From Methanosphaera sp. ISO3-F5 (GTDB lineage Archaea > Methanobacteriota > Methanobacteria > Methanobacteriales > Methanobacteriaceae), in assembly GCF_034480035.2 (NCBI RefSeq), contig NZ_CP118753.2:1-64000 (forward strand): a stretch of 64,000 nt of DNA. The letters run 5' to 3'. The notes under the pieces were generated by a model. It saw nothing but the letters and a program-made list of their open reading frames with translations, was not told the DNA's origin and did not search any database. Of this stretch, positions 1 through 64,000 are shown piece after piece (within the stretch, counting starts at the first letter, position 1; every line of letters begins with the position of its first letter). Made by a program: the position numbers and the translations under genes.

Positions 1-1155
1 ATGAACATATTCGAAGAACTAGAAGAAAACAGAAAAACGATATTTAAATCAAAAAAATATCTAGATCATCGTTTCATACCAGAAACACTACCACACCGAA
101 ACGAAAAAATCAAATCAGTAGCACAATTCTGGGTAGAAGCATTAAGCAAAATAACCCCACAAGACATCACAATATACGGTAAAACAGGAACCGGAAAAAC
201 AGCAGTAACACTGTTTGCAAAAAATCAACTAGAAGAAATCGCAGAAAAAAACAACCTAAACATAAGAATAGAATACATACGATGCACAGACTACAACACA
301 GAATACCAAATACTAGCAAAATTATGTCAACAACTAGGAAAACCAGTACCATACAGAGGATGGACAAAAGCAGAAGTAGTAAACACATTCAGAAATCTTT
401 TCAGTAAAAATATTCTAGGCGAAGACCTAATACTAATTGTAATATTAGACGAAATAGATGTTATACTAAAAAACGATGGAGACAGCATACTATACACATT
501 AACAAGAACCGACAATGTATCAATAACATCCATAAGCAACTATGTTGACTTCAAACGATTCATCAATCCAAAAGTAAAAAGCAGTCTACGAGACCGTGAA
601 ATAGTATTCCCACCATATAATGCCCAACAATTATTCGACATACTTAACGAACGTTCAAAATTATCATTCAACCCTAACGTTATAAATGAAGGAGTTATAA
701 GCTTATGTGCAGCACTCGCAGCTAAAGAAGAAGGAGATGCACGATACGCATTAGACCTACTAAAAACATCCGGTGAAATAGCAGATGAAAAAGAATCAAA
801 TGTAATCACCGAAGAATATGTTAAAGAAGCAAAAGATCGTATAGAACACAATAAAATAATTGATGTCGTAATGACACTACCAATACAACAACAAAAAGTA
901 TTAGAAGCAATAACAATATTAACCAACAAAAACGAAGAAATAACATCAGGTTTACTATACGAAGTATACCAAAAACTAGCAAAAAATGATAAAGTATCCT
1001 ACAGAAGACTATTTGATTTTATTAACGAACTAGAAATGTTAGGACTAATCTCTGCAAATACAATTTCAAGAGGAAGAGGAAAAGGAAGAACAAACATTAT
1101 TACTCTTCAATGTGACACGGAACTAATAGACCAAGCATTAATCTACAAAGATTAA
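1..1155 (+). CDS. cdc6: Orc1/Cdc6 replication initiator
   Basis: This 384-residue AAA+ protein should bind the chromosomal origin and help load the MCM helicase. The Walker A motif GKTGTGKT is at residues 60-67 and the Walker B segment LIVILDEID is near 145-153. A sensor region ([11 protein letters not shown]) follows near 174, and the last ~90 residues look like the winged-helix DNA-binding domain. The length is usual for archaeal Orc1/Cdc6. The ATG is the first base of the window, so its ribosome-binding site and any origin repeats upstream cannot be seen. The family often lies next to an origin, but that is inference here. It converges with pyrB, with only 7 bases between the stop codons. 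Confidence 0.95.
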
Positions 1156-1162
1156 TAATAAA

Positions 1163-2095
1163 CTAATCTCCTTTTTCACTATTTTCTATAACTGAATCCA
1201 ATATAGCCATCCTCACAGGAACACCATAAAATGCCTGCTTAAAGTACATAGCATTATCCAATTCATCAACATCAAAATTAATCTCATCCACTCTAGGTAA
1301 AGGATGCATCAAAACAATATCTGTACCCTCCAAGTTAGATTTATTCAAAGTATACTGACCTTTAACTTTCTGATATTCCTTAGGATCAGGGAATCGTTCC
1401 TTCTGTATTCTAGTCATATACAATACATCAATATCCTCAAGATTATCTAATAAAGTAGATTTTAAAGTGAACTTACATTCCAACTTTTTTAAATCATCAA
1501 TAATTTCAACAGGCATCTGTAATTCTTCAGGTGCAATAAATACCATTTCAACATTAAACATTGCCAATGCATACACTAAACTATGAACAGTTCTACCATA
1601 CTTCAAATCACCAACCAACGCAATTTTCAAGTTATCTAAATGACCTAAAGTTCTTTTAATCGTATACAAGTCAAGTAATGTCTGACTAGGATGTTGACCA
1701 GCACCATCACCAGCATTTATGACAGGAACATCTACCCTATCTGATATAAACCTGGCAGCACCTTCCATATCATGCCTAATTACTATTGCATCACTATACT
1801 GTGATATAATTTGAGCAGTATCATATAATACTTCACCCTTCTGAACACTAGTACTCTGTTTTTCACTAAAACCTACAACATCTCCCCCTAATCTTTTCAT
1901 GGAAGTTTCAAAAGATAACCTTGTCCTAGTTGAAGGTTCATAAAAAAGAACACCCAACAATTTACCATCCATCTTATGACAAACTTTTTCAGACCTTGCA
2001 ATAGGTTCCATCTTTTCTGCTTTATCTAAAATATATTCTACATCACTTTTAGTAAAATCTCTTATTGAAATAATATTCTTCAAATTAAAACTCAT
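1163..2095 (-). CDS. pyrB: Aspartate carbamoyltransferase catalytic chain
   Basis: It joins carbamoyl phosphate and aspartate to give carbamoyl-aspartate, the committed step of pyrimidine synthesis. The carbamoyl-phosphate loop STRTR is at residues 55-59, HPSQ at 135-138 and HPLP at 264-267. These, with [13 protein letters not shown], distinguish it from the ornithine enzyme encoded at 54895. It has 310 residues, full length for the family. It lies 12 bases downstream of the tRNA methyltransferase gene on the same strand, so the two are probably cotranscribed. No regulatory-chain gene (pyrI) is adjacent. Confidence 0.97.
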
Positions 2096-2107
2096 ATCTA
2101 ATCCCCA

Positions 2108-2842
2108 CTATAATTTTCTTGCAAAAGTAATATATCCAGTATGACCAGGCATTCTAGTATTAGGCCTTGTTTTATTATTTTTAATTTCTATTTCTCTAAC
2201 ATTACCCTCTCTAATAGCAATGTGCTTAAAACTATTTTTTGCTAAAACTTTACTAACAATCTGGAACTGCTCTATATAAGGCGTGTAAACTGCAATAAAT
2301 CCCCCTGTTTTAAGAATTCTATAAGCATCTTCTATAACCTCTGAAGGCTTTGGCAAATCAAGAAATACCAAGTCAATACTATGATCTTCCTGTTCAAATC
2401 CTTCAGTCACATCCTGATTATATAATGTAATATTATTAAAATCAGTTCCATCAATATTTTCCTGTATAACCTTTATAAAATCTTCTCTAATTTCATAACT
2501 ATACACGTGACCTGCAGGACCTACAATATTTGCAAAAAATAGTAAACTTCCACCAGCACCACTACCTGATTCAACAATTTTACTGCCATAACCAATACCT
2601 GTAAGTCCAGTAATCAATCCTAAATCTTGAGGTAATACTATTGAACAGTTTCTTTTCATTAAATCAATGTAATCATTAATGTTTGGTTCGATAACAGTGT
2701 ATTTTTTACCTAAATGTGTTTCTAAAACATCACCAACTTTAGCATTAACAATATCCTCTTCTGGTATTAAACCTTTTTCTGAATGAAACTCTTTATCATG
2801 CACTATGTATTTTCTATTCTTTCGGTCAACAATTACTTTCAT
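2108..2842 (-). CDS. trmI: tRNA (adenine-N1)-methyltransferase, TrmI family
   Basis: This 244-residue protein is a class I SAM-dependent methyltransferase of the TrmI group, which in archaea makes m1A at positions 57/58 of tRNA. The SAM-binding glycine loop is SGSGAGG, followed by YSYEIREDF. The catalytic-side motif is DLVFLDLPKPSE. The N-terminal ~70 residues form the small beta domain typical of TrmI. GGGAT lies just before the ATG. It sits between hef (42 bases upstream) and pyrB (12 bases downstream), which suggests one minus-strand operon. A protein-L-isoaspartate methyltransferase is less likely because of the D-LDLP motif. Confidence 0.9.
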   Translation of the reverse strand: MKVIVDRKNRKYIVHDKEFHSEKGLIPEEDIVNAKVGDVLETHLGKKYTVIEPNINDYIDLMKRNCSIVLPQDLGLITGLTGIGYGSKIVESGSGAGGSLLFFANIVGPAGHVYSYEIREDFIKVIQENIDGTDFNNITLYNQDVTEGFEQEDHSIDLVFLDLPKPSEVIEDAYRILKTGGFIAVYTPYIEQFQIVSKVLAKNSFKHIAIREGNVREIEIKNNKTRPNTRMPGHTGYITFARKL

Positions 2843-2884
2843 GATAATCCCTTATTATTATATTGAAATTTTAAATTAATTATT

Positions 2885-5125
2885 TTATTCCTTAAATTCA
2901 GTATTTGTTACTTCAATAATATTTTTAGCAGTTTTTTCACCTATACCTTCAACATCTTTAAGTTCTTTCTTAGATGCATTAACAAGGTTTTTCACGGTTT
3001 TAAAATGTGATAATAATTTCTTTGCAGATACTGGTCCAATTCCTGGCAAACTTTCAGTAATAAATAATTGTTGTTCTGGAAGTGTAACAGGTTTTGTCTG
3101 TGTACGTACACTGACAGGCTTTTTATTATCTTTTTCTTGTTCTCTTATTGCAATTCTTTTAAGCATAAATGCAGTGTCTGTTTCATTTTGTGTCTGTATG
3201 ATTGGTATTCTGAAATCTAATGCTATGGATGATAATGCTCCTCTTATTGCATTAGGATGTAGAAAAGTATGGTAAATGTTTTCTCCTTCAATTATCATTA
3301 ACGGTTTTTTACAGTTGTTCACTAATTCCTTTGCTTGTTGGTATAATCGTTTATCTGTAATTGATTTACTGAAGTCTTCTACTGTTTTTCGTTCTATTAT
3401 AATTTCATCAGTTATCTGATAGTCTCCTACTGTCATACTTTTTACGTTGATTTTACAGTTTATCTTATCTAATTCTCTCATAATATTGGAATTTTTTTCC
3501 CTATAATCCACGTATATTTCTGCTTCTGCATTTTCGTCTGTTGTCTGTGTATTATATGATTTTATATCTTCTTTATCTGCAAAATGATTGTCTAATGTAA
3601 TGTTTTCTTTTCTATATGAATTGTATACATTACTTCTCATTGCTCTTTCTTTTCTTTGACTTGACCAGTAATATGATTCATCTAATGTTCCTTTGGTCAT
3701 TAGTATGAACATTTCACCTTCATGTTTACGTCCTGTTCTTCCTTTACGTTGTATCATTCTTATTTCTGATGGTACAGGTTCGTATAATATAACATAGTCA
3801 ACTGATGGTATGTCTATTCCCTCTTCTGCTACACTTGTTGATATTAGAACGTTATAATCTTCTTTTTTAAATGAATCAATTGTTTCTATCTGTTTTTTTT
3901 GGCTTAATCCTTTATCATTGTCTCTTGATGCTTGTCCATAGAATCTTAATGCTTTAATCTTATTTTTTTCACAATTTTCGTATATTGTTTTTGTTGTGTC
4001 CCTGAATTGGCTGAAAACTATTATTTTATTGTTTTTGTCTTGTTTAAGTAATTGTTCTATTAATTTTATCAATCTTATCATTTTTGGGTGGTCAATTCCT
4101 TTTTCAAGATATTTTCTTGTAAGCAGTACTGCCTTGTTGAATTTATAATCATTTTTCAATGATTTTGCTGCTTTTGTTTTTTTCTTTTCTAATTTGTTGA
4201 AGTAATTGTTTAATGTTTTAATGCTTTGTGTTTCTAGTAGTTCCTGTGAGTGCATTATGTTTATTACTTCTGTTAATATGGATACTCCTGTGAAATATTC
4301 CTTTTTCGGCATGCTGGCTGAAGCTATTTTTTGCTGTAATCTTGCTTGTTCTACTAGTACTTCTCGTTTTGATGGTTTTGCTATTGAATCTATTATGCCT
4401 AATTTTTTCAGGGTTTTAAGTCTCATTTTTAGTGTTTCTGAGATAAGGTCTTTAATTTCTTGTAGTTCTGGTGTTAGTTTTACTTTTATCCATTTTGTCT
4501 GTACTTGGTTGAAGTATGGTGCTACGTCCGGGTCGTCTTCGCTTTTTATAATAATTTCGTTAACATAAATATTTTTGGAAACTTCTTTTATCTTGCTTTT
4601 TTCCCATCCTGGACTTGCAGTTAAGCCTAGTATCAGCTGGTTTTTTGCTTGTTGAACATATTTTTGTGCTAGGTATACATATGAATATGATCCTACTGCA
4701 TGGTGGCATTCATCGAATATTATTAGTGAAACGTCATTAAAATTGTATTCTCTGGATATTATGTCTGATTCGATTGTTTGTGGTGTTGCACATATTACCT
4801 GGTTATTGTTCCATAGTTGTTTTCTGTCGCTTGGTTTGTCGTTTCCTGTTAGGCTTGCTACACTTGCATTTAGGAATGTTTTGAAGCTTTTTTCATGTTG
4901 TAATGCTAATGGTTTGCTGGGTGCTAGTATTAGTATTTTGCTGTCCGGGTTATGTTTTAGTCTTTCAGCTGATACAAGGGCTGCTATAACAGTTTTACCC
5001 ATTGCGGTGGGTGCAATTATCATAGTATTTCCTTTTTTAAGCACACTCATTGCCAGGTTTTGCTGATAAAGTCTTCCTTCTATCGTGTTTTTGTTTAAAT
5101 ATTCATGTTCTATAAAATTATTCAT
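2885..5125 (-). CDS. hef: Hef helicase/nuclease (archaeal XPF/FANCM homologue)
   Basis: Hef acts on stalled or branched replication forks. The 746-residue protein starts with an SF2 helicase: APTAMGKT at residues 38-45, DECH at 138-141, and a C-terminal helicase segment with the motif VI sequence QRKGRTGR. The XPF-type nuclease follows with ERKxxxD (E578, R579, K580, D584). It ends in tandem helix-hairpin-helix motifs (GIGPVSAKK and GIGEKTAKN) at about 690-746. All domains are complete and the length is normal for euryarchaeal Hef. It is the first gene of an apparent hef-trmI-pyrB unit. The 208-base gap upstream of it holds its promoter and no other gene. Confidence 0.97.
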   Translation of the reverse strand: MNNFIEHEYLNKNTIEGRLYQQNLAMSVLKKGNTMIIAPTAMGKTVIAALVSAERLKHNPDSKILILAPSKPLALQHEKSFKTFLNASVASLTGNDKPSDRKQLWNNNQVICATPQTIESDIISREYNFNDVSLIIFDECHHAVGSYSYVYLAQKYVQQAKNQLILGLTASPGWEKSKIKEVSKNIYVNEIIIKSEDDPDVAPYFNQVQTKWIKVKLTPELQEIKDLISETLKMRLKTLKKLGIIDSIAKPSKREVLVEQARLQQKIASASMPKKEYFTGVSILTEVINIMHSQELLETQSIKTLNNYFNKLEKKKTKAAKSLKNDYKFNKAVLLTRKYLEKGIDHPKMIRLIKLIEQLLKQDKNNKIIVFSQFRDTTKTIYENCEKNKIKALRFYGQASRDNDKGLSQKKQIETIDSFKKEDYNVLISTSVAEEGIDIPSVDYVILYEPVPSEIRMIQRKGRTGRKHEGEMFILMTKGTLDESYYWSSQRKERAMRSNVYNSYRKENITLDNHFADKEDIKSYNTQTTDENAEAEIYVDYREKNSNIMRELDKINCKINVKSMTVGDYQITDEIIIERKTVEDFSKSITDKRLYQQAKELVNNCKKPLMIIEGENIYHTFLHPNAIRGALSSIALDFRIPIIQTQNETDTAFMLKRIAIREQEKDNKKPVSVRTQTKPVTLPEQQLFITESLPGIGPVSAKKLLSHFKTVKNLVNASKKELKDVEGIGEKTAKNIIEVTNTEFKE

Positions 5126-5333
5126 ACATATACTCTTTATGTTAAAAGATTATAATTAATAATTCTATTTTTTGAAAATATTCAATCAATAATTTAATAA
5201 CAAGAACATATCATTAAACTAATACATATATAAAAAAATAGTTATTATATTAACAGGATATTTAATTAAAAAAAAATAAGTGTGTGAAAATATTATGAAT
5301 TTAATCATAATATACATCATTCATATAAAAATT

Positions 5334-6530
5334 TCAGGTAATCATATCAATTAAGTTTTCAACAGTATCATAAACAACATCTAGTTTACACATATTAGGA
5401 ACATAATTAGCAGCCTTAGCTGAATTAACACCAATAACCTCATAATCCAATTCCTCAATAGGTGCAACAACCATACAAGTATCAGATACTACCTTACCAC
5501 CAGCAGCTTCAATAATATCCAAGTAACCACATTGTTCACTAATAGACTTAATAGCTTTAGAAGTACAAATCCACAAGTCCTTATTAAGCTTTTTACCCTT
5601 AAGTAAACTGGCAACCTTCTGAATCTCTGTTATAGAAGCATGAGGACAACCTAAACTAACAAGATCAGGAATCTTATCAGTAGTACTGAGATTATCTATT
5701 GAATCCTTAACCATACTTTCATCAACATCAATAACTTCAAGTTCAGAAAATGAATCATGATTCTTAGCAAAATCAGCCTCTGGGGTAACATTTTCCACAT
5801 GATAAAGACTAACAGCACCACTGGAAGCAAGAGCAGCACCTAAACTTTTCAAATTATTACGACTAAGACTGTTATTAAGTTTAAAATATGGTTTTTTATC
5901 ATTAACAATTTGTCCAACATAATAACCTAAAGCACCAATTTCTGCTTCATTAGTAAAGTTATAATCCACATCAAATATCATGTCAGCTTTCCTGTTTTCT
6001 AATATATGATTACCATAATAAGGTGTTCTACCCACAATAGCAGCAAGTAATGCACTAGGACCGCCTTCACGATTACTTCTAGCACCAATAACACTATTAA
6101 CATAGCAAACTGCACTAGATTCAGACCATGAAACATGATCATTTAATAAAGGAGTATTACCTATTAAGTAAGGCGTACAGGTACAGGTACTCATAACACC
6201 AATACTTTCATAACCTCTTATAATATCAATCTGCTTATCAGTAAACTCTTTACTAAAACCAAGTTCTTCCCAGTTTTCAATGTCAACACCGGCAGGATTA
6301 AGCATAGTTTCCAATTCAACATCAGCTTTCTGACCTAAATCAACAACAAAATCTAATCCAGCATCACCTATAGTTTTATATGAAACCCCAGATACCTGTG
6401 CAGATGTAATGGGAATCATCTTTTCAGCATCATATATCTTACCTAAACTAACAAGGATTTCCATACACTCAGCTTTACCTTCACCATATTCACCATTATA
6501 CATATCTTCTTCATATTTTGTAAGTTGCAT
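5334..6530 (-). CDS. Aconitase X large subunit, phosphomevalonate dehydratase type
   Basis: This is the aconitase-X catalytic domain (former DUF521). In archaea this family is the large subunit of phosphomevalonate dehydratase in the modified mevalonate pathway for isoprenoid lipids. It carries the TCTCTPY cysteine segment, the NSVIGARSNREGGPSALL signature and late cysteines in SLGCPHAS and SDTCMVV, which fit Fe-S cluster ligation. The ATG at 6530 (398 residues) is preferred over GTG codons at 6536 and 6539 because those overlap the GGTGA ribosome-binding site. It follows recJ by about 17 bases. The small subunit gene is not in the window. Confidence 0.88.
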   Translation of the reverse strand: MQLTKYEEDMYNGEYGEGKAECMEILVSLGKIYDAEKMIPITSAQVSGVSYKTIGDAGLDFVVDLGQKADVELETMLNPAGVDIENWEELGFSKEFTDKQIDIIRGYESIGVMSTCTCTPYLIGNTPLLNDHVSWSESSAVCYVNSVIGARSNREGGPSALLAAIVGRTPYYGNHILENRKADMIFDVDYNFTNEAEIGALGYYVGQIVNDKKPYFKLNNSLSRNNLKSLGAALASSGAVSLYHVENVTPEADFAKNHDSFSELEVIDVDESMVKDSIDNLSTTDKIPDLVSLGCPHASITEIQKVASLLKGKKLNKDLWICTSKAIKSISEQCGYLDIIEAAGGKVVSDTCMVVAPIEELDYEVIGVNSAKAANYVPNMCKLDVVYDTVENLIDMIT

Positions 6531-6547
6531 ATTCACCACTTCAACAA

Positions 6548-7915
6548 TTAATTATTTATCTGATACTCCACCATTTCATTAACAAGATTGATGAAATTAT
6601 CTTTCTGATCAAAAGGTATAGTTGCACCAGCAGCAATATTATGTCCACCACCAGAACCATTAAAATTGTTTGATGCCTGCTTCATAATAACGCCTAAATT
6701 AACACCCTTTTCAACCATATTATCAGTAGTTCTTGAAGATACTTTAATTAAGTTATCCATTTTCATTAAACTTAATATTGGCTTATCAGGTAATATACCT
6801 AACTCAATACCAATACTGCTAACAGCTGCAGCAACTTGTTTCTGCTCTTTGTCTTCAGTATAAATGTACTGAATATTTTCTTCTTGAATACTACCTTCTC
6901 TTTTTATCCATTCAATTCCATTCTGCATATAATTACTATATTTTGATAATAAATTAAGAGCAAAATCCATCTGATTATACTTGCCAAGTTCAATACTAAC
7001 AGCCGCAGTATACTCCTTATTTTTACCACAAGCATTCAATAAGTTAGCATATTCCTCAACATTACTTAATTCACGCCTAATATTAGGAATATTATAAGTT
7101 TTGCCATAAATGTTCTCATTAATATTCATCAATTCATCCTTCAAGGTATTATATTCATCATCACTTAGCTGATGAAGCAGTTTATCCTTAGGAACATTAA
7201 TATTATCCAGAAATTCACCACTTTCTTCAACAAAACCTGAAACTCCCTTAATCACAGGAGTATAAGTATAAGCTAATGACTTATATAATGGCTGAGTACT
7301 TGAATAAGCTAATTTAAGTTCATCCTTAACTTCCATAGTATTATGTTCTAAAGCTTCGTCTAAAATAAGTTTATTAATACCCATTGGACCATTCTTTAAC
7401 TGCATGTCTCCACATGCACCAGTTAAGGCAAGCCCTGCCAATTCATAATATTCATAATCATGAACTGATAAATAAGATAAACCTGAACCACTAACTTCCT
7501 TGGTTCCATCAATATTAAAAATATGTGGATTAACGTGAACAATCTTCTTATAATCAACCTGCATTTCAGGATCTACATCTTCAGGGAATTGATGATGATC
7601 AGCAATTATCACATCTCCACTAAGTTTAGAAATGCTTTCAAGATTTCCACTACCCATATCTGAGAAAATAAATAGTTTATAACGAGATTTAGTAAGGTCT
7701 TTAACATTACTATCTCTTAATCTTGGTAATATAGTAATATGGAATTTACCTCCTGCCTTTGTAATTGCATTAGCAAAAATTCCGGCAGAAGTTAATCCAT
7801 CAGCATCATTGTGAGAAATAATTCTCACAACATGCTGGTTATCAATATGTGATTTTAACAAATCACAAGCTTCATCAGCCCTATTTAACAAGGAGAGCTG
7901 CTGTTGTTGGGTCAT
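6548..7915 (-). CDS. RecJ-like DHH single-strand exonuclease
   Basis: This is a DHH/DHHA1 phosphoesterase of the archaeal RecJ/GAN group, which in related archaea binds GINS at the replication fork. The metal-binding motifs are [15 protein letters not shown] and ADHHQFPE. The C-terminal DHHA1 motif is [10 protein letters not shown]. The start is uncertain: ATG 7915 (455 residues) has AAGG about 8 bases upstream, while ATG 7939 reaches deeper into rps15 without a clear ribosome-binding site. With the 7915 start it still overlaps the end of the S15 gene by about 35 bases. The S15p-RecJ pairing is a familiar euryarchaeal order. Confidence 0.9.
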
Positions 7916-8282
7916 ATCTCCATCCTTCAGGAAGTACATTGTTTCTTGTGTAGTATTTTACTAATCTTCTGATTTTGGATTCAATTTTCATTAATCCTCT
8001 TTTTGAATGTAAATCTTTAGGATTTTCTTCTAAATGTTCTCTGATGTTAACTGCTCTTTTAATTAAGTTTAATAAGTCTTCTGGGTAAGCAAATTCTGTA
8101 CCGTTGTCTTTTAGAATTTCAGTAATTTTTGCACCTAAAACACTTTTGGTACTAGGAATTCCGTACTGGTCTCTTAATATAATACCGATTTGACTGGTAC
8201 TTTGTCCTTCTCTGTGTAATTTTACGATTAATTCAATAATTTCATCGTCACTCATTTCTAACCATTCTGGTTTATCTGCCAT
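7881..8282 (-). CDS. rps15: 30S ribosomal protein S15 (S15p/S13e)
   Basis: This small-subunit protein binds the central domain of 16S rRNA. The archaeal/eukaryotic form is seen: an N-terminal extension ([15 protein letters not shown]) precedes the S15 core, which includes [14 protein letters not shown] and [22 protein letters not shown]. It has 133 residues with the ATG at 8282, and GGAG lies 9 bases upstream. The in-frame ATG at 8297 is rejected because its codons contain that ribosome-binding site. It probably shares a transcript with rdgB upstream and recJ downstream. Confidence 0.96.
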
Positions 8283-8360
8283 AAAAAATATCTCCATCTA
8301 ATTTTTATAAAAATATTTTATATTATACTAAAAAATCTTATTTACATATAATATAATAAA

Positions 8361-8918
8361 TTATAATTCACTCTCCGAATACCATTTAGCAAATTTTTCC
8401 ATAGATATTCTGCGATGTGAACATTCATTTTTTTCATCAGTAGTAAGTTCACCAAATGTTTTATCATATTTTTCAACATAAAACAGTGGATCATATGCAA
8501 ATCCGTTGTCACCTTTTTCTTCTGATAAAATTTCTCCAGAAACAGTGCCTAAAAAAGTCTTGGGTTCACATTTGGGTTTGCAGTAACCAATACATGACCT
8601 GAATTCGGCGTATCTGTCCTGTTTGTCTTCTAATAATTTTATAATGCCCTTATTGGTTATTGTATCCTGAACATAAGATGAATATGTTCCAGGAAAATCA
8701 TTAAGTGCCCTTATAAATAGGCCAGTATCATCTACTATAACTGGTTTTTGAAGCAACTCAGCAACATATTTTGCACCATAAGCTGCCACTTCCTCAATTG
8801 AGCCTTGAACTTCTGGGTAACCAGGATTTTCATGGTCAACTTCAATACCAAATTTTTCAAAAATACCTCTTGCCTCTTTAACTTTATGTTCATTTCCAGT
8901 AATAAATGTTACTATCAT
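8361..8918 (-). CDS. rdgB: XTP/dITP diphosphatase (Ham1/RdgB family)
   Basis: It hydrolyses non-canonical purine triphosphates such as dITP and XTP to monophosphates, keeping them out of DNA and RNA. The N-terminal motif [12 protein letters not shown], the acidic motif VDDTGLFI, the segment [10 protein letters not shown] and the C-terminal [10 protein letters not shown] are all present. ATG 8918 gives 185 residues; the alternative TTG at 8927 adds three. It is the apparent first gene of the rdgB-rps15-recJ run, 78 bases before rps15. An insertion sequence begins about 60 bases beyond its start, so its native upstream neighbourhood has been altered. Confidence 0.93.
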
Positions 8919-9014
8919 TTCTATCAATAATTATATATTAAAAAACTAGTACAAAAAAATTATGTATCAAAAAAAATAGGTGGTGTCAAGATGTGTGGGT
9001 ATTTTAACATCATT

Positions 9015-10139
9015 TCAGTAAATCGCATTTCTCTCATCCCATCGCTTTAATTTTAAGTTAAATCTTGATAAAAATCCTTTTATAGTTTTATAACATTTTT
9101 TCACATGCTTTGGAGCAAGATCTTCAAATATTCTTTCTATGATATTGCTTGTGCTTTCGATTTTTGCATTTTCAAGGAAATATGTTAAGTTTTTAAAATA
9201 CGGTGCTAATTTTTCATTAATTATGTATTGAATAACTTCGGGAAAGTCATTTATTTTCTTTTTCAAGTTTTTTACGATTTTTGCTACTTCTGTTTGAGTT
9301 TTTACATCATATATTTCATATAATTCTGGTAAAAACTTTTTATATTCTTTTATTTTTTCTTCAGGGAGATTGTTATCTTTAACATATTTTCTGATAATTC
9401 TATTGTTATTTTGTTTAAAATGGAATTTACAAAATTGATGTTTAAATCCTAAAGCATTGATGGGAGACATGTATTCGGGTTTTAAGTCTGTTGTAATGGC
9501 TTTTCGTTCTTGATTTGATGTGGCTTCTTTGAGAAATTTTAGTACTTCTTCTTCTGTTTCATGTTCAACAACTTTATAAGCTACAATAGTATCATGACAC
9601 ACATCAACTAATGCTAATAAAAACACGTATTTATCACTGATTTCTTTTATTTTTATCCATAAAGCATCAAATGCATAATATCCTGAATATTCTTTAATAT
9701 TTGGATTAAAATGAATATGATAATCGACTAAGATGTCTTGAATTTCTTGATGGGATATCTTAATTCCATGAACTTTTTCAAAGAATTCTCTGATTTTTCT
9801 GACACTTGTGAAGTCAATTGAGTAATATGTTTCTACAATGTCTAATACTTCATTTGATACTGTAAAATTAGGTTTTACAATAGAAGAAATATCTGCTGAA
9901 AAATCGTTTCCACAATGTTTACATTTGTATCGTTTAATTTTACAATCAACAAGACCATAATCCATTAATAATATTCCTCTAGAGTAATATCCTTTTTCAT
10001 TTATATCTTTAGAATAACATTCAGGACAATAAACATGTTTCTGTTTTAAATGATACGTATCATTAAGTTTAAAGACCGTTAAATTGGAATTTAATTTTTC
10101 AATTTTATCTTCTATATATTCTTTTCGGCTACATTGCAA
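9015..10139 (-). pseudogene. DDE transposase of the outer IS, 5' part displaced by an insertion
   Basis: This is the C-terminal ~373 residues of a DDE transposase. An N-terminal zinc-ribbon (CPEC and CKHC pairs) precedes the catalytic region, where candidate acidic residues are the D of AFDALWIKI, the D of TTDLKPEY and the E of NIIERIFEDL. The first 28-31 codons now lie at 12196-12288. Joining the parts through the 9-bp duplication restores an in-frame gene of about 401 codons. The present ATG at 10139 is supplied by the end of the inner IS, so a slightly shortened protein might still be made. The family resembles ISM1/ISNCY transposases, with moderate certainty. Confidence 0.85.
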
Positions 10140-10247
10140 TGCTATTAAGTTGAGGTATTGTTGAACTTTGGTAGGATTATATATTTTTTTTAATGTTTAT
10201 TTTTTTTTACATAATATTTATAAGTGATGATGTATATATTATTATAT

Positions 10248-10718
10248 ATGGTAGGCAAAACTAAAATTGATATTTTTAGGAATATGTCTAAATCTGAGTT
10301 AAAAGAAGCAATGCATGAGTATGTTATAGCTCATAGAATATATGAACGATTATATGCTATTAATTTATTAGCAGAAGGTTATTCATATGATATGGTAGCA
10401 CATAAAATGAATAAATCTTATCAGACTATTCACAGGTGGGCTAAAATTTGTGAATCTGAGGGAATTGATGGTTTGAAACCTAATTATACTGGTGGAAGAC
10501 CAGAAAAAATAAGTAAATCAGATTTACATAAAGTAGACATTATGATTAAAGAAAATGATGAAATTACTATTCAAGAAGTTCATGATTTTATTTTAAAAGA
10601 ATTTAATGTCGATTACAGTATGAAGCAAATATGGGAGATTTTAACTCAAAAACTAAATTATAAATGTAAAAATACTAAAGTTATACCCAAAAATAAAGAG
10701 TTAATCATTAATACATAG
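10248..10718 (+). CDS. HTH protein like the N-terminal half of IS630 transposases, inside IS4 element 1
   Basis: It has 156 residues from ATG 10248; an upstream ATG at 10224 lies next to a TATA-like tttataa and is less likely. The protein has two helix-turn-helix regions as in IS630-family transposases: LLAEGYSYDMVAHKMNKSYQTIHRW, then a GGRPEKIS linker and a second winged-helix region ending near LTQKLNYKC. The DDE catalytic half is absent, because the ORF stops about 17 residues later. It lies between the left inverted repeat and the IS4 transposase gene on the same strand. It may be an IS630 remnant or a regulator carried by the IS; the sequence does not decide. Confidence 0.6.
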   Translation: MVGKTKIDIFRNMSKSELKEAMHEYVIAHRIYERLYAINLLAEGYSYDMVAHKMNKSYQTIHRWAKICESEGIDGLKPNYTGGRPEKISKSDLHKVDIMIKENDEITIQEVHDFILKEFNVDYSMKQIWEILTQKLNYKCKNTKVIPKNKELIINT

Positions 10719-10827
10719 TAATTTATAGGTTTAGATCATTATTCTTATTGTTTTTAATCTAATATTTTTTTTTGCATCACATCATCTATAAAAAACATTA
10801 TGTAATATTTTGGTGGTTTGATTTATC

Positions 10828-12159
10828 ATGTTTTCAAAAGTAATAGTATCCAACACATTATCCAATTTACGAAATATAGATAAAAAGTATTATGTTAATG
10901 AAAATAACTTCATATATTCAAAAAAATTAACTCCCGAAAACACAGCAGGTATTATATTGAATAATAATGGATTAAACATTAATTCACAAGCTAGACATTT
11001 CATCAAAAGAATTGAAAAAAATTGGTTTTTTAAAGTTTCAGGTTCTGCTTTTTGCCAAAGAAGACAAAATTTACTCCCTGAATTATTTAAAGAGGAAAAT
11101 GATAAGTTAATTCATAACGTATACAAACAATTAAAACATTTACATAAATATAATGGAAAATCATTACTTGCAGCAGATACTTCCATCATAACACTAACTA
11201 ATCATACTATTACTAACGAAAAATATGGAATTAAGTCCAAATTAGATGCTAAAAACACTATTCCACGAGCAAGAATTTCATGTATAACTGATACACTAAC
11301 TAATATGGTAATAAGTGCCAACATCAATATTAAAGCAACTAGCGAACCCAAACTTGCATCTAGACAAATAAATGAGCTTAAAAACATCATCGATTTAAAA
11401 AACAGCATAATTATGGGTGACAGAGGATATGACTCACTAGAAATGATGTTAAACATCATAGAACAAAACTCCTATTTCATAATACGATTAAAAGACTCCA
11501 CATTCAAAAAAGAACGCGAAAATTTAACAAAACAGGATGAAAACATATGGATTAACATAAATAATACTCGTTTAAAAAATGCTGAAAATAAAGAAATAAA
11601 AGAAAAATACCTAAAAGAAGGACGAATTAAACTAAGAATAATCGAAATAAAATTAGAAAAAGAAAATGATGAAGAAGAAAATAAAGAATACCTTATTACA
11701 AATTTAACAAAAGAAATGGCACCATATGATGATTTTAAAGAGTTATATCATCAAAGATGGAGTATAGAAACAGAATTTGACCGATTAAAAAACATACACG
11801 AAATAGAAAATTTCAGCGGTAGAAAAGAAATATGCATAAAACAAGACTTCTACGCTAAAATATTAACATACAACATGACTATGACACTTAAACAAGACGG
11901 AGAAAGATTTATGACAATATTAATCTCAAAAAACAAAAAAAGACGATACCAAATCAACATATCAACTGCACTCAGTTTATTCAAAGACATATTAATAGTA
12001 TTATTAAGAGAAAAAGAAGAATTTAAACTAAAATTATTAGAATTTTGTATATACGAGATGATAGAAGATTTATCTTCATCCTTAATCGATCCACCAAACA
12101 CAGAAAGAATAGTAAAAGACATAACCAACAAATTTCCAGGAAATATCAAAAGAGCATAA
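10828..12159 (+). CDS. IS4-family transposase (element 1)
   Basis: This 443-residue DDE transposase would cut and join the ends of IS element 1. The three catalytic positions are in AADTS, GDRGYDS and the YREK-type motif YHQRWSIETEFDRLK, which is diagnostic of IS4. No frameshift is seen, so it may be active. It shares the late segment TNK-PGN and the overall plan with the 446-residue enzyme at 24367. It lies 18 bases before the right inverted repeat. The gene is A-rich on the coding strand, unlike the host genes beside it. Confidence 0.92.
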   Translation: MFSKVIVSNTLSNLRNIDKKYYVNENNFIYSKKLTPENTAGIILNNNGLNINSQARHFIKRIEKNWFFKVSGSAFCQRRQNLLPELFKEENDKLIHNVYKQLKHLHKYNGKSLLAADTSIITLTNHTITNEKYGIKSKLDAKNTIPRARISCITDTLTNMVISANINIKATSEPKLASRQINELKNIIDLKNSIIMGDRGYDSLEMMLNIIEQNSYFIIRLKDSTFKKERENLTKQDENIWININNTRLKNAENKEIKEKYLKEGRIKLRIIEIKLEKENDEEENKEYLITNLTKEMAPYDDFKELYHQRWSIETEFDRLKNIHEIENFSGRKEICIKQDFYAKILTYNMTMTLKQDGERFMTILISKNKKRRYQINISTALSLFKDILIVLLREKEEFKLKLLEFCIYEMIEDLSSSLIDPPNTERIVKDITNKFPGNIKRA

Positions 12160-12195
12160 AAAAAGATAAAAAAATAACTCAACTTAATAGCATTG

Positions 12196-12288
12196 GCTAC
12201 ATTGCTTAGGTAGTTCATCAAAATAATCGTCAAGTTTATATTGTTTGTCGTCATAATTATTAATAGGAGAGGTATTTTGGGATTTCAT
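12196..12288 (-). pseudogene. Displaced 5' end of the outer IS transposase gene
   Basis: This 93-base segment starts at ATG 12288, preceded by GGAGAG, and encodes MKSQNTSPINN...DELPKQCS. It reads in frame into CSRKEYIED at 10120-10139 once the inner IS and one 9-bp duplication are removed. It confirms that the inner IS landed inside a working gene. On its own it runs into the IS and makes no complete protein. Confidence 0.85.
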
Positions 12289-12346
12289 AATATAATATCT
12301 CTCCTTTTTACTATATAAACCTAATTATCACTTATTTTTTGAAGCA

Positions 12347-12361
12347 CGCCCACAAGGGGCG
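12347..12361. repeat. GC-rich hairpin in the outer IS leader
   Basis: CGCCC and GGGCG are separated by five bases, giving a perfect 5-bp GC stem, rare in this AT-rich DNA. It lies about 60 bases upstream of the transposase start and about 70 bases inside the right inverted repeat. It could limit transposase translation or readthrough, which is inference. Confidence 0.5.
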
Positions 12362-12497
12362 ATAAAAAACAAATTTATAACATCAAATTTAACTTCATAC
12401 TTTTGTAACTATATTGTAATATGAAATTCATACCCACAAGTGTTGACACTATCAAAAAATATATTGGTGTGGGGGGAGAAAAAGAATTACAGTAATC

Positions 12498-13574
12498 TTA
12501 TCCGAAAACAGCTCTTGTAATTTCTTCAAGTTTACTTAGATATTCCTCAGGTGTAATACCTTTAAGGTAAGCATATAACACGCTTCCACCAGCACCTACT
12601 CCCTCTTTAACTGATCCTTTAGCAAAACTTGCAAGTCCAGGGTGGGTAGAATTTTCCATCTTAGGATCAGCTGCATAAACTGCCACATCAGCTATCTGGT
12701 TAACAATGTCTAAAATGTCACTAGTTTCATCATTTGCTACATAAACTGTAGTTGCAATTGCAATGTTAGAGAAGTCAAAGTCTGGTTTAATGGACTTAAT
12801 AACTGCTATTACAGCTGTCATCTGTGTACCACCAGCAAGTGTTACTGGAACACTACTACCAATTGCTAATCCAGCTGCAGCAATAATTGTTGGATCACCA
12901 GCTATTTCTACTGCTTTAAATGCATCATCTTTCAAGTCTCCAGGTTTAACATTATTCTTTTCCAGTGCAGCATTCACAACACTTGTTTTAAGTTCATGAG
13001 GGTTATGCATCATACATCCACTAATTTTTCCTTCAACATCATAACCAAGTGCTGTAAGAACTCCCTGTGCTGTTGTTGTACCAGCTGGTGTTGATTCTCC
13101 AATCATTATATGGTCAGCAAGTTGTGATAAAAGTTTACCAGTTTCTACTGCATTATCAAATATTTCCTTAGGATTTGGAACTCCTTTTCCTTCTCTTAGG
13201 TCTCCACCTGGTTGACCGTTTAAGCTTATGAATGATGTTTTTGGTTCAACTTCAAGTCCTGCACTTATTGCTACAAAAGGCATATCTAATAATTCATATG
13301 TTGTTTTTGTAAGTACTCCAGGGGTTGGTGCAGGTACTTCATCACTTTCTGTGATTGCAATTTCTGGGAGACTTAATGCTGCATTTCTTAGCATTAACTC
13401 AACATCTAAAGCTGGAGTGTATGGTGTCATTTCTGGACTTCCACCTGCTCCACTGATTCCTTCAATTTTTGATACTTCTGTGTTACCGAGTACACATGCA
13501 AATACCATGTTTTCTGATTTTTCTAGTTCTTTTAATACTTTGTCTGATCCGAATATTTTGACATTGTCTACCAT
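12498..13574 (-). CDS. CobT-like nicotinate-nucleotide phosphoribosyltransferase, UPF0284
   Basis: It has 358 residues and belongs to the archaeal UPF0284/CobT-like family. These proteins are related to the enzyme that transfers ribose phosphate from nicotinate mononucleotide to the lower-ligand base of cobamides. Features are the NGQPGGDLREG segment, the glycine-rich GESTPAGTTTAQGVL motif and LAGGTQMTAV. GGAATT lies before the ATG. The substrate is not proven by sequence; methanogens need cobamides for methyl transfer, which fits. It is divergent from kae1-bud32. The outer IS ends 44 bases past its stop codon, beyond a G6 tract. Confidence 0.85.
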   Translation of the reverse strand: MVDNVKIFGSDKVLKELEKSENMVFACVLGNTEVSKIEGISGAGGSPEMTPYTPALDVELMLRNAALSLPEIAITESDEVPAPTPGVLTKTTYELLDMPFVAISAGLEVEPKTSFISLNGQPGGDLREGKGVPNPKEIFDNAVETGKLLSQLADHIMIGESTPAGTTTAQGVLTALGYDVEGKISGCMMHNPHELKTSVVNAALEKNNVKPGDLKDDAFKAVEIAGDPTIIAAAGLAIGSSVPVTLAGGTQMTAVIAVIKSIKPDFDFSNIAIATTVYVANDETSDILDIVNQIADVAVYAADPKMENSTHPGLASFAKGSVKEGVGAGGSVLYAYLKGITPEEYLSKLEEITRAVFG

Positions 13575-13713
13575 TGTAATTCCTCTCTAATTATTTAACA
13601 AATATAATATTAATTATTTTATTCAAATATATTAATAGTTATGAATAAAAAATAAAAAATGCTTGATTTAACGGCTTTATATTTAAGATTTTTTGATTAA
13701 TGGGGTTATTATT

Positions 13714-15321
13714 GTGATATGTTTAGGTATTGAAGGAACAGCAGAAAAAACAGGAATTGGTATAGTAGATAATGAAGGTAACATACTTGCAACATGTGGT
13801 GACCAATTATATCCAGAAGTAGGAGGTATACATCCAAGAGAAGCAGCAAATTTCCATGCAGAACACATTGTTCCACTAATAAAAGAAGCACTCAAGGAAT
13901 CCAATCTCACATTAAATGATATTGACTTAGTATCATTTGCAAAAGGTCCAGGACTAGGACCAGCACTTAGAACAGTTGCAACAGCAGCAAGAAGCTTGGC
14001 ACAAAACATTAACGTACCACTTATAGGAGTAAATCATTGCATAGGACACGTAGAAATTGGAAAACTCACTACAGGAGCAAAAGACCCAGTGACACTATAC
14101 ACTAGTGGTGGAAACACTCAGATAATAAGTTACGAGACAGGAAGATACAGGATTATTGGTGAAACATTAGACATAGCTATCGGAAACTGTCTAGACCAGT
14201 TCAGCAGAGATGTTGGACTAGGACATCCCGGTGGGCCCATAGTTGAAAAACATGCACTCAACACTGATAAAACAATTGAATTACCCTATGTAGTTAAGGG
14301 TATGGACTTATCATTCAGTGGAATATTGACAAGTGCAATTAATAAATACAAACAGGGAGTAGACCTTGATGTGGTATGTAACAGTTTTCAGGAAACCTGT
14401 TTTGCAATGCTATGTGAGGTTACTGAAAGAGCACTTAGTTACACTGGAAAGACGGAAGTCTTACTATGTGGTGGAGTAGCTGCTAATAAAAAACTAAGGG
14501 AAATGTTAAAACAGATGTGTGAAGAACATTATGTAGACTTTTATATGCCGCCAATGAAGTACTGTGGAGATAATGGTTCTATGATAGCAAGGTTAGGATT
14601 ACTATCATACAATCAGGGACAAACAGGTATAGAAAACAGTTACATTAATCCAAAATACCGGACAGACCAGGTAGATGTAACATGGATAAATAAAAAAGTG
14701 GAACATAATCTAGAACTGCCAAGTGATATCAGATTTAAGGGAGCAGAGGCAGACATATCTGAGATACTATGGGATGATGAAGAGGCAATTATCAAAAAAA
14801 GAGTATCAAAAAATTACAGAACAAGAGAATTAGATAATAAATTACGCATAGAAAGAACCAAGGAAGAAGCCAAATTATTACATGACTGCAAAAAGTATGG
14901 TGTGAAAACGCCATTCATATACTCAGTAGACTTAAAAAATTATGATATTATAATGCAAAAAGTATGTGCAAATCAGCTGCAAGAAAAAATCTTGGAAAAA
15001 CCAGGAAATCTTGAACAGATACTAAACAATATTGGTATGATGGTAAGGAGAATGCATGATGGTGAAATAATTCATGGGGATCTAACAACTGCAAACATAT
15101 TAATACAGGATGATAGTCCAGTATTCATAGACTTTGGTCTAGGCAAATACAGTAATCTTTTAGAGGATAAGGGAACGGACTTACTAGTATTCAAGAAGTC
15201 ATTAACAACAATAGTACCTGATGAATCTGAAAAATATTTCACATACTTTTTAGAAGGTTATGACAGTGAAGAAGTAGTTAAAAAAATAGAAGAAATAGAA
15301 AAAAGAGGAAGATACCTCTAA
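13714..15321 (+). CDS. Kae1-Bud32 fusion: tRNA threonylcarbamoyladenosine synthase and kinase
   Basis: The N-terminal ~330 residues are Kae1/TsaD, which makes t6A37 in ANN-decoding tRNAs. The iron-binding HxxxH is visible in NHCIGHVEIGK, and SGGNTQ and CGGVAANKKLR are ATP-site motifs. The C-terminal ~200 residues are Bud32, an atypical kinase with HGDLTTANILI and FIDFGLGK. Together they form the core of the KEOPS complex. GTG 13714 (535 residues) is chosen because GGGG lies 8 bases upstream; the TTG at 13693 would place that site inside the gene. A TATA-like element at 13676 implies a short leader. Confidence 0.96.
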   Translation: MICLGIEGTAEKTGIGIVDNEGNILATCGDQLYPEVGGIHPREAANFHAEHIVPLIKEALKESNLTLNDIDLVSFAKGPGLGPALRTVATAARSLAQNINVPLIGVNHCIGHVEIGKLTTGAKDPVTLYTSGGNTQIISYETGRYRIIGETLDIAIGNCLDQFSRDVGLGHPGGPIVEKHALNTDKTIELPYVVKGMDLSFSGILTSAINKYKQGVDLDVVCNSFQETCFAMLCEVTERALSYTGKTEVLLCGGVAANKKLREMLKQMCEEHYVDFYMPPMKYCGDNGSMIARLGLLSYNQGQTGIENSYINPKYRTDQVDVTWINKKVEHNLELPSDIRFKGAEADISEILWDDEEAIIKKRVSKNYRTRELDNKLRIERTKEEAKLLHDCKKYGVKTPFIYSVDLKNYDIIMQKVCANQLQEKILEKPGNLEQILNNIGMMVRRMHDGEIIHGDLTTANILIQDDSPVFIDFGLGKYSNLLEDKGTDLLVFKKSLTTIVPDESEKYFTYFLEGYDSEEVVKKIEEIEKRGRYL

Positions 15322-15335
15322 TAATACTTTTTTTT

Positions 15336-16175
15336 TTAGAAAACTAATGATAAAATTAATGTTAAAGCTCCTACAATCCAACAGTAATATGCAAAAATGT
15401 CTAAACTCCAACCTTTAATCATTTTCATAAGTAATTTAATAGCAAGATAACCAAAGACTACTGAAGATATAAATCCTGCTAATAATACCATGAATGGAAT
15501 ATCAAGAGTTGCAATATCTTTTACTTGAATTAATCCTGCACCAATTACCGCAGGAACAGATAATAGGAAACTGTACCTTGCAGCATATTCTCTTTCTAAA
15601 CCAAGACATAATCCTGATGCAATAGTTGAACCAGATCTTGAAATACCAGGTAATACTGCAAGTCCTTGACATATACCAATAATTACTGACTGCTTAAAAG
15701 ACATGTCCTTTGCAGTAATATTACCTGAAGAATGCCTTTCAGAGTAATATAATAATAAACCTGTTATTATTAAGAAAAATCCAATGAATATTGTTCCCCT
15801 GAATATTGTTTCAATAAGATCCTTTAATAATATTCCCATTATACCTGTTGGTATGGTACCTATTATAATTAGCCATGCAAAACGTTTTTCTGGAACTTTT
15901 CGTAATTCAAATTTGAACTTGTCAAAGCCTTCCGTCAAATCAATTAAGCTAAGTAAAAAACCTTTTATCAAATTTATTATATCTTTCCAGAAGAATGAAA
16001 ATATTGCTACTAACGTACCTATATGTAGGACAGTATCAAATTCTAGGCCGGTTTGTACACCTAAAAGGTGCGGTATTAATGCTAAGTGACCTGAACTACT
16101 TATTGGCAAAAATTCACTAAGTCCCTGTACAGCACCTAGTATTATGGCACTGATAATATCTAAAATAATAATCAC
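15336..16175 (-). CDS. uppP: Undecaprenyl-diphosphatase family membrane protein (UppP/BacA)
   Basis: This integral membrane phosphatase should recycle polyprenyl diphosphate carriers used for pseudomurein or glycan assembly. The two active-site motifs are present: GLSEFLPISSSGHL near the N terminus and PGISRSGSTI near residue 175. About eight hydrophobic segments are visible in 279 residues. The start is a GTG at 16175 that sits inside an AGGTGA sequence, so the true start or its ribosome-binding site is unclear. Its stop faces the kae1-bud32 stop across 14 bases containing a T tract. Confidence 0.93.
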   Translation of the reverse strand: MIIILDIISAIILGAVQGLSEFLPISSSGHLALIPHLLGVQTGLEFDTVLHIGTLVAIFSFFWKDIINLIKGFLLSLIDLTEGFDKFKFELRKVPEKRFAWLIIIGTIPTGIMGILLKDLIETIFRGTIFIGFFLIITGLLLYYSERHSSGNITAKDMSFKQSVIIGICQGLAVLPGISRSGSTIASGLCLGLEREYAARYSFLLSVPAVIGAGLIQVKDIATLDIPFMVLLAGFISSVVFGYLAIKLLMKMIKGWSLDIFAYYCWIVGALTLILSLVF

Positions 16176-16237
16176 CTCATATTATGTGATTTTTAATAAA
16201 AATTGGGGAGGGCATGAAAAAAGAAAAAAAATAATGG

Positions 16238-17158
16238 TTATATGAAGTCTAACCAACCATATTTATCTTCTACTTTGTTGTTTATTATATTAAATAAAGA
16301 GTCTTGTAATTCTTTAGTGATAGGACCACGTTTTCCTTCACCAATTTTTATCTGATCCACGCTTCTTATTGGAGATAATTCTGCTGCAGTGCCTGTGAAG
16401 AATAATTCATCAGCAGTATAAACTCTTTCTCTTGGTATACGTTCTTCTCTTACTTCATAACCTAAATCTTTAGCAATTTGGATAACGGTATTTCTTGTTA
16501 TACCATTCAGTACGCTTGAACCTATGTCTGGTGTGTATATTACTCCATTTTCTATCATGAAAAGGTTTTCTCCACTTCCTTCACCAATGTCTCCATTATA
16601 GTTTAGTACAATACTTTCACTATATCCATTAGCTACTGATTCCATTTTTGCTAGTTGTGAGTTCATATAGTTTGATCCTGCTTTTGCCATGTTTGGCATT
16701 GTGTCTGGTGCCATTTTTCTCCAGGTTGAAGTACATATATCTATTCCTTGTTCTAATGCATCTTCTCCGAGGTATTGTCCCCATTCCCAAGCAGCAATAA
16801 CTGTTTCCATAGGACAGTTTAATGGATATACTCCCAGTTCCTTGTAACCTCTAAATGCTATTGGTCTAATATAACATGATTTTAAGTTGTTAGCTTTTAC
16901 TGTTTCTTTTACTGCATCACATAATTCGTCAAGTGTGTATGGAATTTCCATCCTATATACTTTTCCTGAGTTAATTAATCTTTGCATATGATCTCGTAAT
17001 CTAAATACTGCTGGTCCTTGTTCGGTATCATAGCATCTTAAACCTTCGAATACACTTGAACCATAGTGTACTACGTGTGATAATACATGTATTTGTGCAT
17101 CTTTCCAGTCTACTAGTTCACCGTTAAACCATATTTTTCCTGATTCATCGAATGCCAT
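16238..17158 (-). CDS. ilvE: Branched-chain amino acid aminotransferase
   Basis: It transfers the amino group between glutamate and the 2-oxo acids of valine, leucine and isoleucine. It is a class IV PLP enzyme of 306 residues. Visible signatures are [16 protein letters not shown] near the N terminus, [16 protein letters not shown], the [14 protein letters not shown] region that holds the PLP lysine, and GEGSGENLF. The end of the pathway is completed by ilvC at 20936 and the ilvBN copies at 33.6-39.3 kb. It stands alone on the minus strand with its own promoter region upstream. Confidence 0.95.
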
Positions 17159-17269
17159 TTTATTAATTCCTTCTAATTATTTCTTTTATGTTAATATTTT
17201 TCTTCTTTATCATATAATTATTTTAAGTTTTCCACAATTTTTGTTATTATTTTTACAATATAATCAGAA

Positions 17270-17288
17270 ACCAAAACCTTTATATACT
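17270..17288 (+). promoter_or_regulatory. Strong promoter for tRNA-Val
   Basis: The sequence ACCAAAACCTTTATATACT contains an archaeal TATA box (TTTATATA, 17279-17286) with an adjacent upstream element. The same 19 bases occur at 63491-63509. The tRNA begins about 60 bases downstream, so a 5' leader of about 35 bases is expected. Confidence 0.7.
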
Positions 17289-17345
17289 ATGAATAATATA
17301 CTATAGTATAGTCTGACATGAAGACTACTAAACTATTTTACAATT

Positions 17346-17417
17346 GGGCTGGTGGTCTAGGGGTATGATACCTCCCTTACAAGGAGGGGATCAGGAGTTC
17401 AAATCTCCTCCGGCCCA
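17346..17417 (+). tRNA. tRNA-Val (anticodon UAC)
   Basis: The cloverleaf is complete. The acceptor stem GGGCTGG pairs with CCGGCCC (one G-U), the anticodon stem CCTCC/GGAGG closes the loop CTTACAA with anticodon TAC, and the T stem AGGAG/CTCCT encloses TTCAAAT. The discriminator is A and CCA is not encoded. It reads GUA and related valine codons. Confidence 0.97.
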
Positions 17418-17576
17418 TTTTACAATTAAAATAAAAACTATTTTTTAAGATACATTATTCATAAAAATTAATCAATATAATAATAGTACCTTATTTTTAC
17501 TAATAATTACTTAATCTGATATATCATAAAATAATAATATGTTAATCTTTTTTTCACAGTTTATTATAAAAATTAA

Positions 17577-17596
17577 TTATAAGTTATAACTTATAA
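17577..17596. repeat. 20-bp perfect palindrome
   Basis: TTATAAGTTATAACTTATAA is its own reverse complement. It lies between the tRNA gene and an adhesin-like remnant, 20 bases before the open frame of that remnant. It could be an operator or part of a lost mobile element end; nothing here decides. Confidence 0.5.
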
Positions 17597-17618
17597 AGTA
17601 TTACTATTTATTTCATGA

Positions 17619-17747
17619 AACCAAAACAAAGGAACATTCACATACACCACCAAAGCAAAACAAGGAACATACAAAGTAACACTCGCATATCCTGGTAATG
17701 ACCGTTATAATGCTTACAGTAAAACAAATACTGTCAAAACAGCTTAA
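17619..17747 (+). pseudogene. C-terminal remnant of an adhesin-like Ig-repeat protein
   Basis: The + strand frame reads KGTFTYTTKAKQGTYKVTL, then AYPGNDRYNAYSKTN and a stop at 17745-17747. The pattern GTYKVTLAYPGND is typical of the end of Ig-like repeats in methanogen adhesin-like surface proteins (compare YTITFVYKGDKEHK at 62.9 kb). A stop codon closes the frame just upstream and no start is present, so only about 42 codons survive. An inverted repeat GAAGTTAT/ATAACTTC follows at 17766-17794 and may be its old terminator. The rest of 17418-17985 holds no gene I can support. Confidence 0.5.
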
Positions 17748-17765
17748 AAAACACTTTAATCTTTT

Positions 17766-17794
17766 GAAGTTATGAAAAAACAGTTAATAACTTC
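17766..17794. terminator. Possible stem-loop terminator
   Basis: GAAGTTAT and ATAACTTC form a perfect 8-bp stem around a 13-base A-rich loop, followed by a T-rich stretch. It lies just past the adhesin remnant. The function is inferred from position. Confidence 0.35.
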
Positions 17795-17985
17795 TTATTC
17801 TATTTTTTTCATGTTCATTTTTATTTTTCCATTAATTTCTACTTTAATATTATAGTTTTGTTTAAATAATGAGTTTGGAACTAAAATTAGAATTATTGGA
17901 TAAATATGGGTGATGGGATGTTTTTCAGAGATTTTATTTTAAAAATAGGTTTGGGAAGGGAGAAATTAGTATCATTTTTTTTCTT

Positions 17986-18867
17986 TTAGACGGTTAATGT
18001 CATTATTGATATTATTATGCTAACAAATAGTATTATGCTTCCTTGGAATATTACATTGGATATGTCTCTATCTACTAGTAGTAGACCGCCATAGCAGATT
18101 ATTGCGCTAGCTGCTATTTTTCCAACACCTGTGAATGGTCCGCTTGTTACTCTGTTAAGAATAAATGAGACTAATGATGCAATTATTAATAATACTAATA
18201 AGTATATTATGGTATGTTCGGAGAAGAATTCTAACATTCCGTTAATGTTAATTGCTGGTATTTTGCTACGAAGGTCTGGTGTTCTGCTTGTTGTGCTGCT
18301 CAGGTAACTTCTTGGTTGGTTGTATAGGGTACTTTGGAGTTGGTTGACACTGCCATTGTCATGATTTCTAGATAATCTTCCTGAGAATATTGCATGGGAA
18401 TTGGTGCCTCTGTTGGGAGTTAGACTTGCAGGTCTTGATGAAGTTTCATAATAGTAGTCATCATAGTCAAAGTCGTCCTCGTCTACAACTGGTTCAGAAA
18501 CTACTCTTTGTTTTTGTGAGTAATTTTGTGCAATTTTCATTAGGCCTTTCTTGTCAACTAGTTTAATGTTACGTTTTTGTGCGTATACTGCTGCTCCGTG
18601 TGAAAATGTATTGGTGCTGAATACAATTATTTTAGAAGCTTTAACAGCTTTTGCAGCTTTTTCCATTTCCTTTAAAACATCTAATCCTACTTTCCATGGT
18701 TCTTCATAGTTTTTACATGCAACAACTACTCCTACTTGGCCGACGGATGTTTCTAATGTTCCGTATATGTCTATTACCTGATTTTCTACCTGATAGTTTG
18801 TTTGCGTATTAAAGCCACTATCTTCCATAATAGTGGCAATAAACTTGATTAAGCGTTTTTTTTCCAA
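17986..18867 (-). CDS. Mrr-like nuclease-fold protein with C-terminal membrane segments
   Basis: It has 293 residues. The first ~115 have the Mrr/restriction-endonuclease-like pattern: a basic helical start, the D of VIDIYGT, then VVVACKNYEEPW, in which CKN takes the place of the usual QxK/ExK. A following helix and KIIVFSTNTFSHGA fit the same fold. Residues ~120-210 are a disordered linker rich in D, S and R. The end has about three transmembrane segments (TIIYLLVLLIIASLVSF and later). A membrane-tethered Mrr domain is unusual for a restriction enzyme; it may sense or process DNA at the membrane. Substrate and activity are unknown. Confidence 0.7.
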   Translation of the reverse strand: MEKKRLIKFIATIMEDSGFNTQTNYQVENQVIDIYGTLETSVGQVGVVVACKNYEEPWKVGLDVLKEMEKAAKAVKASKIIVFSTNTFSHGAAVYAQKRNIKLVDKKGLMKIAQNYSQKQRVVSEPVVDEDDFDYDDYYYETSSRPASLTPNRGTNSHAIFSGRLSRNHDNGSVNQLQSTLYNQPRSYLSSTTSRTPDLRSKIPAININGMLEFFSEHTIIYLLVLLIIASLVSFILNRVTSGPFTGVGKIAASAIICYGGLLLVDRDISNVIFQGSIILFVSIIISIMTLTV

Positions 18868-19029
18868 AATTCTCCCTCATATTCATTGTTTGAAATGAAA
18901 TAATTAAATTGAATCTCACATAGTTTGACAAAATTTATAATTATTATTGATTTATACTTTATTTTTCAAAGTATTATAATTTAACTATAAAATTAAAAAT
19001 AAGTAAAAGATTGTATAATAAATATTAAT

Positions 19030-19803
19030 ATGAAAATTTTAATAACAAATGATGATGGAGTAAATTCAGAGGGAATCTTAGCATTAAATAATGCTGTAAA
19101 AGACTTGGCAGAAACAACAGTAGTAGCACCAGCTCAACAGCAAAGTGGTGTGGGTCATGCAATAACACTTATGAAACCATTAAGGGCAATACCAACTAAG
19201 ATTGATGAAAATACAGAAGCATATGCTGTGACTGGAACACCAACAGATTGTGTAATACTGGGATCCAAAAATTTGATGCAGGAAGAACCGGACCTTGTAA
19301 TTTCTGGTATTAATGTTGGAGAAAATCTTGCAAGATCAATAACAACATCTGGAACATTGGGAGCTACATTTGAAGCAGCTTATTTTGGAATACCTGCTAT
19401 TGCTGTTAGTTTGCAGGTTAAACATGAGGAACTAAAATTTAAGGATGGTGTAAAAAGCATAGATTATAGTTTTGCTGAAAAGATTGTGCGAAAATTAGTT
19501 AAAAAGGTATTGGAGCATGGAATGCCTGAAGGAGCAAATATTTTGAATTTGAACATACCAGCACACCCTGTGTCTGAGGAGATAGTGCAGGTAAAGTTAG
19601 CAAATAAGATGTATGATACTGATGTGGAAAAGAGATTGGATCCTTATGGTAATCCTTATTATTGGATAGTTGGTGGATTAATAATGGAAGAAGATGGAAA
19701 TACTGATGTTCATACATTACGTGTTAAAAATAAGTCAACTATAACAGCATTATCCACTGATATGACAACCTGTATTGATCTTAGTAAATGGTTAACAGAT
19801 TAA
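19030..19803 (+). CDS. surE: 5'/3'-nucleotidase SurE
   Basis: This metal-dependent nucleotidase removes phosphate from nucleoside monophosphates. The metal ligands lie in ITNDDGVNSEGI at the N terminus and SGINVGENL near residue 97, and GTPTDCV is also conserved. The protein has 257 residues, a normal length. It is divergent from the Mrr-like gene across 162 bases that hold both promoters. Its stop abuts the oppositely oriented marker-12 gene with 2 bases between them. Confidence 0.95.
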   Translation: MKILITNDDGVNSEGILALNNAVKDLAETTVVAPAQQQSGVGHAITLMKPLRAIPTKIDENTEAYAVTGTPTDCVILGSKNLMQEEPDLVISGINVGENLARSITTSGTLGATFEAAYFGIPAIAVSLQVKHEELKFKDGVKSIDYSFAEKIVRKLVKKVLEHGMPEGANILNLNIPAHPVSEEIVQVKLANKMYDTDVEKRLDPYGNPYYWIVGGLIMEEDGNTDVHTLRVKNKSTITALSTDMTTCIDLSKWLTD

Positions 19804-19805
19804 CT

Positions 19806-20816
19806 CTATTTAATTACCTTAATTCCCATTATTTCTTCTTTATTGTTTTCTATAATGTCATATGCAATATAGCTACTGCCTAGGGCTCCACTTTTTGGTG
19901 TTAATACTTGTACTGGTGCAATTTTTTCAACTTTTTCTTTAATCATGCTGCTTATGTTTACTGGTTTTGTCATGCAGCCACCTGATCCTGTAAGTATTAT
20001 TCCATCAATATCGTTTTCCATAATACCGTATAGTCCGTATATTTCCATGACCACACTCATTACTAATGAGTCTATGGCTAATAGTGCATCTTCATCATGA
20101 TTCTCTGCTTTTTTTATCAGGTCGTTTTTCACATTATTTACTTTTGAGTTTATGTTTGCTATTTTGGAAATTCCTGCATGGGAGAAGCATTCGTTTGCTG
20201 TTTTTCTGCCTTCGTCAATGTCACGTATCATGCCTAGATCTATTGGTCCGTGAATGAATCCCATAGCTCCTATACATGCATCCATGGCTCCCCTGATTTT
20301 TCCGTCTTCTACTAGTATGCATACTGTGTTGGAGCTGATGTCTGCTATAATCATATTTTTCCAACCGGTTTTCTGGTAGGCATAGTAGCTGAGACTTACT
20401 TTTTCGCTGCTTGCACAGTGTGAGTAACTTGCCCTGAAACGTTTATCTAGACATTCTGTATTTCTGTGTAGTCCTGGTATCAGGATGGATGGTATGTTTA
20501 GGGATACTATTTCATCGTATACTTTGCTTCCTCCCCCGGTTACTTTTCCTGCTCCGTTTATGGAGAGTATTCCCTTGTGTTTAACTTTTTCTATTGGTGT
20601 GATGTATTTGATTGAATCACCCATGGCGTATGTCATTGCTAATAATTTAATCTTCTCGGGGTCGATGTATTCAGTTAATGTATCTTCAAAGTTGATATCA
20701 TTATTTGAAAGTTTGTCCCTGTTAAGTTTAAAATGTGCGACGTGTTCTCTGTTTTCATCTATCACTTGGAAACTAACAGCAGTAGTTCCATGATCCATAC
20801 CCATATAATATTTCAT
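19806..20816 (-). CDS. Methanogenesis marker protein 12 (UPF0285)
   Basis: This 336-residue protein matches the UPF0285/marker 12 family, found in methanogens and of unknown function. It has the ASKHA (actin/Hsp70/sugar-kinase) plan: MGMDHGTTAVSFQVID is phosphate loop 1, IIADISSNTVCILVEDG is phosphate loop 2, and IILTGSGGCM is the adenosine-side motif. It therefore probably binds ATP. Its presence is one of the clearer pointers to a methanogen. No partner gene is adjacent in operon with it. Confidence 0.88.
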   Translation of the reverse strand: MKYYMGMDHGTTAVSFQVIDENREHVAHFKLNRDKLSNNDINFEDTLTEYIDPEKIKLLAMTYAMGDSIKYITPIEKVKHKGILSINGAGKVTGGGSKVYDEIVSLNIPSILIPGLHRNTECLDKRFRASYSHCASSEKVSLSYYAYQKTGWKNMIIADISSNTVCILVEDGKIRGAMDACIGAMGFIHGPIDLGMIRDIDEGRKTANECFSHAGISKIANINSKVNNVKNDLIKKAENHDEDALLAIDSLVMSVVMEIYGLYGIMENDIDGIILTGSGGCMTKPVNISSMIKEKVEKIAPVQVLTPKSGALGSSYIAYDIIENNKEEIMGIKVIK

Positions 20817-20935
20817 ATTATTATTTTTTTAAGGGATATGATTTATGTATTATGGTAAATGTTAACAAAAATAGTATAAAAATTTATCTGGAGATTAAAA
20901 AGAAATTAATGAATAAAGAAGTTATAGGATTAAAC

Positions 20936-21928
20936 CTATTCTTCTTTTTCTAAACCACAAGCTGTTCTTAAGTTTTTACCAACAGTTTCGATTAAAAGGT
21001 CTCCTTCTAATCTTCTTTGTGCATAGAGTTTAGGATATGCACTTGCACCTTCTACAGCAAACTCTGTTGCAAATGAACCATCCTGGATTTCTCTGAGGAT
21101 ATCTTTCATGTTTTGTTTAGCTTCTTCTGTGATAATTCTGTCTCTTCTTGTTAATCCACCAAATTCTGCGGTGTTACTTACATCTTGCCACATGTTTTTG
21201 AAACCTTTTTCATAGATTAAGTCGATGATAAGTTTCATTTCGTGACATGTTTCGAAGTAAGCCATTTCAGGTTGGTAACCTCCTTCAACAAGTGTTTCAA
21301 ATCCTGCTTTAATAAGTGCTGTTAATCCACCACAAAGAACTACTTGTTCACCGAATAAGTCAGTTTCTGTTTCTTCTCTGTAAGTAGTTTCAATTACACC
21401 TGCTCTTGTAAGACCAACAGCTTTTGCCATTTCTATTGCAATATCAAATGCTTCACCGGTAGCATCTTGTTCTACTGCAATTAAACCAGGGATACCGAAT
21501 CCTTCTTCGTAGGTTTGTCTTACTTTAGATCCTGGACCTTTAGGTGCAATCATTGTAACGTTAACATCTTCAGGTACTCTTATACGTTTGAAATGTATGT
21601 TGTATCCGTGTGAGAAGGAGATTGTGTTTCCTGCTTCTACATATGGTTTAATCTGGGTTTCGTAAACATCTTTCTGAAATTCATCAGGAATTAATATGTG
21701 GATGATATCTGCTTCTTTTGCTGCTTCTTCAATACTTTTTACTGTAAGTCCGTCAGCTTCTGCTTTTTTCCATGAGCTTCCACCTTCACGTAAACCCATC
21801 ACAACATTTAATCCACTGTCATGCATGTTTAATGATTGTCCTCTTCCTTGACTACCGTATCCGATAACTGCGATAGTTTTTCCTTCTAAAACATTTGTTG
21901 TTACATCGTCGTCATAATATACTTTCAT
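20936..21928 (-). CDS. ilvC: Ketol-acid reductoisomerase
   Basis: It converts 2-acetolactate or acetohydroxybutyrate to the dihydroxy acids of valine and isoleucine synthesis, using NAD(P)H and Mg2+. The nucleotide-binding [17 protein letters not shown], the MIAPKGPGS motif and the C-terminal acidic metal ligands ([14 protein letters not shown]) are present. It has 330 residues, a class I enzyme. GGAG lies before the ATG. A 12-bp palindrome at 21959-21970 lies in its leader. It acts with ilvE and the two ilvBN operons but is not linked to them. Confidence 0.97.
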
Positions 21929-21958
21929 TTTATCGAGTACTCCTTTTTTTTAATAATC

Positions 21959-21970
21959 TTATCTAGATAA
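21959..21970. promoter_or_regulatory. Palindrome in the ilvC leader
   Basis: TTATCTAGATAA is a perfect 12-bp palindrome about 30 bases upstream of the ilvC start. No copy was seen before ilvB or ilvE, so a shared branched-chain operator is not supported. Confidence 0.3.
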
Positions 21971-22258
21971 AAAGTATAATTATATCTATGTATGAAGTTA
22001 TATAAAAAAATTCTTTAAGAAAATACTAATAATTTCCAATACTTCCAATACACAATTAAAAATAATATAGTAAACAGTACTGTAAATTCACATAATTCAA
22101 AAACAAACATGTGATAGGGATATAATTTCTTATTAATATGTTAATTCATGCTTTAACCATATTTAACTTGTAATAATATGATATAGGATAAGGAGTAATC
22201 ACTAATCATTTTTGAATCATACAAGAAATAATTATAATGAAAATTAAAAGATTCACTA

Positions 22259-22391
22259 GTTGATGATTAGGGTATTTTTTGGTTGATGATTATTTTTTGA
22301 AAAATTGTTTTAATGTCTTGTTTTCTTATTTTACCTGCTTTAATAGAAGATAGTAAAATGGGTGTAGGTTGATGATTAAGGTTGATGATTA
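22259..22391. repeat. Four direct copies of GTTGATGATTA
   Basis: The 11-mer occurs at 22259, 22282, 22368 and 22381 on the + strand, in the 730-base gap between ilvC and the phosphoesterase gene. Start-to-start spacings are 23, 86 and 13. The rest of the gap (21929-22660) is AT-rich and I see no gene in it. Confidence 0.5.
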
Positions 22392-22660
22392 ATAATTTTC
22401 ATAGGGAAATATTTAATCGGATAACCTTATATTCACACTCTAAATCATAAAGGAACTTACCTATCATGTAGTACTGTTAATCTTTTAATAAATTATTGTA
22501 TAGTTGGTAAATATAGTATATGAAAGGAATTTTTGAACAATTTCCAAATATATCAAAGCATCATCTTTTTATAATCATTTGTGATAATATCAATAGATAA
22601 TAATTAATTTATAATTTTCAGATTATTTTAAATTATATGATAAGTACAGTACATAATTGA

Positions 22661-23392
22661 TTATGGTGGTGTTAATACTTCAGTAGAACCATCATTATTA
22701 ACCAAAGTAATTTGCACTTTATCATCATTAATATCTATAATATTATATGAAGGGTGGGTGTTTCCACGTAGTTTCATTGAAGACACAGTTCCTGCAGTAG
22801 AAAAGATAGTATTATTCATCTTCCACACATGCGGCACATGTTTATGTCCTGACAACACTAAATTAACATTATTCTCAAGTAACAATAAGAGAACATCACC
22901 CGCATCACTCAACACATTTCTTTCCCGTCCAGTATTAGGAATAGAAATAATATGATGATGAACAGTAATAATAATGAACATATTTCTGTCTTCAGCATCC
23001 TTAATTTCCCTTTCCAAAAATCTTTTCTGTAACCTGCCAATTTTTCCATGATCTAAATCAGGCTCACTACTATCTAAACCTATTATTTTAATATTAGACT
23101 CCTCCAAGTCTAATGTACTGTAACGATCACCAATAATTTCTTCAAAGACTTCATCACCAATATTTCTGGCATCATGATTTCCGGGGATAACAATTGTTGG
23201 AGGTATTAATAAATCAAGATATTCCTTAACTTTAACAAATTCCCTATAATATCCGTTATCTGTTATGTCTCCAGATATTACAACTGCTTCTGGATTTAAC
23301 TTATTAATCTTATTAATGGTATTCAAAAGAATATCTTCTCTAAAATTTGCAAAACCTATATGTAAATCAGACATATGAACTATTTTTGTCAT
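22661..23392 (-). CDS. Calcineurin-like metallophosphoesterase
   Basis: This 243-residue phosphoesterase has all five metal-binding blocks: DLHIG at residue 9, SGDITDNG, PGNHDARN, VHHHII and SGHKHVPH. It resembles CpdA/Icc-type cyclic nucleotide phosphodiesterases, but substrate cannot be read from the motifs. No signal peptide is visible, so it is likely cytoplasmic. It stands alone; gaps of 730 and 361 bases separate it from its neighbours. The gap 23393-23753 shows no gene. Confidence 0.88.
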   Translation of the reverse strand: MTKIVHMSDLHIGFANFREDILLNTINKINKLNPEAVVISGDITDNGYYREFVKVKEYLDLLIPPTIVIPGNHDARNIGDEVFEEIIGDRYSTLDLEESNIKIIGLDSSEPDLDHGKIGRLQKRFLEREIKDAEDRNMFIIITVHHHIISIPNTGRERNVLSDAGDVLLLLLENNVNLVLSGHKHVPHVWKMNNTIFSTAGTVSSMKLRGNTHPSYNIIDINDDKVQITLVNNDGSTEVLTPP

Positions 23393-23753
23393 TCAACAAA
23401 CCTCTAAAAAAAATATTAATATCACTACTATATATGTGAAAAAAAATAATGATAGAAAACATAAAAAAAGTCTATAAATTAATATTATTAAGTATTCATT
23501 AATTTAAGCTTTAAATTTTCTTCTAATTATAGATATATTAGAAGTATGTAATATTATTTTTTCTTAACATCCTTCAATGAGCTATGTATACAAAAATAGA
23601 AAAAGTAATATGATGAAAAAATTAGTTAATAAAAATAGGAAGTATTATAAGAATCATTGTTCCTAGTTTAATCTGTGAATCTAGTATAATATATTGCAGT
23701 ACATTCTAGTCCCCCATATTATAATATATTGTAAATTCTGGATTAAATATATC

Positions 23754-24293
23754 TTAAGAAATTTCATACTCCATATTATACATGCCTCTTTTTAAAAAAG
23801 ATTTTTTATTAAAAACTTTAAAGCCTAACCTTTCATATAATGCTTTTGCTTTCAGATTTCTGAAATCAGCATCTAAAATAACTCTTTTATAACCCTTCTT
23901 TCGTGCATAATCAATAACATCTTTAATGACCTTAGTTCCATAACCCTTTGACCTTTGATTTTCAACAATAGCTATTTCTGCAATATAGATATCATCTTTT
24001 TTGATGTCACAAATAACAAAATAATCTAATATGGCAATAAATAATAGTTTAAGAGAGCTGAAATGAAATTTAGGTTTTTTATTCCTAGTATATGTAATTA
24101 ACAATCCTATAACCTTTTCATTTTTATAAATAACCTTAATACAATCGTCTTCTTTAAGACTTTTTTTAATAGCTGAGATGGCTTTTTCTTTTGAATTAAA
24201 AAGCTTATCATAAGTTCTAAAATCTACATTATATTGTAATGTTGCAATTGTATCCATGTCATGTATTTGTGGATTGAAATTCACATATTTCAT
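23754..24293 (-). CDS. GNAT-family N-acetyltransferase
   Basis: It has 179 residues. The acetyl-CoA pyrophosphate loop is QRSKGYGTKVI, followed by ALYERLGFKVF, the usual C-terminal GNAT motif. A basic, hydrophobic insert (KKPKFHFSSLKLLFIAILDYF) lies in the middle. The acceptor substrate is not predictable; the closest type by motif layout is RimI-like. An IS4-type element inserted 17 bases upstream of its start, so its native promoter may have been replaced. Confidence 0.82.
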   Translation of the reverse strand: MKYVNFNPQIHDMDTIATLQYNVDFRTYDKLFNSKEKAISAIKKSLKEDDCIKVIYKNEKVIGLLITYTRNKKPKFHFSSLKLLFIAILDYFVICDIKKDDIYIAEIAIVENQRSKGYGTKVIKDVIDYARKKGYKRVILDADFRNLKAKALYERLGFKVFNKKSFLKRGMYNMEYEIS

Positions 24294-24309
24294 ATCAATA
24301 CTCTCTAAT

Positions 24310-25985
24310 CAATGCTATCAAGTTAAGGATTTTGTGTTGAAGTAACTTTTTTTTCATTTTGTTTTTTTATGGTTTTCTGTTGTTTCCGGGGTGTTTGTTT
24401 GTTGGGTCTTGTGCTAGTCTGTTGTTGGTGTTTGGGGGTGGGCTTATTTTTGTTGTGACTAAACTTTTGGATGCTATTTCTGTTATGTGCTTTATTATTT
24501 TTGTCCGTGTTGCTTTATCTTCGAATACTAGTTTTAATAGGTATTTTCTTATTAGTCCTATTATTGTGTTTAAGTTTGGTTTGTATTCTAGTTTTTCTTG
24601 TACTTCTTTTCGTGATTTTCGGTTTATTTGTTGTGTGGCGTCATTGTATGTTGCCATTAGTATGTTGAAAATGAATATGTGGCTGTAAAAGTCTTGTTGT
24701 ATGGTTATTTTCTTTTGTCCTGAGAAGTTTTCTATGTCTAATCTGTTTTTTAATCTGTCGAAATTGATTTCTGTTTCCCATCGGGTTCCATATAATCTTT
24801 TAAGGTCTTCTGGGGTAAATTTTTCTTGTGGAAGATTGGTTATTAATGATTCTATGTATGTTTCTCCATTGGATCTTGTTACTGGTATGTTCACTACTCT
24901 TATTTGTGGGTTTCCTATACTTTTAGCAATTATTTTTTCTTCAGGTGTTAAATCTTTTTTATGAATCTTTTTGACTTTGATTTCTATGTTTTCATCATCT
25001 GATAGCATTTTTGCTCGTTGATTTTTATAGGTGTCCTTTTTTAATCTTATTATGAAGTTTGATTTGTTAATCAAGTGATATAATATTAGTTTTGTACTGT
25101 TATATCCTCGGTCATATACTGTTATACTCTTATTGAGAGTTATCTTATCTTTTAAATCGTTTATGTGGTTTATTGCTAACTCTACTTCTGATGTATTTTT
25201 AGGAACTATTTCTGAAGATAGAATAAAATGATTTAAATCATCAGTAATGGCAGAAATTCTTGCTCTACTACGATATTCGTGGATAGGATTATCTTTTGGA
25301 ACATCCCATTCTTTTTTAGTTAAAGGTGTATTAGGACAATCAATAACACTTGTATCACAACCAAATATCCAATATTCTTTATATTCCTTTAATTCATCAC
25401 TTTGATTATAAATATCAGACATCAAATCAGAATTCATATCAACAAATACTCTTGGATCCAAATATTGTCGTTTTTCACTAAAAGCTTGAGGAGTAATAGT
25501 CACAAAATCATCCTGTTTAAGTTCTTTATAAAAAGATAAACATTCTACAACATTAGCACGGTTTTTATTGGTAATAATATGAAGAATCAAATCATCCATC
25601 CCAATTTTACGCTTACGGGTAAAATGAACATCATCTAATACATATTTTCTACAACAATACTTATTAATTTTTTCCAGATAATCAGAAACAAAAGACATGA
25701 AACACATAATAAATCACACCAAAAACAAATATAAATAACAAAAACTTGACAATACATCAAATAAAAACTATTAACATATCTAATTACTTAAATAAAACTA
25801 TATAATAAGTAATATATAAAATTAACTATAATTAATACTTAAAAATAGATATAAATAAAAAACAATTAGTAGTATAAAGTATAATAATATAATATGAAGA
25901 ATTAAGTAAAAATAAAGTTAAAAATGGTGATTAAATAGAAAAATAAGATATTAAAAAGAAGAAATCCTTAACTTGATAGCATTGC
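24310..25985 (-). mobile_element. IS4-family element 2, 1676 bp
   Basis: The terminal inverted repeat CAATGCTATCAAGTTAAGG is perfect over 19 bases at 24310-24328 and 25967-25985. The flanks carry a 9-bp duplication CTCTCTAAT at 24301-24309 and 25986-25994. Its ends match those of element 1 in CAATGCTAT-AAGTT. It contains one transposase gene and no passenger ORF. It separates the acetyltransferase gene from the phosphatase-fusion gene. Confidence 0.9.
24367..25707 (-). CDS. IS4-family transposase (element 2)
   Basis: This 446-residue DDE transposase has catalytic residues in GCDTSVIDC, VYDRGYNST and the YREK-type motif YGTRWETEINFDRLK. It ends with DPTNKHPGNNRKP, like the DITNKFPGN end of the element 1 enzyme. 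It shares its plan with that enzyme, but the two are clearly diverged, so they are not recent copies of each other. The frame is intact. About 260 non-coding bases lie between its start and the right inverted repeat. Confidence 0.92.
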   Translation of the reverse strand: MCFMSFVSDYLEKINKYCCRKYVLDDVHFTRKRKIGMDDLILHIITNKNRANVVECLSFYKELKQDDFVTITPQAFSEKRQYLDPRVFVDMNSDLMSDIYNQSDELKEYKEYWIFGCDTSVIDCPNTPLTKKEWDVPKDNPIHEYRSRARISAITDDLNHFILSSEIVPKNTSEVELAINHINDLKDKITLNKSITVYDRGYNSTKLILYHLINKSNFIIRLKKDTYKNQRAKMLSDDENIEIKVKKIHKKDLTPEEKIIAKSIGNPQIRVVNIPVTRSNGETYIESLITNLPQEKFTPEDLKRLYGTRWETEINFDRLKNRLDIENFSGQKKITIQQDFYSHIFIFNILMATYNDATQQINRKSRKEVQEKLEYKPNLNTIIGLIRKYLLKLVFEDKATRTKIIKHITEIASKSLVTTKISPPPNTNNRLAQDPTNKHPGNNRKP

Positions 25986-26030
25986 TCTCTAATAAAAAAA
26001 ATGATTATTTGGGGGGGGGGATTATATAAC

Positions 26031-28043
26031 TTAATCCTCACATTCTTCTTTTAATTTTCTTAAATTATCTTTCAATATTCTGTAAATGCTCTCAGCACCA
26101 ACAATTTCATCATCCTCAATATTCCAAGTTTTAGGATAAAGTATAAACGGTTCTGATTGACTTCCTCCAGCTCCACCATGACTTCCAACTAATTCTTCAA
26201 AGGCACAAACTTCATCATTTTCTTCATCATAAAAACTGTTGACTAAAATGTCGGGAGTGTACTTAAATGAAATGTTTCTTTTAACATGTCTTGCAATGTT
26301 TTTACCAAATCCTCTGAAAGGATTTTCTCCAACAATTTCATCAGAATCTAAGTAGTAAGTACCATTTTTACCAATTGCCATGTTTCCTTTTTCGGATGAT
26401 TTGACTACTACGAATCCGATATATTCATTGTTAACAATGCCCGGAATCAATTCAGGGAAGAACATTTGTATCTCTTCATAGGTTAGTCTATGACTCCACT
26501 GGGTTAAATAGATCATTGCAAGATTTCCGGAAGCAAGCACGATAACTTCTGAATCTCCCAGTTTTTCTTGTTCTCCTTTATCAATCAAGTCATCATTCTT
26601 TTTGGAAAATGGAATGAATGATTCAGCGTAATGATCTTCATTTGAGGTCATCTTTGCGAACATTTTCATGTTTGTAGGAAGCAATGATTTAACAAAATCT
26701 TCAAATGATTGTCCGTATCTTTGTTTAAATGTTGCACCATTTGTCTGACCATGATCTGATTGGATTACGAACTGATATTTTCTAGGAGTATAATTATTTG
26801 TTTTGATTAAACGTTTAATCTGTTTATCCATTCCCTTAAGAGCATACCATGAATCTTCATCACGAACTCCTGAATGATGCGCTATTTCATCATACCCGAG
26901 ATAAGTGGAATATGCAACATCAATATCTCCGACCATCATATCCCCAATCAATGTGGACGTATTAATTTCCCTCATAAATACATTAGTAGCAGCTCTTACA
27001 GGAATATATGTGATGCCACGACTAATTCTAGGCTTAATATCCTTTATGACATGTTTTATCTGTGAAACAATTTCCAGTATCATTTCATATAAAAATAAAC
27101 ACACTATACGCGCAAAGTTACTAGGATTAGAGAACACTGAAAACCATGCTTTGTTGTATAATTTTCTAAGGTTTAGTATTTTACTGAATGTAAAAATCAC
27201 ATTATCTGTATCTCCAGAGAACAGATTAGACCTACTGGCACCATTGTCTACAAGTAATCCGTCACCATCAGAAATTCTTGATTCTAATATTTTTACTTTA
27301 CTTACTCCAGAGCATTGCATCATCTGATTATCATTTTCTTTCTCAATCCACCTGAATGCAGTTATGTCCTCATTATTTCCATGTAAAATTCCTGCCTGAC
27401 TAGCACCGGTCTGTGAGGACAGATCAGTTTCCCACATCCTAAGATTATGAGTATTTTCCATCATGGATTTAACTGTAGGCATTAAACCCTTGTCAACAGC
27501 TTCTTTTAAAACATCATATGCTAGACCATCAATTTCAACAATTATTAATCCAGGATAATTCTTGGTTTCTTTTTTTCTTTTCTTTTCAGCATCTCTATAA
27601 ACAGACCTGTAATATGATCCTTCATCCTCAATAGTTAATATTGTTGATAATGCAGTTGTTACAAAAGACATTGCTAATGGAGCTAAAATTATTGCCGGCC
27701 CATTTACATGTATTCCGAAAGAGGGTCCTATGAATTGCAATAGAACTCCATTTAATATTAGGGTTCCTATTCCGAAAGTTAAAACAAGAAATGGCATTAA
27801 TATTTTTGTAAGAATTGGCCATAATAGTGCATTAATTATACTTATGTATATGACGAATAAAGCAATATCATTGAAATGGCTTATGCTAACACCCAATCCA
27901 AAAAAACTAATAAGATACATTCCAATCACATTTCCAATAAATATGATTAAACTTCTTTTTAAGGATACTTCGGGCGGTTTTTCAAAATTCTGAATACGTT
28001 CCATTTTATCTATTCCCATATTATTCTTAACTAAGGTTAACAT
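26031..28043 (-). CDS. Holin-like membrane domain fused to an alkaline-phosphatase-superfamily domain
   Basis: The 670-residue protein starts with about four transmembrane segments between residues ~28 and 150, of the phage-holin-4 type. An alkaline-phosphatase/phosphodiesterase domain follows from ~167: PGLIIVEIDGLAYDVL has the first metal-site Asp, SSQTGASQAG supplies the likely nucleophile region, and FVIQSDHGQTNG plus GSHGGAGG carry further metal ligands. The catalytic part probably faces outside or handles lipid or glycan headgroups (inference). Starts at 28043 or Met14 (28004) are both possible. A C9 tract lies 10 bases past its stop. Confidence 0.82.
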   Translation of the reverse strand: MLTLVKNNMGIDKMERIQNFEKPPEVSLKRSLIIFIGNVIGMYLISFFGLGVSISHFNDIALFVIYISIINALLWPILTKILMPFLVLTFGIGTLILNGVLLQFIGPSFGIHVNGPAIILAPLAMSFVTTALSTILTIEDEGSYYRSVYRDAEKKRKKETKNYPGLIIVEIDGLAYDVLKEAVDKGLMPTVKSMMENTHNLRMWETDLSSQTGASQAGILHGNNEDITAFRWIEKENDNQMMQCSGVSKVKILESRISDGDGLLVDNGASRSNLFSGDTDNVIFTFSKILNLRKLYNKAWFSVFSNPSNFARIVCLFLYEMILEIVSQIKHVIKDIKPRISRGITYIPVRAATNVFMREINTSTLIGDMMVGDIDVAYSTYLGYDEIAHHSGVRDEDSWYALKGMDKQIKRLIKTNNYTPRKYQFVIQSDHGQTNGATFKQRYGQSFEDFVKSLLPTNMKMFAKMTSNEDHYAESFIPFSKKNDDLIDKGEQEKLGDSEVIVLASGNLAMIYLTQWSHRLTYEEIQMFFPELIPGIVNNEYIGFVVVKSSEKGNMAIGKNGTYYLDSDEIVGENPFRGFGKNIARHVKRNISFKYTPDILVNSFYDEENDEVCAFEELVGSHGGAGGSQSEPFILYPKTWNIEDDEIVGAESIYRILKDNLRKLKEECED

Positions 28044-28260
28044 GTATTAAAATTGAAAATAAATTATTCCTAAATAATGTTAAACTTCCATATATTTAGT
28101 TTATCAAATCATATATTTTAATCTTCGAGACTTGGCATAAATTAGTTTCAAGAGAAAAAAAGTAATACTCGAAAAAATATTAACCTTTTTATCAAAATGA
28201 TAACCAGCATTATGTCTTTGTTCAAATCAAATATAACAATACCCCCTTTTCTTTTATTGT

Positions 28261-29595
28261 TTATTTTTGAAAATAGTCTTGTATTTTTTTGATTTTCTCT
28301 GGGGCAGTCCGTGCCCACTTATACAGTCGTTCCTTGGGGAAGTTCTGCTTACTTTTACGTATGATGTTACATGCTGCGTTGATATCTGCATTTATTAATG
28401 TTCCGGTGCTTGTTTTATAGAGTCCTCTTTTTATTCGTTTTCCTTTAAATTTATATTCCTCTTTTTTTTCTTCGTTTGTTTTGTAGGTTGGTAGTATGTC
28501 GTTGTCTAGGAAACTGCTTTTGCTTGTGTAGGATTCTTCGGTAATAATTAGTTTGATGTCGTATTTTTGGCATTGTGTTTCTATTTTGTTTATGAATTTT
28601 TTGAAAGCTATTTGTGTGAATATTAGGGTTTTGTTTTTTTCTCATATCTGTTTCGTATTGGAAGTTTTTGTTGTATCCGAGTATTATGGTTCCTATGTCT
28701 TGTTTTTTGCATGTATTCTATTATGAATTTGGTTGTGTGATCTAGGAAGTTGTCTTTGTATTGCTTTAAATTTGGTGTTTATTTTTTGTATTCGTTTGGA
28801 TGTTTTTAGTCCCTGTTAATGTTTAGTATTGATTGGTATTGTGCTGTTTTTTTGCATTTGAAGGCTATTTGATTTTTTAAAAATCGCCCGCCCACGATGT
28901 ATGGGGTCCCTTCACTTGTAACAATACTTGCCATAATTATTAACACTCAAATCAATACCCATCATTTTACTTTCATCTAAATTTAGGGACTCTTTTTTCA
29001 TTTGGTATGTGAAATTGGCTTTAAACGTTTGTTCATTCTTTAGGGGTATAATTTCTACTTGTATAATCTTTTTGTCACGTATATTTTCAGGAATTCTAAT
29101 ACGTGGTCTGCAATCTTTGGATTTTAATTGTTTTTTATATTCTCTGCTTAAGGGTAATTCGATGTAACCCTGGGCTAATTTTTTCTTGGAAGAAGTTATT
29201 GACTCCCGTGGTATTATGATATTATGTAAACTGTTATCTCTGGTTTTAGGTTTATTTGATGGTCGTTTATATTCATTATCGATGCTTTTATTTGTTAATG
29301 CCACCTAAGAATTAAAAGATTCAACATGCTTTTTAATAACATTATTTGCTATATTGGCTTGAATAAGTGAATAATCTTTACTGAATTCGGTTTTAACTTT
29401 AGTGATTATTGATTTGAAATTCATCTGTTTAAAATGTTTATCATCAGCACATTTATCTAATTTAGTAGTTTTTATAGCACTATTTCTTAATTTATTTAAT
29501 TTCAATGAAATATCCACTAAAACATTGAATTGTTTCTTAGAAAGACCTCGAATAAGAGTACTTTGAGTTAAATATATACAATTTTCATCTATCAT
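28261..29595 (-). pseudogene. Degenerate TnpB-like RNA-guided nuclease gene
   Basis: Pieces of a TnpB (IS200/IS605-associated) protein run along the minus strand in several frames. The N-terminal part (29305-29595) has SKKQFNVLVDISLKLNKLRNSAIK. The middle (28912-29304) ends with the RuvC-I motif GIDLSVNNYG. The C-terminal part (28261-28450) has TGTLINADINAACNII, the RuvC-III motif. Several frameshifts break it. It is not closely similar to the copies at 51 and 61 kb. I found no tnpA partner and no clear ends. A GC-rich patch (28886-28911) sits at one break. Confidence 0.75.
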
Positions 29596-29746
29596 AATAA
29601 TTAATACTGCTTATTTCACTCCATTAACTTTAAAAACGAAAATCAAGAAAAGAATTTCATAAAATAACAATTCTATGACTTCGATAATATAAATTATAGA
29701 ATAAAATGTATATAAGTTTAATCCAAGAGCAGCTGGTAAGTAATCA

Positions 29747-29754
29747 GGGGGGGG
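29747..29754. repeat. G8 tract in an intergenic region
   Basis: Eight G residues in a row lie in the 310-base gap 29596-29905, which otherwise shows no gene I can support. Similar tracts occur at 26012-26020 and 50417-50425. Confidence 0.6.
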
Positions 29755-29905
29755 TCTTGATAAGTAATATATTTCATATTCATATATACATACGTAACAA
29801 TCATACTAAAAAAAGTTTCATCCACATAAAAAGTATTACAAAAACGAATTTATGCCAACACTCTTCTATTAAAAAAATAGAAAGATATAAATTGATGTCT
29901 AATAA

Positions 29906-31135
29906 TTAATTAAAATTTCTTAAAAAGCTAATGATATTCACATGTTCAATTCCTTCTCTGGAAAAATCAAGTTTATCCATACTTAACACATATTTAGGAT
30001 AATTATCTCTTATTTTAAGCAATGGCTCAAATTCACGTTTAATAACTTTTTCATCATATAACAAATAAGATACTTGAATATAAATGCGTTTATTATCTTT
30101 CTTTGCAATAAAATCAACTTCTAATGAGTTAATACGACCAACAGTTACTATATAATCATTTCTAAGAAGATGTAAAAACACTATATTTTCTAATCGTCTT
30201 CCAATATTGATTTGTTTTTCCTCAAGTTCTGATTTATAAAATCCATGATCCATAAGATAATATTTTTCTAAACCTACAATTTCATCATATCCTATTAGAG
30301 ATTCATTGGATACTTTAGATAATAAAAATCCTTCTTCAAGATAATCCAAATAATTATATATAGTTTTAGTTGTTAAACCTTCAGGTATTGTAGGTTTTAA
30401 ATGTTTATATATTGAATTAGCTGAAATAAGATTACCTATATTTTCTATTATAAATCGTATAATACGTTTAAATAATCCCGTATTGCGTACATTGAATCTT
30501 TCTATTATATCATTATATAATATGGATGAAAATAAGTCATTTAAGGTTGTTAATTTATTTTTTCTTGTAGCAATAGTTACAGGCATACCTCCATATTCTA
30601 AATATTCTTCAAAAAGATTTTCAATTTCTGAATTATTCTTATTATTAATTATACATTCATCATTTAATTCAATTTTATAATCTAAAAATTCATTAAAAGA
30701 AAATGGATATATGGGGATGTTGACATAACGACCTGTTAATAATGTTGCTAATTCTTTTGAGAGTAATTTTGAATTTGAACCAGTAATGTAAATATCAGTA
30801 TTTTTTAACTTATGATAACCTGCAATACTTTTTTCCCATTCTTTGACTTTTTGAATCTCATCAAAAAATAGATAAACTTTGGAATTATTTCTTTTAATAA
30901 ATTCTAATACTATTTCATCTAATTCTTCACGAGTTGTAATATAGTTATATGGAGGTATTTCTAAATCTATTAATAATATATTCTCCCTATCAACTTTTTT
31001 TTCTAAAATTAGTTTTTCAATTAATAAATTTAAAAAATAAGATTTACCAGAACGTCTTATTCCAGTTATAACTTTAATTAAATCAATATCAATAAATTCA
31101 TCAATTTTACTCATATATAAATCTCTTTGAACCAT
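29906..31135 (-). CDS. AAA ATPase with DUF4143-type C-terminal domain
   Basis: It has 409 residues. The N-terminal ATPase has GIRRSGKS at residues 25-32, a Walker B LFFDEIQ and ITGSNSKLLS, typical of the AAA_14 group. The C-terminal part, with a winged-helix-like region and VDFIAKKDNKRIYIQVSY, matches the nuclease-like end of DUF4143 proteins (D...QVS). The family is common and mobile in archaea and its role is unclear; roles in defence or DNA handling have been suggested. The gene follows three 40-bp repeats that look like operators (31163-31258). Confidence 0.85.
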   Translation of the reverse strand: MVQRDLYMSKIDEFIDIDLIKVITGIRRSGKSYFLNLLIEKLILEKKVDRENILLIDLEIPPYNYITTREELDEIVLEFIKRNNSKVYLFFDEIQKVKEWEKSIAGYHKLKNTDIYITGSNSKLLSKELATLLTGRYVNIPIYPFSFNEFLDYKIELNDECIINNKNNSEIENLFEEYLEYGGMPVTIATRKNKLTTLNDLFSSILYNDIIERFNVRNTGLFKRIIRFIIENIGNLISANSIYKHLKPTIPEGLTTKTIYNYLDYLEEGFLLSKVSNESLIGYDEIVGLEKYYLMDHGFYKSELEEKQINIGRRLENIVFLHLLRNDYIVTVGRINSLEVDFIAKKDNKRIYIQVSYLLYDEKVIKREFEPLLKIRDNYPKYVLSMDKLDFSREGIEHVNIISFLRNFN

Positions 31136-31162
31136 TTGAAACTACCTGCCAAACAATATATA

Positions 31163-31258
31163 TTTTCCTATAAGAAAAAATATTCCATTTATATTATAAA
31201 AATTTTCCTATAAGAAAAACTATTCCTGTTATGTTATAAAAATTTTATTATAAGAAAA
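31163..31258 (-). promoter_or_regulatory. Three operator-like repeats, 40-bp period
   Basis: TTTTCCTATAAGAAAA occurs at 31163 and 31203 and a variant (TTTTATTATAAGAAAA) at 31243. Each is near-palindromic (TTTTC/GAAAA). The 40-bp period is close to four helical turns, so bound proteins would lie on one face. They end just upstream of the AAA ATPase gene and overlap its probable promoter. Confidence 0.6.
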
Positions 31259-31271
31259 AAATTCTAATTTC

Positions 31272-31340
31272 GGCTCTGTAAAAAAACTATATTTGGGTTA
31301 TTACTCATATTTCTCTCAATGCAAGGTTTTCTACAGAGCC
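31272..31340. mobile_element. 69-bp MITE with GGCTCTGTA ends
   Basis: The ends GGCTCTGTA and TACAGAGCC are inverted repeats. The interior is almost identical to the last ~69 bases of the TnpB elements at 52349-52417 and 60558-60626, including TTGGGTTATTACTCATA. Only TTTC is shared by the two flanks, so an 8-bp duplication is not evident. It contains no gene and must be moved by a transposase supplied in trans. The rest of 31341-31644 holds the acyltransferase promoter and no gene. Confidence 0.8.
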
Positions 31341-31644
31341 TTTCATATGATATATTGTATGCTCAATATGTTTTTCACATCTTATATATTTAATTCAATC
31401 TTTTTTTCTCCTATCATAAAGTTATCCTAAATTTATGGTGTATACAATTTTTTTCTTATTGGAGGGGTGTTTGACTTTTCAAAAGGATATAATATGATTT
31501 TTTCATTATTGGCCTTATGTTGGAGGATTACTTGTTTGTTAAGAATTATAAGATTATTTTCATGTATCTTGTAATTATTATGACATTTTTAACTAAAAAT
31601 ATTTCTATTATTTTAAACAAACTTCTTTATAAGGAGATTGGTTT

Positions 31645-32688
31645 ATGAATAAAACAAGAATTGAATGGATTGATTTAGTACGTGCAATAGCTATATTAAC
31701 AGTATTGTATATTCATTCTGTGGATGGTATATATATTATATCCTCTGATGCAATCATGAATTACACATTATTTTCAAGAATCTTTCAATTTGCTTCATTA
31801 TTCATTGGACGTATTGGTGTTCCCTTCTTCTTGATGATAACGGGTTATTTGTTATTGGATAGGGTTTATGATGATCAGAAGGTTAAGAAGTTTTGGAATA
31901 ATAATTGTAAGACATTGATTGTTGTCACAGTATTATGGTCAGCTATTTATGCATTATCCTTGTTTGTTATATCAAATAAGTATATTCAGGTCAATCCCGT
32001 GGAAGCGGGTAATCTTTTCTTTAGTCATATGTGGTATATGCCAATGATTATTGGTATGTACTTGTCTATGCCTTTTGTTGCAGCTGCCATAAAGCAGTTT
32101 GCAGATAGGACAATTTTTCAGGCAACAGTTGTATTTTCATTATTAGCATTTTGTCTGCCTTTCATAACAGTTCTACTAGATATGCAGGGTATTCAGAACG
32201 TTGCAATACAATACTGTCTGGGATTTAGTGGTGGTATTTATGGTATTTACATTATTTTAGGTTATCTTGTGAAAAAGGGAATGTTCAAGAAAATATCAAG
32301 TAATGTATGGGGGATAGTGACTATTGTGTCCTTCCTGATTTGTGTATTATTCCAGTATTATACATTCATCAGAGGATATAATTTCTTTCTATGGTATGAA
32401 TTCCCATTTATACTAACAGGATCCTTTGCACTGTTTGAACTGGTTTCAAGGATGAATAGTGTAAGATTTTATAGTCAGGTTAAAGTATTGTCTAAGTATT
32501 CATTTGCTGTATTCCTGATACATAACCTGTTTAGACTTCCATTGCTTCCATTTATTGTAATGTTACCTTTCACTGAGCCGGTTAAAGCATTACTGTTATG
32601 GGTATTATTGATAGTGTGCAGTTATGCTACAGCAATTATAATTTACAGAATTCCTAAGTTTGGTAAATTTATGTTGTATATGCGTTAA
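31645..32688 (+). CDS. Membrane acyltransferase (acyltransferase 3 family)
   Basis: This 347-residue protein has about ten hydrophobic membrane segments. The N-terminal WIDLVRAIAILTVLYIH motif holds the catalytic His seen in the OafA/WecH-type acyltransferase-3 family. Such enzymes add acetyl or other acyl groups to cell-surface sugars. AAGGAG lies before the ATG. It converges exactly with the esterase gene, the two stop codons being adjacent, so an acylation/deacylation pairing is a possibility, although the genes are on opposite strands. Confidence 0.85.
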   Translation: MNKTRIEWIDLVRAIAILTVLYIHSVDGIYIISSDAIMNYTLFSRIFQFASLFIGRIGVPFFLMITGYLLLDRVYDDQKVKKFWNNNCKTLIVVTVLWSAIYALSLFVISNKYIQVNPVEAGNLFFSHMWYMPMIIGMYLSMPFVAAAIKQFADRTIFQATVVFSLLAFCLPFITVLLDMQGIQNVAIQYCLGFSGGIYGIYIILGYLVKKGMFKKISSNVWGIVTIVSFLICVLFQYYTFIRGYNFFLWYEFPFILTGSFALFELVSRMNSVRFYSQVKVLSKYSFAVFLIHNLFRLPLLPFIVMLPFTEPVKALLLWVLLIVCSYATAIIIYRIPKFGKFMLYMR

Positions 32689-33534
32689 TTATCTTATTTC
32701 TTTTCTTATTTTTTTTATCATGTTTATTGCTTCGGGTATTGGAAACAATGGGTAAATATGGAATAAATCTTTTCCTACTATTAATTCTACATCCACGTCA
32801 TTATCTACTAGTTTTTCATAGTATCTTTTCACATCTTGATAGAATATTTCATTTGTCCCTACTGTAATTAGTGTTCTTGGTAGTTTTTGGTTGTCACCAT
32901 ATAGGGGGCTTGCCTTATAATTGAATATATCATCAGCTGCCCATTTTTTTCCAATCTCTTTCAGTCCCACAGTTCCCAGTATAGGGTCATCTTTATCATC
33001 ATATTTCCTTGGCATTGACAAATCAACCCATGGTGAAAATGCTATGATATTATCTGCTTGTCTTAGTGAAGTAAAGTTAATATACTGACTAAAACCTAGT
33101 ATGAATCCTCCACCAGCTGAATCTCCCATCAATGTAATATGTTCGTATTGTTGGCATAACCTTGAATATAACTTATACATAAAATCATATGCATCTTTAT
33201 AATCATGTTCCGGAGCCAAGGGGTATGCAGGTAAAATAATGGGAATTCTAAGAATTCTGCTAAGAAGATAACAGTAGATGGTATGCTGATAATTTAACTG
33301 GTTAACATAAGCACCACCATGGAGGTATATTATTACATGAGAATTATCATAGTCATGGCCCATAGTAACTATTTTCATATCTTCAAATTCTTCAGTATGA
33401 AATATTGTCCTAACGGGTTCATCCTGTTTATCTGCTAAAAATAGTTTAATTTCTTCTTGCGAATCCATATATTTTGGTTTAGTTTTCTTAAGAATAAACT
33501 CGGCAATTCTTGATAAAATTGATCTTTGGGTCAT
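32689..33534 (-). CDS. Alpha/beta hydrolase (HSL-type esterase)
   Basis: It has 281 residues. The oxyanion motif HGGAYVNQL, the nucleophile elbow GDSAGGGF and a late His in KDLFHIYPLFP give a full hormone-sensitive-lipase-type catalytic set, with a likely Asp in ITVGTNEIFYQDV or nearby. No signal peptide is obvious. Substrates are probably short acyl esters. It lies 37 bases downstream of ilvN copy 1 stop on the other side of its start, on the same strand, so it may be cotranscribed with ilvBN. Confidence 0.88.
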   Translation of the reverse strand: MTQRSILSRIAEFILKKTKPKYMDSQEEIKLFLADKQDEPVRTIFHTEEFEDMKIVTMGHDYDNSHVIIYLHGGAYVNQLNYQHTIYCYLLSRILRIPIILPAYPLAPEHDYKDAYDFMYKLYSRLCQQYEHITLMGDSAGGGFILGFSQYINFTSLRQADNIIAFSPWVDLSMPRKYDDKDDPILGTVGLKEIGKKWAADDIFNYKASPLYGDNQKLPRTLITVGTNEIFYQDVKRYYEKLVDNDVDVELIVGKDLFHIYPLFPIPEAINMIKKIRKEIR

Positions 33535-33571
33535 TAAACATCACAAAAAAAGTAGTTTAGTTGGAAGAGTA

Positions 33572-34081
33572 TTATAATGTTTTTTGTCCTCTTCCTATTG
33601 CGGTTATTCCTGTTTTTGCCGTTTCTTTGATTCCGTATGGTCGTAGTAGGTTCATTAGTGCGTTTATTTTGTCTGGGTTTCCTGTTATTTCTACTGTTAT
33701 TGTTTTTGGTGTTACGTCTATTATATGTCCTCTGAATATGTTTACGTACTGTATTATTTCGGCTTTGTCTTGTTCTTTTGGTGCGTGTATTTTTAGTAGT
33801 GCTAGTTGTCTTCTTAGTGTGTTTTCTGGTTTCATTTCTCGTACTTTGATGACTTCTATGAGTTTGTTTAGTTGTTTTATGATTTGTTCTAGTGTGTTGT
33901 TGTCACCGTATGTTGTGATGGTTATTCTTGAAATTTTGGTGTTTGCTGTTTTTCCTACTGTGATGTTGTCTATGTTGAAGTCTCGTCTTGTGAATAGTCC
34001 TGCTACCCTCTGCAGTACACCCGTCTTATTTTCTACGAGTATGCTTATAGTATGCTTATCATGTTTTCCCATTTTAATCAT
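33572..34081 (-). CDS. ilvN: Acetolactate synthase regulatory subunit, copy 1
   Basis: This 169-residue small subunit has an N-terminal ACT domain (HTISILVENKTGVLQRVAGLFTRR) that senses branched-chain amino acids, and a C-terminal ALS_ss domain. It overlaps the end of ilvB copy 1 by 4 bases. Bases 33575-33995 are almost identical (2 differences in 421) to the second copy at 37126-37546. Beyond 33995 the first ~25 codons diverge at the DNA level, which marks the edge of a recent gene conversion. Confidence 0.95.
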   Translation of the reverse strand: MIKMGKHDKHTISILVENKTGVLQRVAGLFTRRDFNIDNITVGKTANTKISRITITTYGDNNTLEQIIKQLNKLIEVIKVREMKPENTLRRQLALLKIHAPKEQDKAEIIQYVNIFRGHIIDVTPKTITVEITGNPDKINALMNLLRPYGIKETAKTGITAIGRGQKTL

Positions 34082-35751
34082 TCCTCTACTTTATATTCTC
34101 CAACAATTTTAGTAATTTTCTCTCCAGGAGGTACCATAGGTAATAACTCATTAGGATCTATAGGTATATCAATCACGGTTGCTTCTCTTGATTTAAGCGC
34201 TTCATGTATGGTTTCTTTTAGTTCTCCAGGATTTTCTACTCTTTCTCCACGTACACCATAAGATTCTGCTAGTTTAACAAAGTCAGGTGTAGGTGCAAGC
34301 TTTGTCTGTGAAATTCTTTCATCATAGTATAATACCTGCCATTGTGCTACCATTCCAAGGTATCTGTTGTTTAATACACATGTAACTATTGGAAGATCAT
34401 ACTCATGTATTGTTGCAAGTTCCTGTGATACCATCTGGAATCCACCATCTCCACATATAGCAAGAACGTTTTCATCAGGTTTGGCAATTTGTGCACCTAT
34501 TGCAGCAGGCAAACTGTAACCCATGGTTCCCAGTCCACCACTGGATAAGAATGTTCTTGGGTTCCTGGTCTTATAGTAGTGTGCCATCCACATCTGGTTT
34601 TGTCCTACATCAGTAGATACTATTGTTGTTGGCGTAATTGCTTCCATTATCTCCTTAATTACTTCTTGAGGTTTAAGTGGAACAGTATTAAAGTTCATCT
34701 TTGGAACATATGCTTTTCTTTTTTCTACAACTTCACTTGTCCAGTTAGCAGCTTCATCGCCATATTCTTCTATGAGTGATCGTAGGGTAATTTTTGCATC
34801 ACCCACTATAGGTATGTCTATTGGCACGTTTTTACCAATTTCTGCCGGGTCAATGTCTATATGAATCTTTGTTGCATTTGGTGCAAATTCTGATACTTTA
34901 CCTGTTGTACGGTCAGAAAATCTGCAACCAATTGCTATAAGGCAGTCACAGTCTGTCACTGCATTGTTTGTTGATTCTAGCCCATGCATACCAAGAAGTC
35001 CAAGGGATAATTCATGGTCTTCAGGTATTGATCCTTTACCCATTAGGCTAGTTGCAACAGCTATGTTTGATAGTTTTGCAAATTCGAACAGTTCACCTGC
35101 TGCATCAGATAATATTACTCCACCACCCGCTAGGATAATAGGTTTTTCACTATTCTTTATGGTTTCTATTGCCTTTTTTATCTGTTTTATGTTTGCTTTG
35201 GTTGTAGGTTTGTATCCTTCAAGTTTCATAACTTTTTTCATGTCATCTTCGTTAACGTCTGCTTCAAGAACATCTTTTGGAAGGTCAACTACAACCACTC
35301 CTTTTCTACCGGTTCCTGCAATATGGTATGCTGCGTCAATTATTTCTGGTAAGTCTTTGGATTTTCTTGGCTGAAAATTAGCTTTTGTTATTGGCATTGT
35401 AATACTTATAGTGTCAACTTCCTGGAATGCATCAGTTCCAATGATTGGTGTTCCAACTTGTCCAGTAAGTGCAACTACTGGGCTTGAATCCATTTGTGCA
35501 GTTGCAATACCTGTTACTAGGTTTGTTGCACCAGGACCACTGGTTGCTATGCATACTCCTGTTTTTCCTGATGTTCTTGCGTATCCATCGGCGGCGTGTG
35601 CTGCTGCCTGTTCATGTCTTACAAGTATGTGTTTTATGTCACAATCATATAATGAATCATATAATGGTAGAAGTACTCCTCCAGGGTAACCGAATACTAT
35701 GTCAGTACCATTTTCTTTAAGTTTCTTTAGTAATGCGTCACTTCCATTCAT
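34078..35751 (-). CDS. ilvB: Acetolactate synthase catalytic subunit, copy 1
   Basis: This TPP- and FAD-dependent enzyme condenses pyruvate to acetolactate, or with 2-oxobutyrate to acetohydroxybutyrate. The catalytic Glu is in VRHEQAAAHAADG near residue 45, and the TPP/Mg motif begins GDGGFQMV and ends LNNRYLG. It has 557 residues, full length. AGGGGAAAAA precedes the ATG. It is clearly diverged from copy 2 at 37620, unlike the small subunits. The 208-base gap to the divergent ATPase gene holds both promoters. Confidence 0.97.
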   Translation of the reverse strand: MNGSDALLKKLKENGTDIVFGYPGGVLLPLYDSLYDCDIKHILVRHEQAAAHAADGYARTSGKTGVCIATSGPGATNLVTGIATAQMDSSPVVALTGQVGTPIIGTDAFQEVDTISITMPITKANFQPRKSKDLPEIIDAAYHIAGTGRKGVVVVDLPKDVLEADVNEDDMKKVMKLEGYKPTTKANIKQIKKAIETIKNSEKPIILAGGGVILSDAAGELFEFAKLSNIAVATSLMGKGSIPEDHELSLGLLGMHGLESTNNAVTDCDCLIAIGCRFSDRTTGKVSEFAPNATKIHIDIDPAEIGKNVPIDIPIVGDAKITLRSLIEEYGDEAANWTSEVVEKRKAYVPKMNFNTVPLKPQEVIKEIMEAITPTTIVSTDVGQNQMWMAHYYKTRNPRTFLSSGGLGTMGYSLPAAIGAQIAKPDENVLAICGDGGFQMVSQELATIHEYDLPIVTCVLNNRYLGMVAQWQVLYYDERISQTKLAPTPDFVKLAESYGVRGERVENPGELKETIHEALKSREATVIDIPIDPNELLPMVPPGEKITKIVGEYKVEE

Positions 35752-35959
35752 TTTTTCCCCTCATATTTGTTTAAATTATAATTAGATAAAAATGATATAT
35801 TTTTTATAATTTTTTATACATATATAATTATATCATTTAATGCTAATACTTTTTATTAGTTTTTTAGGTTTTTTGTAAAAAATTTATTCTATTTAATAAA
35901 TTTATTAGTCCTGATTATTTAAGCAGATAGCCTAAAACTTATTTAGGAGTAGTGATATT

Positions 35960-36808
35960 ATGGATAATTTAGAAGAAGAATATTTGAAATTAGAGGATAT
36001 TTTGAATAATCATATGACACTAGATATTATTGATACGACAAAATATGATTTTCTTACTCCAACAATATTAATTCCATTAATTCATTATGCAAAAAAATAT
36101 AATAGAAAAATTATTGCTTCTAATAAAACAAAAAAATATGTCAATCAAGTAATAAAGCAAGAAGATACTAAGTTAACGTCATTTTTAAAGAGTGAGGATA
36201 GGTATTATATGAAAATGCCTACAACTTCAAAACTTCGTTTAGAGGAAGATTCATACTCTAATTTTGTTGAAAATTTAGATCATAGTTATGGAGGGTGGTG
36301 GTTTCAAACATATATAATTTCTGAACTAACAAATAATATATATGAACATGCATTTGGAAATCATCCCATAAATATAGGGATAAACTATGCTCAAATATAT
36401 CCTGCTAATAATCTAATGGATATTTGTATTTTTGATGATGGTGTGAGCATACCTGGCAATTACACGGAGCATGGTATTAGTTATACAGATGATTGTCATG
36501 CTATTGAGTTAGCTTTATCACGTAATTCAACAGGAAAAACTAAAGGATCAAATGATTTGTTAAATGAAAGAGGTAATGGGATAAGAACAGTAATCCATAA
36601 ATTAATTAATGAAAATAAAGGTGAAGCTCTGATTGCCTCTAGAAATGGTTATTTACATATTCAAGATGAAAATAATTATAAATATGGTCATTTAAAAGTA
36701 ATTAATGGTACTTTGGTTACAATTAGATTAAAACAAAATCATGTTTCTCAGTTTATGGATTTATCAGAGTTTGAATTTGATAATCCTTATAGTTATGGGG
36801 GTGACTGA
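35960..36808 (+). CDS. GHKL ATPase-domain protein with N-terminal STAS-like region
   Basis: It has 282 residues. The C-terminal part is a histidine-kinase-like ATPase: N box SELTNNIYEHAFGN (residues ~121-134), DICIFDDGVSIPG (~154-166) and ERGNGIRTVI (~203-212). The N-terminal ~75 residues (LDIIDTTKYDFLTPTILIPL and on) resemble a STAS-like beta-alpha fold. No histidine-containing dimerisation domain is seen, so it is more like an anti-sigma-type kinase than a sensor kinase. It is followed after 1 base by a STAS-like gene. Its target is unknown. AGGAG lies before the start. Confidence 0.75.
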   Translation: MDNLEEEYLKLEDILNNHMTLDIIDTTKYDFLTPTILIPLIHYAKKYNRKIIASNKTKKYVNQVIKQEDTKLTSFLKSEDRYYMKMPTTSKLRLEEDSYSNFVENLDHSYGGWWFQTYIISELTNNIYEHAFGNHPINIGINYAQIYPANNLMDICIFDDGVSIPGNYTEHGISYTDDCHAIELALSRNSTGKTKGSNDLLNERGNGIRTVIHKLINENKGEALIASRNGYLHIQDENNYKYGHLKVINGTLVTIRLKQNHVSQFMDLSEFEFDNPYSYGGD

Positions 36809-36809
36809 C

Positions 36810-37085
36810 ATGACTATACTATTAAAAGAAGAATATGCTTGGACATTAGATAGTGTTTGGTTGGCAGAAGAAATATTTGAGAATATAAACTCTCAGGATG
36901 ATGAAGTGGTTGTCCTTGATTTTGAAGGAATTCGGTTCATTTCATTATCATTTACCCAGGCATATGTTAACTTTAAAAGACATTCTCCAAAGAAAATAAG
37001 AGAAATTAATCTTAATAAGGAAAATAAAACTATGTTACAGGTTGTGGCGGATAAGTTTAATATGAAAATAGGATTAGAAGAATAA
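36810..37085 (+). CDS. Small STAS-like protein (DUF4325 type)
   Basis: This is a 91-residue protein from ATG 36810, with GGGGTGA just upstream; earlier in-frame starts lie inside the previous gene. VVVLDFEGIRFISLSFTQAYV and the following basic helix match the DUF4325 STAS-like pattern, which is related to anti-anti-sigma factors. Translation is probably coupled to the ATPase gene before it. A conserved Ser (LSF) could be a phosphorylation site, by analogy with SpoIIAA; that is inference. Confidence 0.72.
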   Translation: MTILLKEEYAWTLDSVWLAEEIFENINSQDDEVVVLDFEGIRFISLSFTQAYVNFKRHSPKKIREINLNKENKTMLQVVADKFNMKIGLEE

Positions 37086-37122
37086 TTATATTTTTCATAT
37101 AATCTTCTTTAATTCAATATCA

Positions 37123-37623
37123 TCATAATGTTTTTTGTCCTCTTCCTATTGCGGTTATTCCTGTTTTTGCCGTTTCTTTGATTCCGTATGGTCGTAGTAG
37201 GTTCATTAGTGCGTTTATTTTGTCTGGGTTTCCTGTTATTTCTACTGTTATTGTTTTTGGTGTTACGTCTATTATGTGTCCTCTGAATATGTTTACGTAT
37301 TGTATTATTTCGGCTTTGTCTTGTTCTTTTGGTGCGTGTATTTTTAGTAGTGCTAGTTGTCTTCTTAGTGTGTTTTCTGGTTTCATTTCTCGTACTTTGA
37401 TGACTTCTATGAGTTTGTTTAGTTGTTTTATGATTTGTTCTAGTGTGTTGTTGTCACCGTATGTTGTGATGGTTATTCTTGAAATTTTGGTGTTTGCTGT
37501 TTTTCCTACTGTGATGTTGTCTATGTTGAAGTCTCGTCTTGTGAATAATCCTGCTACTCTTTGAAGTACTCCTGTCTTGTTTTCTACCAGTATACTAATG
37601 GTATGCTTATTACGTTTACTCAT
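37123..37623 (-). CDS. ilvN: Acetolactate synthase regulatory subunit, copy 2
   Basis: It has 166 residues. From KHTISILVEN to the end it is identical to copy 1 at 33572, with only MSKRN in place of MIKMGKHD at the start. It overlaps ilvB copy 2 by 4 bases. It ends with a TGA where copy 1 has TAA, so the conversion tract stops just inside the gene end. The ACT domain should bind valine or a related effector. Confidence 0.95.
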   Translation of the reverse strand: MSKRNKHTISILVENKTGVLQRVAGLFTRRDFNIDNITVGKTANTKISRITITTYGDNNTLEQIIKQLNKLIEVIKVREMKPENTLRRQLALLKIHAPKEQDKAEIIQYVNIFRGHIIDVTPKTITVEITGNPDKINALMNLLRPYGIKETAKTGITAIGRGQKTL

Positions 37624-39302
37624 TTTAAGTCCTCCACATCACTAAAATCCTTTTTCATATTGTTTAATGCACTTCCTGGTGGGATTATTGGCAATAGTTC
37701 ATTAGCATCAATTTTTATATCTATTACTGTTGCTTCTCTTTGTTTTAGTGCATTTTGTATTGTTTCTTTTAGTTCTCCTGGTTTTTCTACAACTTCTCCT
37801 CTAATTTTGTATGCTTTGGCAAGTTGTACAAAGTCTGGGTTGTCATAGAATTTTGTCTGATATACATGATCATTGAATAATCTTTGTAGTTGTGCTACCA
37901 TTCCAAGGTAATTATTGTTTAGAACACAGGTAACTATTGGTAAATCATGTTCTTTTATTGTTGCTAATTCTTGTAAAACCATTTGGAATCCACCATCACC
38001 CACAATAGATAACACATTTTCTTCCGGTTTTGCAAATTGTGCTCCTATTGCTGCAGGTAATCCGAATCCCATTGTTCCTAGTCCTCCACTTGATATGAAT
38101 GTTCTTGGTTTCTTTGTTTTATAATAGTGTGCCATCCACATCTGATTCTGACCTACATCTGTGGTTATTATTGTATCATCAGTTACTGCTTCCATTATTT
38201 CTTTTATGCATTGTTGTGGTTTCAGTGGAATATCATTGTATGACATTATAGGTTCTGTTTCTTTTTTTATCTGTGATATGTGGCTAGTCCAGTTTGTTGT
38301 ATCTGGACTTTTTACTTGATTAATGAATTCTTTTAATGTGATTTTTGCATCTCCTACTATTGGGATATCTATTGATATTGTTTTACCAATTTCTGCAGGA
38401 TCCACATCTATTTGTATTATTGTTGCATTTGGTGCAAATAATTCTCCATTACTCACGCTACGATCTGAAAATCTGCAACCTATTGCTATTAGACAATCAC
38501 ATTCTGTTATTGCTATGTTGGTTGTTTCTATTCCATGCATACCAATCATACCTAATCCTAGTGGGTGTTCTTCTGATATTGATCCTTTACCCATTAATGT
38601 TGTGCATACTGGTATGTTTGTTAGTGTTGCAAATTTTAAAAGCTCTTCAGATGCATTTGATAATATCACTCCTCCACCTGCTAATATGAGTGGTTTTTGT
38701 GAATTGTTTATTACTTCTATTGCTTTTTTTATTTGCTTTACATTTCCTTTGGTTGTTGGTTTGTAACCGGGTATGTCTGTGTTTATTTCGTATTCTTCAA
38801 TGTTAATATCTTCTTCTAGGGCATTCCTTGGTAAATCTATTACTACTGGTCCTGGTCGTCCTGTGGATGATATGTAGAATGCTTTGTCGATTGCTTCCAC
38901 TATTTTTTCCGGACTTCGTGGTTGGTAGTTGTGTTTGCTTATTGGCATTGTTATTCCAATTGTATCTACTTCTTGAAACATATCTGTACCAATAGCTTTA
39001 GATGGTACTTGTCCTGTTAATATTACTACTGATGATGAGTCCATGTTTGCTGTTGCAATTCCTGTTGTCACATTTGTTGCTCCGGGTCCACTTGTTGCTA
39101 GACACACACCTGTCTTTCCTGATGCTCTTGCATATCCATCGGCTGCGTGAGCTGCTGCTTGTTCATGTCTAACTAGTATGTGTTCTATATCTGATTCGCA
39201 TAGTGCGTCATAAAATGGTAATAGTACTCCTCCAGGATAACCGAAGATAGTTTTCACACCATTTTCTTTTAGTTTGTTTATTAACAGTTGACTACCCTTC
39301 AT
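37620..39302 (-). CDS. ilvB: Acetolactate synthase catalytic subunit, copy 2
   Basis: This 560-residue paralogue of the 34078 gene has the same catalytic Glu motif (VRHEQAAAHAADG) and a TPP motif beginning GDGGFQMV. Many substitutions across the whole length show an old duplication. The two enzymes may differ in substrate preference or regulation while sharing near-identical small subunits. The 460-base AT-rich gap upstream carries the transporter operators on its far side. Confidence 0.96.
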   Translation of the reverse strand: MKGSQLLINKLKENGVKTIFGYPGGVLLPFYDALCESDIEHILVRHEQAAAHAADGYARASGKTGVCLATSGPGATNVTTGIATANMDSSSVVILTGQVPSKAIGTDMFQEVDTIGITMPISKHNYQPRSPEKIVEAIDKAFYISSTGRPGPVVIDLPRNALEEDINIEEYEINTDIPGYKPTTKGNVKQIKKAIEVINNSQKPLILAGGGVILSNASEELLKFATLTNIPVCTTLMGKGSISEEHPLGLGMIGMHGIETTNIAITECDCLIAIGCRFSDRSVSNGELFAPNATIIQIDVDPAEIGKTISIDIPIVGDAKITLKEFINQVKSPDTTNWTSHISQIKKETEPIMSYNDIPLKPQQCIKEIMEAVTDDTIITTDVGQNQMWMAHYYKTKKPRTFISSGGLGTMGFGLPAAIGAQFAKPEENVLSIVGDGGFQMVLQELATIKEHDLPIVTCVLNNNYLGMVAQLQRLFNDHVYQTKFYDNPDFVQLAKAYKIRGEVVEKPGELKETIQNALKQREATVIDIKIDANELLPIIPPGSALNNMKKDFSDVEDLK

Positions 39303-39568
39303 TTTTATTACACCATTGAAAATTATTATATAATATATTATGTAGTAAGTTTAAGTTATATTTTAGTTATCTTGTCTCCTTTAATGATTTTTTTAGCATG
39401 TTGTTATTATTTTTTCTTAATTGTTTAGTGTGATATGAGTACTATTTTTTGACTTTTTTTTAGTAATGAAATATTATAATTTTTTTTGTTTATGAGGATG
39501 TTTTTATTTATTTTTTTTAATATTTGTTCAATTTTTTTTTATTATTTCATTTTTTACGCATATTTTTT

Positions 39569-39607
39569 GTATTACTTTTTAAGGGTTAAAAGCCAAATAA
39601 GTAATAC
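39569..39607 (+). promoter_or_regulatory. Operator GTATTAC-N25-GTAATAC, transporter operon 1
   Basis: The inverted half-sites start at 39569 and 39601, 32 bases apart. A further half-site variant is at 39622 (GTAATAT). The site lies about 155 bases before the solute-binding protein gene. The same spacing recurs twice before operon 2. NikR is a candidate regulator, but the spacing is longer than the N16 of the E. coli NikR site. Confidence 0.65.
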
Positions 39608-39680
39608 TAATTATTTAAAAAGTAATATTTAAATAATGTTTTAAACAAACTATTCATAATTAATATTAAATAGTAAAAAA

Positions 39681-39718
39681 GTAATACAATGCATGTTTTA
39701 TTTAAAAAAATGTAATAC
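39681..39718 (+). promoter_or_regulatory. Direct GTAATAC half-sites before transporter operon 1
   Basis: Two direct GTAATAC copies at 39681 and 39712 are 31 bases apart, and the second lies 45 bases before the start codon of the binding-protein gene. They share the half-site of the inverted operators nearby. Confidence 0.55.
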
Positions 39719-39762
39719 TTTCATAATATTAATTACCATAAATTTCATAATGAGGAAAGCAA

Positions 39763-41373
39763 ATGGACAAAAAATATATAATAGGAGCAGTAATTGCAGT
39801 AGTAGCTGTAATAGTAGTAGCTGCTATAGCTTTAGGTGGTGGAAGCACTAGTCATGCAGAAGATGAATTAGTTACTTGTGTTGCTGCTCACGGTGAAGAA
39901 CCAGAATATGGTTTTGACCCTATGCATGGTTGGGGATACCATGATTCAGGAACAGAACCATTAATACAAAGTACAATACTTAAAAGAGATAAAGATAACA
40001 ACTTCGTAAACGATTTAGCAACAGATTACAGTGTATCTGATGATTACAAAACATACACAGTAAACATACGTGACGATGTAAAATTCACAGATGATACACA
40101 ATTAACAGCAAAAGATGTAGCATTCTCATACAACACAGCAAAAGAATTTGGAGAAGGAGCAGATTTATCTTCAATGGTAGAAGCAAAAGCAACCAGTGAC
40201 ACACAAGTAGTATTCACACTAAATAAATCAGATTCAACTTTCGTAAACAAATTAACAGATGTTGGAATAGTACCTGAAGCAAATTACAACAATGAATCAT
40301 ACGGACAAAACCCAATAGGATCTGGACCATATAAATTAGCTCAATGGGATAAAGGACAACAGTTCATCCTAGAAAGAAATGATAATTACTATGGTGCAAA
40401 ACCATATTTCAAAAAAATAACAAACCTCTTCCTAGATTCTGATGCAGCATTTGCAGCAGTTAAAAATGGTCAAGTAGATATTGCAGAAGTACCAGTATCT
40501 TATTCAAATGAATCAGTAGAAGGATATCACTTAGAATACTTTGATTCAATAGATGTACGTGGAATTTCATTACCAACACAATTGGATACAGGTGCAAAAA
40601 TAGGTGAAGATCAAAACAATTATGGTAACAATGTAACTGGAGATCCAGCAGTAAGAGAAGCATTAAACATAGGTATAAACAGACAAGCATTAATTGACGG
40701 TGCATTAAACGGAATGGGTAATGTATCATACACTGGAGTAGCAGGACAATTACCATGGGCATTTGATTCAACATTCAAAGATGGTCAAGTAGATGAAGCT
40801 AAAACAATACTTGAAAATGCAGGATGGAAAGATACTAATGGGGATGGAATAAGAGAAAAAGACGGAGTAAAAGCATCATTCCCAGTATATTACTCAGCAT
40901 CAGCTACAGAAAGACAAGCAATAGCAGTATCAGTAGCAGAACAAGCTAAACAATTAGGTATAGAAATAACTCCTGAAGGTAAAAGTTGGGATGATATTGA
41001 CCCAGTAAGAAACCAAGTTGGAGTAGTATGGGGATTCGGTTCAGCTGATCCATATGAAATTCAACATCAATATGATTCAAGAGTAGCAGGAGAAGGATAT
41101 GATAACCCAGAAGTACTTAATGACACATTAGTGGATACATACATTGATGCTGCTATGACACAAGATTTAAACAGTTCATACTCATCTTGGTCTGAAGCAG
41201 CAAAACAAGCAGCTTCTAATTATCCATTCTTATGGATTGGAACAGTAGATTACACATACTTCGTTTCTGATTCATTAGACATATCTAATGGTACACACCT
41301 TATTTATCCACACGGTGGAGATATATGGGGTAACATTTATGATTGGAAACGTGTAAACGCTACAGCATCATAA
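39763..41373 (+). CDS. ABC transporter solute-binding protein, peptide/nickel family (operon 1)
   Basis: This is a 536-residue extracellular binding protein of the SBP_bac_5 family. Residues ~5-24 are one hydrophobic anchor without a lipobox Cys, so it is probably membrane-tethered. Motifs include EPEYGFDPMHGWG, VNIRDDVKFTD and NPIGSGPYKL. The EPE-GFDP-GWG start is a subtype that also occurs in the operon 2 protein and often goes with nickel or peptide uptake. Nickel is plausible given the need for F430 and hydrogenases, but is not proven. It is the first gene of a five-gene operon. Confidence 0.88.
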   Translation: MDKKYIIGAVIAVVAVIVVAAIALGGGSTSHAEDELVTCVAAHGEEPEYGFDPMHGWGYHDSGTEPLIQSTILKRDKDNNFVNDLATDYSVSDDYKTYTVNIRDDVKFTDDTQLTAKDVAFSYNTAKEFGEGADLSSMVEAKATSDTQVVFTLNKSDSTFVNKLTDVGIVPEANYNNESYGQNPIGSGPYKLAQWDKGQQFILERNDNYYGAKPYFKKITNLFLDSDAAFAAVKNGQVDIAEVPVSYSNESVEGYHLEYFDSIDVRGISLPTQLDTGAKIGEDQNNYGNNVTGDPAVREALNIGINRQALIDGALNGMGNVSYTGVAGQLPWAFDSTFKDGQVDEAKTILENAGWKDTNGDGIREKDGVKASFPVYYSASATERQAIAVSVAEQAKQLGIEITPEGKSWDDIDPVRNQVGVVWGFGSADPYEIQHQYDSRVAGEGYDNPEVLNDTLVDTYIDAAMTQDLNSSYSSWSEAAKQAASNYPFLWIGTVDYTYFVSDSLDISNGTHLIYPHGGDIWGNIYDWKRVNATAS

Positions 41374-41389
41374 TTTAACTAAATATAAA

Positions 41390-42451
41390 ATGATTTATTC
41401 CATTAAATCATTTTTTTTAAATATTAAAACACTTTTTTTAAAATTATTTATAGAGATGATTAAAATAAACAGTAAAAAATTAACTAAATTTTTAGGTTTT
41501 AAAGCTATACGATTACTCATTTTATTAATTGTTGTTGCCGCAGTTAGTTTTATCATGATACAATTATCACCTATTGATCCGGTTAGAGCATATCTTGGAC
41601 AAAGAATTGTTAGTCAACAGCAACTAGCAATTATCGGACAATACTGGGGAACAAATTTAACATTAACTGAAAGAGTAATGGGTTGGCTTCAAACATTAGC
41701 AACAGGTAGTATGGGTTTTTCATTAATTTATCGTGTACCCGTAACTGAAGTAATTTTACAAAAATTCATGGCATCATTAACTCTTATGGCCGCTTCATGG
41801 ATAATTTCAGCAGTTGTAGGATTTGGATTAGGAATAATTGCAGGTGCAAAAGAAGGATCCTGGATAGATAAAGTTATTAAAACTTATTGTTACATTTTAC
41901 AGTCTTCACCAACTTTTTGGATAGGACTAGTATTCTTAATGTTTTTCTCAGTATATCTGGGATGGTTCCCAATAGGACTTTCTGTTCCAATAGGACAATT
42001 ATCAGATACAGTAACTTTCTGGCAATGGTTATACAGACTAATATTGCCTGCAATAACATTAAGTGTTGTTGGAATAGCATCAATTACATTATTCACAAGA
42101 GATAAACTTATTAACGTTAAAAAAAGTGATTATTTCTTATTTGCTCAGGCTAGAGGAGAAAGTTTCTGGGGAATGATTAAAAATCATGGAATAAGAAATG
42201 TATTACTTCCTGCAATTACAATACAATTTTTATCATTTAATGAATTATTTGGTGGAACAATTCTTGTTGAACAGGTATTTGCATATCCTGGTATAGGTCA
42301 AGCAACAGTAGCAGCAGGTTTACGATCTGATGTTCCATTATTGTTAGGTATTGTTATTGTAAGTACAATATTTGTTTATATGGGAAACTTAATTGCAGAT
42401 TTAATCTATCAATATGTGGACCCAAGAATAAGGGGTGATGATGATGACTGA
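41390..42451 (+). CDS. ABC transporter permease, DppB/NikB type (operon 1)
   Basis: It has 353 residues and about six membrane segments. It has the binding-protein-dependent transport signature: the EAA-type loop region ARGESFWGMIKNHGIRNVLLPA, and a conserved SPIDPVRAYLG near the N terminus. Compared with the operon 2 partner (330 residues) it has about 22 extra N-terminal residues, so ATG 41456, preceded by AGAG, may be the true start. It overlaps the next permease gene by at least 8 bases. Confidence 0.9.
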   Translation: MIYSIKSFFLNIKTLFLKLFIEMIKINSKKLTKFLGFKAIRLLILLIVVAAVSFIMIQLSPIDPVRAYLGQRIVSQQQLAIIGQYWGTNLTLTERVMGWLQTLATGSMGFSLIYRVPVTEVILQKFMASLTLMAASWIISAVVGFGLGIIAGAKEGSWIDKVIKTYCYILQSSPTFWIGLVFLMFFSVYLGWFPIGLSVPIGQLSDTVTFWQWLYRLILPAITLSVVGIASITLFTRDKLINVKKSDYFLFAQARGESFWGMIKNHGIRNVLLPAITIQFLSFNELFGGTILVEQVFAYPGIGQATVAAGLRSDVPLLLGIVIVSTIFVYMGNLIADLIYQYVDPRIRGDDDD

Positions 42452-43295
42452 AATGCCCTGGTATAATAAGGGATTATTTAGTTCATTAAATTTAAGACAG
42501 AAAACACTATTAACAATTGGATTAACAGTATTTGCATTGTTAATAATATTTGTCAGTGGTTTTATGATAGATGCTAATTTACCTACAAACTTTGCTATAA
42601 AAATGCAACCTCCCTCATTTGAACATATATTTGGAACTGATTGGATGGGTCGTGACATGTTTATCCGAACTATCAAAGGTTTAAGTTTAAGTATCATGAT
42701 TGGATTGGGTGCATCCATAATCAGTAGTATAATTGCAGTTATATTAGCATTCATATCAAGCATCAACAGGTACTGTGATGAATTTATAGCTTGGTTAATT
42801 GACTTATTTGCATCAATACCTCATATTCTACTTATTATGATGATTTCTATAGCATTAGGTAAAGGGGCTTTTGGTGTAACAATGGCAGTAGCATTCACTC
42901 ATTGGGTAAGTCTTACAAGAGTATTACGTGCAGAAATAATGCAAATTAACACATCTGAATATGTTGCATTATCAGGTAAATTTGGTAAAAACAAGTTATG
43001 GATTGCAAAAGAACATATTTTACCTTTAGTGCTCTCACAGATTTTTGTAGGAATTTTACTGGTGTTCCCACATGCAATTATGCATGAAGCAAGCGTAACA
43101 TTTTTAGGATTTGGTTTATCACCTCATGAACCAGCTATTGGTATAATATTATCTGAATCAATGACATACCTTGCAATGGGTGCATGGTGGTTAGCATTCT
43201 TCCCTGGTGTAGCATTATTAATTGTAGTATTATTGTTTGATATTGTAGGAGATAATCTTAAACGATTATTTGATCCATCAGAAGCAAATAAATAG
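42444..43295 (+). CDS. ABC transporter permease, DppC/NikC type (operon 1)
   Basis: This second permease of the complex has 283 residues from ATG 42444. That start is chosen because AGGGGTGA lies 5 bases upstream; GTG and ATG codons from 42435 overlap it. Conserved features are FGTDWMGRDMF, SIPHILLIMMISIALG and the EAA loop NKLWIAKEHILPLVLS. It should pair with the 41390 protein to form the membrane channel. Confidence 0.9.
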   Translation: MTEMPWYNKGLFSSLNLRQKTLLTIGLTVFALLIIFVSGFMIDANLPTNFAIKMQPPSFEHIFGTDWMGRDMFIRTIKGLSLSIMIGLGASIISSIIAVILAFISSINRYCDEFIAWLIDLFASIPHILLIMMISIALGKGAFGVTMAVAFTHWVSLTRVLRAEIMQINTSEYVALSGKFGKNKLWIAKEHILPLVLSQIFVGILLVFPHAIMHEASVTFLGFGLSPHEPAIGIILSESMTYLAMGAWWLAFFPGVALLIVVLLFDIVGDNLKRLFDPSEANK

Positions 43296-43307
43296 TTGGG
43301 TGATATT

Positions 43308-44258
43308 ATGAAAAAGTTATTAGAAGTAAATAATTTATCAATATCTTTTACACAGTATGTTCAGGGATTAAATAGGCATGATTCCAAAGTAATATCTGAT
43401 TTAACTATTGATGTTGGAGAACAAGAAATTGTTGCGATACTTGGATCTAGTGGTTCAGGTAAAAGTCTTTTAGCTCATTCAATTTTAGGAATATTGCCTT
43501 ATAATGCTAATGTTACAGGAGATATAAAATATAAGGGTGAGTTATTATCACAAGAAAAGAAAGAAAAAATTCGTGGAAAGGCTATTTGTCTAATTCCACA
43601 ATCAGTTAATTTCTTAGATCCCCTTATGAAAGTGTCACAACAAGCAATCGGTGAATGTGAAAACGAAGAAGAATATGAGAAAAAGAAAGTTAGACAAAGA
43701 GAAGTTTTCGAAAAATATGGATTGGATGAAAGTGTTGATGATTTATATCCATTTGAATTATCCGGTGGTATGGCAAGAAAAGTATTGTTATCTACAGCAT
43801 TATTAGATAATCCTGATTTATTAATAGCTGATGAACCAACCCCTGGTTTGGATGAAAAAAGTATAAATGAAACCATTAAAGATATAAAGGCTTTAAAAGA
43901 TGATGGTAAAGGAGTATTACTTATTACTCATGATATTAAGGTTGCATTAGAAATAGCAGACAGAATTGCAATTTTTTATTCTGGATATGTGATAGAAATT
44001 AATTCATCAGAGAATTTCAGGGATTCTAGTAAATTACTGCATCCTTATTCTAAATCATTAATTGAGGCACTTCCTAAAAATGGGTTTAAATTAACGGAGG
44101 GTGTACAACCACTTGAAGAAATACCTGGATGTGTGTATAGCGAAAATTGTCCAATAAAATCTGAAAAATGTCTGAAAAATAAACCAGAACTTATAGAATA
44201 TGGTGGTGCTATGATTCGTTGTCATAACTTTAATAAGGAGGAAGAAGATGTATCTTAA
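43308..44258 (+). CDS. ABC transporter ATPase, DppD/NikD type (operon 1)
   Basis: It has 316 residues from ATG 43308 (GGGTGA upstream). It shows Walker A GSSGSGKSL, the signature ELSGGMARKVLLS and Walker B LLIADEPTPGLDE. The C-terminal oligopeptide/HPY-type extension has a cysteine set (C-x5-C-x6-C and a later C in IRCHN), which in some relatives binds an Fe-S cluster. It powers uptake with the ATPase encoded next, whose gene it overlaps by 11 bases. Confidence 0.92.
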   Translation: MKKLLEVNNLSISFTQYVQGLNRHDSKVISDLTIDVGEQEIVAILGSSGSGKSLLAHSILGILPYNANVTGDIKYKGELLSQEKKEKIRGKAICLIPQSVNFLDPLMKVSQQAIGECENEEEYEKKKVRQREVFEKYGLDESVDDLYPFELSGGMARKVLLSTALLDNPDLLIADEPTPGLDEKSINETIKDIKALKDDGKGVLLITHDIKVALEIADRIAIFYSGYVIEINSSENFRDSSKLLHPYSKSLIEALPKNGFKLTEGVQPLEEIPGCVYSENCPIKSEKCLKNKPELIEYGGAMIRCHNFNKEEEDVS

Positions 44259-44859
44259 TGCCAATAACATTTCATTTTCTTATAAAAAGAACAAACCCAT
44301 ACTTAAAAACATGTCCTTGTCTATTCCAGATAATAAGGTTATAGGGTTAATGGGAGATAGTGGTAAAGGAAAAAGTACTTTTTGTAAAATAATTTCAGGT
44401 TATATAACAAATTATAGTGGAACAGTAACATTTGATAAAGATTTAATTAATAATAAAGGTTTTTATCCTGTTCAATTAATTTTTCAACATCCAGAAAAGA
44501 CAATGAATCCTAAATGGAAAATGCATAAAGTATTAGAAGAGTCTTGGAACCCACCTCAAGAATTAAAAGATACTTTTGGTTTGAAGGAAACTTGGCTGAA
44601 TCGTTGGCCTAGTGAGTTATCTGGTGGTGAATTACAAAGGTTTAGTATACTACGAGCATTAAATCCTAATACTAAGTTTATTATTGCTGATGAGATTAGT
44701 ACTATGCTTGATGCTGTTACTCAGGTACAAATTTGGGATGCTTTGCTTGATTATTGTAAGCATAATAAAATTGGAATATTGGCTGTTAGTCATGATAAAG
44801 AGTTGTTGGATGTTATAGCTGATGATATTATCTTATTTGATGATATCAATAAATTATAA
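44248..44859 (+). CDS. ABC transporter ATPase, NikE type (operon 1)
   Basis: It has 203 residues, shorter than usual DppF/NikE proteins because the C-terminal extension is missing; operon 2 has the same short form. Walker A is GDSGKGKST, the signature is ELSGGELQRFSI, and Walker B is FIIADEISTML. AAGGAGG precedes the ATG. It is the last gene of operon 1, followed by the operators of operon 2. Confidence 0.92.
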   Translation: MYLNANNISFSYKKNKPILKNMSLSIPDNKVIGLMGDSGKGKSTFCKIISGYITNYSGTVTFDKDLINNKGFYPVQLIFQHPEKTMNPKWKMHKVLEESWNPPQELKDTFGLKETWLNRWPSELSGGELQRFSILRALNPNTKFIIADEISTMLDAVTQVQIWDALLDYCKHNKIGILAVSHDKELLDVIADDIILFDDINKL

Positions 44860-44882
44860 CTTTTTTTATATTTTTTTTAAAA

Positions 44883-44921
44883 GTATTACTTTTTTCTAAT
44901 CAATTCATCAAAAAGTAATAC
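44883..44921 (+). promoter_or_regulatory. Operator GTATTAC-N25-GTAATAC, distal site of operon 2
   Basis: Half-sites start at 44883 and 44915, 32 bases apart as at 39569. The site lies just past the end of operon 1 and about 155 bases before the operon 2 binding-protein gene. Confidence 0.65.
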
Positions 44922-44995
44922 ATATATCAAAATTCGTAATATTTAAATATCTATATTCATATATCTAACTTTATGTATTAAGATATTGATATTTA

Positions 44996-45034
44996 GTATT
45001 ACTTTTATATCAAATTTTGGCATAAAAGTAATAC
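44996..45034 (+). promoter_or_regulatory. Operator GTATTAC-N25-GTAATAC, proximal site of operon 2
   Basis: Half-sites start at 44996 and 45028, again 32 bases apart. The site ends 42 bases before the binding-protein start, so a bound protein would block promoter or early transcript sequence. Confidence 0.68.
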
Positions 45035-45076
45035 TTTCTACTATTCTTAATCAGCATAATATGGAGAAAAATAACT

Positions 45077-46714
45077 ATGGATAACAAAATAAAATATGCT
45101 ATTATAGCAGTTGTTGTTATTATCATAGCTATCATTGCAGCTTCTTCAATGTTAGGTAACAATAAAGACAATGACCCAACACATATTGTCTTAACAGTAC
45201 CTGGACACACTGGAGAACCTGAAACTGGATTCAACCCACTAACAGGATGGGGAAATGGACACTTAAACTTCAACCCATTAGTACAAAGTACACTCTTCGG
45301 TTCAGATGAAAATGGTAGTTTTGTAAATGATTTAGCAACAAATTATAGTATAAGTGATGACAGACTAACATGGACAGTAAAAGTACGTGATGATGTTAAA
45401 TTCACAAACGGTGAAAAACTAACAGCCAAAGATGTAGCTTTCACATTCAATGAAGCAAAAGTAAGTGATGGAGAACTTGACCTTACAAACCTTGAAGAAG
45501 CTAAAGCTGTTGATGACACAACCGTAGAATTCAAACTCAAAAAACCTCAATCAACGTTTATTTATGATTTAAGATATGTTGGTATTGTCCCAGAAAAAGA
45601 CTACAACAATGAAACATATGGTTCAAACCCTGTAGGATCAGGACCATACAAACTCAAACAATGGGACAAAGGACAACAAGCAATCTTCGAATACAACGAG
45701 GAATACTATGGAAAAGAACCATACTTTAAACAAATAACAATGGTGTTCCCCGAAGAAGATAATGTACTACAATTAGTAAAATCAGGACAAATAGATGTAG
45801 CAGAAGTACCTATATCATCATATGGTGAAAAAATAGATGGATACAAATTAGTGGAATTTGAAAGTCCAAGAGCACAAGGATTATCCTTACCATACTTACC
45901 AGATACAGGATTAAAAACAGCTGATGCTGGAAGTCCAATAGGTAACAATGTAACCTCTGATCCTGCTATCAGAAAAGCATTAAACATAGGAATTAACAGA
46001 CAAGCAATAGTTGACTCAGTATACAAAGGATTAGGTAAAGTAGAATATACTGGAGTTGATTCATTACCATTTGCAAATGAACAAGCAAAAATAACAGACA
46101 ACAAACCGGACGAAGCTAAACAAATACTAGAACAAGCAGGTTGGAAAGACACTGATGGTGATGGAATAAGAGAAAAAGATGGAGTAAGAGCTTCATTTGA
46201 AGTATATTATCCACCAAACAAACAAGACAGACAATCACTTGCAACAATCATATCAGAACAAGCTAAAGACTTGGGAATAGAAATAAAATTACAATCAGCA
46301 GACTGGGATACAATATATACAAAAATGTATTCACAAGCAGTAGTAATGCAACAATCATCAGACAATCCATATTCAGCGGTATATCAACAATACCACAGTA
46401 AATCTCCAGAAGAATTAGTAGATTCTGATTACAGAAACCCTAATGCTTATAACAGTTCAGAAGTAGATGCAATACTTGAACAGGGTATGAATGCTGGAAC
46501 TCTTGAAGATGCATATCAATACTGGAAAGAAGCAGCATACACTGGAAGTGGAGCTGGATTTGGTCCAAATGGTGATTCACCATGGTTATGGGCTGCAGAT
46601 AACCACTTCGGATATTTTGTTAAAAATGATATTGATATGAAAACAATATCCAAATTAGGTCAAGATTATTATTGTAACATACTTGATTGGACTCGTACTA
46701 ATTCTACAAGTTAG
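45077..46714 (+). CDS. ABC transporter solute-binding protein, peptide/nickel family (operon 2)
   Basis: This 545-residue paralogue of the 39763 protein has an N-terminal anchor at residues ~6-26, then EPETGFNPLTGWG, VKVRDDVKFTNGEKLTAKD and NPVGSGPYKLKQWDKGQQ. No lipobox Cys is visible. Long shared segments (KQWDKGQQ, ALNIGINRQA, EAKQILEQAGWKDTDGDGI) show an old whole-operon duplication. GGAG lies upstream of the ATG. Ligand specificity may differ from copy 1. Confidence 0.88.
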   Translation: MDNKIKYAIIAVVVIIIAIIAASSMLGNNKDNDPTHIVLTVPGHTGEPETGFNPLTGWGNGHLNFNPLVQSTLFGSDENGSFVNDLATNYSISDDRLTWTVKVRDDVKFTNGEKLTAKDVAFTFNEAKVSDGELDLTNLEEAKAVDDTTVEFKLKKPQSTFIYDLRYVGIVPEKDYNNETYGSNPVGSGPYKLKQWDKGQQAIFEYNEEYYGKEPYFKQITMVFPEEDNVLQLVKSGQIDVAEVPISSYGEKIDGYKLVEFESPRAQGLSLPYLPDTGLKTADAGSPIGNNVTSDPAIRKALNIGINRQAIVDSVYKGLGKVEYTGVDSLPFANEQAKITDNKPDEAKQILEQAGWKDTDGDGIREKDGVRASFEVYYPPNKQDRQSLATIISEQAKDLGIEIKLQSADWDTIYTKMYSQAVVMQQSSDNPYSAVYQQYHSKSPEELVDSDYRNPNAYNSSEVDAILEQGMNAGTLEDAYQYWKEAAYTGSGAGFGPNGDSPWLWAADNHFGYFVKNDIDMKTISKLGQDYYCNILDWTRTNSTS

Positions 46715-46771
46715 GTAATTAAAAGTTATTTACTTTTAATTTTTATTTTTTTTTATAGGAGGCTTTTATTT

Positions 46772-47764
46772 TTGAATAATAGAACAAAAACATTTATTAG
46801 AAATAAAGCAATTCATTTCATACTTTTAATGCTTGCAGTAGCTATTTTTAGTTTTGTTTTATTGGAATTATCTCCTATTGATCCGGTCAATGCTTACCTT
46901 AAACAAGCAGTTATTTCTCCAGAACAAAGAATAATGCTTGAACAGTATTGGGGAGTGAATCAACCATTAACAACTAAAATTTGGGGTTGGTTAAGTAATT
47001 TACTGCAAGGTAACTTAGGTACTTCTTTAATCTATAGAGTACCTGTAGTGGATGTTATAGTGGAAAGATTCATGGCATCATTCGTATTAATGTTCCTTTC
47101 ATGGATAATAAGCGGATTTTTAGGATTTGGATTAGGAATAGTTGCAGGAAAAAACAAAGGTGGTTGGATAGATAAATTAGTTAAATTATACTGTTATATT
47201 CTACAATCAGCACCATCCTTCTGGATAGGACTACTTATACTTATTATATTCTCGGTTGAACTGGGATGGTTCCCTATTGGTATGAGTGTAGCTATAGGAA
47301 CTGTTAGTTCAGATGCTACAATATGGCAGTGGCTGGCAAGACTAGTGTTACCTACATTAACATTAAGTTTGGTTGGAGTAGCACCTATTGCAATGTATAC
47401 ACGAAATGAATTGGTTAATGTATTATCATCAGATTATATTCTCTTTGCACGTGCAAGAGGAGAATCTGGATGGCCATTAATAGAAAGACAGGCCTTAAGA
47501 AATATATTATTACCCGCATTAACACTTCAATTCCAAAACTTTGCAGAATTATTTGGTGGAGCAGTGTTGGTAGAGCAAGTATTTTCTTATCCTGGAATAG
47601 GACAGACAGCTGTAGCTGCAGGACTTCAAAGTGATGTAACTTTACTATTGGGAATAGTATTGGTTAGTGCAGTATTTGTATTTGTCGGTAACTTATTGGC
47701 AGATGTAATGTACTTCTTTGTTGATCCAAGAATTAGGGAGAATGAGTATCTTGACAAAAACTGA
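46772..47764 (+). CDS. ABC transporter permease, DppB/NikB type (operon 2)
   Basis: It has 330 residues starting at a TTG with AGGAGG upstream. Conserved features are SPIDPVNAYLKQ, QSAPSFWIGLLIL and ARGESGWPLIERQALRNILLPA. It aligns with the operon 1 permease along its whole length except the extra N terminus there. It overlaps the following gene by about 20 bases. Confidence 0.92.
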   Translation: MNNRTKTFIRNKAIHFILLMLAVAIFSFVLLELSPIDPVNAYLKQAVISPEQRIMLEQYWGVNQPLTTKIWGWLSNLLQGNLGTSLIYRVPVVDVIVERFMASFVLMFLSWIISGFLGFGLGIVAGKNKGGWIDKLVKLYCYILQSAPSFWIGLLILIIFSVELGWFPIGMSVAIGTVSSDATIWQWLARLVLPTLTLSLVGVAPIAMYTRNELVNVLSSDYILFARARGESGWPLIERQALRNILLPALTLQFQNFAELFGGAVLVEQVFSYPGIGQTAVAAGLQSDVTLLLGIVLVSAVFVFVGNLLADVMYFFVDPRIRENEYLDKN

Positions 47765-48605
47765 AGAAAACAAACAAGGATTTTTAAATCTTAACCTAAG
47801 AACAAAAACTCTCCTGGTTACGGTAATAGCATTAATAATACTGGTTTCAGTATTCTTAAGTAATTTCTTAATAGATCATCAAGCAGTATTGACAAGTAAC
47901 TTCTATAATATAAACCAGGCGCCATCATTTGAACACTTATTTGGAACAGACTGGATGGGAAGAGACATGTTTATGAGAACACTTCTTGGTCTTGGAATAA
48001 GTATAGGTGTAGGAGCATTTGCTTCAGTAATAAGTACTGTAGTGGCAATATTACTGGGGGTATTTTCCAGTGTGAACACATTAGTGGACGAAGTAGTAAC
48101 AGCAATAATTGACTTATTTGGTTCAATACCTCATATATTATTAATCATCCTAGTATCACTAGCCTTTGGTGGAGGATACTATGGGGTAATTATGGCTGTT
48201 GGTTTAACCCATTGGACTCCATTGGCAAGGGTTCTTAGGGCTGAGATAAAGAAGATTAACACAAGTGAATACATTAAATTATCAAATGAATTTGGAAAAT
48301 CTAAATTATGGATTGCAAAAAAACATATCTTCCCATTAATAATATCTCAAATCATAGTAGGGGTAATATTAATGTTCCCTCATGCAATCATGCACGAAGC
48401 AAGTATATCTTTCCTTGGTTTTGGTTTACCAGCTCATGAACCGGCTATTGGAATTATACTGGCAGAATCAATGAAATATCTGAGCATGGGATACTGGTGG
48501 CTGGCATTCTATCCTGGATTGTCCTTACTATTCTTAGTACTATTATTTGATTTAATAGGTGAAAATGTGCATAGATTGTTAGACCCACAAAGTGCACAAG
48601 AGTAG
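47742..48605 (+). CDS. ABC transporter permease, DppC/NikC type (operon 2)
   Basis: It has 287 residues from ATG 47742. GGGAG lies only 1 base before that ATG, so the TTG at 47751, 10 bases from GGGAG, is an alternative. Conserved features are FGTDWMGRDMFMRTLLG, GSIPHILLIILVSLAFGGG and SKLWIAKKHIFPLIIS. It partners the 46772 permease. Confidence 0.9.
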   Translation: MSILTKTEENKQGFLNLNLRTKTLLVTVIALIILVSVFLSNFLIDHQAVLTSNFYNINQAPSFEHLFGTDWMGRDMFMRTLLGLGISIGVGAFASVISTVVAILLGVFSSVNTLVDEVVTAIIDLFGSIPHILLIILVSLAFGGGYYGVIMAVGLTHWTPLARVLRAEIKKINTSEYIKLSNEFGKSKLWIAKKHIFPLIISQIIVGVILMFPHAIMHEASISFLGFGLPAHEPAIGIILAESMKYLSMGYWWLAFYPGLSLLFLVLLFDLIGENVHRLLDPQSAQE

Positions 48606-48615
48606 GTGATATAAT

Positions 48616-49566
48616 ATGAGTAAATTATTGGAAGTAGAAAAATTATCAATTTCTTTCTCACAATATTTTAAAGGTCTTGAACAAAGAGAACTTAAGGTTT
48701 TGTCTGATTTGACTATGGATGTTGATGACCATGAAATATTAGCTGTTCTTGGAAGTAGTGGTTCTGGAAAAAGTTTACTTGCACATGCTATTTTGGGGAT
48801 ATTGCCTTCAAATGCTAAAATAGCTGGTAGTATAAGATATAAAGGTAAAGAAATGGATGATGAATTAAAAGAGGAACTCAGAGGAAAAAAAATAAGTTTT
48901 ATTCCACAATCTGTAAATAATTTGAATCCACTTATGAAAGTTAAAGACCAAGCTATAGGTTATACTGAATCGGAAGAAGAAAAACAGGTTTTGGTTAAGA
49001 AACAAAGAGAAATTTTCAACCAATATAACTTGTCAGAAGAAGTTGATGAGATGTATCCATTTCAATTATCTGGTGGTATGGCACGTAAGGTATTAATATC
49101 CACGGCTTTACTTAATGATCCTGAAATAATTATTGCTGATGAACCTACGCCGGGTCTTGATGAACAGGCAGTGGAAGAAACTATCAATAACCTTGTGGAA
49201 CTTAAGGAAAAAGGTATTGGTATGATTTTAATTACTCATGATATACATACGGCTATAGAGACAAGTGATAGAATAGCAATATTGTATCTGGGGTATGTGA
49301 TAGAAATTACTGATACTAAAAACTTTTCTGGTGATGGAAAGAATCTTTTACATCCTTATACCAGGTCTCTTTATAGGGCTCTTCCCGAAACTCATTTTGA
49401 GTTAACTGAGGGTCATCAACCATCTTATCAGCATATTCCTAAAGGATGTCCATATCATGAAAACTGTCCTCATCAGGTAAGGGAATGTCATTATGAATTA
49501 CCAGAGCTCAGGGAGTTAAATGGTACTGTTATCAGATGTTTTAACCCATTGGTGGATGGTGAATAA
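48616..49566 (+). CDS. ABC transporter ATPase, DppD/NikD type (operon 2)
   Basis: It has 316 residues, the same length as its operon 1 counterpart. It shows GSSGSGKSL, QLSGGMARKVLIS and IIADEPTPGLDE, and a Cys-rich end (GCPYHENCPHQVREC and VIRC). TAGGTGA lies before the ATG. Its stop is 2 bases from the start of the last gene. Confidence 0.93.
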   Translation: MSKLLEVEKLSISFSQYFKGLEQRELKVLSDLTMDVDDHEILAVLGSSGSGKSLLAHAILGILPSNAKIAGSIRYKGKEMDDELKEELRGKKISFIPQSVNNLNPLMKVKDQAIGYTESEEEKQVLVKKQREIFNQYNLSEEVDEMYPFQLSGGMARKVLISTALLNDPEIIIADEPTPGLDEQAVEETINNLVELKEKGIGMILITHDIHTAIETSDRIAILYLGYVIEITDTKNFSGDGKNLLHPYTRSLYRALPETHFELTEGHQPSYQHIPKGCPYHENCPHQVRECHYELPELRELNGTVIRCFNPLVDGE

Positions 49567-49568
49567 AG

Positions 49569-50174
49569 ATGGATACTCTTAAAGCAGAAAATGTTAATTT
49601 TGGTTATGGTTCTCATCAAATTCTCAAGAATTTGAATTTTGAAATGAATAATAATCAGGTCATAGGTTTATTTGGTGATAGTGGTAGTGGTAAAAGTACT
49701 TTATGTAAGGTTTTAACAGGATTTATTAATGATTATGAGGGTAATATTACTGTTAATGGCCAAAAACATAAAGGCGGTTATAATCCTATTCAGCTTATTT
49801 ATCAGCATCCTGAAAAAGTTATGAATCCACGTTGGAAGATGAAGGATGTTCTTGAGGAATCTTGGATGCCCGATGACAGTTTGCTTGATGAATTCGGTAT
49901 AAAAAGGGAATGGTTTGGCCGTTACCCATCTGAGTTATCTGGTGGAGAATTACAGAGGTTTAGTATCTTAAGGTCATTAAATCCTAAGACCAAGTTTATC
50001 ATTGCTGATGAGATTAGTACTATGCTTGATGCGGTTACTCAGGTACAGATATGGGAAAGTTTATTGACGGTTGCCCGTAAGAATGAAGTGGGAGTACTTG
50101 TAGTTAGTCATGATAAAAACTTGTTAAACAGGATTTGTGATGATATAGTTTATCTGGCTGATATTACTGACTAA
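49569..50174 (+). CDS. ABC transporter ATPase, NikE type (operon 2)
   Basis: It has 201 residues. Walker A is GDSGSGKST, the signature is ELSGGELQRFSI, and Walker B is FIIADEISTML. Like the operon 1 enzyme it lacks the long C-terminal extension. It closes operon 2. The 280-base gap after it shows a G9 tract and no gene. Confidence 0.93.
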   Translation: MDTLKAENVNFGYGSHQILKNLNFEMNNNQVIGLFGDSGSGKSTLCKVLTGFINDYEGNITVNGQKHKGGYNPIQLIYQHPEKVMNPRWKMKDVLEESWMPDDSLLDEFGIKREWFGRYPSELSGGELQRFSILRSLNPKTKFIIADEISTMLDAVTQVQIWESLLTVARKNEVGVLVVSHDKNLLNRICDDIVYLADITD

Positions 50175-50416
50175 ATAATCCTTTATTTTTTATGGACTTT
50201 ATTGTCCTTTTTATTTATTCTTTTTCTTAATTATTTATAATGAATTGTTACTATTTTTATATGATGAATATTTGTTTATAAAAAGTCAATTAACAAAATA
50301 ACAGATAAAATGTTGGTTTGAATATATAAGTAAATAAATTAAGTGGTAATTATAAAATTAAAGTTAACTAGTTTTTTTTTTAGTTTAAAAAAATATGGAT
50401 GATTGAAGGAGGAATA

Positions 50417-50425
50417 GGGGGGGGG
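50417..50425. repeat. G9 tract past a small gene
   Basis: Nine G residues lie 29 bases beyond the stop of the 68-residue gene, on the non-coding strand of that gene. It belongs to a set of G/C tracts placed just past stop codons in this window. Confidence 0.6.
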
Positions 50426-50454
50426 TGTATTATAAATGGAATGAGTTTAATCAT

Positions 50455-50661
50455 TTAATTAGTTATTGCTTGACAATACATTTCCTCGTCTTTAAGTAAT
50501 ATTTTAATTTTTCCTTCTTCTTCAAGTTGTTTAATTATAACTGGTATGTCCTCGTAGGGTACTGGAATAGGGGTTTCCTCGGAAATTAGTAGAGGCAGAC
50601 TAGTTAGAGGTATGTCAGAATGTTTTTTAATCATATTATAAATCAATTGAGCATTAATCAT
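50455..50661 (-). CDS. 68-residue protein of unknown function under the transporter-type operator
   Basis: ATG 50661 has AAGGTG 6 bases upstream; the GTG at 50670 lies inside that ribosome-binding site. The sequence MINAQLIYNMIKKHSD starts a helical region. It continues with a proline-rich middle (PIPVPYEDIP) and ends IIKQLEEEGKIKILLKDEEM. The last part looks like the helix-and-wing end of a winged-helix protein, without clear family recognition. One Cys and several acidic residues lie near the end. Its promoter region carries GTATTAC-N24-GTAATAC, as before the two ABC operons, so it may belong to the same metal- or peptide-controlled regulon. Confidence 0.6.
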   Translation of the reverse strand: MINAQLIYNMIKKHSDIPLTSLPLLISEETPIPVPYEDIPVIIKQLEEEGKIKILLKDEEMYCQAITN

Positions 50662-50700
50662 GTGATGCACCTTATTGGATATAACTTTTTTTATTATTTT

Positions 50701-50738
50701 GTATTACTTTTTTATTAATTTTTAGTTAAAAGTAATAC
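50701..50738 (-). promoter_or_regulatory. Operator GTATTAC-N24-GTAATAC before the 68-residue gene
   Basis: Half-sites start at 50701 and 50732, 31 bases apart, one less than in the other three inverted sites. It ends 40-77 bases upstream of the small gene's start codon. Confidence 0.6.
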
Positions 50739-51051
50739 TTTTTGTTTAATTAATATTACAATTGGTAATATGTAATTAATACTATTTAATCTTTTAGTAT
50801 GAATTATTTTATTAAATCAGTAAATTGTAAGAAATATCTGCTATAAATTGTTGTTAAATATATCACTAACTATTTTACTAATTAAATCATAATTTTTTAA
50901 AAGAAGGGCTCTGTAGAAATCATATGAATAAAGTGTGAAAAGTAATACTTTTTATCAAAATATTTAAATACTATTATCAAATAATTATTAACTATACAAT
51001 AAGTAATAATTTATTATCTATATTTAATATTTTATTATTTGGTGTATTTTT

Positions 51052-52170
51052 TTGAAAGTTGTTATGTATAAGAGTTTTGTTGTTCGTATTTATCCTGATG
51101 AGGTTCAGGAGAATTTTTTCACCAATCAGTTTGGTTGTTGTCGGTTTGTTTTTAATACTTTTCTGGATGCCAAAAAGAAAGTATATACTGAAAAGGGGGA
51201 GTATTTGTCTTTTTATGATTGTTCAGCTATGTTAACTGAGCTAAAAAAGTCTAAAACTTGGTTAAAACGAGTTGATTCCACAGGTTTAATTGAATCATTG
51301 AAAAATTTAGAAAAATGCATTTAACAGATTCTTTAACCAAATCAGCAAGTATCCACGCCATAAAAATAAATATAATCCAGTACAATCTTATAAAACCAAT
51401 AATATACAATAACAATATCAGAATTAAGGACAAATTTATTCGCCTTCCTAAGGTAGGTTGGATAAGATATCGTACCCAACAAAAAATAACTGGCCAAATA
51501 CAATCTGTAACAGTTAAACAAAAAGCATCAGGCAAATATTTTATTTCTATCTTATGTAAAAAATGTTACAAGACATATTTATAAGACTAATAATCGTAGT
51601 TGCGGTATAGATCTGGGAGTATCACATTTTGTCACAATAAACACGGGCAAAATAATACAGTTCCCACAACAAAACAAAATCATACAACTAAACAACAAAA
51701 TACGAAGATTACAAAGAAAACTATTCCAAAAAAGAATTTAGCAGCAAAAACTACAATAAAATCAAAAAGAAAATAGCACAAACCTATGAAAAAATACATA
51801 TACATACTAGACTATCACTTCTATAAGATAGCACAACAATATAACAGAAGAATACCAAGTAATCTGCATGGAAACACTAAACATCAAAGATATGCTAAAA
51901 AACAGCAGACTATCCCGTAGTATACAAGAAAAATCATGGCACATGTTCACAAAAAATAATAGAACAAAAAGAGCATATGAACACAGACGAACACTAATAC
52001 ACATCACCCAATGGTACCCCTCCAGTAAAACATGCAACAACTGCCAATACTACAATAACAAGTTAAAACTCGACAACAGAACATGGACATGCCCACAATG
52101 TGGAAACACACATGACAGAGACATAAACGCAGCCAAAAACATACAACGAGAAGGATTAAAAAAAATATAA
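51052..52170 (+). pseudogene. TnpB-like nuclease gene, frameshifted (copy A)
   Basis: It starts at a TTG with MKVVMYKSFVVRIYPDEVQ, the usual TnpB N terminus. Frames then change near 51310 (five A's where copy B has four), near 51405 and near 51560 (six A's where copy B has five). RuvC-I is visible as GIDLGVSHF, RuvC-II as METLNIKDML, the zinc ribbon as CNNC and CPQC, and RuvC-III as DRDINAAKNI. All catalytic motifs survive, so the decay is recent, but no full protein can be made. Confidence 0.88.
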
Positions 52171-52347
52171 TTATATAAACAAAGTATTTTATATGTGAAC
52201 CGAGGGTTTCCCGGAGATCGCCTGTACCACTTACTATGCTTAGCATTAGCGGCAATTAGGCAGGAATCAAATGAAAAAATACAATTACTCAATATGAGTG
52301 AGAATTGTATTATGATGAAGAAAGGAGAATATTGAAATAAAATATTT
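52171..52347 (+). ncRNA. Candidate omega-RNA (TnpB guide RNA scaffold), copy A
   Basis: The region past tnpB is richer in GC than its surroundings and contains short stems: GGG/CCC in GAGGGTTTCCCG, ATGC/GCAT in ATGCTTAGCAT, and CCTG/CAGG enclosing them. It is almost identical in copy B although tnpB there has decayed differently. Known TnpB guide scaffolds occupy this place, at the 3' end of tnpB and the right end. The extent and the guide position are inferred. Confidence 0.5.
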
Positions 52348-52459
52348 CCCTCTGTAAAAAAAACTATATTTGGGTTATTACTCATATTTCTCTCAATGCA
52401 AGGTTTTCTACAGAGCCAAAAGAAGTATATGGTTTGGAGGTGATTGAGTTTTTATTATA

Positions 52460-52966
52460 TTATAATATTTTTTCTAAGTGTATTGTTCCAAATTCATCAT
52501 TGCTTTCTTCTACAATAATATATTCTTGACTTAACCAGAATGGTAGTCCACCATAACTGTCTTTTTGTGTATGGAGGTATATTTCTTTGTAGTTATTTTC
52601 GCAGAATTCCTCTATTTTTTTCAGCATCTTAGTTGCTATTTTATTGTGTCTGTATGTTGGTTCAACAAATAATCTGTATATGCTTGCGGTTTCTTTATCA
52701 TTATAGTTTCTGTCCTTAATCTTAAAATCTCTGTCATATGCTCTTATTGCACAAGTTCCTACTAGTTCTTCTTTTTCTGAATCAACTGCTAATATAAAAG
52801 TATTATTGGCTGGTTTTAAATAGTATTCATCTAAATTTTTTATGTCCTGATGATATTCGGGTGTATAATCCATATTATAGCATAGTTTTACCATATCTAA
52901 TAAGAACTTTTCTATATCATATTTTGCCAATAAATTTTCATTTAATTCATAAATACATATTTCCAT
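52460..52966 (-). CDS. GNAT-family N-acetyltransferase
   Basis: It has 168 residues from ATG 52966; GGGGATC 7 bases upstream rules against the in-frame ATG at 52978. The acetyl-CoA loop is PTYRHNKIATKMLKKI, preceded by SIYRLFVE, and the end has GGLPFWLSQEYI. The substrate is unknown. Copy A of the TnpB element lies 42 bases past its stop. It is divergent from purD across ~250 bases, which contain several TTATTACTC/GAGTAATA-type half-sites. Confidence 0.85.
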   Translation of the reverse strand: MEICIYELNENLLAKYDIEKFLLDMVKLCYNMDYTPEYHQDIKNLDEYYLKPANNTFILAVDSEKEELVGTCAIRAYDRDFKIKDRNYNDKETASIYRLFVEPTYRHNKIATKMLKKIEEFCENNYKEIYLHTQKDSYGGLPFWLSQEYIIVEESNDEFGTIHLEKIL

Positions 52967-53213
52967 TTTGATCCCCATATGTTTTGTATTAATTATAATA
53001 TCATCATTTAATAATAATTTTAAATAAGTTATTACTCATATTATGTATTTTGTAATATATAAACATAAAGAAAGTATTACTCATTATTAAAAACAATTTT
53101 GGAAGAGTAATAATCCAATATTTTCTATAATTATGATAAAACTAAATAAAATATTTAACATAAATACTATTATAATAAATTTTTTCATTTATATAATGAG
53201 GACGTGTTGAAAC

Positions 53214-54530
53214 ATGAAAATATTAGTAGTAGGTAGCGGTGCACGTGAACACGCAATAGCAAAAGCATTAGATAAGACAGCAGACGTATACACATATATG
53301 GGCAGAAAAAATCCTGGATTAGCAGAAATATCCAAAGAATATGAAGTAGCTGACGAATCCGATTTTGAAAACATCATACGATTTGCAAAAGACAATGAAA
53401 TAGAAATGGCATTTATTGGTCCTGAAGCACCACTTGAAAAAGGAATAGTGGATGAACTACAAAAAGAGGGAATTTCCTCTGTCGGACCTACAAAACTGGC
53501 TGCACAAATTGAAACAAACAAGGCATTCATGAGAAAACTATTTGAAGACTATGATATACCAGGATCCATAAAATATGGTACATTCTATGACCTAAATGAA
53601 GCATTCAAATTCATTGACTCATTTGACGAACCAGTAGTAGTAAAACCTATAGGATTAACCGGTGGAAAAGGAGTTAAAATAGTAGGTGACCAACTCGAAG
53701 ACAACGAAGAAGCCAAAAAATACGTAAAAGAAATATTCGACCAAAAAATGGGAGGATTCGAAGGAGTAGTAATAGAAGAACTACTAGTCGGAGAAGAATA
53801 CACAATACAAGCATTCGTAGACGGAACAAACATAGTGCCAATGCCAGCAGCACAAGACCACCCACACGCATTCGAAGGAAACAAAGGACCAATAACAGGT
53901 GGAATGGGATCATACTCAGATACAAACCACTTACTACCATTCCTGACACAAGAAGAATACAATGCATCAGTAGAAATAATGAAAGAAACAATAAAAGCAA
54001 TAGCAAAAGAAGCACAACCCTACAAAGGAATACTATACGGACAATTCATGATAACCAAAGAAGGACCAAAAGTAATAGAATACAATGCAAGATTCGGAGA
54101 CCCAGAATCAATGAACGTACTAGCACTAATAGATGATGACTTCGCAAAAATATCACAACAGATCGTGGACGGAACACTAAGCGAAGCAAAATTCCAAAAC
54201 AAAGCATCAGTATGCAAATATGTAGTACCAGACAACTACCCAAACACAAAAGCAGCAGATACAATCATAGAAGTGGATGAAGAAAAAATCAAAGACTTAG
54301 ACGCACAAGTATACTATGCAGCAGTATACCAGGATGACAATGATGATGTAAAACTAACATCCTCCAGAGCACTAGGAGTACTGGCAGTACGAGACACAAT
54401 AGAAGAAGCAGAAAAAGTGTGTGAAGAAGCAATACAGTACATTGAGGGTGACATCTACCATAGAAGTGATGTAGCAACAGAAAAACTATTAAATGAAAAA
54501 ATAAAACATATGGAAGAAGTAAGAAAATAG
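53214..54530 (+). CDS. purD: Phosphoribosylamine-glycine ligase
   Basis: It makes glycinamide ribonucleotide from phosphoribosylamine, glycine and ATP, the second step of purine synthesis. It is a 438-residue ATP-grasp enzyme: [15 protein letters not shown] at the N terminus, [28 protein letters not shown] in the ATP-grasp domain, and [13 protein letters not shown] for metal binding. It stands alone. The 364-base gap after it (54531-54894) is very AT-rich and shows only the argF promoter. Confidence 0.97.
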
Positions 54531-54894
54531 AAGAATCTACTTCTTATTCAATACTTTTTTTAAAACATTAAATTTTTTATAACATTTTTTGAATATTATA
54601 TAACCCCTTTTTTTGACTATTTACTTTACATACTTTAACATGAGGATTAATACACTACAACTTCTAAGAATTCATTAATATGATATATTTTACAATAAAA
54701 TTAGAAATTATAATCGTTATAACTTATGTAAGGTATGATTATAAAAAATTACAGGTTACAGTAAACTCTTAATTTTACCTGACTATATCTTGTTATAAAA
54801 TGATTATTTAACTAATACTTTTTTAATTATAAAAGACATATATAATATATTATTTATTATTTAATTATCATCAAATTATTTAGGGAAGGAAATT

Positions 54895-55800
54895 ATGGAA
54901 AATTTATTATCAATGACTGATGCCAAAGAAGAAGTTTTTAACATACTAGACATAGCATCAAGTCTTAAATCAGGGGAAATTAATGATAAACCATTAACAG
55001 ACAAATATCTGGGAATGATATTTGAAAAATCATCCACACGAACAAGAGTTTCATTTGAAGTAGGAATGCACCAATTAGGTGGAACACCATTATACCTGTC
55101 AAGCAATGATTTACAGATAGGGAGAGGAGAACCAATACCAGACACCGCAAGAGTATTATCCAGATTCCTAGATTGTATCATGATAAGAGCAAAAAACCAT
55201 GAAACAGTAGCACAACTCATAGAACATGCAGACATACCAATTATAAACGGTTTAACAGACAAGGAACATCCATGCCAAACATTTGCAGACCTACTAACAA
55301 TAAAAGAATACAAAGGAGATTTCAATAGAAAATTCGTATTCATAGGCGACGGAAACAATGTATGCAACTCCTTACTTTTAGGGGCAGCATATACTGGTAT
55401 GGACATGACAGTAGCATGTCCTGAAGGATATGAACCAGATGAAGAAATATATAAACTAGCATTAGAAGAAGCTGAAAAAACAGGATCATCAATCAACATT
55501 GAACACGACATACACGAAGCAGTAAAAGATGCAGACGTACTGTACACTGATGTATGGGTAAGTATGGGTGATGAAGAAGAAAAAGAAGAAAGAGAAAGAA
55601 TCTTCAAAGAGTATCAGATAAACTCACAACTTTTATCAGAAGCAAAAAAGGATGCAATAGTAATGCACTGCTTACCAGCAATAAGAGGACAAGAAATTAC
55701 AGATGAAGTAATGACCTCAGAACAATCCGCAATATGGGATCAAGCAGAAAACAGGCTACATGCACAAAAAGCAATACTCTACAAATTACTCAATAAATAA
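54895..55800 (+). CDS. argF: Ornithine carbamoyltransferase
   Basis: It forms citrulline from ornithine and carbamoyl phosphate in arginine synthesis. It has 301 residues with [28 protein letters not shown] and the ornithine-specific MHCLPA motif. The HCLP motif separates it from PyrB at 1163. GGGAAGG lies before the ATG. argD lies 3.5 kb downstream on the same strand but not in the same operon. Confidence 0.96.
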
Positions 55801-55844
55801 GATAATCCTTCCCCCATAAAACTAATTTTTTTATAGTGATATCC

Positions 55845-56669
55845 ATGTTATCAAAGAGAATAATTCCCTGTCTTGACTGTGACTTACAAGTTCCAGAAGG
55901 ACGAGTAGTGAAAGGAGTGGAATTCAAACAAATCCGTTATGCAGGTAATCCAGTAGAACTTGCAACAAAATACTATGAACAAGGAGCAGATGAAATAGTA
56001 TTTCTAGACATCACAGCATCTCATGAAAGACGTTCAACAATGGCAGATGTAATCAACAAAACTGTTGAAAACGTGTTCTGTCCAATATGTGTCGGTGGAG
56101 GAATACGTGAAGTAGAAGATTATGTGAACATGTTAAAAGCAGGAGCAGATAAATGTTCCACAAACACGGCCGCAATAAAAGATCCATCCCTAATAAACAG
56201 AGCATCAGAACATGTGGGCAGTCAAGCATGCGTAATAGGTATAGATGCAAAAAGACGTTATGTCGAAAATCCGGACGAATCAGATGAACATTACATAGTC
56301 GAAACAGATAAGGGTTACTGTTGGTTTGACTGCAGCATATACGGTGGACGAGAATTCACAGGTATTGATGCAATCAAATGGGCAATAGAATGTGAAGAAA
56401 GGGGAGCTGGAGAAATACTGTTAACAAGCATGGACCGTGACGGAACAAAAGTTGGATATGACCTTGATTTAACACGTGCAATAAGTCGCAACGTGTCAAT
56501 ACCAGTAATAGCTTCAGGTGGTGTGGGAAATCCTGAACACATTTATGAAGCATTTAATAACGGGGAAGCAGATGCAGCACTGGCAGCAAGCATATTTCAC
56601 TTCGACGAATATCCAATCCCTGATGTAAAAAAATATCTTAAAGAAAAAAATATCCAAATACGAATATAA
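55845..56669 (+). CDS. hisF: Imidazole glycerol phosphate synthase cyclase subunit
   Basis: It closes the imidazole ring in histidine synthesis and releases AICAR. This TIM-barrel protein has the catalytic Asp in [11 protein letters not shown] at the N terminus and the second catalytic Asp in [12 protein letters not shown]. Phosphate-binding motifs are GGGIR and ASGGVG. It has 274 residues from ATG 55845, longer than typical HisF (about 250) because of an insert around residues 150-165. It is followed after 16 bases by the proteasome-like gene. Confidence 0.95.
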
Positions 56670-56685
56670 TGGAGCATAAGAGTAG

Positions 56686-57609
56686 ATGACACTAATAATA
56701 AACATAGTAACACCTGAAGGAATCATAATGGCCTCAGACAGCAGACAAAGTGAAAGAAACCTTAAACAATTCACAAGAATATCCACAAACTCTGCAAACA
56801 AAATATTCTCCTTAAATGATCAAGTTGTAGTTGGAACTGCAGGCCTAGCATTCTTCGCAGATAATACGGGAATTAGAAAAAATGTTTCAGAATATATTGA
56901 AAACTTCAAGAAAGAGAATAATCTACAAAATTTAACTGTTGATGAAATATCTGAAAGGTTACAGGAATACATTAACAAGCAATACCCTTGGGAAAAACAG
57001 TTAGACATATCTGCTCAGCAATTAGAGATAGAAGCAGAACGTAACGGGGAAAAAATATTGTCCCTGGAAAGAAAGGATGATTCTATTGACTTTAAGATTA
57101 AGCAACCATCCGGACGGATTAAGGAAGGACATTTAAATATAGAACCAGTAAATCTCCTAGTTAGTGGATACAACTCTGATGGGACATGTGAAACATATGA
57201 AATCAATTCTCCGGGAAAAAGAATTATTAAAAGAAGAAATAATGAATATGGGTGTACCTGGCTAGGACAGGGGGATGTGGTGTCACGATTAATTCTAGGA
57301 TATGATTCTAACCTCTTTAAAATTCCAACAATTAAAATGATGAACAAGAAATCCTCAGAAGACTTAAGATCACAGATACATGGACTAGAATACTATATTC
57401 AGTGGAGTCTATTAACACTGCAGGATGCAGCAGATTTAGCAGTGTTCCTAATTAAATCAACATCATTCATACAGAGATATGCGGATGGTATAAGCATGGA
57501 TATTGGGGATATACAGGGTGTTGGAGGACCAATAGATGTGGTTCTCATAACAAAAGATGGAATAAAATGGATTAATAAGAAAGAGGTTACTTTTTCAGAA
57601 GATATATAA
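56686..57609 (+). CDS. Proteasome-beta-like Ntn hydrolase
   Basis: It has 307 residues, not a standard proteasome subunit. After removal of the initiator Met the protein begins T-L-I-I-N-I-V, then PEGIIMASDSR. With that Thr as residue 1, Asp falls at 17 and Arg at 19, as in 20S beta subunits, and a Lys in ANKIFSL sits near the position of Lys33 with a short insert. The C-terminal IDVVLITKDGIKW resembles the IDVAVITRKDG end of archaeal beta. A central ~60-residue insert (residues ~95-150) is extra. It may be a self-processing or peptidase-type enzyme; the substrate is unknown. It lies between hisF and the glycosylase gene. Confidence 0.7.
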   Translation: MTLIINIVTPEGIIMASDSRQSERNLKQFTRISTNSANKIFSLNDQVVVGTAGLAFFADNTGIRKNVSEYIENFKKENNLQNLTVDEISERLQEYINKQYPWEKQLDISAQQLEIEAERNGEKILSLERKDDSIDFKIKQPSGRIKEGHLNIEPVNLLVSGYNSDGTCETYEINSPGKRIIKRRNNEYGCTWLGQGDVVSRLILGYDSNLFKIPTIKMMNKKSSEDLRSQIHGLEYYIQWSLLTLQDAADLAVFLIKSTSFIQRYADGISMDIGDIQGVGGPIDVVLITKDGIKWINKKEVTFSEDI

Positions 57610-57639
57610 CACAACATTACAACTACTTGGATGATATGT

Positions 57640-58575
57640 ATGAATTCAGGACAATTTATTATAGATAACAATGAATACATTGGAGACTTTGATTTGGACA
57701 TAACTATTAATTCCGGTCAAACAAGTCAACCTCCATGGACATTAGAGGATAATAAATACTATGAAATATTGGAGGTATATGACTCAAATGTTCTGGTAGG
57801 TGTTAGTCAGGATGGACTGAACAAAGATTTAATAGTTGATTATTATTCAGAGGATGATGTGGATATTGAAGATATAAGAAAAATAATATTCTACCTATTT
57901 GATTTAGACTATAATATAGGAGAAGTGTATGATTTTCTTAACGATAACAGGGAATTATCGGATGTTTATGAATTTAATAAGGGATTAAGATTATATAAAG
58001 CACAATATCCATATGAATGTATCATTTCCTCCATATGTTCTGCGAACAATTCTATAAAACGTTGGACTAAATCAATTAATGATATTAAAAAGGAATATGG
58101 TACAAAATTAAATTTCAATAATAAAGAGTATTACGTATTCCCCGAAGAATCAGTGTTTGTGAACATTCCAGATACTGATGATGGACTGAAGAAGTTTGGA
58201 GTAGGATACAGATCAAAATATATGATTAATTCAACCAAGATGATTCTGGATAATCCTGATTTTCATGATATTATCAACAAATCATCATATAATGAAGCAT
58301 TTGAAAAAATTTTAGAACTAGAAGGTGTAGGACCAAAAGTAGCAGACTGTATATTACTCTACGGTTATAATAAACATGAAGCATACCCCGTAGATGTATG
58401 GATTAACAGGATTACTTCTCATATTTATTTCCCTGACCAAAAACCATCAAATCAGAAGATAATGAGTTTTGCACAGGAAAAATTCGGAGAATATGCGGGT
58501 TATGTTCAGTTATACCTCTTTAATTATGCAAGATTAAGTGGGTTAACAGAAAAACTTAAAGCTAAAAAATCTTAA
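57640..58575 (+). CDS. OGG1-like 8-oxoguanine DNA glycosylase
   Basis: This HhH-GPD DNA-repair glycosylase/AP lyase has 311 residues from ATG 57640. The helix-hairpin-helix is LELEGVGPKVADCILLYGY, with the catalytic Lys in GPKVADC and the catalytic Asp in AYPVDVWINR. The N-terminal ~110 residues match the OGG1-type N-domain more than the short archaeal AGOG enzymes. It follows the Ntn-hydrolase gene by 30 bases. A purine-rich GGGAGGGGAG tract lies ~20 bases past its stop. Confidence 0.88.
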   Translation: MNSGQFIIDNNEYIGDFDLDITINSGQTSQPPWTLEDNKYYEILEVYDSNVLVGVSQDGLNKDLIVDYYSEDDVDIEDIRKIIFYLFDLDYNIGEVYDFLNDNRELSDVYEFNKGLRLYKAQYPYECIISSICSANNSIKRWTKSINDIKKEYGTKLNFNNKEYYVFPEESVFVNIPDTDDGLKKFGVGYRSKYMINSTKMILDNPDFHDIINKSSYNEAFEKILELEGVGPKVADCILLYGYNKHEAYPVDVWINRITSHIYFPDQKPSNQKIMSFAQEKFGEYAGYVQLYLFNYARLSGLTEKLKAKKS

Positions 58576-58669
58576 AATCAATAAGGAAATGTATTGGGAG
58601 GGGAGAATGAATATTTCATAAATTCTAATTAATTATTTGTTTTTCATTATTATTATATGTTTAATATTT

Positions 58670-59101
58670 TTAGTCATCAATTATGACTACTTCATTCATA
58701 ACATCGCCTTGCCTAATTTCATAGACAACATCCATACCATCAATTACTTGACCAAATACAGTGTGTACTCCGTCAAGGTGTGGTTGTGGAGAGTGTGTTA
58801 TGAAGAATTGACTTCCACCAGTATCTTTACCAGCATGTGCCATTGACAAAGCACCGGTTCCATGTTTATGTGGGTTTCCTTTAGTTTCACATTTAATTGT
58901 GTAACCTGGTCCACCAGTACCGTCACCTCTAGGACATCCACCTTGTATTACAAAGTCTGGTATTACTCTGTGGAATGTTAGACCATTATAAAATCCGTCG
59001 TTTGCTAATTTTTCAAAGTTTTCTACTGTTCCAGGTGCTTCATTAGGGAATAATTCTAATGTAATATCACCTTTGTCTGTTTTTATAACAGCTTTTTTCA
59101 T
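58670..59101 (-). CDS. Cyclophilin-type peptidyl-prolyl isomerase
   Basis: It speeds cis-trans isomerisation of proline bonds in folding proteins. Short cyclophilin of 143 residues with [13 protein letters not shown], the [12 protein letters not shown] segment, [16 protein letters not shown] and [17 protein letters not shown] 59101 is chosen because AGGTG lies 7 bases upstream; a GTG at 59110 overlaps that site. No signal peptide, so it is cytoplasmic. It is divergent from argD. Confidence 0.96.
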
Positions 59102-59302
59102 ATATTTCACCTATTACCATATATGTAATTTAAAATAATTATAGTTATTATTATGATATCCATTTTCATCTTCAAATTCATGCCCCCAGTTTTTTTCCAT
59201 ATTTTCATGATTACTATGATTAGTTAATCTTAAAACATAGTTTAGATAGATATATACATAATATTACTTCATATTAAAAAAAAAATTAAAGGAGGAAAAA
59301 TA

Positions 59303-60469
59303 TTGAATACAGATGAAGTAAAAGAAACTTTAGACACATATGTAATGCATACATATGGCAGATATGACTTAGTAATAGACCACGCTCATGGAAGCATAGT
59401 CTATGATAAAGAAGGAAAAGAATACATTGATTGTGTAGCAGGAATAGCAGTAAACAATATAGGTCACACTCACAAAAAAATGACCGAAAACTTATCCAAA
59501 CAATTAGATAAGCTAATACATGTTTCAAACCTTTACTACACAGAAGAACAAGCAACATTAGCTAAACGATTGGTGGAAGTATCACCCCACGACAAAGTAT
59601 TCTTTGCAAACAGTGGTGCAGGAGCTAACGAAGGAGCTATAAAACTTGCAAGAAAATACACAGGAAAAGGTGAAATCATAGCTACAAACAATTCCTTCCA
59701 CGGCAGAACACTTGCCACTATCACAGCTACAGGCCAACCAAAATACCAGAAAGGATTTGAACCATTACCAGCCGGCTTCAAACATGTTGACTATAATGAC
59801 ATAGAACAAATGAAAGAAGCTATCAGTGATGATACAGCAGCAATTCTAGTAGAACCTATCCAGGGTGAAAGTGGTGTAAGAGTACCTGATGAGGATTACT
59901 TACCAAATTTAAGAAAGTTATGTGATGAAAATGGCATACTTTTAATATTTGATGAAGTACAGACAGGTTATGGACGAACAGGTAAAATGTTTGCATCAGA
60001 ATTAACAGGTACTGTACCGGATATTACAACCTGTGCCAAAGCTATAGCTGGAGGACTTCCAATGGGAGCAGTTCTAGCAAATAAAGAAATAGCTGATGCT
60101 TTTGAACCTGGAAGTCACGCAACAACATTTGGTGGTACAGCTTTAGTTTGCTGTGCAGCAAATACTGTTCTAGACATCTATGAAGAGGAAAACTTAGTTA
60201 AAAAATCCCATGATAATGGTTTATACTTCATGGAAAAATTAGAGTCATTAAAAGATAAACACGATTGTATTGTTGATGTAAGAGGCCATGGTTTGATGGT
60301 GGGTGTAGAACTTAACTATCAATGTGGTGATTTAGTTTCTAAAGCTCAAGAAAATGGTGTTCTAATCAATGTTGCAAATGGTAGTGTTATTCGTTTCGTA
60401 CCTCCTCTCATAATTACAAGGGATGAATTAGATAAGGTAGTCAATGTTATTGATGAAATTCTACCTTAA
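59303..60469 (+). CDS. argD: Acetylornithine aminotransferase
   Basis: This class III PLP aminotransferase converts N-acetylglutamate semialdehyde to N-acetylornithine and may also serve lysine-type pathways. It has 388 residues from a TTG start with AAAGGAGG upstream. Features are FFANSGAGANEGAIKLARKY, FHGRTLATI, IFDEVQTGYGRTG and the PLP Lys in TTCAKAIAGGLPMGA. Copy B of the TnpB element begins 88 bases past its stop. Confidence 0.95.
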   Translation: MNTDEVKETLDTYVMHTYGRYDLVIDHAHGSIVYDKEGKEYIDCVAGIAVNNIGHTHKKMTENLSKQLDKLIHVSNLYYTEEQATLAKRLVEVSPHDKVFFANSGAGANEGAIKLARKYTGKGEIIATNNSFHGRTLATITATGQPKYQKGFEPLPAGFKHVDYNDIEQMKEAISDDTAAILVEPIQGESGVRVPDEDYLPNLRKLCDENGILLIFDEVQTGYGRTGKMFASELTGTVPDITTCAKAIAGGLPMGAVLANKEIADAFEPGSHATTFGGTALVCCAANTVLDIYEEENLVKKSHDNGLYFMEKLESLKDKHDCIVDVRGHGLMVGVELNYQCGDLVSKAQENGVLINVANGSVIRFVPPLIITRDELDKVVNVIDEILP

Positions 60470-60626
60470 TTCATCTATTTTTTCTATTTTTTTTTTAATT
60501 GTTTGTTTTATAGTTTTTAGTAAATCAAAGATTATGTCAAAAGGGAATATATTTTTTGGCTCTGTAGAAAACCTTGCATTGAGAGAAATATGAGTAATAA
60601 CCCAAATATAGTTTTTTTACAGAGGG

Positions 60627-60800
60627 AAATATTTTATTTCAATATTTTCCTTTCTTCATCATAATACAATTCTCACTCATATTGAGTAATTGTATTTTTC
60701 ATTTGATTCCTGCCTAATTGCCGCTAATGCTAAGCATAGTAAGTGGTACAGGCGATCTCCGGGAAACCCTCGGTTCACATATAAAATACTTTGTTTATAT
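60627..60800 (-). ncRNA. Candidate omega-RNA, copy B
   Basis: This is the reverse of the copy A region at 52171-52347 with only a few differences, including the GAGGGTTTCCCG and ATGCTTAGCAT stems. It is better conserved than the adjoining tnpB frames. The extent is inferred. Confidence 0.45.
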
Positions 60801-60809
60801 AATTATATT

Positions 60810-61919
60810 TTTTTAATCCTTCTCGTTGTATGTTTTTGGCTGTGTTTATGTCTCTGTCATGTATGTTTCCACATTGTGGACATGTCCATATTCTGTTGTT
60901 GAGTTTTAACTTGTTATTGTAGTATTGGTAGTTGTTGCATGTTTTACTGGAGGGGTACCATTGGGTGATGTGTATTAGTGTTCGTTCGTGTTCATATGCT
61001 CTTTTTGTTCTATTATTTTTTGTGAACATGTGCCATGATTTTTCTTGTATGCTCTTAGATAGTTTGCTGTTTTTTTAGCATGCCTTTGATGTTTAGTGTT
61101 TCCATGCAGATTACTTGGTATTTTTCTGTTAATTGTTGTGCTATCTTATAGAAGTGATAGTCTAGTATGTTATGTATTTTTTTCATAGGTTTGTGCTATT
61201 TTCTTTTTGATTTTATTGTAGTTTTTGCTGCTAAATTCTTTTTTGGAATAGTTTTCTTTGTAATCTTCGTATTCTATTATTTAGCTGTGCGATTTTGTTT
61301 TGTTGTGGGAAAGGTATTATTTTGCCCGTGTTTATTGTGACAAAACGTGATACTCCCAAATCTATACCACAACTACGATTATTACTCTTAAAAATATGTC
61401 TTGTAACATTTTTACATAAAATAGAAATAAAATATTTGCCTGATGCTTTTCTTTTAACAGTTACAGATTGTATTTGGCCAGTTATCTTTTGATGGGTACG
61501 AAATCGGATCCAACCTACCTTAGGAAGACGAATAAATTTGTCCTTAATTCTATATATTGTTATTGTATATTATTGGTTTTATAAGATTGTACTGGATTAT
61601 ATTTATTTTTATGGCATGGATACTTGCTGATTTGGTTAAAGAATCTGTTAAATGCATTTTCTAAATTTTTCAATGATTCAATTAAACCTGTGGAATCAAC
61701 TCGTTTTAACCAAGTTTTAGACTTTTTTAGCTCAGTTAACATAGCCGAACAATCATAAAAAGACAAATACTCTCCCTTTTCAGTATATGCTTTCTTTTTG
61801 GCATCCAGAAAAGTATTAAAAACAAACCGACAACAACCAAACTGATTGGTGAAAAAATTCTCCTGAACCTCATCAGGATAAATACGAACAACAAAACTCT
61901 TATACATAACAACTTTCAA
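60810..61919 (-). pseudogene. TnpB-like nuclease gene, frameshifted (copy B)
   Basis: It starts at TTG 61919 with MKVVMYKSFVVRIYPDEVQ and reads further than copy A before the first break (to YNPVQSYKTNNIQ). Copies A and B share the frame break near this point, so the ancestor that spread was already broken there. Later pieces show GIDLGVSRF, CNNYQYY (a zinc-ribbon Cys changed to Tyr), CPQC and DRDINTAKNI. Confidence 0.85.
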
Positions 61920-62065
61920 AAAAATACACCAAATAATAAAATATTAAATATAAATAATAAATTATTACTTATTGTATAGTTAATAATTATTTTGATAATA
62001 GTATTTAAATATTTTGATAAAAAGTATTACTTTTCACACTTTATTCATATGATTTCTACAGGGCC

Positions 62066-63313
62066 GATAAAACAAAAAATATAAAAATATTTTTGAGAGA
62101 TGTTAAAGGAAATCTTTTGAATAAAACAGGTAAAATTGTTTTTAATTTACATTATCCTGATGGTAATCATGTATTCGCAGTAAAAAAAGTAGGGACTTAC
62201 AATATTAAAAACGGTAAATGTAATTTTAAATTTAAAATGACAAATGAAGAATATGTTAAATGTGATTTAAGTGTTTATCCTATTTCAGTTCTTTTTGAAT
62301 TTATTTATTATAATAAAGAAAATAAAAAAGAATGTTCCTTTTTTAAAGATGTTTATATGATGACTTATGATGATATTTTACCTTCTTGGACGTTATTTCC
62401 TTATTATGGTATAGGTAAAGTTTCTACTAGTATCTCAGGTAATAGTATTGTTGCTTATAAGGGTAAGGTTGTGAGTTTTAAAGGTTCAGTTGTTGATGAA
62501 TGGTATACTCCTGTTAAAGAGGGTCGTGTAATCATTAAACTTGATGGGATGCCAATTAAATCTGATATATATTTGAAAAGTTCTAATCATTTCATATATA
62601 ATTATACAATACCTGATAATGTATCAAAAAAGAAATATAGAATAAGTTACATTTTTATGGGATCAAAAGATTATAAAAAGTCTGAGATTAATAAAACATT
62701 AATTATTACAAAAATTCCCACTAAAATTATAACAAAAGATTTAATTGGTTATGCTGGACAGAAAATTAATTTTCATGGAAAATTGTTTGATTCTAATAAT
62801 AAACCTATAAAAACTGGTAGTATTGTTATAAAATTAAATGGAAAAACCGTAACGTCTAATATTACGTTAAGAAATTCCAATAAATTTAATTATAAATATA
62901 CAATTCCGGGTTATCAAGCAAAAAATTATACTATAACCTTTGTGTATAAAGGAGATAAAGAGCATAAGTGATGTCAAATAAACAAAACATTACAAATTAA
63001 ACCACAAGAATCAATTATTACTTCTAAGAATATGCGAGGATATAAAAATCAAAAAATAAAAATAAAAGTGAATATTAAAGGAGCAAAAACAAATATTGAA
63101 GCAGTGAAAGGTAAAGTTGAACTTAAAATAAATGGGATGGGTAAAATTAGAAATACGGCCTATGTGTCAAATGTATCTGGTGGTAGTGTTGTATTTAACT
63201 TCAGGATACCTTATAATTTTAAAGTTGGAATGTATTCTGTAGTGGTAACTTATTCTGGTGGAAGGTATCTTTTACCTAATAAAGTTCAGACTAGTTTCTT
63301 AAAAGTTTTGTAA
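62066..63313 (+). pseudogene. Adhesin-like Ig-repeat protein, 5' truncated and with an internal stop
   Basis: The open frame enters directly from the edge of TnpB element copy B (ADKTKNIKIFLRDVKG...), so the start and signal peptide are lost. It contains Ig-like repeats of ~100 residues, each ending in patterns like YRISYIFMGSKDYKKSEINKT and YTITFVYKGDKEHK. An in-frame TGA at 62969-62971 follows KEHK. The same frame then continues QINKTLQIKPQESI to the stop at 63311-63313. Methanogen adhesin-like proteins are cell-surface proteins. The missing 5' part is not on the other side of the IS. Confidence 0.8.
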
Positions 63314-63490
63314 TGTGATGTAAAAATTTGGGGGGTAGTTTATTTAACTACTTTTTTTCCCTATTTTCGTTTACTATGTTCTTATTTTATTATATATATT
63401 TTTTATATTGTGTAATTCTTAGTTTTACTGAATATTTGATTTTGTATTTTGTTTTACTTATTTTTAATCACAATAAAAATTTTTAGGTTT

Positions 63491-63509
63491 ACCAAAACCT
63501 TTATATACT
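63491..63509 (+). promoter_or_regulatory. Strong orphan promoter, same as before tRNA-Val
   Basis: ACCAAAACCTTTATATACT is identical over 19 bases to the tRNA-Val promoter at 17270. The expected transcript start is about 63528-63531, at the foot of a hairpin. No + strand gene follows. Confidence 0.6.
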
Positions 63510-63529
63510 TTTAAGTACAACATTTAATT

Positions 63530-63565
63530 GACTAAGAAATTTAGGTTATCCTAAAAATTTAGTCA
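63530..63565 (+). ncRNA. Hairpin at the predicted start of an orphan transcript
   Basis: TGACTAA and TTTAGG pair with CCTAAA and TTTAGTCA around a TTAT loop, with a bulge. It begins about 25 bases past the TATA box. The following ~280 bases are A-rich and almost free of G on the + strand, with no credible ORF. It may be a small RNA or the leader of a lost gene. Confidence 0.4.
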
Positions 63566-63851
63566 ACCGAGTTAAATTAAAAAGACTATAAAAACATTCA
63601 ATTAAAAGTAAAAAACTATTACTCCTACAAAAAAAATACAATAGTTTAATTAAATCACCTATTATAAAAAAAACTTTTAAAAAAAAGTCTAATAACTCAC
63701 CACTCCTTATTAAAAAAACATAATATAACTTGTACAAAAAAAAGAAATAAAAAAACTCCAAAATGCTCAAAAAACATCCTAAGAGCAAAAAATATTTATT
63801 TCTTAAATTTTTTATTCTATTTTTCAAAAAACAACTAAAAAAAAGATATAA

Positions 63852-64000
63852 TTAGGAAGTAATAGCTTCCCTAAAGAATTTTGGAATTAATCGTCTATAC
63901 ATTTTATTACGCAGCAAAGTCTGAATATTCTTATCCAAAATATAAGTATCACAATGATCATTCTCTGCACGCATACCACGACCATAAGCCTGCATCAAAG
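63852..64000 (-). CDS. C-terminal end of a DinG/XPD-like helicase (partial)
   Basis: Only the last 48 residues are in the window. [20 protein letters not shown] contains the SF2 motif VI pattern QxxGRxxR as in XPD/DinG-type helicases, followed by [11 protein letters not shown]. The stop is at 63852-63854. The remaining gene lies beyond 64000. The orphan promoter upstream would give a transcript antisense to this end if it reads through. Confidence 0.75.

Follow-up and report, generated by a model that had tools for sequence, protein, structure and literature searches.

Fuchs, Alva and Lupas described 22 uncharacterised proteasome-like subfamilies, several of which carry inserts at the pore-loop site and between helices H3 and H4 (Fuchs, Alva and Lupas 2021, PMC8665760). 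Inserts at these two sites were argued to hinder ring assembly and double-ring stacking, and no genomic context hinting at function was reported for the subfamilies (Fuchs et al. 2021, PMC8665760). In the PHI, PMI-3 and PMI-4 subfamilies, reported in Euryarchaeota, the pore-loop site that follows H1/H2 holds an insert, PMI-2 to PMI-6 have an insert between H3 and H4, and FC1-FC5 are clusters of proteasome-like proteins of Firmicutes (PMC8665760). Connectase is a ligase that lacks H1/H2 and has a two-helix insert between strands S3 and S4, and Anbu, HslV and BPH are proteasome-like proteins of bacteria that use the same chemistry at the active site (PMC8665760).

The DNA analysed here (the window) comprises the first 64,000 nucleotides of a contig of Methanosphaera sp. 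ISO3-F5, a methanogenic archaeon of the gut, the genome of which has 2.68 Mb in two contigs. It contains an open reading frame (ORF) for a proteasome-like Ntn hydrolase of 307 aa, with the following N-terminal and active-site positions:

56683-56685, forward strand: in-frame TAG codon directly before the ATG of the ORF, read from the sequence
56686-57609, forward strand: proteasome-like Ntn hydrolase, 307 aa, with ATG start and then ACA; T1 is residue 2 counting Met
56689-56691, forward strand: Thr1 codon, predicted nucleophile, T or S in 44/44 relatives
56737-56739, forward strand: Asp17 codon (D18 with Met), invariant in the alignment of relatives
56800-56802, forward strand: codon of the Lys33 equivalent (K39 with Met, K38 from Thr1), invariant in the alignments
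56842-56844, forward strand: Gly47 equivalent, oxyanion hole (G53 with Met, Gly52 from T1), kept in 42/44 relatives

A propeptide before Thr1 is excluded, because the in-frame TAG immediately precedes the ATG, and this arrangement supports the original prediction that none would be needed if Met aminopeptidase acts. The Met-Thr-Leu start is common to every Methanosphaera relative despite variable upstream sequence; a few of these have an in-frame start codon further upstream, and the residues there are not conserved. The protein has a 99.7% identical counterpart in a Methanosphaera MAG (locus L026).

Conservation of the active-site residues was counted over 44 relatives with three architectures. 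Residue 1 (T or S), D17 and the Lys33 equivalent do not vary among them (44/44, including the relative at locus L126, which begins MTSE), so that no homologue was found of the kind that the original prediction had named as evidence against itself, lacking T1, D17 and Lys. The equivalence of the Gly to Gly47 was deduced from the alignment, by the A-G-L motif. In a profile comparison (probability 64%, E 6.6e-5), D17 and K38 pair with E17 and K33 of the genome's own beta subunit, and in relatives of ~400 aa the Lys is at exactly position 33. Counting from Thr, the prediction had placed T1, D17 and R19 as in 20S beta subunits, with a Lys near the Lys33 position; all of these residues are present as stated, the aligned Lys being K38, but R19 had to be rejected as a diagnostic residue and carries no weight, since Lys, Ala or Val replaces it in the relatives. 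The positions of proteasome D166 and S169 are apparently not kept in the 307-aa protein, as judged by eye from the alignment.

The Pfam family PF00227 matches residues 4-100 (E 3.4e-8, 33.8 bits against a cut-off of 22.4), and 17 of the 27 members of the alignment match it at E <= 0.01. An AlphaFold2 model built from this alignment of 27 relatives (mean pLDDT 85.2, pTM 0.82) has the strand and helix order of the Ntn fold. Using the names of the 20S scheme, which were assigned in the present analysis, the core elements are S1 (3-8), S2 (13-18), S3 (40-42), S4 (47-53), H1 (67-77) and H2 (85-99), followed in the C-terminal half by core strands at 155-194 (S5 155-162), H3 (197-203), H4 (245-265), S10 (283-289) and S11 (292-297). 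The remaining structural features are:

56983-57144, forward strand: insert 1, residues ~100-153, between H2 and S5 (pore-loop site), from alignment and model
57295-57414, forward strand: insert 2, residues ~204-243, short helices between H3 and H4, from the AlphaFold2 model
57532-57576, forward strand: C-terminal strand pair S10-S11 with the conserved VGGPID...W motif, from alignment and model

In the model, insert 1 forms a helix (102-119) and three strands (123-130, 133-139 and 145-151), and the short helices of insert 2 extend to residue 232. Foldseek returned 348 PDB matches at E<=1e-3, of which the best 50 are all proteasome chains (top E 6e-8); the TM-scores of the full-length model against solved proteasome chains are modest (TMq ~0.45, TMt 0.6-0.7), as expected because of the inserts. 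In a viral library the top match was to a 'proteasome beta type-2' protein of Siphoviridae (TMt 0.79), and phrog_5990, which is without assigned function, matches the C-terminal part of the protein (E 4e-10). A match to T4 endonuclease V (E 0.013) was dropped as chance, being a single-sequence match that is absent from the profile search and concerns a different fold. The ORF is thus confirmed as a proteasome-like Ntn hydrolase: the core of this fold, the absence of which would have counted against the original prediction, is present in the model. The further structural expectations also hold, namely a protein about 100 residues longer than a beta subunit (307 aa, against 206 aa for the genome's own), a large central insert, besides which there is a second one, and a matching C-terminal strand, in the segment GGPIDVVLITKDGIKWI.

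The 307-aa protein is not a 20S subunit. Canonical alpha and beta subunits are encoded elsewhere in the same genome. PF00227 likewise matches one alpha and one beta subunit in each of 11 other genomes of the order, and among these a third match is found only in Methanosphaera. In addition, the protein scores 23.9 bits with TIGR03634, the equivalog model of the archaeal beta subunit, against a cut-off of 224. It shares with this subunit (PsmB) the fold, T1, the Lys33 position, the oxyanion Gly and the S10-S11 strand pair, but differs in having no propeptide, in the two inserts, in the apparent loss of D166/S169, and in being encoded beside a true beta subunit. With PHI, PMI-3 and PMI-4 it has in common the proteasome-like fold, T1/D17/K33, the lack of a propeptide and the pore-loop insert, and it also shows the H3/H4 insert of PMI-2 to PMI-6. 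Compared with the published descriptions, its architecture appears to fit PMI-3 or PMI-4, which have both inserts, or PHI, which has the one at the pore loop, but insert 1 of the 307-aa protein is made of a helix and strands. The proposal of a separate Ntn-hydrolase family stands in so far as the protein is distinct from the 20S subunits of its own genome, but it is only partly new, since insert-bearing proteins of this type are among the 22 subfamilies of Fuchs et al. 2021 (PMC8665760). As to the assembly of its own that the original prediction considered, both inserts lie where clashes with the assembly or stacking of rings are to be expected (Fuchs et al. 2021, PMC8665760). An Anbu-type C-terminal helix H5 is not seen after residue 297 of the model, in which the last five residues have low confidence, and the match to the PHROG 'HslV family' is weak (E 0.13).

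The neighbours of the gene in the window are:

55836-56669, forward strand: hisF, co-directional upstream neighbour, 16-nt gap, named by resemblance only
57631-58575, forward strand: ogg, 8-oxoguanine DNA glycosylase (OGG_N + HhH-GPD), co-directional downstream neighbour, 21-nt gap, named by family match

A first scan found the gene in 18 of 19 Methanosphaera genomes, the source genome included, the one without a match being 77% complete, and one more genome of the source's species, beyond that scan, also has it. Every Methanosphaera locus with enough flank presents the order hisF - gene - ogg in a single direction, with median gaps of 16 nt on the hisF side and ~30 nt on the ogg side, and this order stays while protein identity among the Methanosphaera copies drops to 42%. 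In most of the other Methanobacteriales examined hisF directly adjoins ogg without the gene, an arrangement read in ten loci. The simplest reading is an insertion between hisF and ogg in the Methanosphaera ancestor, the hisF-ogg pair being older than the arrival of the proteasome-like gene. A function in oxidative damage, suggested by the ogg neighbour, is for this reason a weak lead at most, and neither hisF nor ogg gives a clue to the substrate. The dN/dS of the gene (~0.04-0.055) lies between those of hisF and ogg, all of them rough values because dS is near saturation, and the gene is kept by the genus under strong purifying selection. In a phylogenetic tree, the Methanosphaera proteins form a clade (support 98/99), and these together with bacterial proteins of ~237 aa are separated from archaeal and phage proteins of ~270 and ~400 aa (100/99; unrooted, long branches). 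Searches of plasmids and with PADLOC gave no matches, and a viral scan gave none for the 307-aa protein and one distant contig (L099) for the bacterial version. The Methanosphaera gene represents a genus-fixed variant within a known superfamily, and what is new here includes its near genus-wide presence between hisF and ogg.

Taking together the predicted fold, the residues, the N terminus, the synteny and the selection, we consider it likely that the protein functions as a self-contained, active N-terminal-threonine hydrolase that is distinct from the 20S proteasome and devoted to dedicated substrates, and that it was gained in the Methanosphaera ancestor. Met aminopeptidase would take off Met1 and so expose Thr1, with no propeptide made or required, and Thr1 would attack a peptide (or amide) bond, aided by the Lys33 equivalent and Asp17, with Gly52 (T1 numbering) forming the oxyanion hole. 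The pore-loop and H3/H4 inserts probably limit access and replace or block ring stacking of the 20S type, so the protein would work as a monomer, or in an oligomer that is small or unusual, and would process one or a few dedicated substrates instead of degrading proteins in bulk. On this reading the gene entered the hisF-ogg pair in the ancestor and has been retained by the genus since. The apparent loss of D166 and S169, the modest full-length TM-scores and the lack of a clue to the substrate in hisF and ogg count against it.

The closest relatives of the 307-aa protein are sporadic bacterial proteins of ~237 aa, which begin with Met-Ser and lack insert 1 (residues ~100-153). They are rare among the sampled genomes (1/291 in one class, 8/350 in one family and 2/392 in another order, with the centre genome counted in each). 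By description only, the FC1-FC5 clusters (PMC8665760) are a candidate home for those of Clostridia; FC1-FC5 are, however, Firmicutes proteins, and the ~237-aa relatives, with their initial Ser, are found also in Chloroflexota. Three Clostridia loci, which were found without regard to gene context, show the order hsdR-hsdS-X-hsdM according to Pfam, X being the proteasome-like gene, and in a fourth the neighbours are homologous to those of the other three:

L033:1134-7210: type I restriction operon with embedded gene, Flavonifractor
L034:1002-7223: type I restriction operon with embedded gene, Flintibacter
L035:255-7210: type I restriction operon with embedded gene, Clostridia
L102:3887-10092: type I restriction operon with embedded gene, the fourth Clostridia locus

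The more distant relatives of ~270 and ~400 aa occur in Methanobacteriaceae of other genera, and two Methanosphaera (G006, G007) have them as additional copies. The profile of the ~400-aa proteins aligns over its full length with that of the 27-relative alignment (E 1.7e-25), and their model has a long helical H3/H4 insert and an all-helical pore-loop insert, in contrast to the helix and three strands of insert 1. The genes of the ~270-aa and ~400-aa relatives are often followed, in the same direction, by a small ORF (67-97 aa) and then by an ORF of ~83-109 aa. Such a small ORF with a ParE/RelE-type toxin-like ORF is found downstream in L106, L107, L108, L110, L111 and L112, and further in L113, L114, L116, L121 and L127, possibly as a three-gene toxin-antitoxin-protease module. 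A family scan of five of the downstream ORFs matched four to ParE-type toxin families above the cut-off. The number of PF05016 matches per genome is 0-6. Ten genomes have a match just downstream of the relative, and in G150, G154, G156 and G166 it is the sole match of the genome (in G156 and G109 the match scores below the curated cut-off). The crude chance expectation for such genomes is 0.03, against ten observed, an estimate that is descriptive only because the pattern was already known when the genomes were selected. Such a toxin is missing from about half of the ~400-aa loci.

These contexts bear on a different account of substrate and origin, compatible with the dedicated hydrolase proposed above, in which the proteins are a conflict-system protease family that cuts small antitoxin-like proteins or restriction subunits, the Methanosphaera copy being domesticated and having a single cellular partner. 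We regard this as possible, if somewhat short of an even prospect. It is favoured by the small ORF and ParE/RelE-type toxin that follow ~270-/~400-aa relatives in ten genomes (PF05016), by the four bacterial relatives between hsdS and hsdM, and by the ~400-aa relatives located terminally in streptococcal phages and satellites, where they are probably cargo genes. However, the Methanosphaera core copy has no adjacent toxin or restriction-modification gene, ten of the 14 bacterial loci read are outside restriction-modification operons, and co-location is no proof of cleavage. More tentatively, and on balance doubtfully, the whole lineage may consist of built-in conflict-system proteases, as a third component of ParE/RelE modules and an accessory of type I restriction, of which the Methanosphaera copy became a domesticated, genus-wide housekeeping version. 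If this were true, the protease of a ParE/RelE module would cut the small antitoxin-like partner encoded next door. The ten archaeal toxin contexts and four bacterial hsdS-X-hsdM contexts would give the first testable substrates, namely this small partner or a subunit of the restriction system. No published link between Ntn hydrolases and restriction or toxin-antitoxin systems turned up in the literature searched, a result that does not prove that none exists. The operon contexts of the relatives are the more surprising part of these results and make function testable, and the Methanosphaera copy offers a clean, propeptide-free, single-gene model for chemistry and assembly.

The fold shared with 20S beta subunits in the Foldseek comparison, and the presence of all of H1-H4 in the model, would also suit a closed proteasome- or HslV-like barrel of its own, acting as a general compartment protease; this is unlikely, since both inserts are at sites where they are argued to interfere with the assembly of rings and the stacking of double rings (Fuchs et al. 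2021, PMC8665760) and no AAA+ unfoldase gene is found among the flanking ORFs read around the gene. Less likely still is an Ntn amidase or a ligase instead of a protease. Ntn folds are versatile, and connectase, a proteasome-related archaeal protein that is likewise found in methanogens, is a ligase (PMC8665760), but the 307-aa protein has H1 and H2, both absent from connectase, and its insert follows H2 instead of separating S3 and S4: the model has no connectase-type helical insert between strands 40-42 and 47-53. An inactive, alpha-like role within the 20S proteasome, as a subunit for structure or regulation, might be suggested by its full fold and the 20S subunits in the same cell, but is highly improbable in view of T1, D17 and Lys in 44/44 relatives and Gly in 42/44, the lack of an alpha-type N-terminal helix and the position of the inserts at interfaces in the model.

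Some further loci of the relatives deserve mention. In the Streptococcus satellite phage Javan103 (L059:4335-5714) and phage Javan85 (L060:3017-4219), the ~400-aa gene is the last or next-to-last, and in Javan103 a 55-aa ORF follows it. By eye, PIN-like ORFs lie directly upstream of the ~400-aa gene in L115:5109-7023 and L126:1762-3440, with an AbrB-like ORF also upstream in L115, and the stretch L123:4590-5408, next to another ~400-aa relative, is masked (N). A proteasome-like gene near ogg is also present in two further genomes of the family, in one in the order hisF-ogg-103aa-gene-small ORF-toxin (L110:4108-7511) and in the other as a broken ~400-aa copy (L128:3902-7493), which suggests that insertion into the hisF/ogg region may have recurred.
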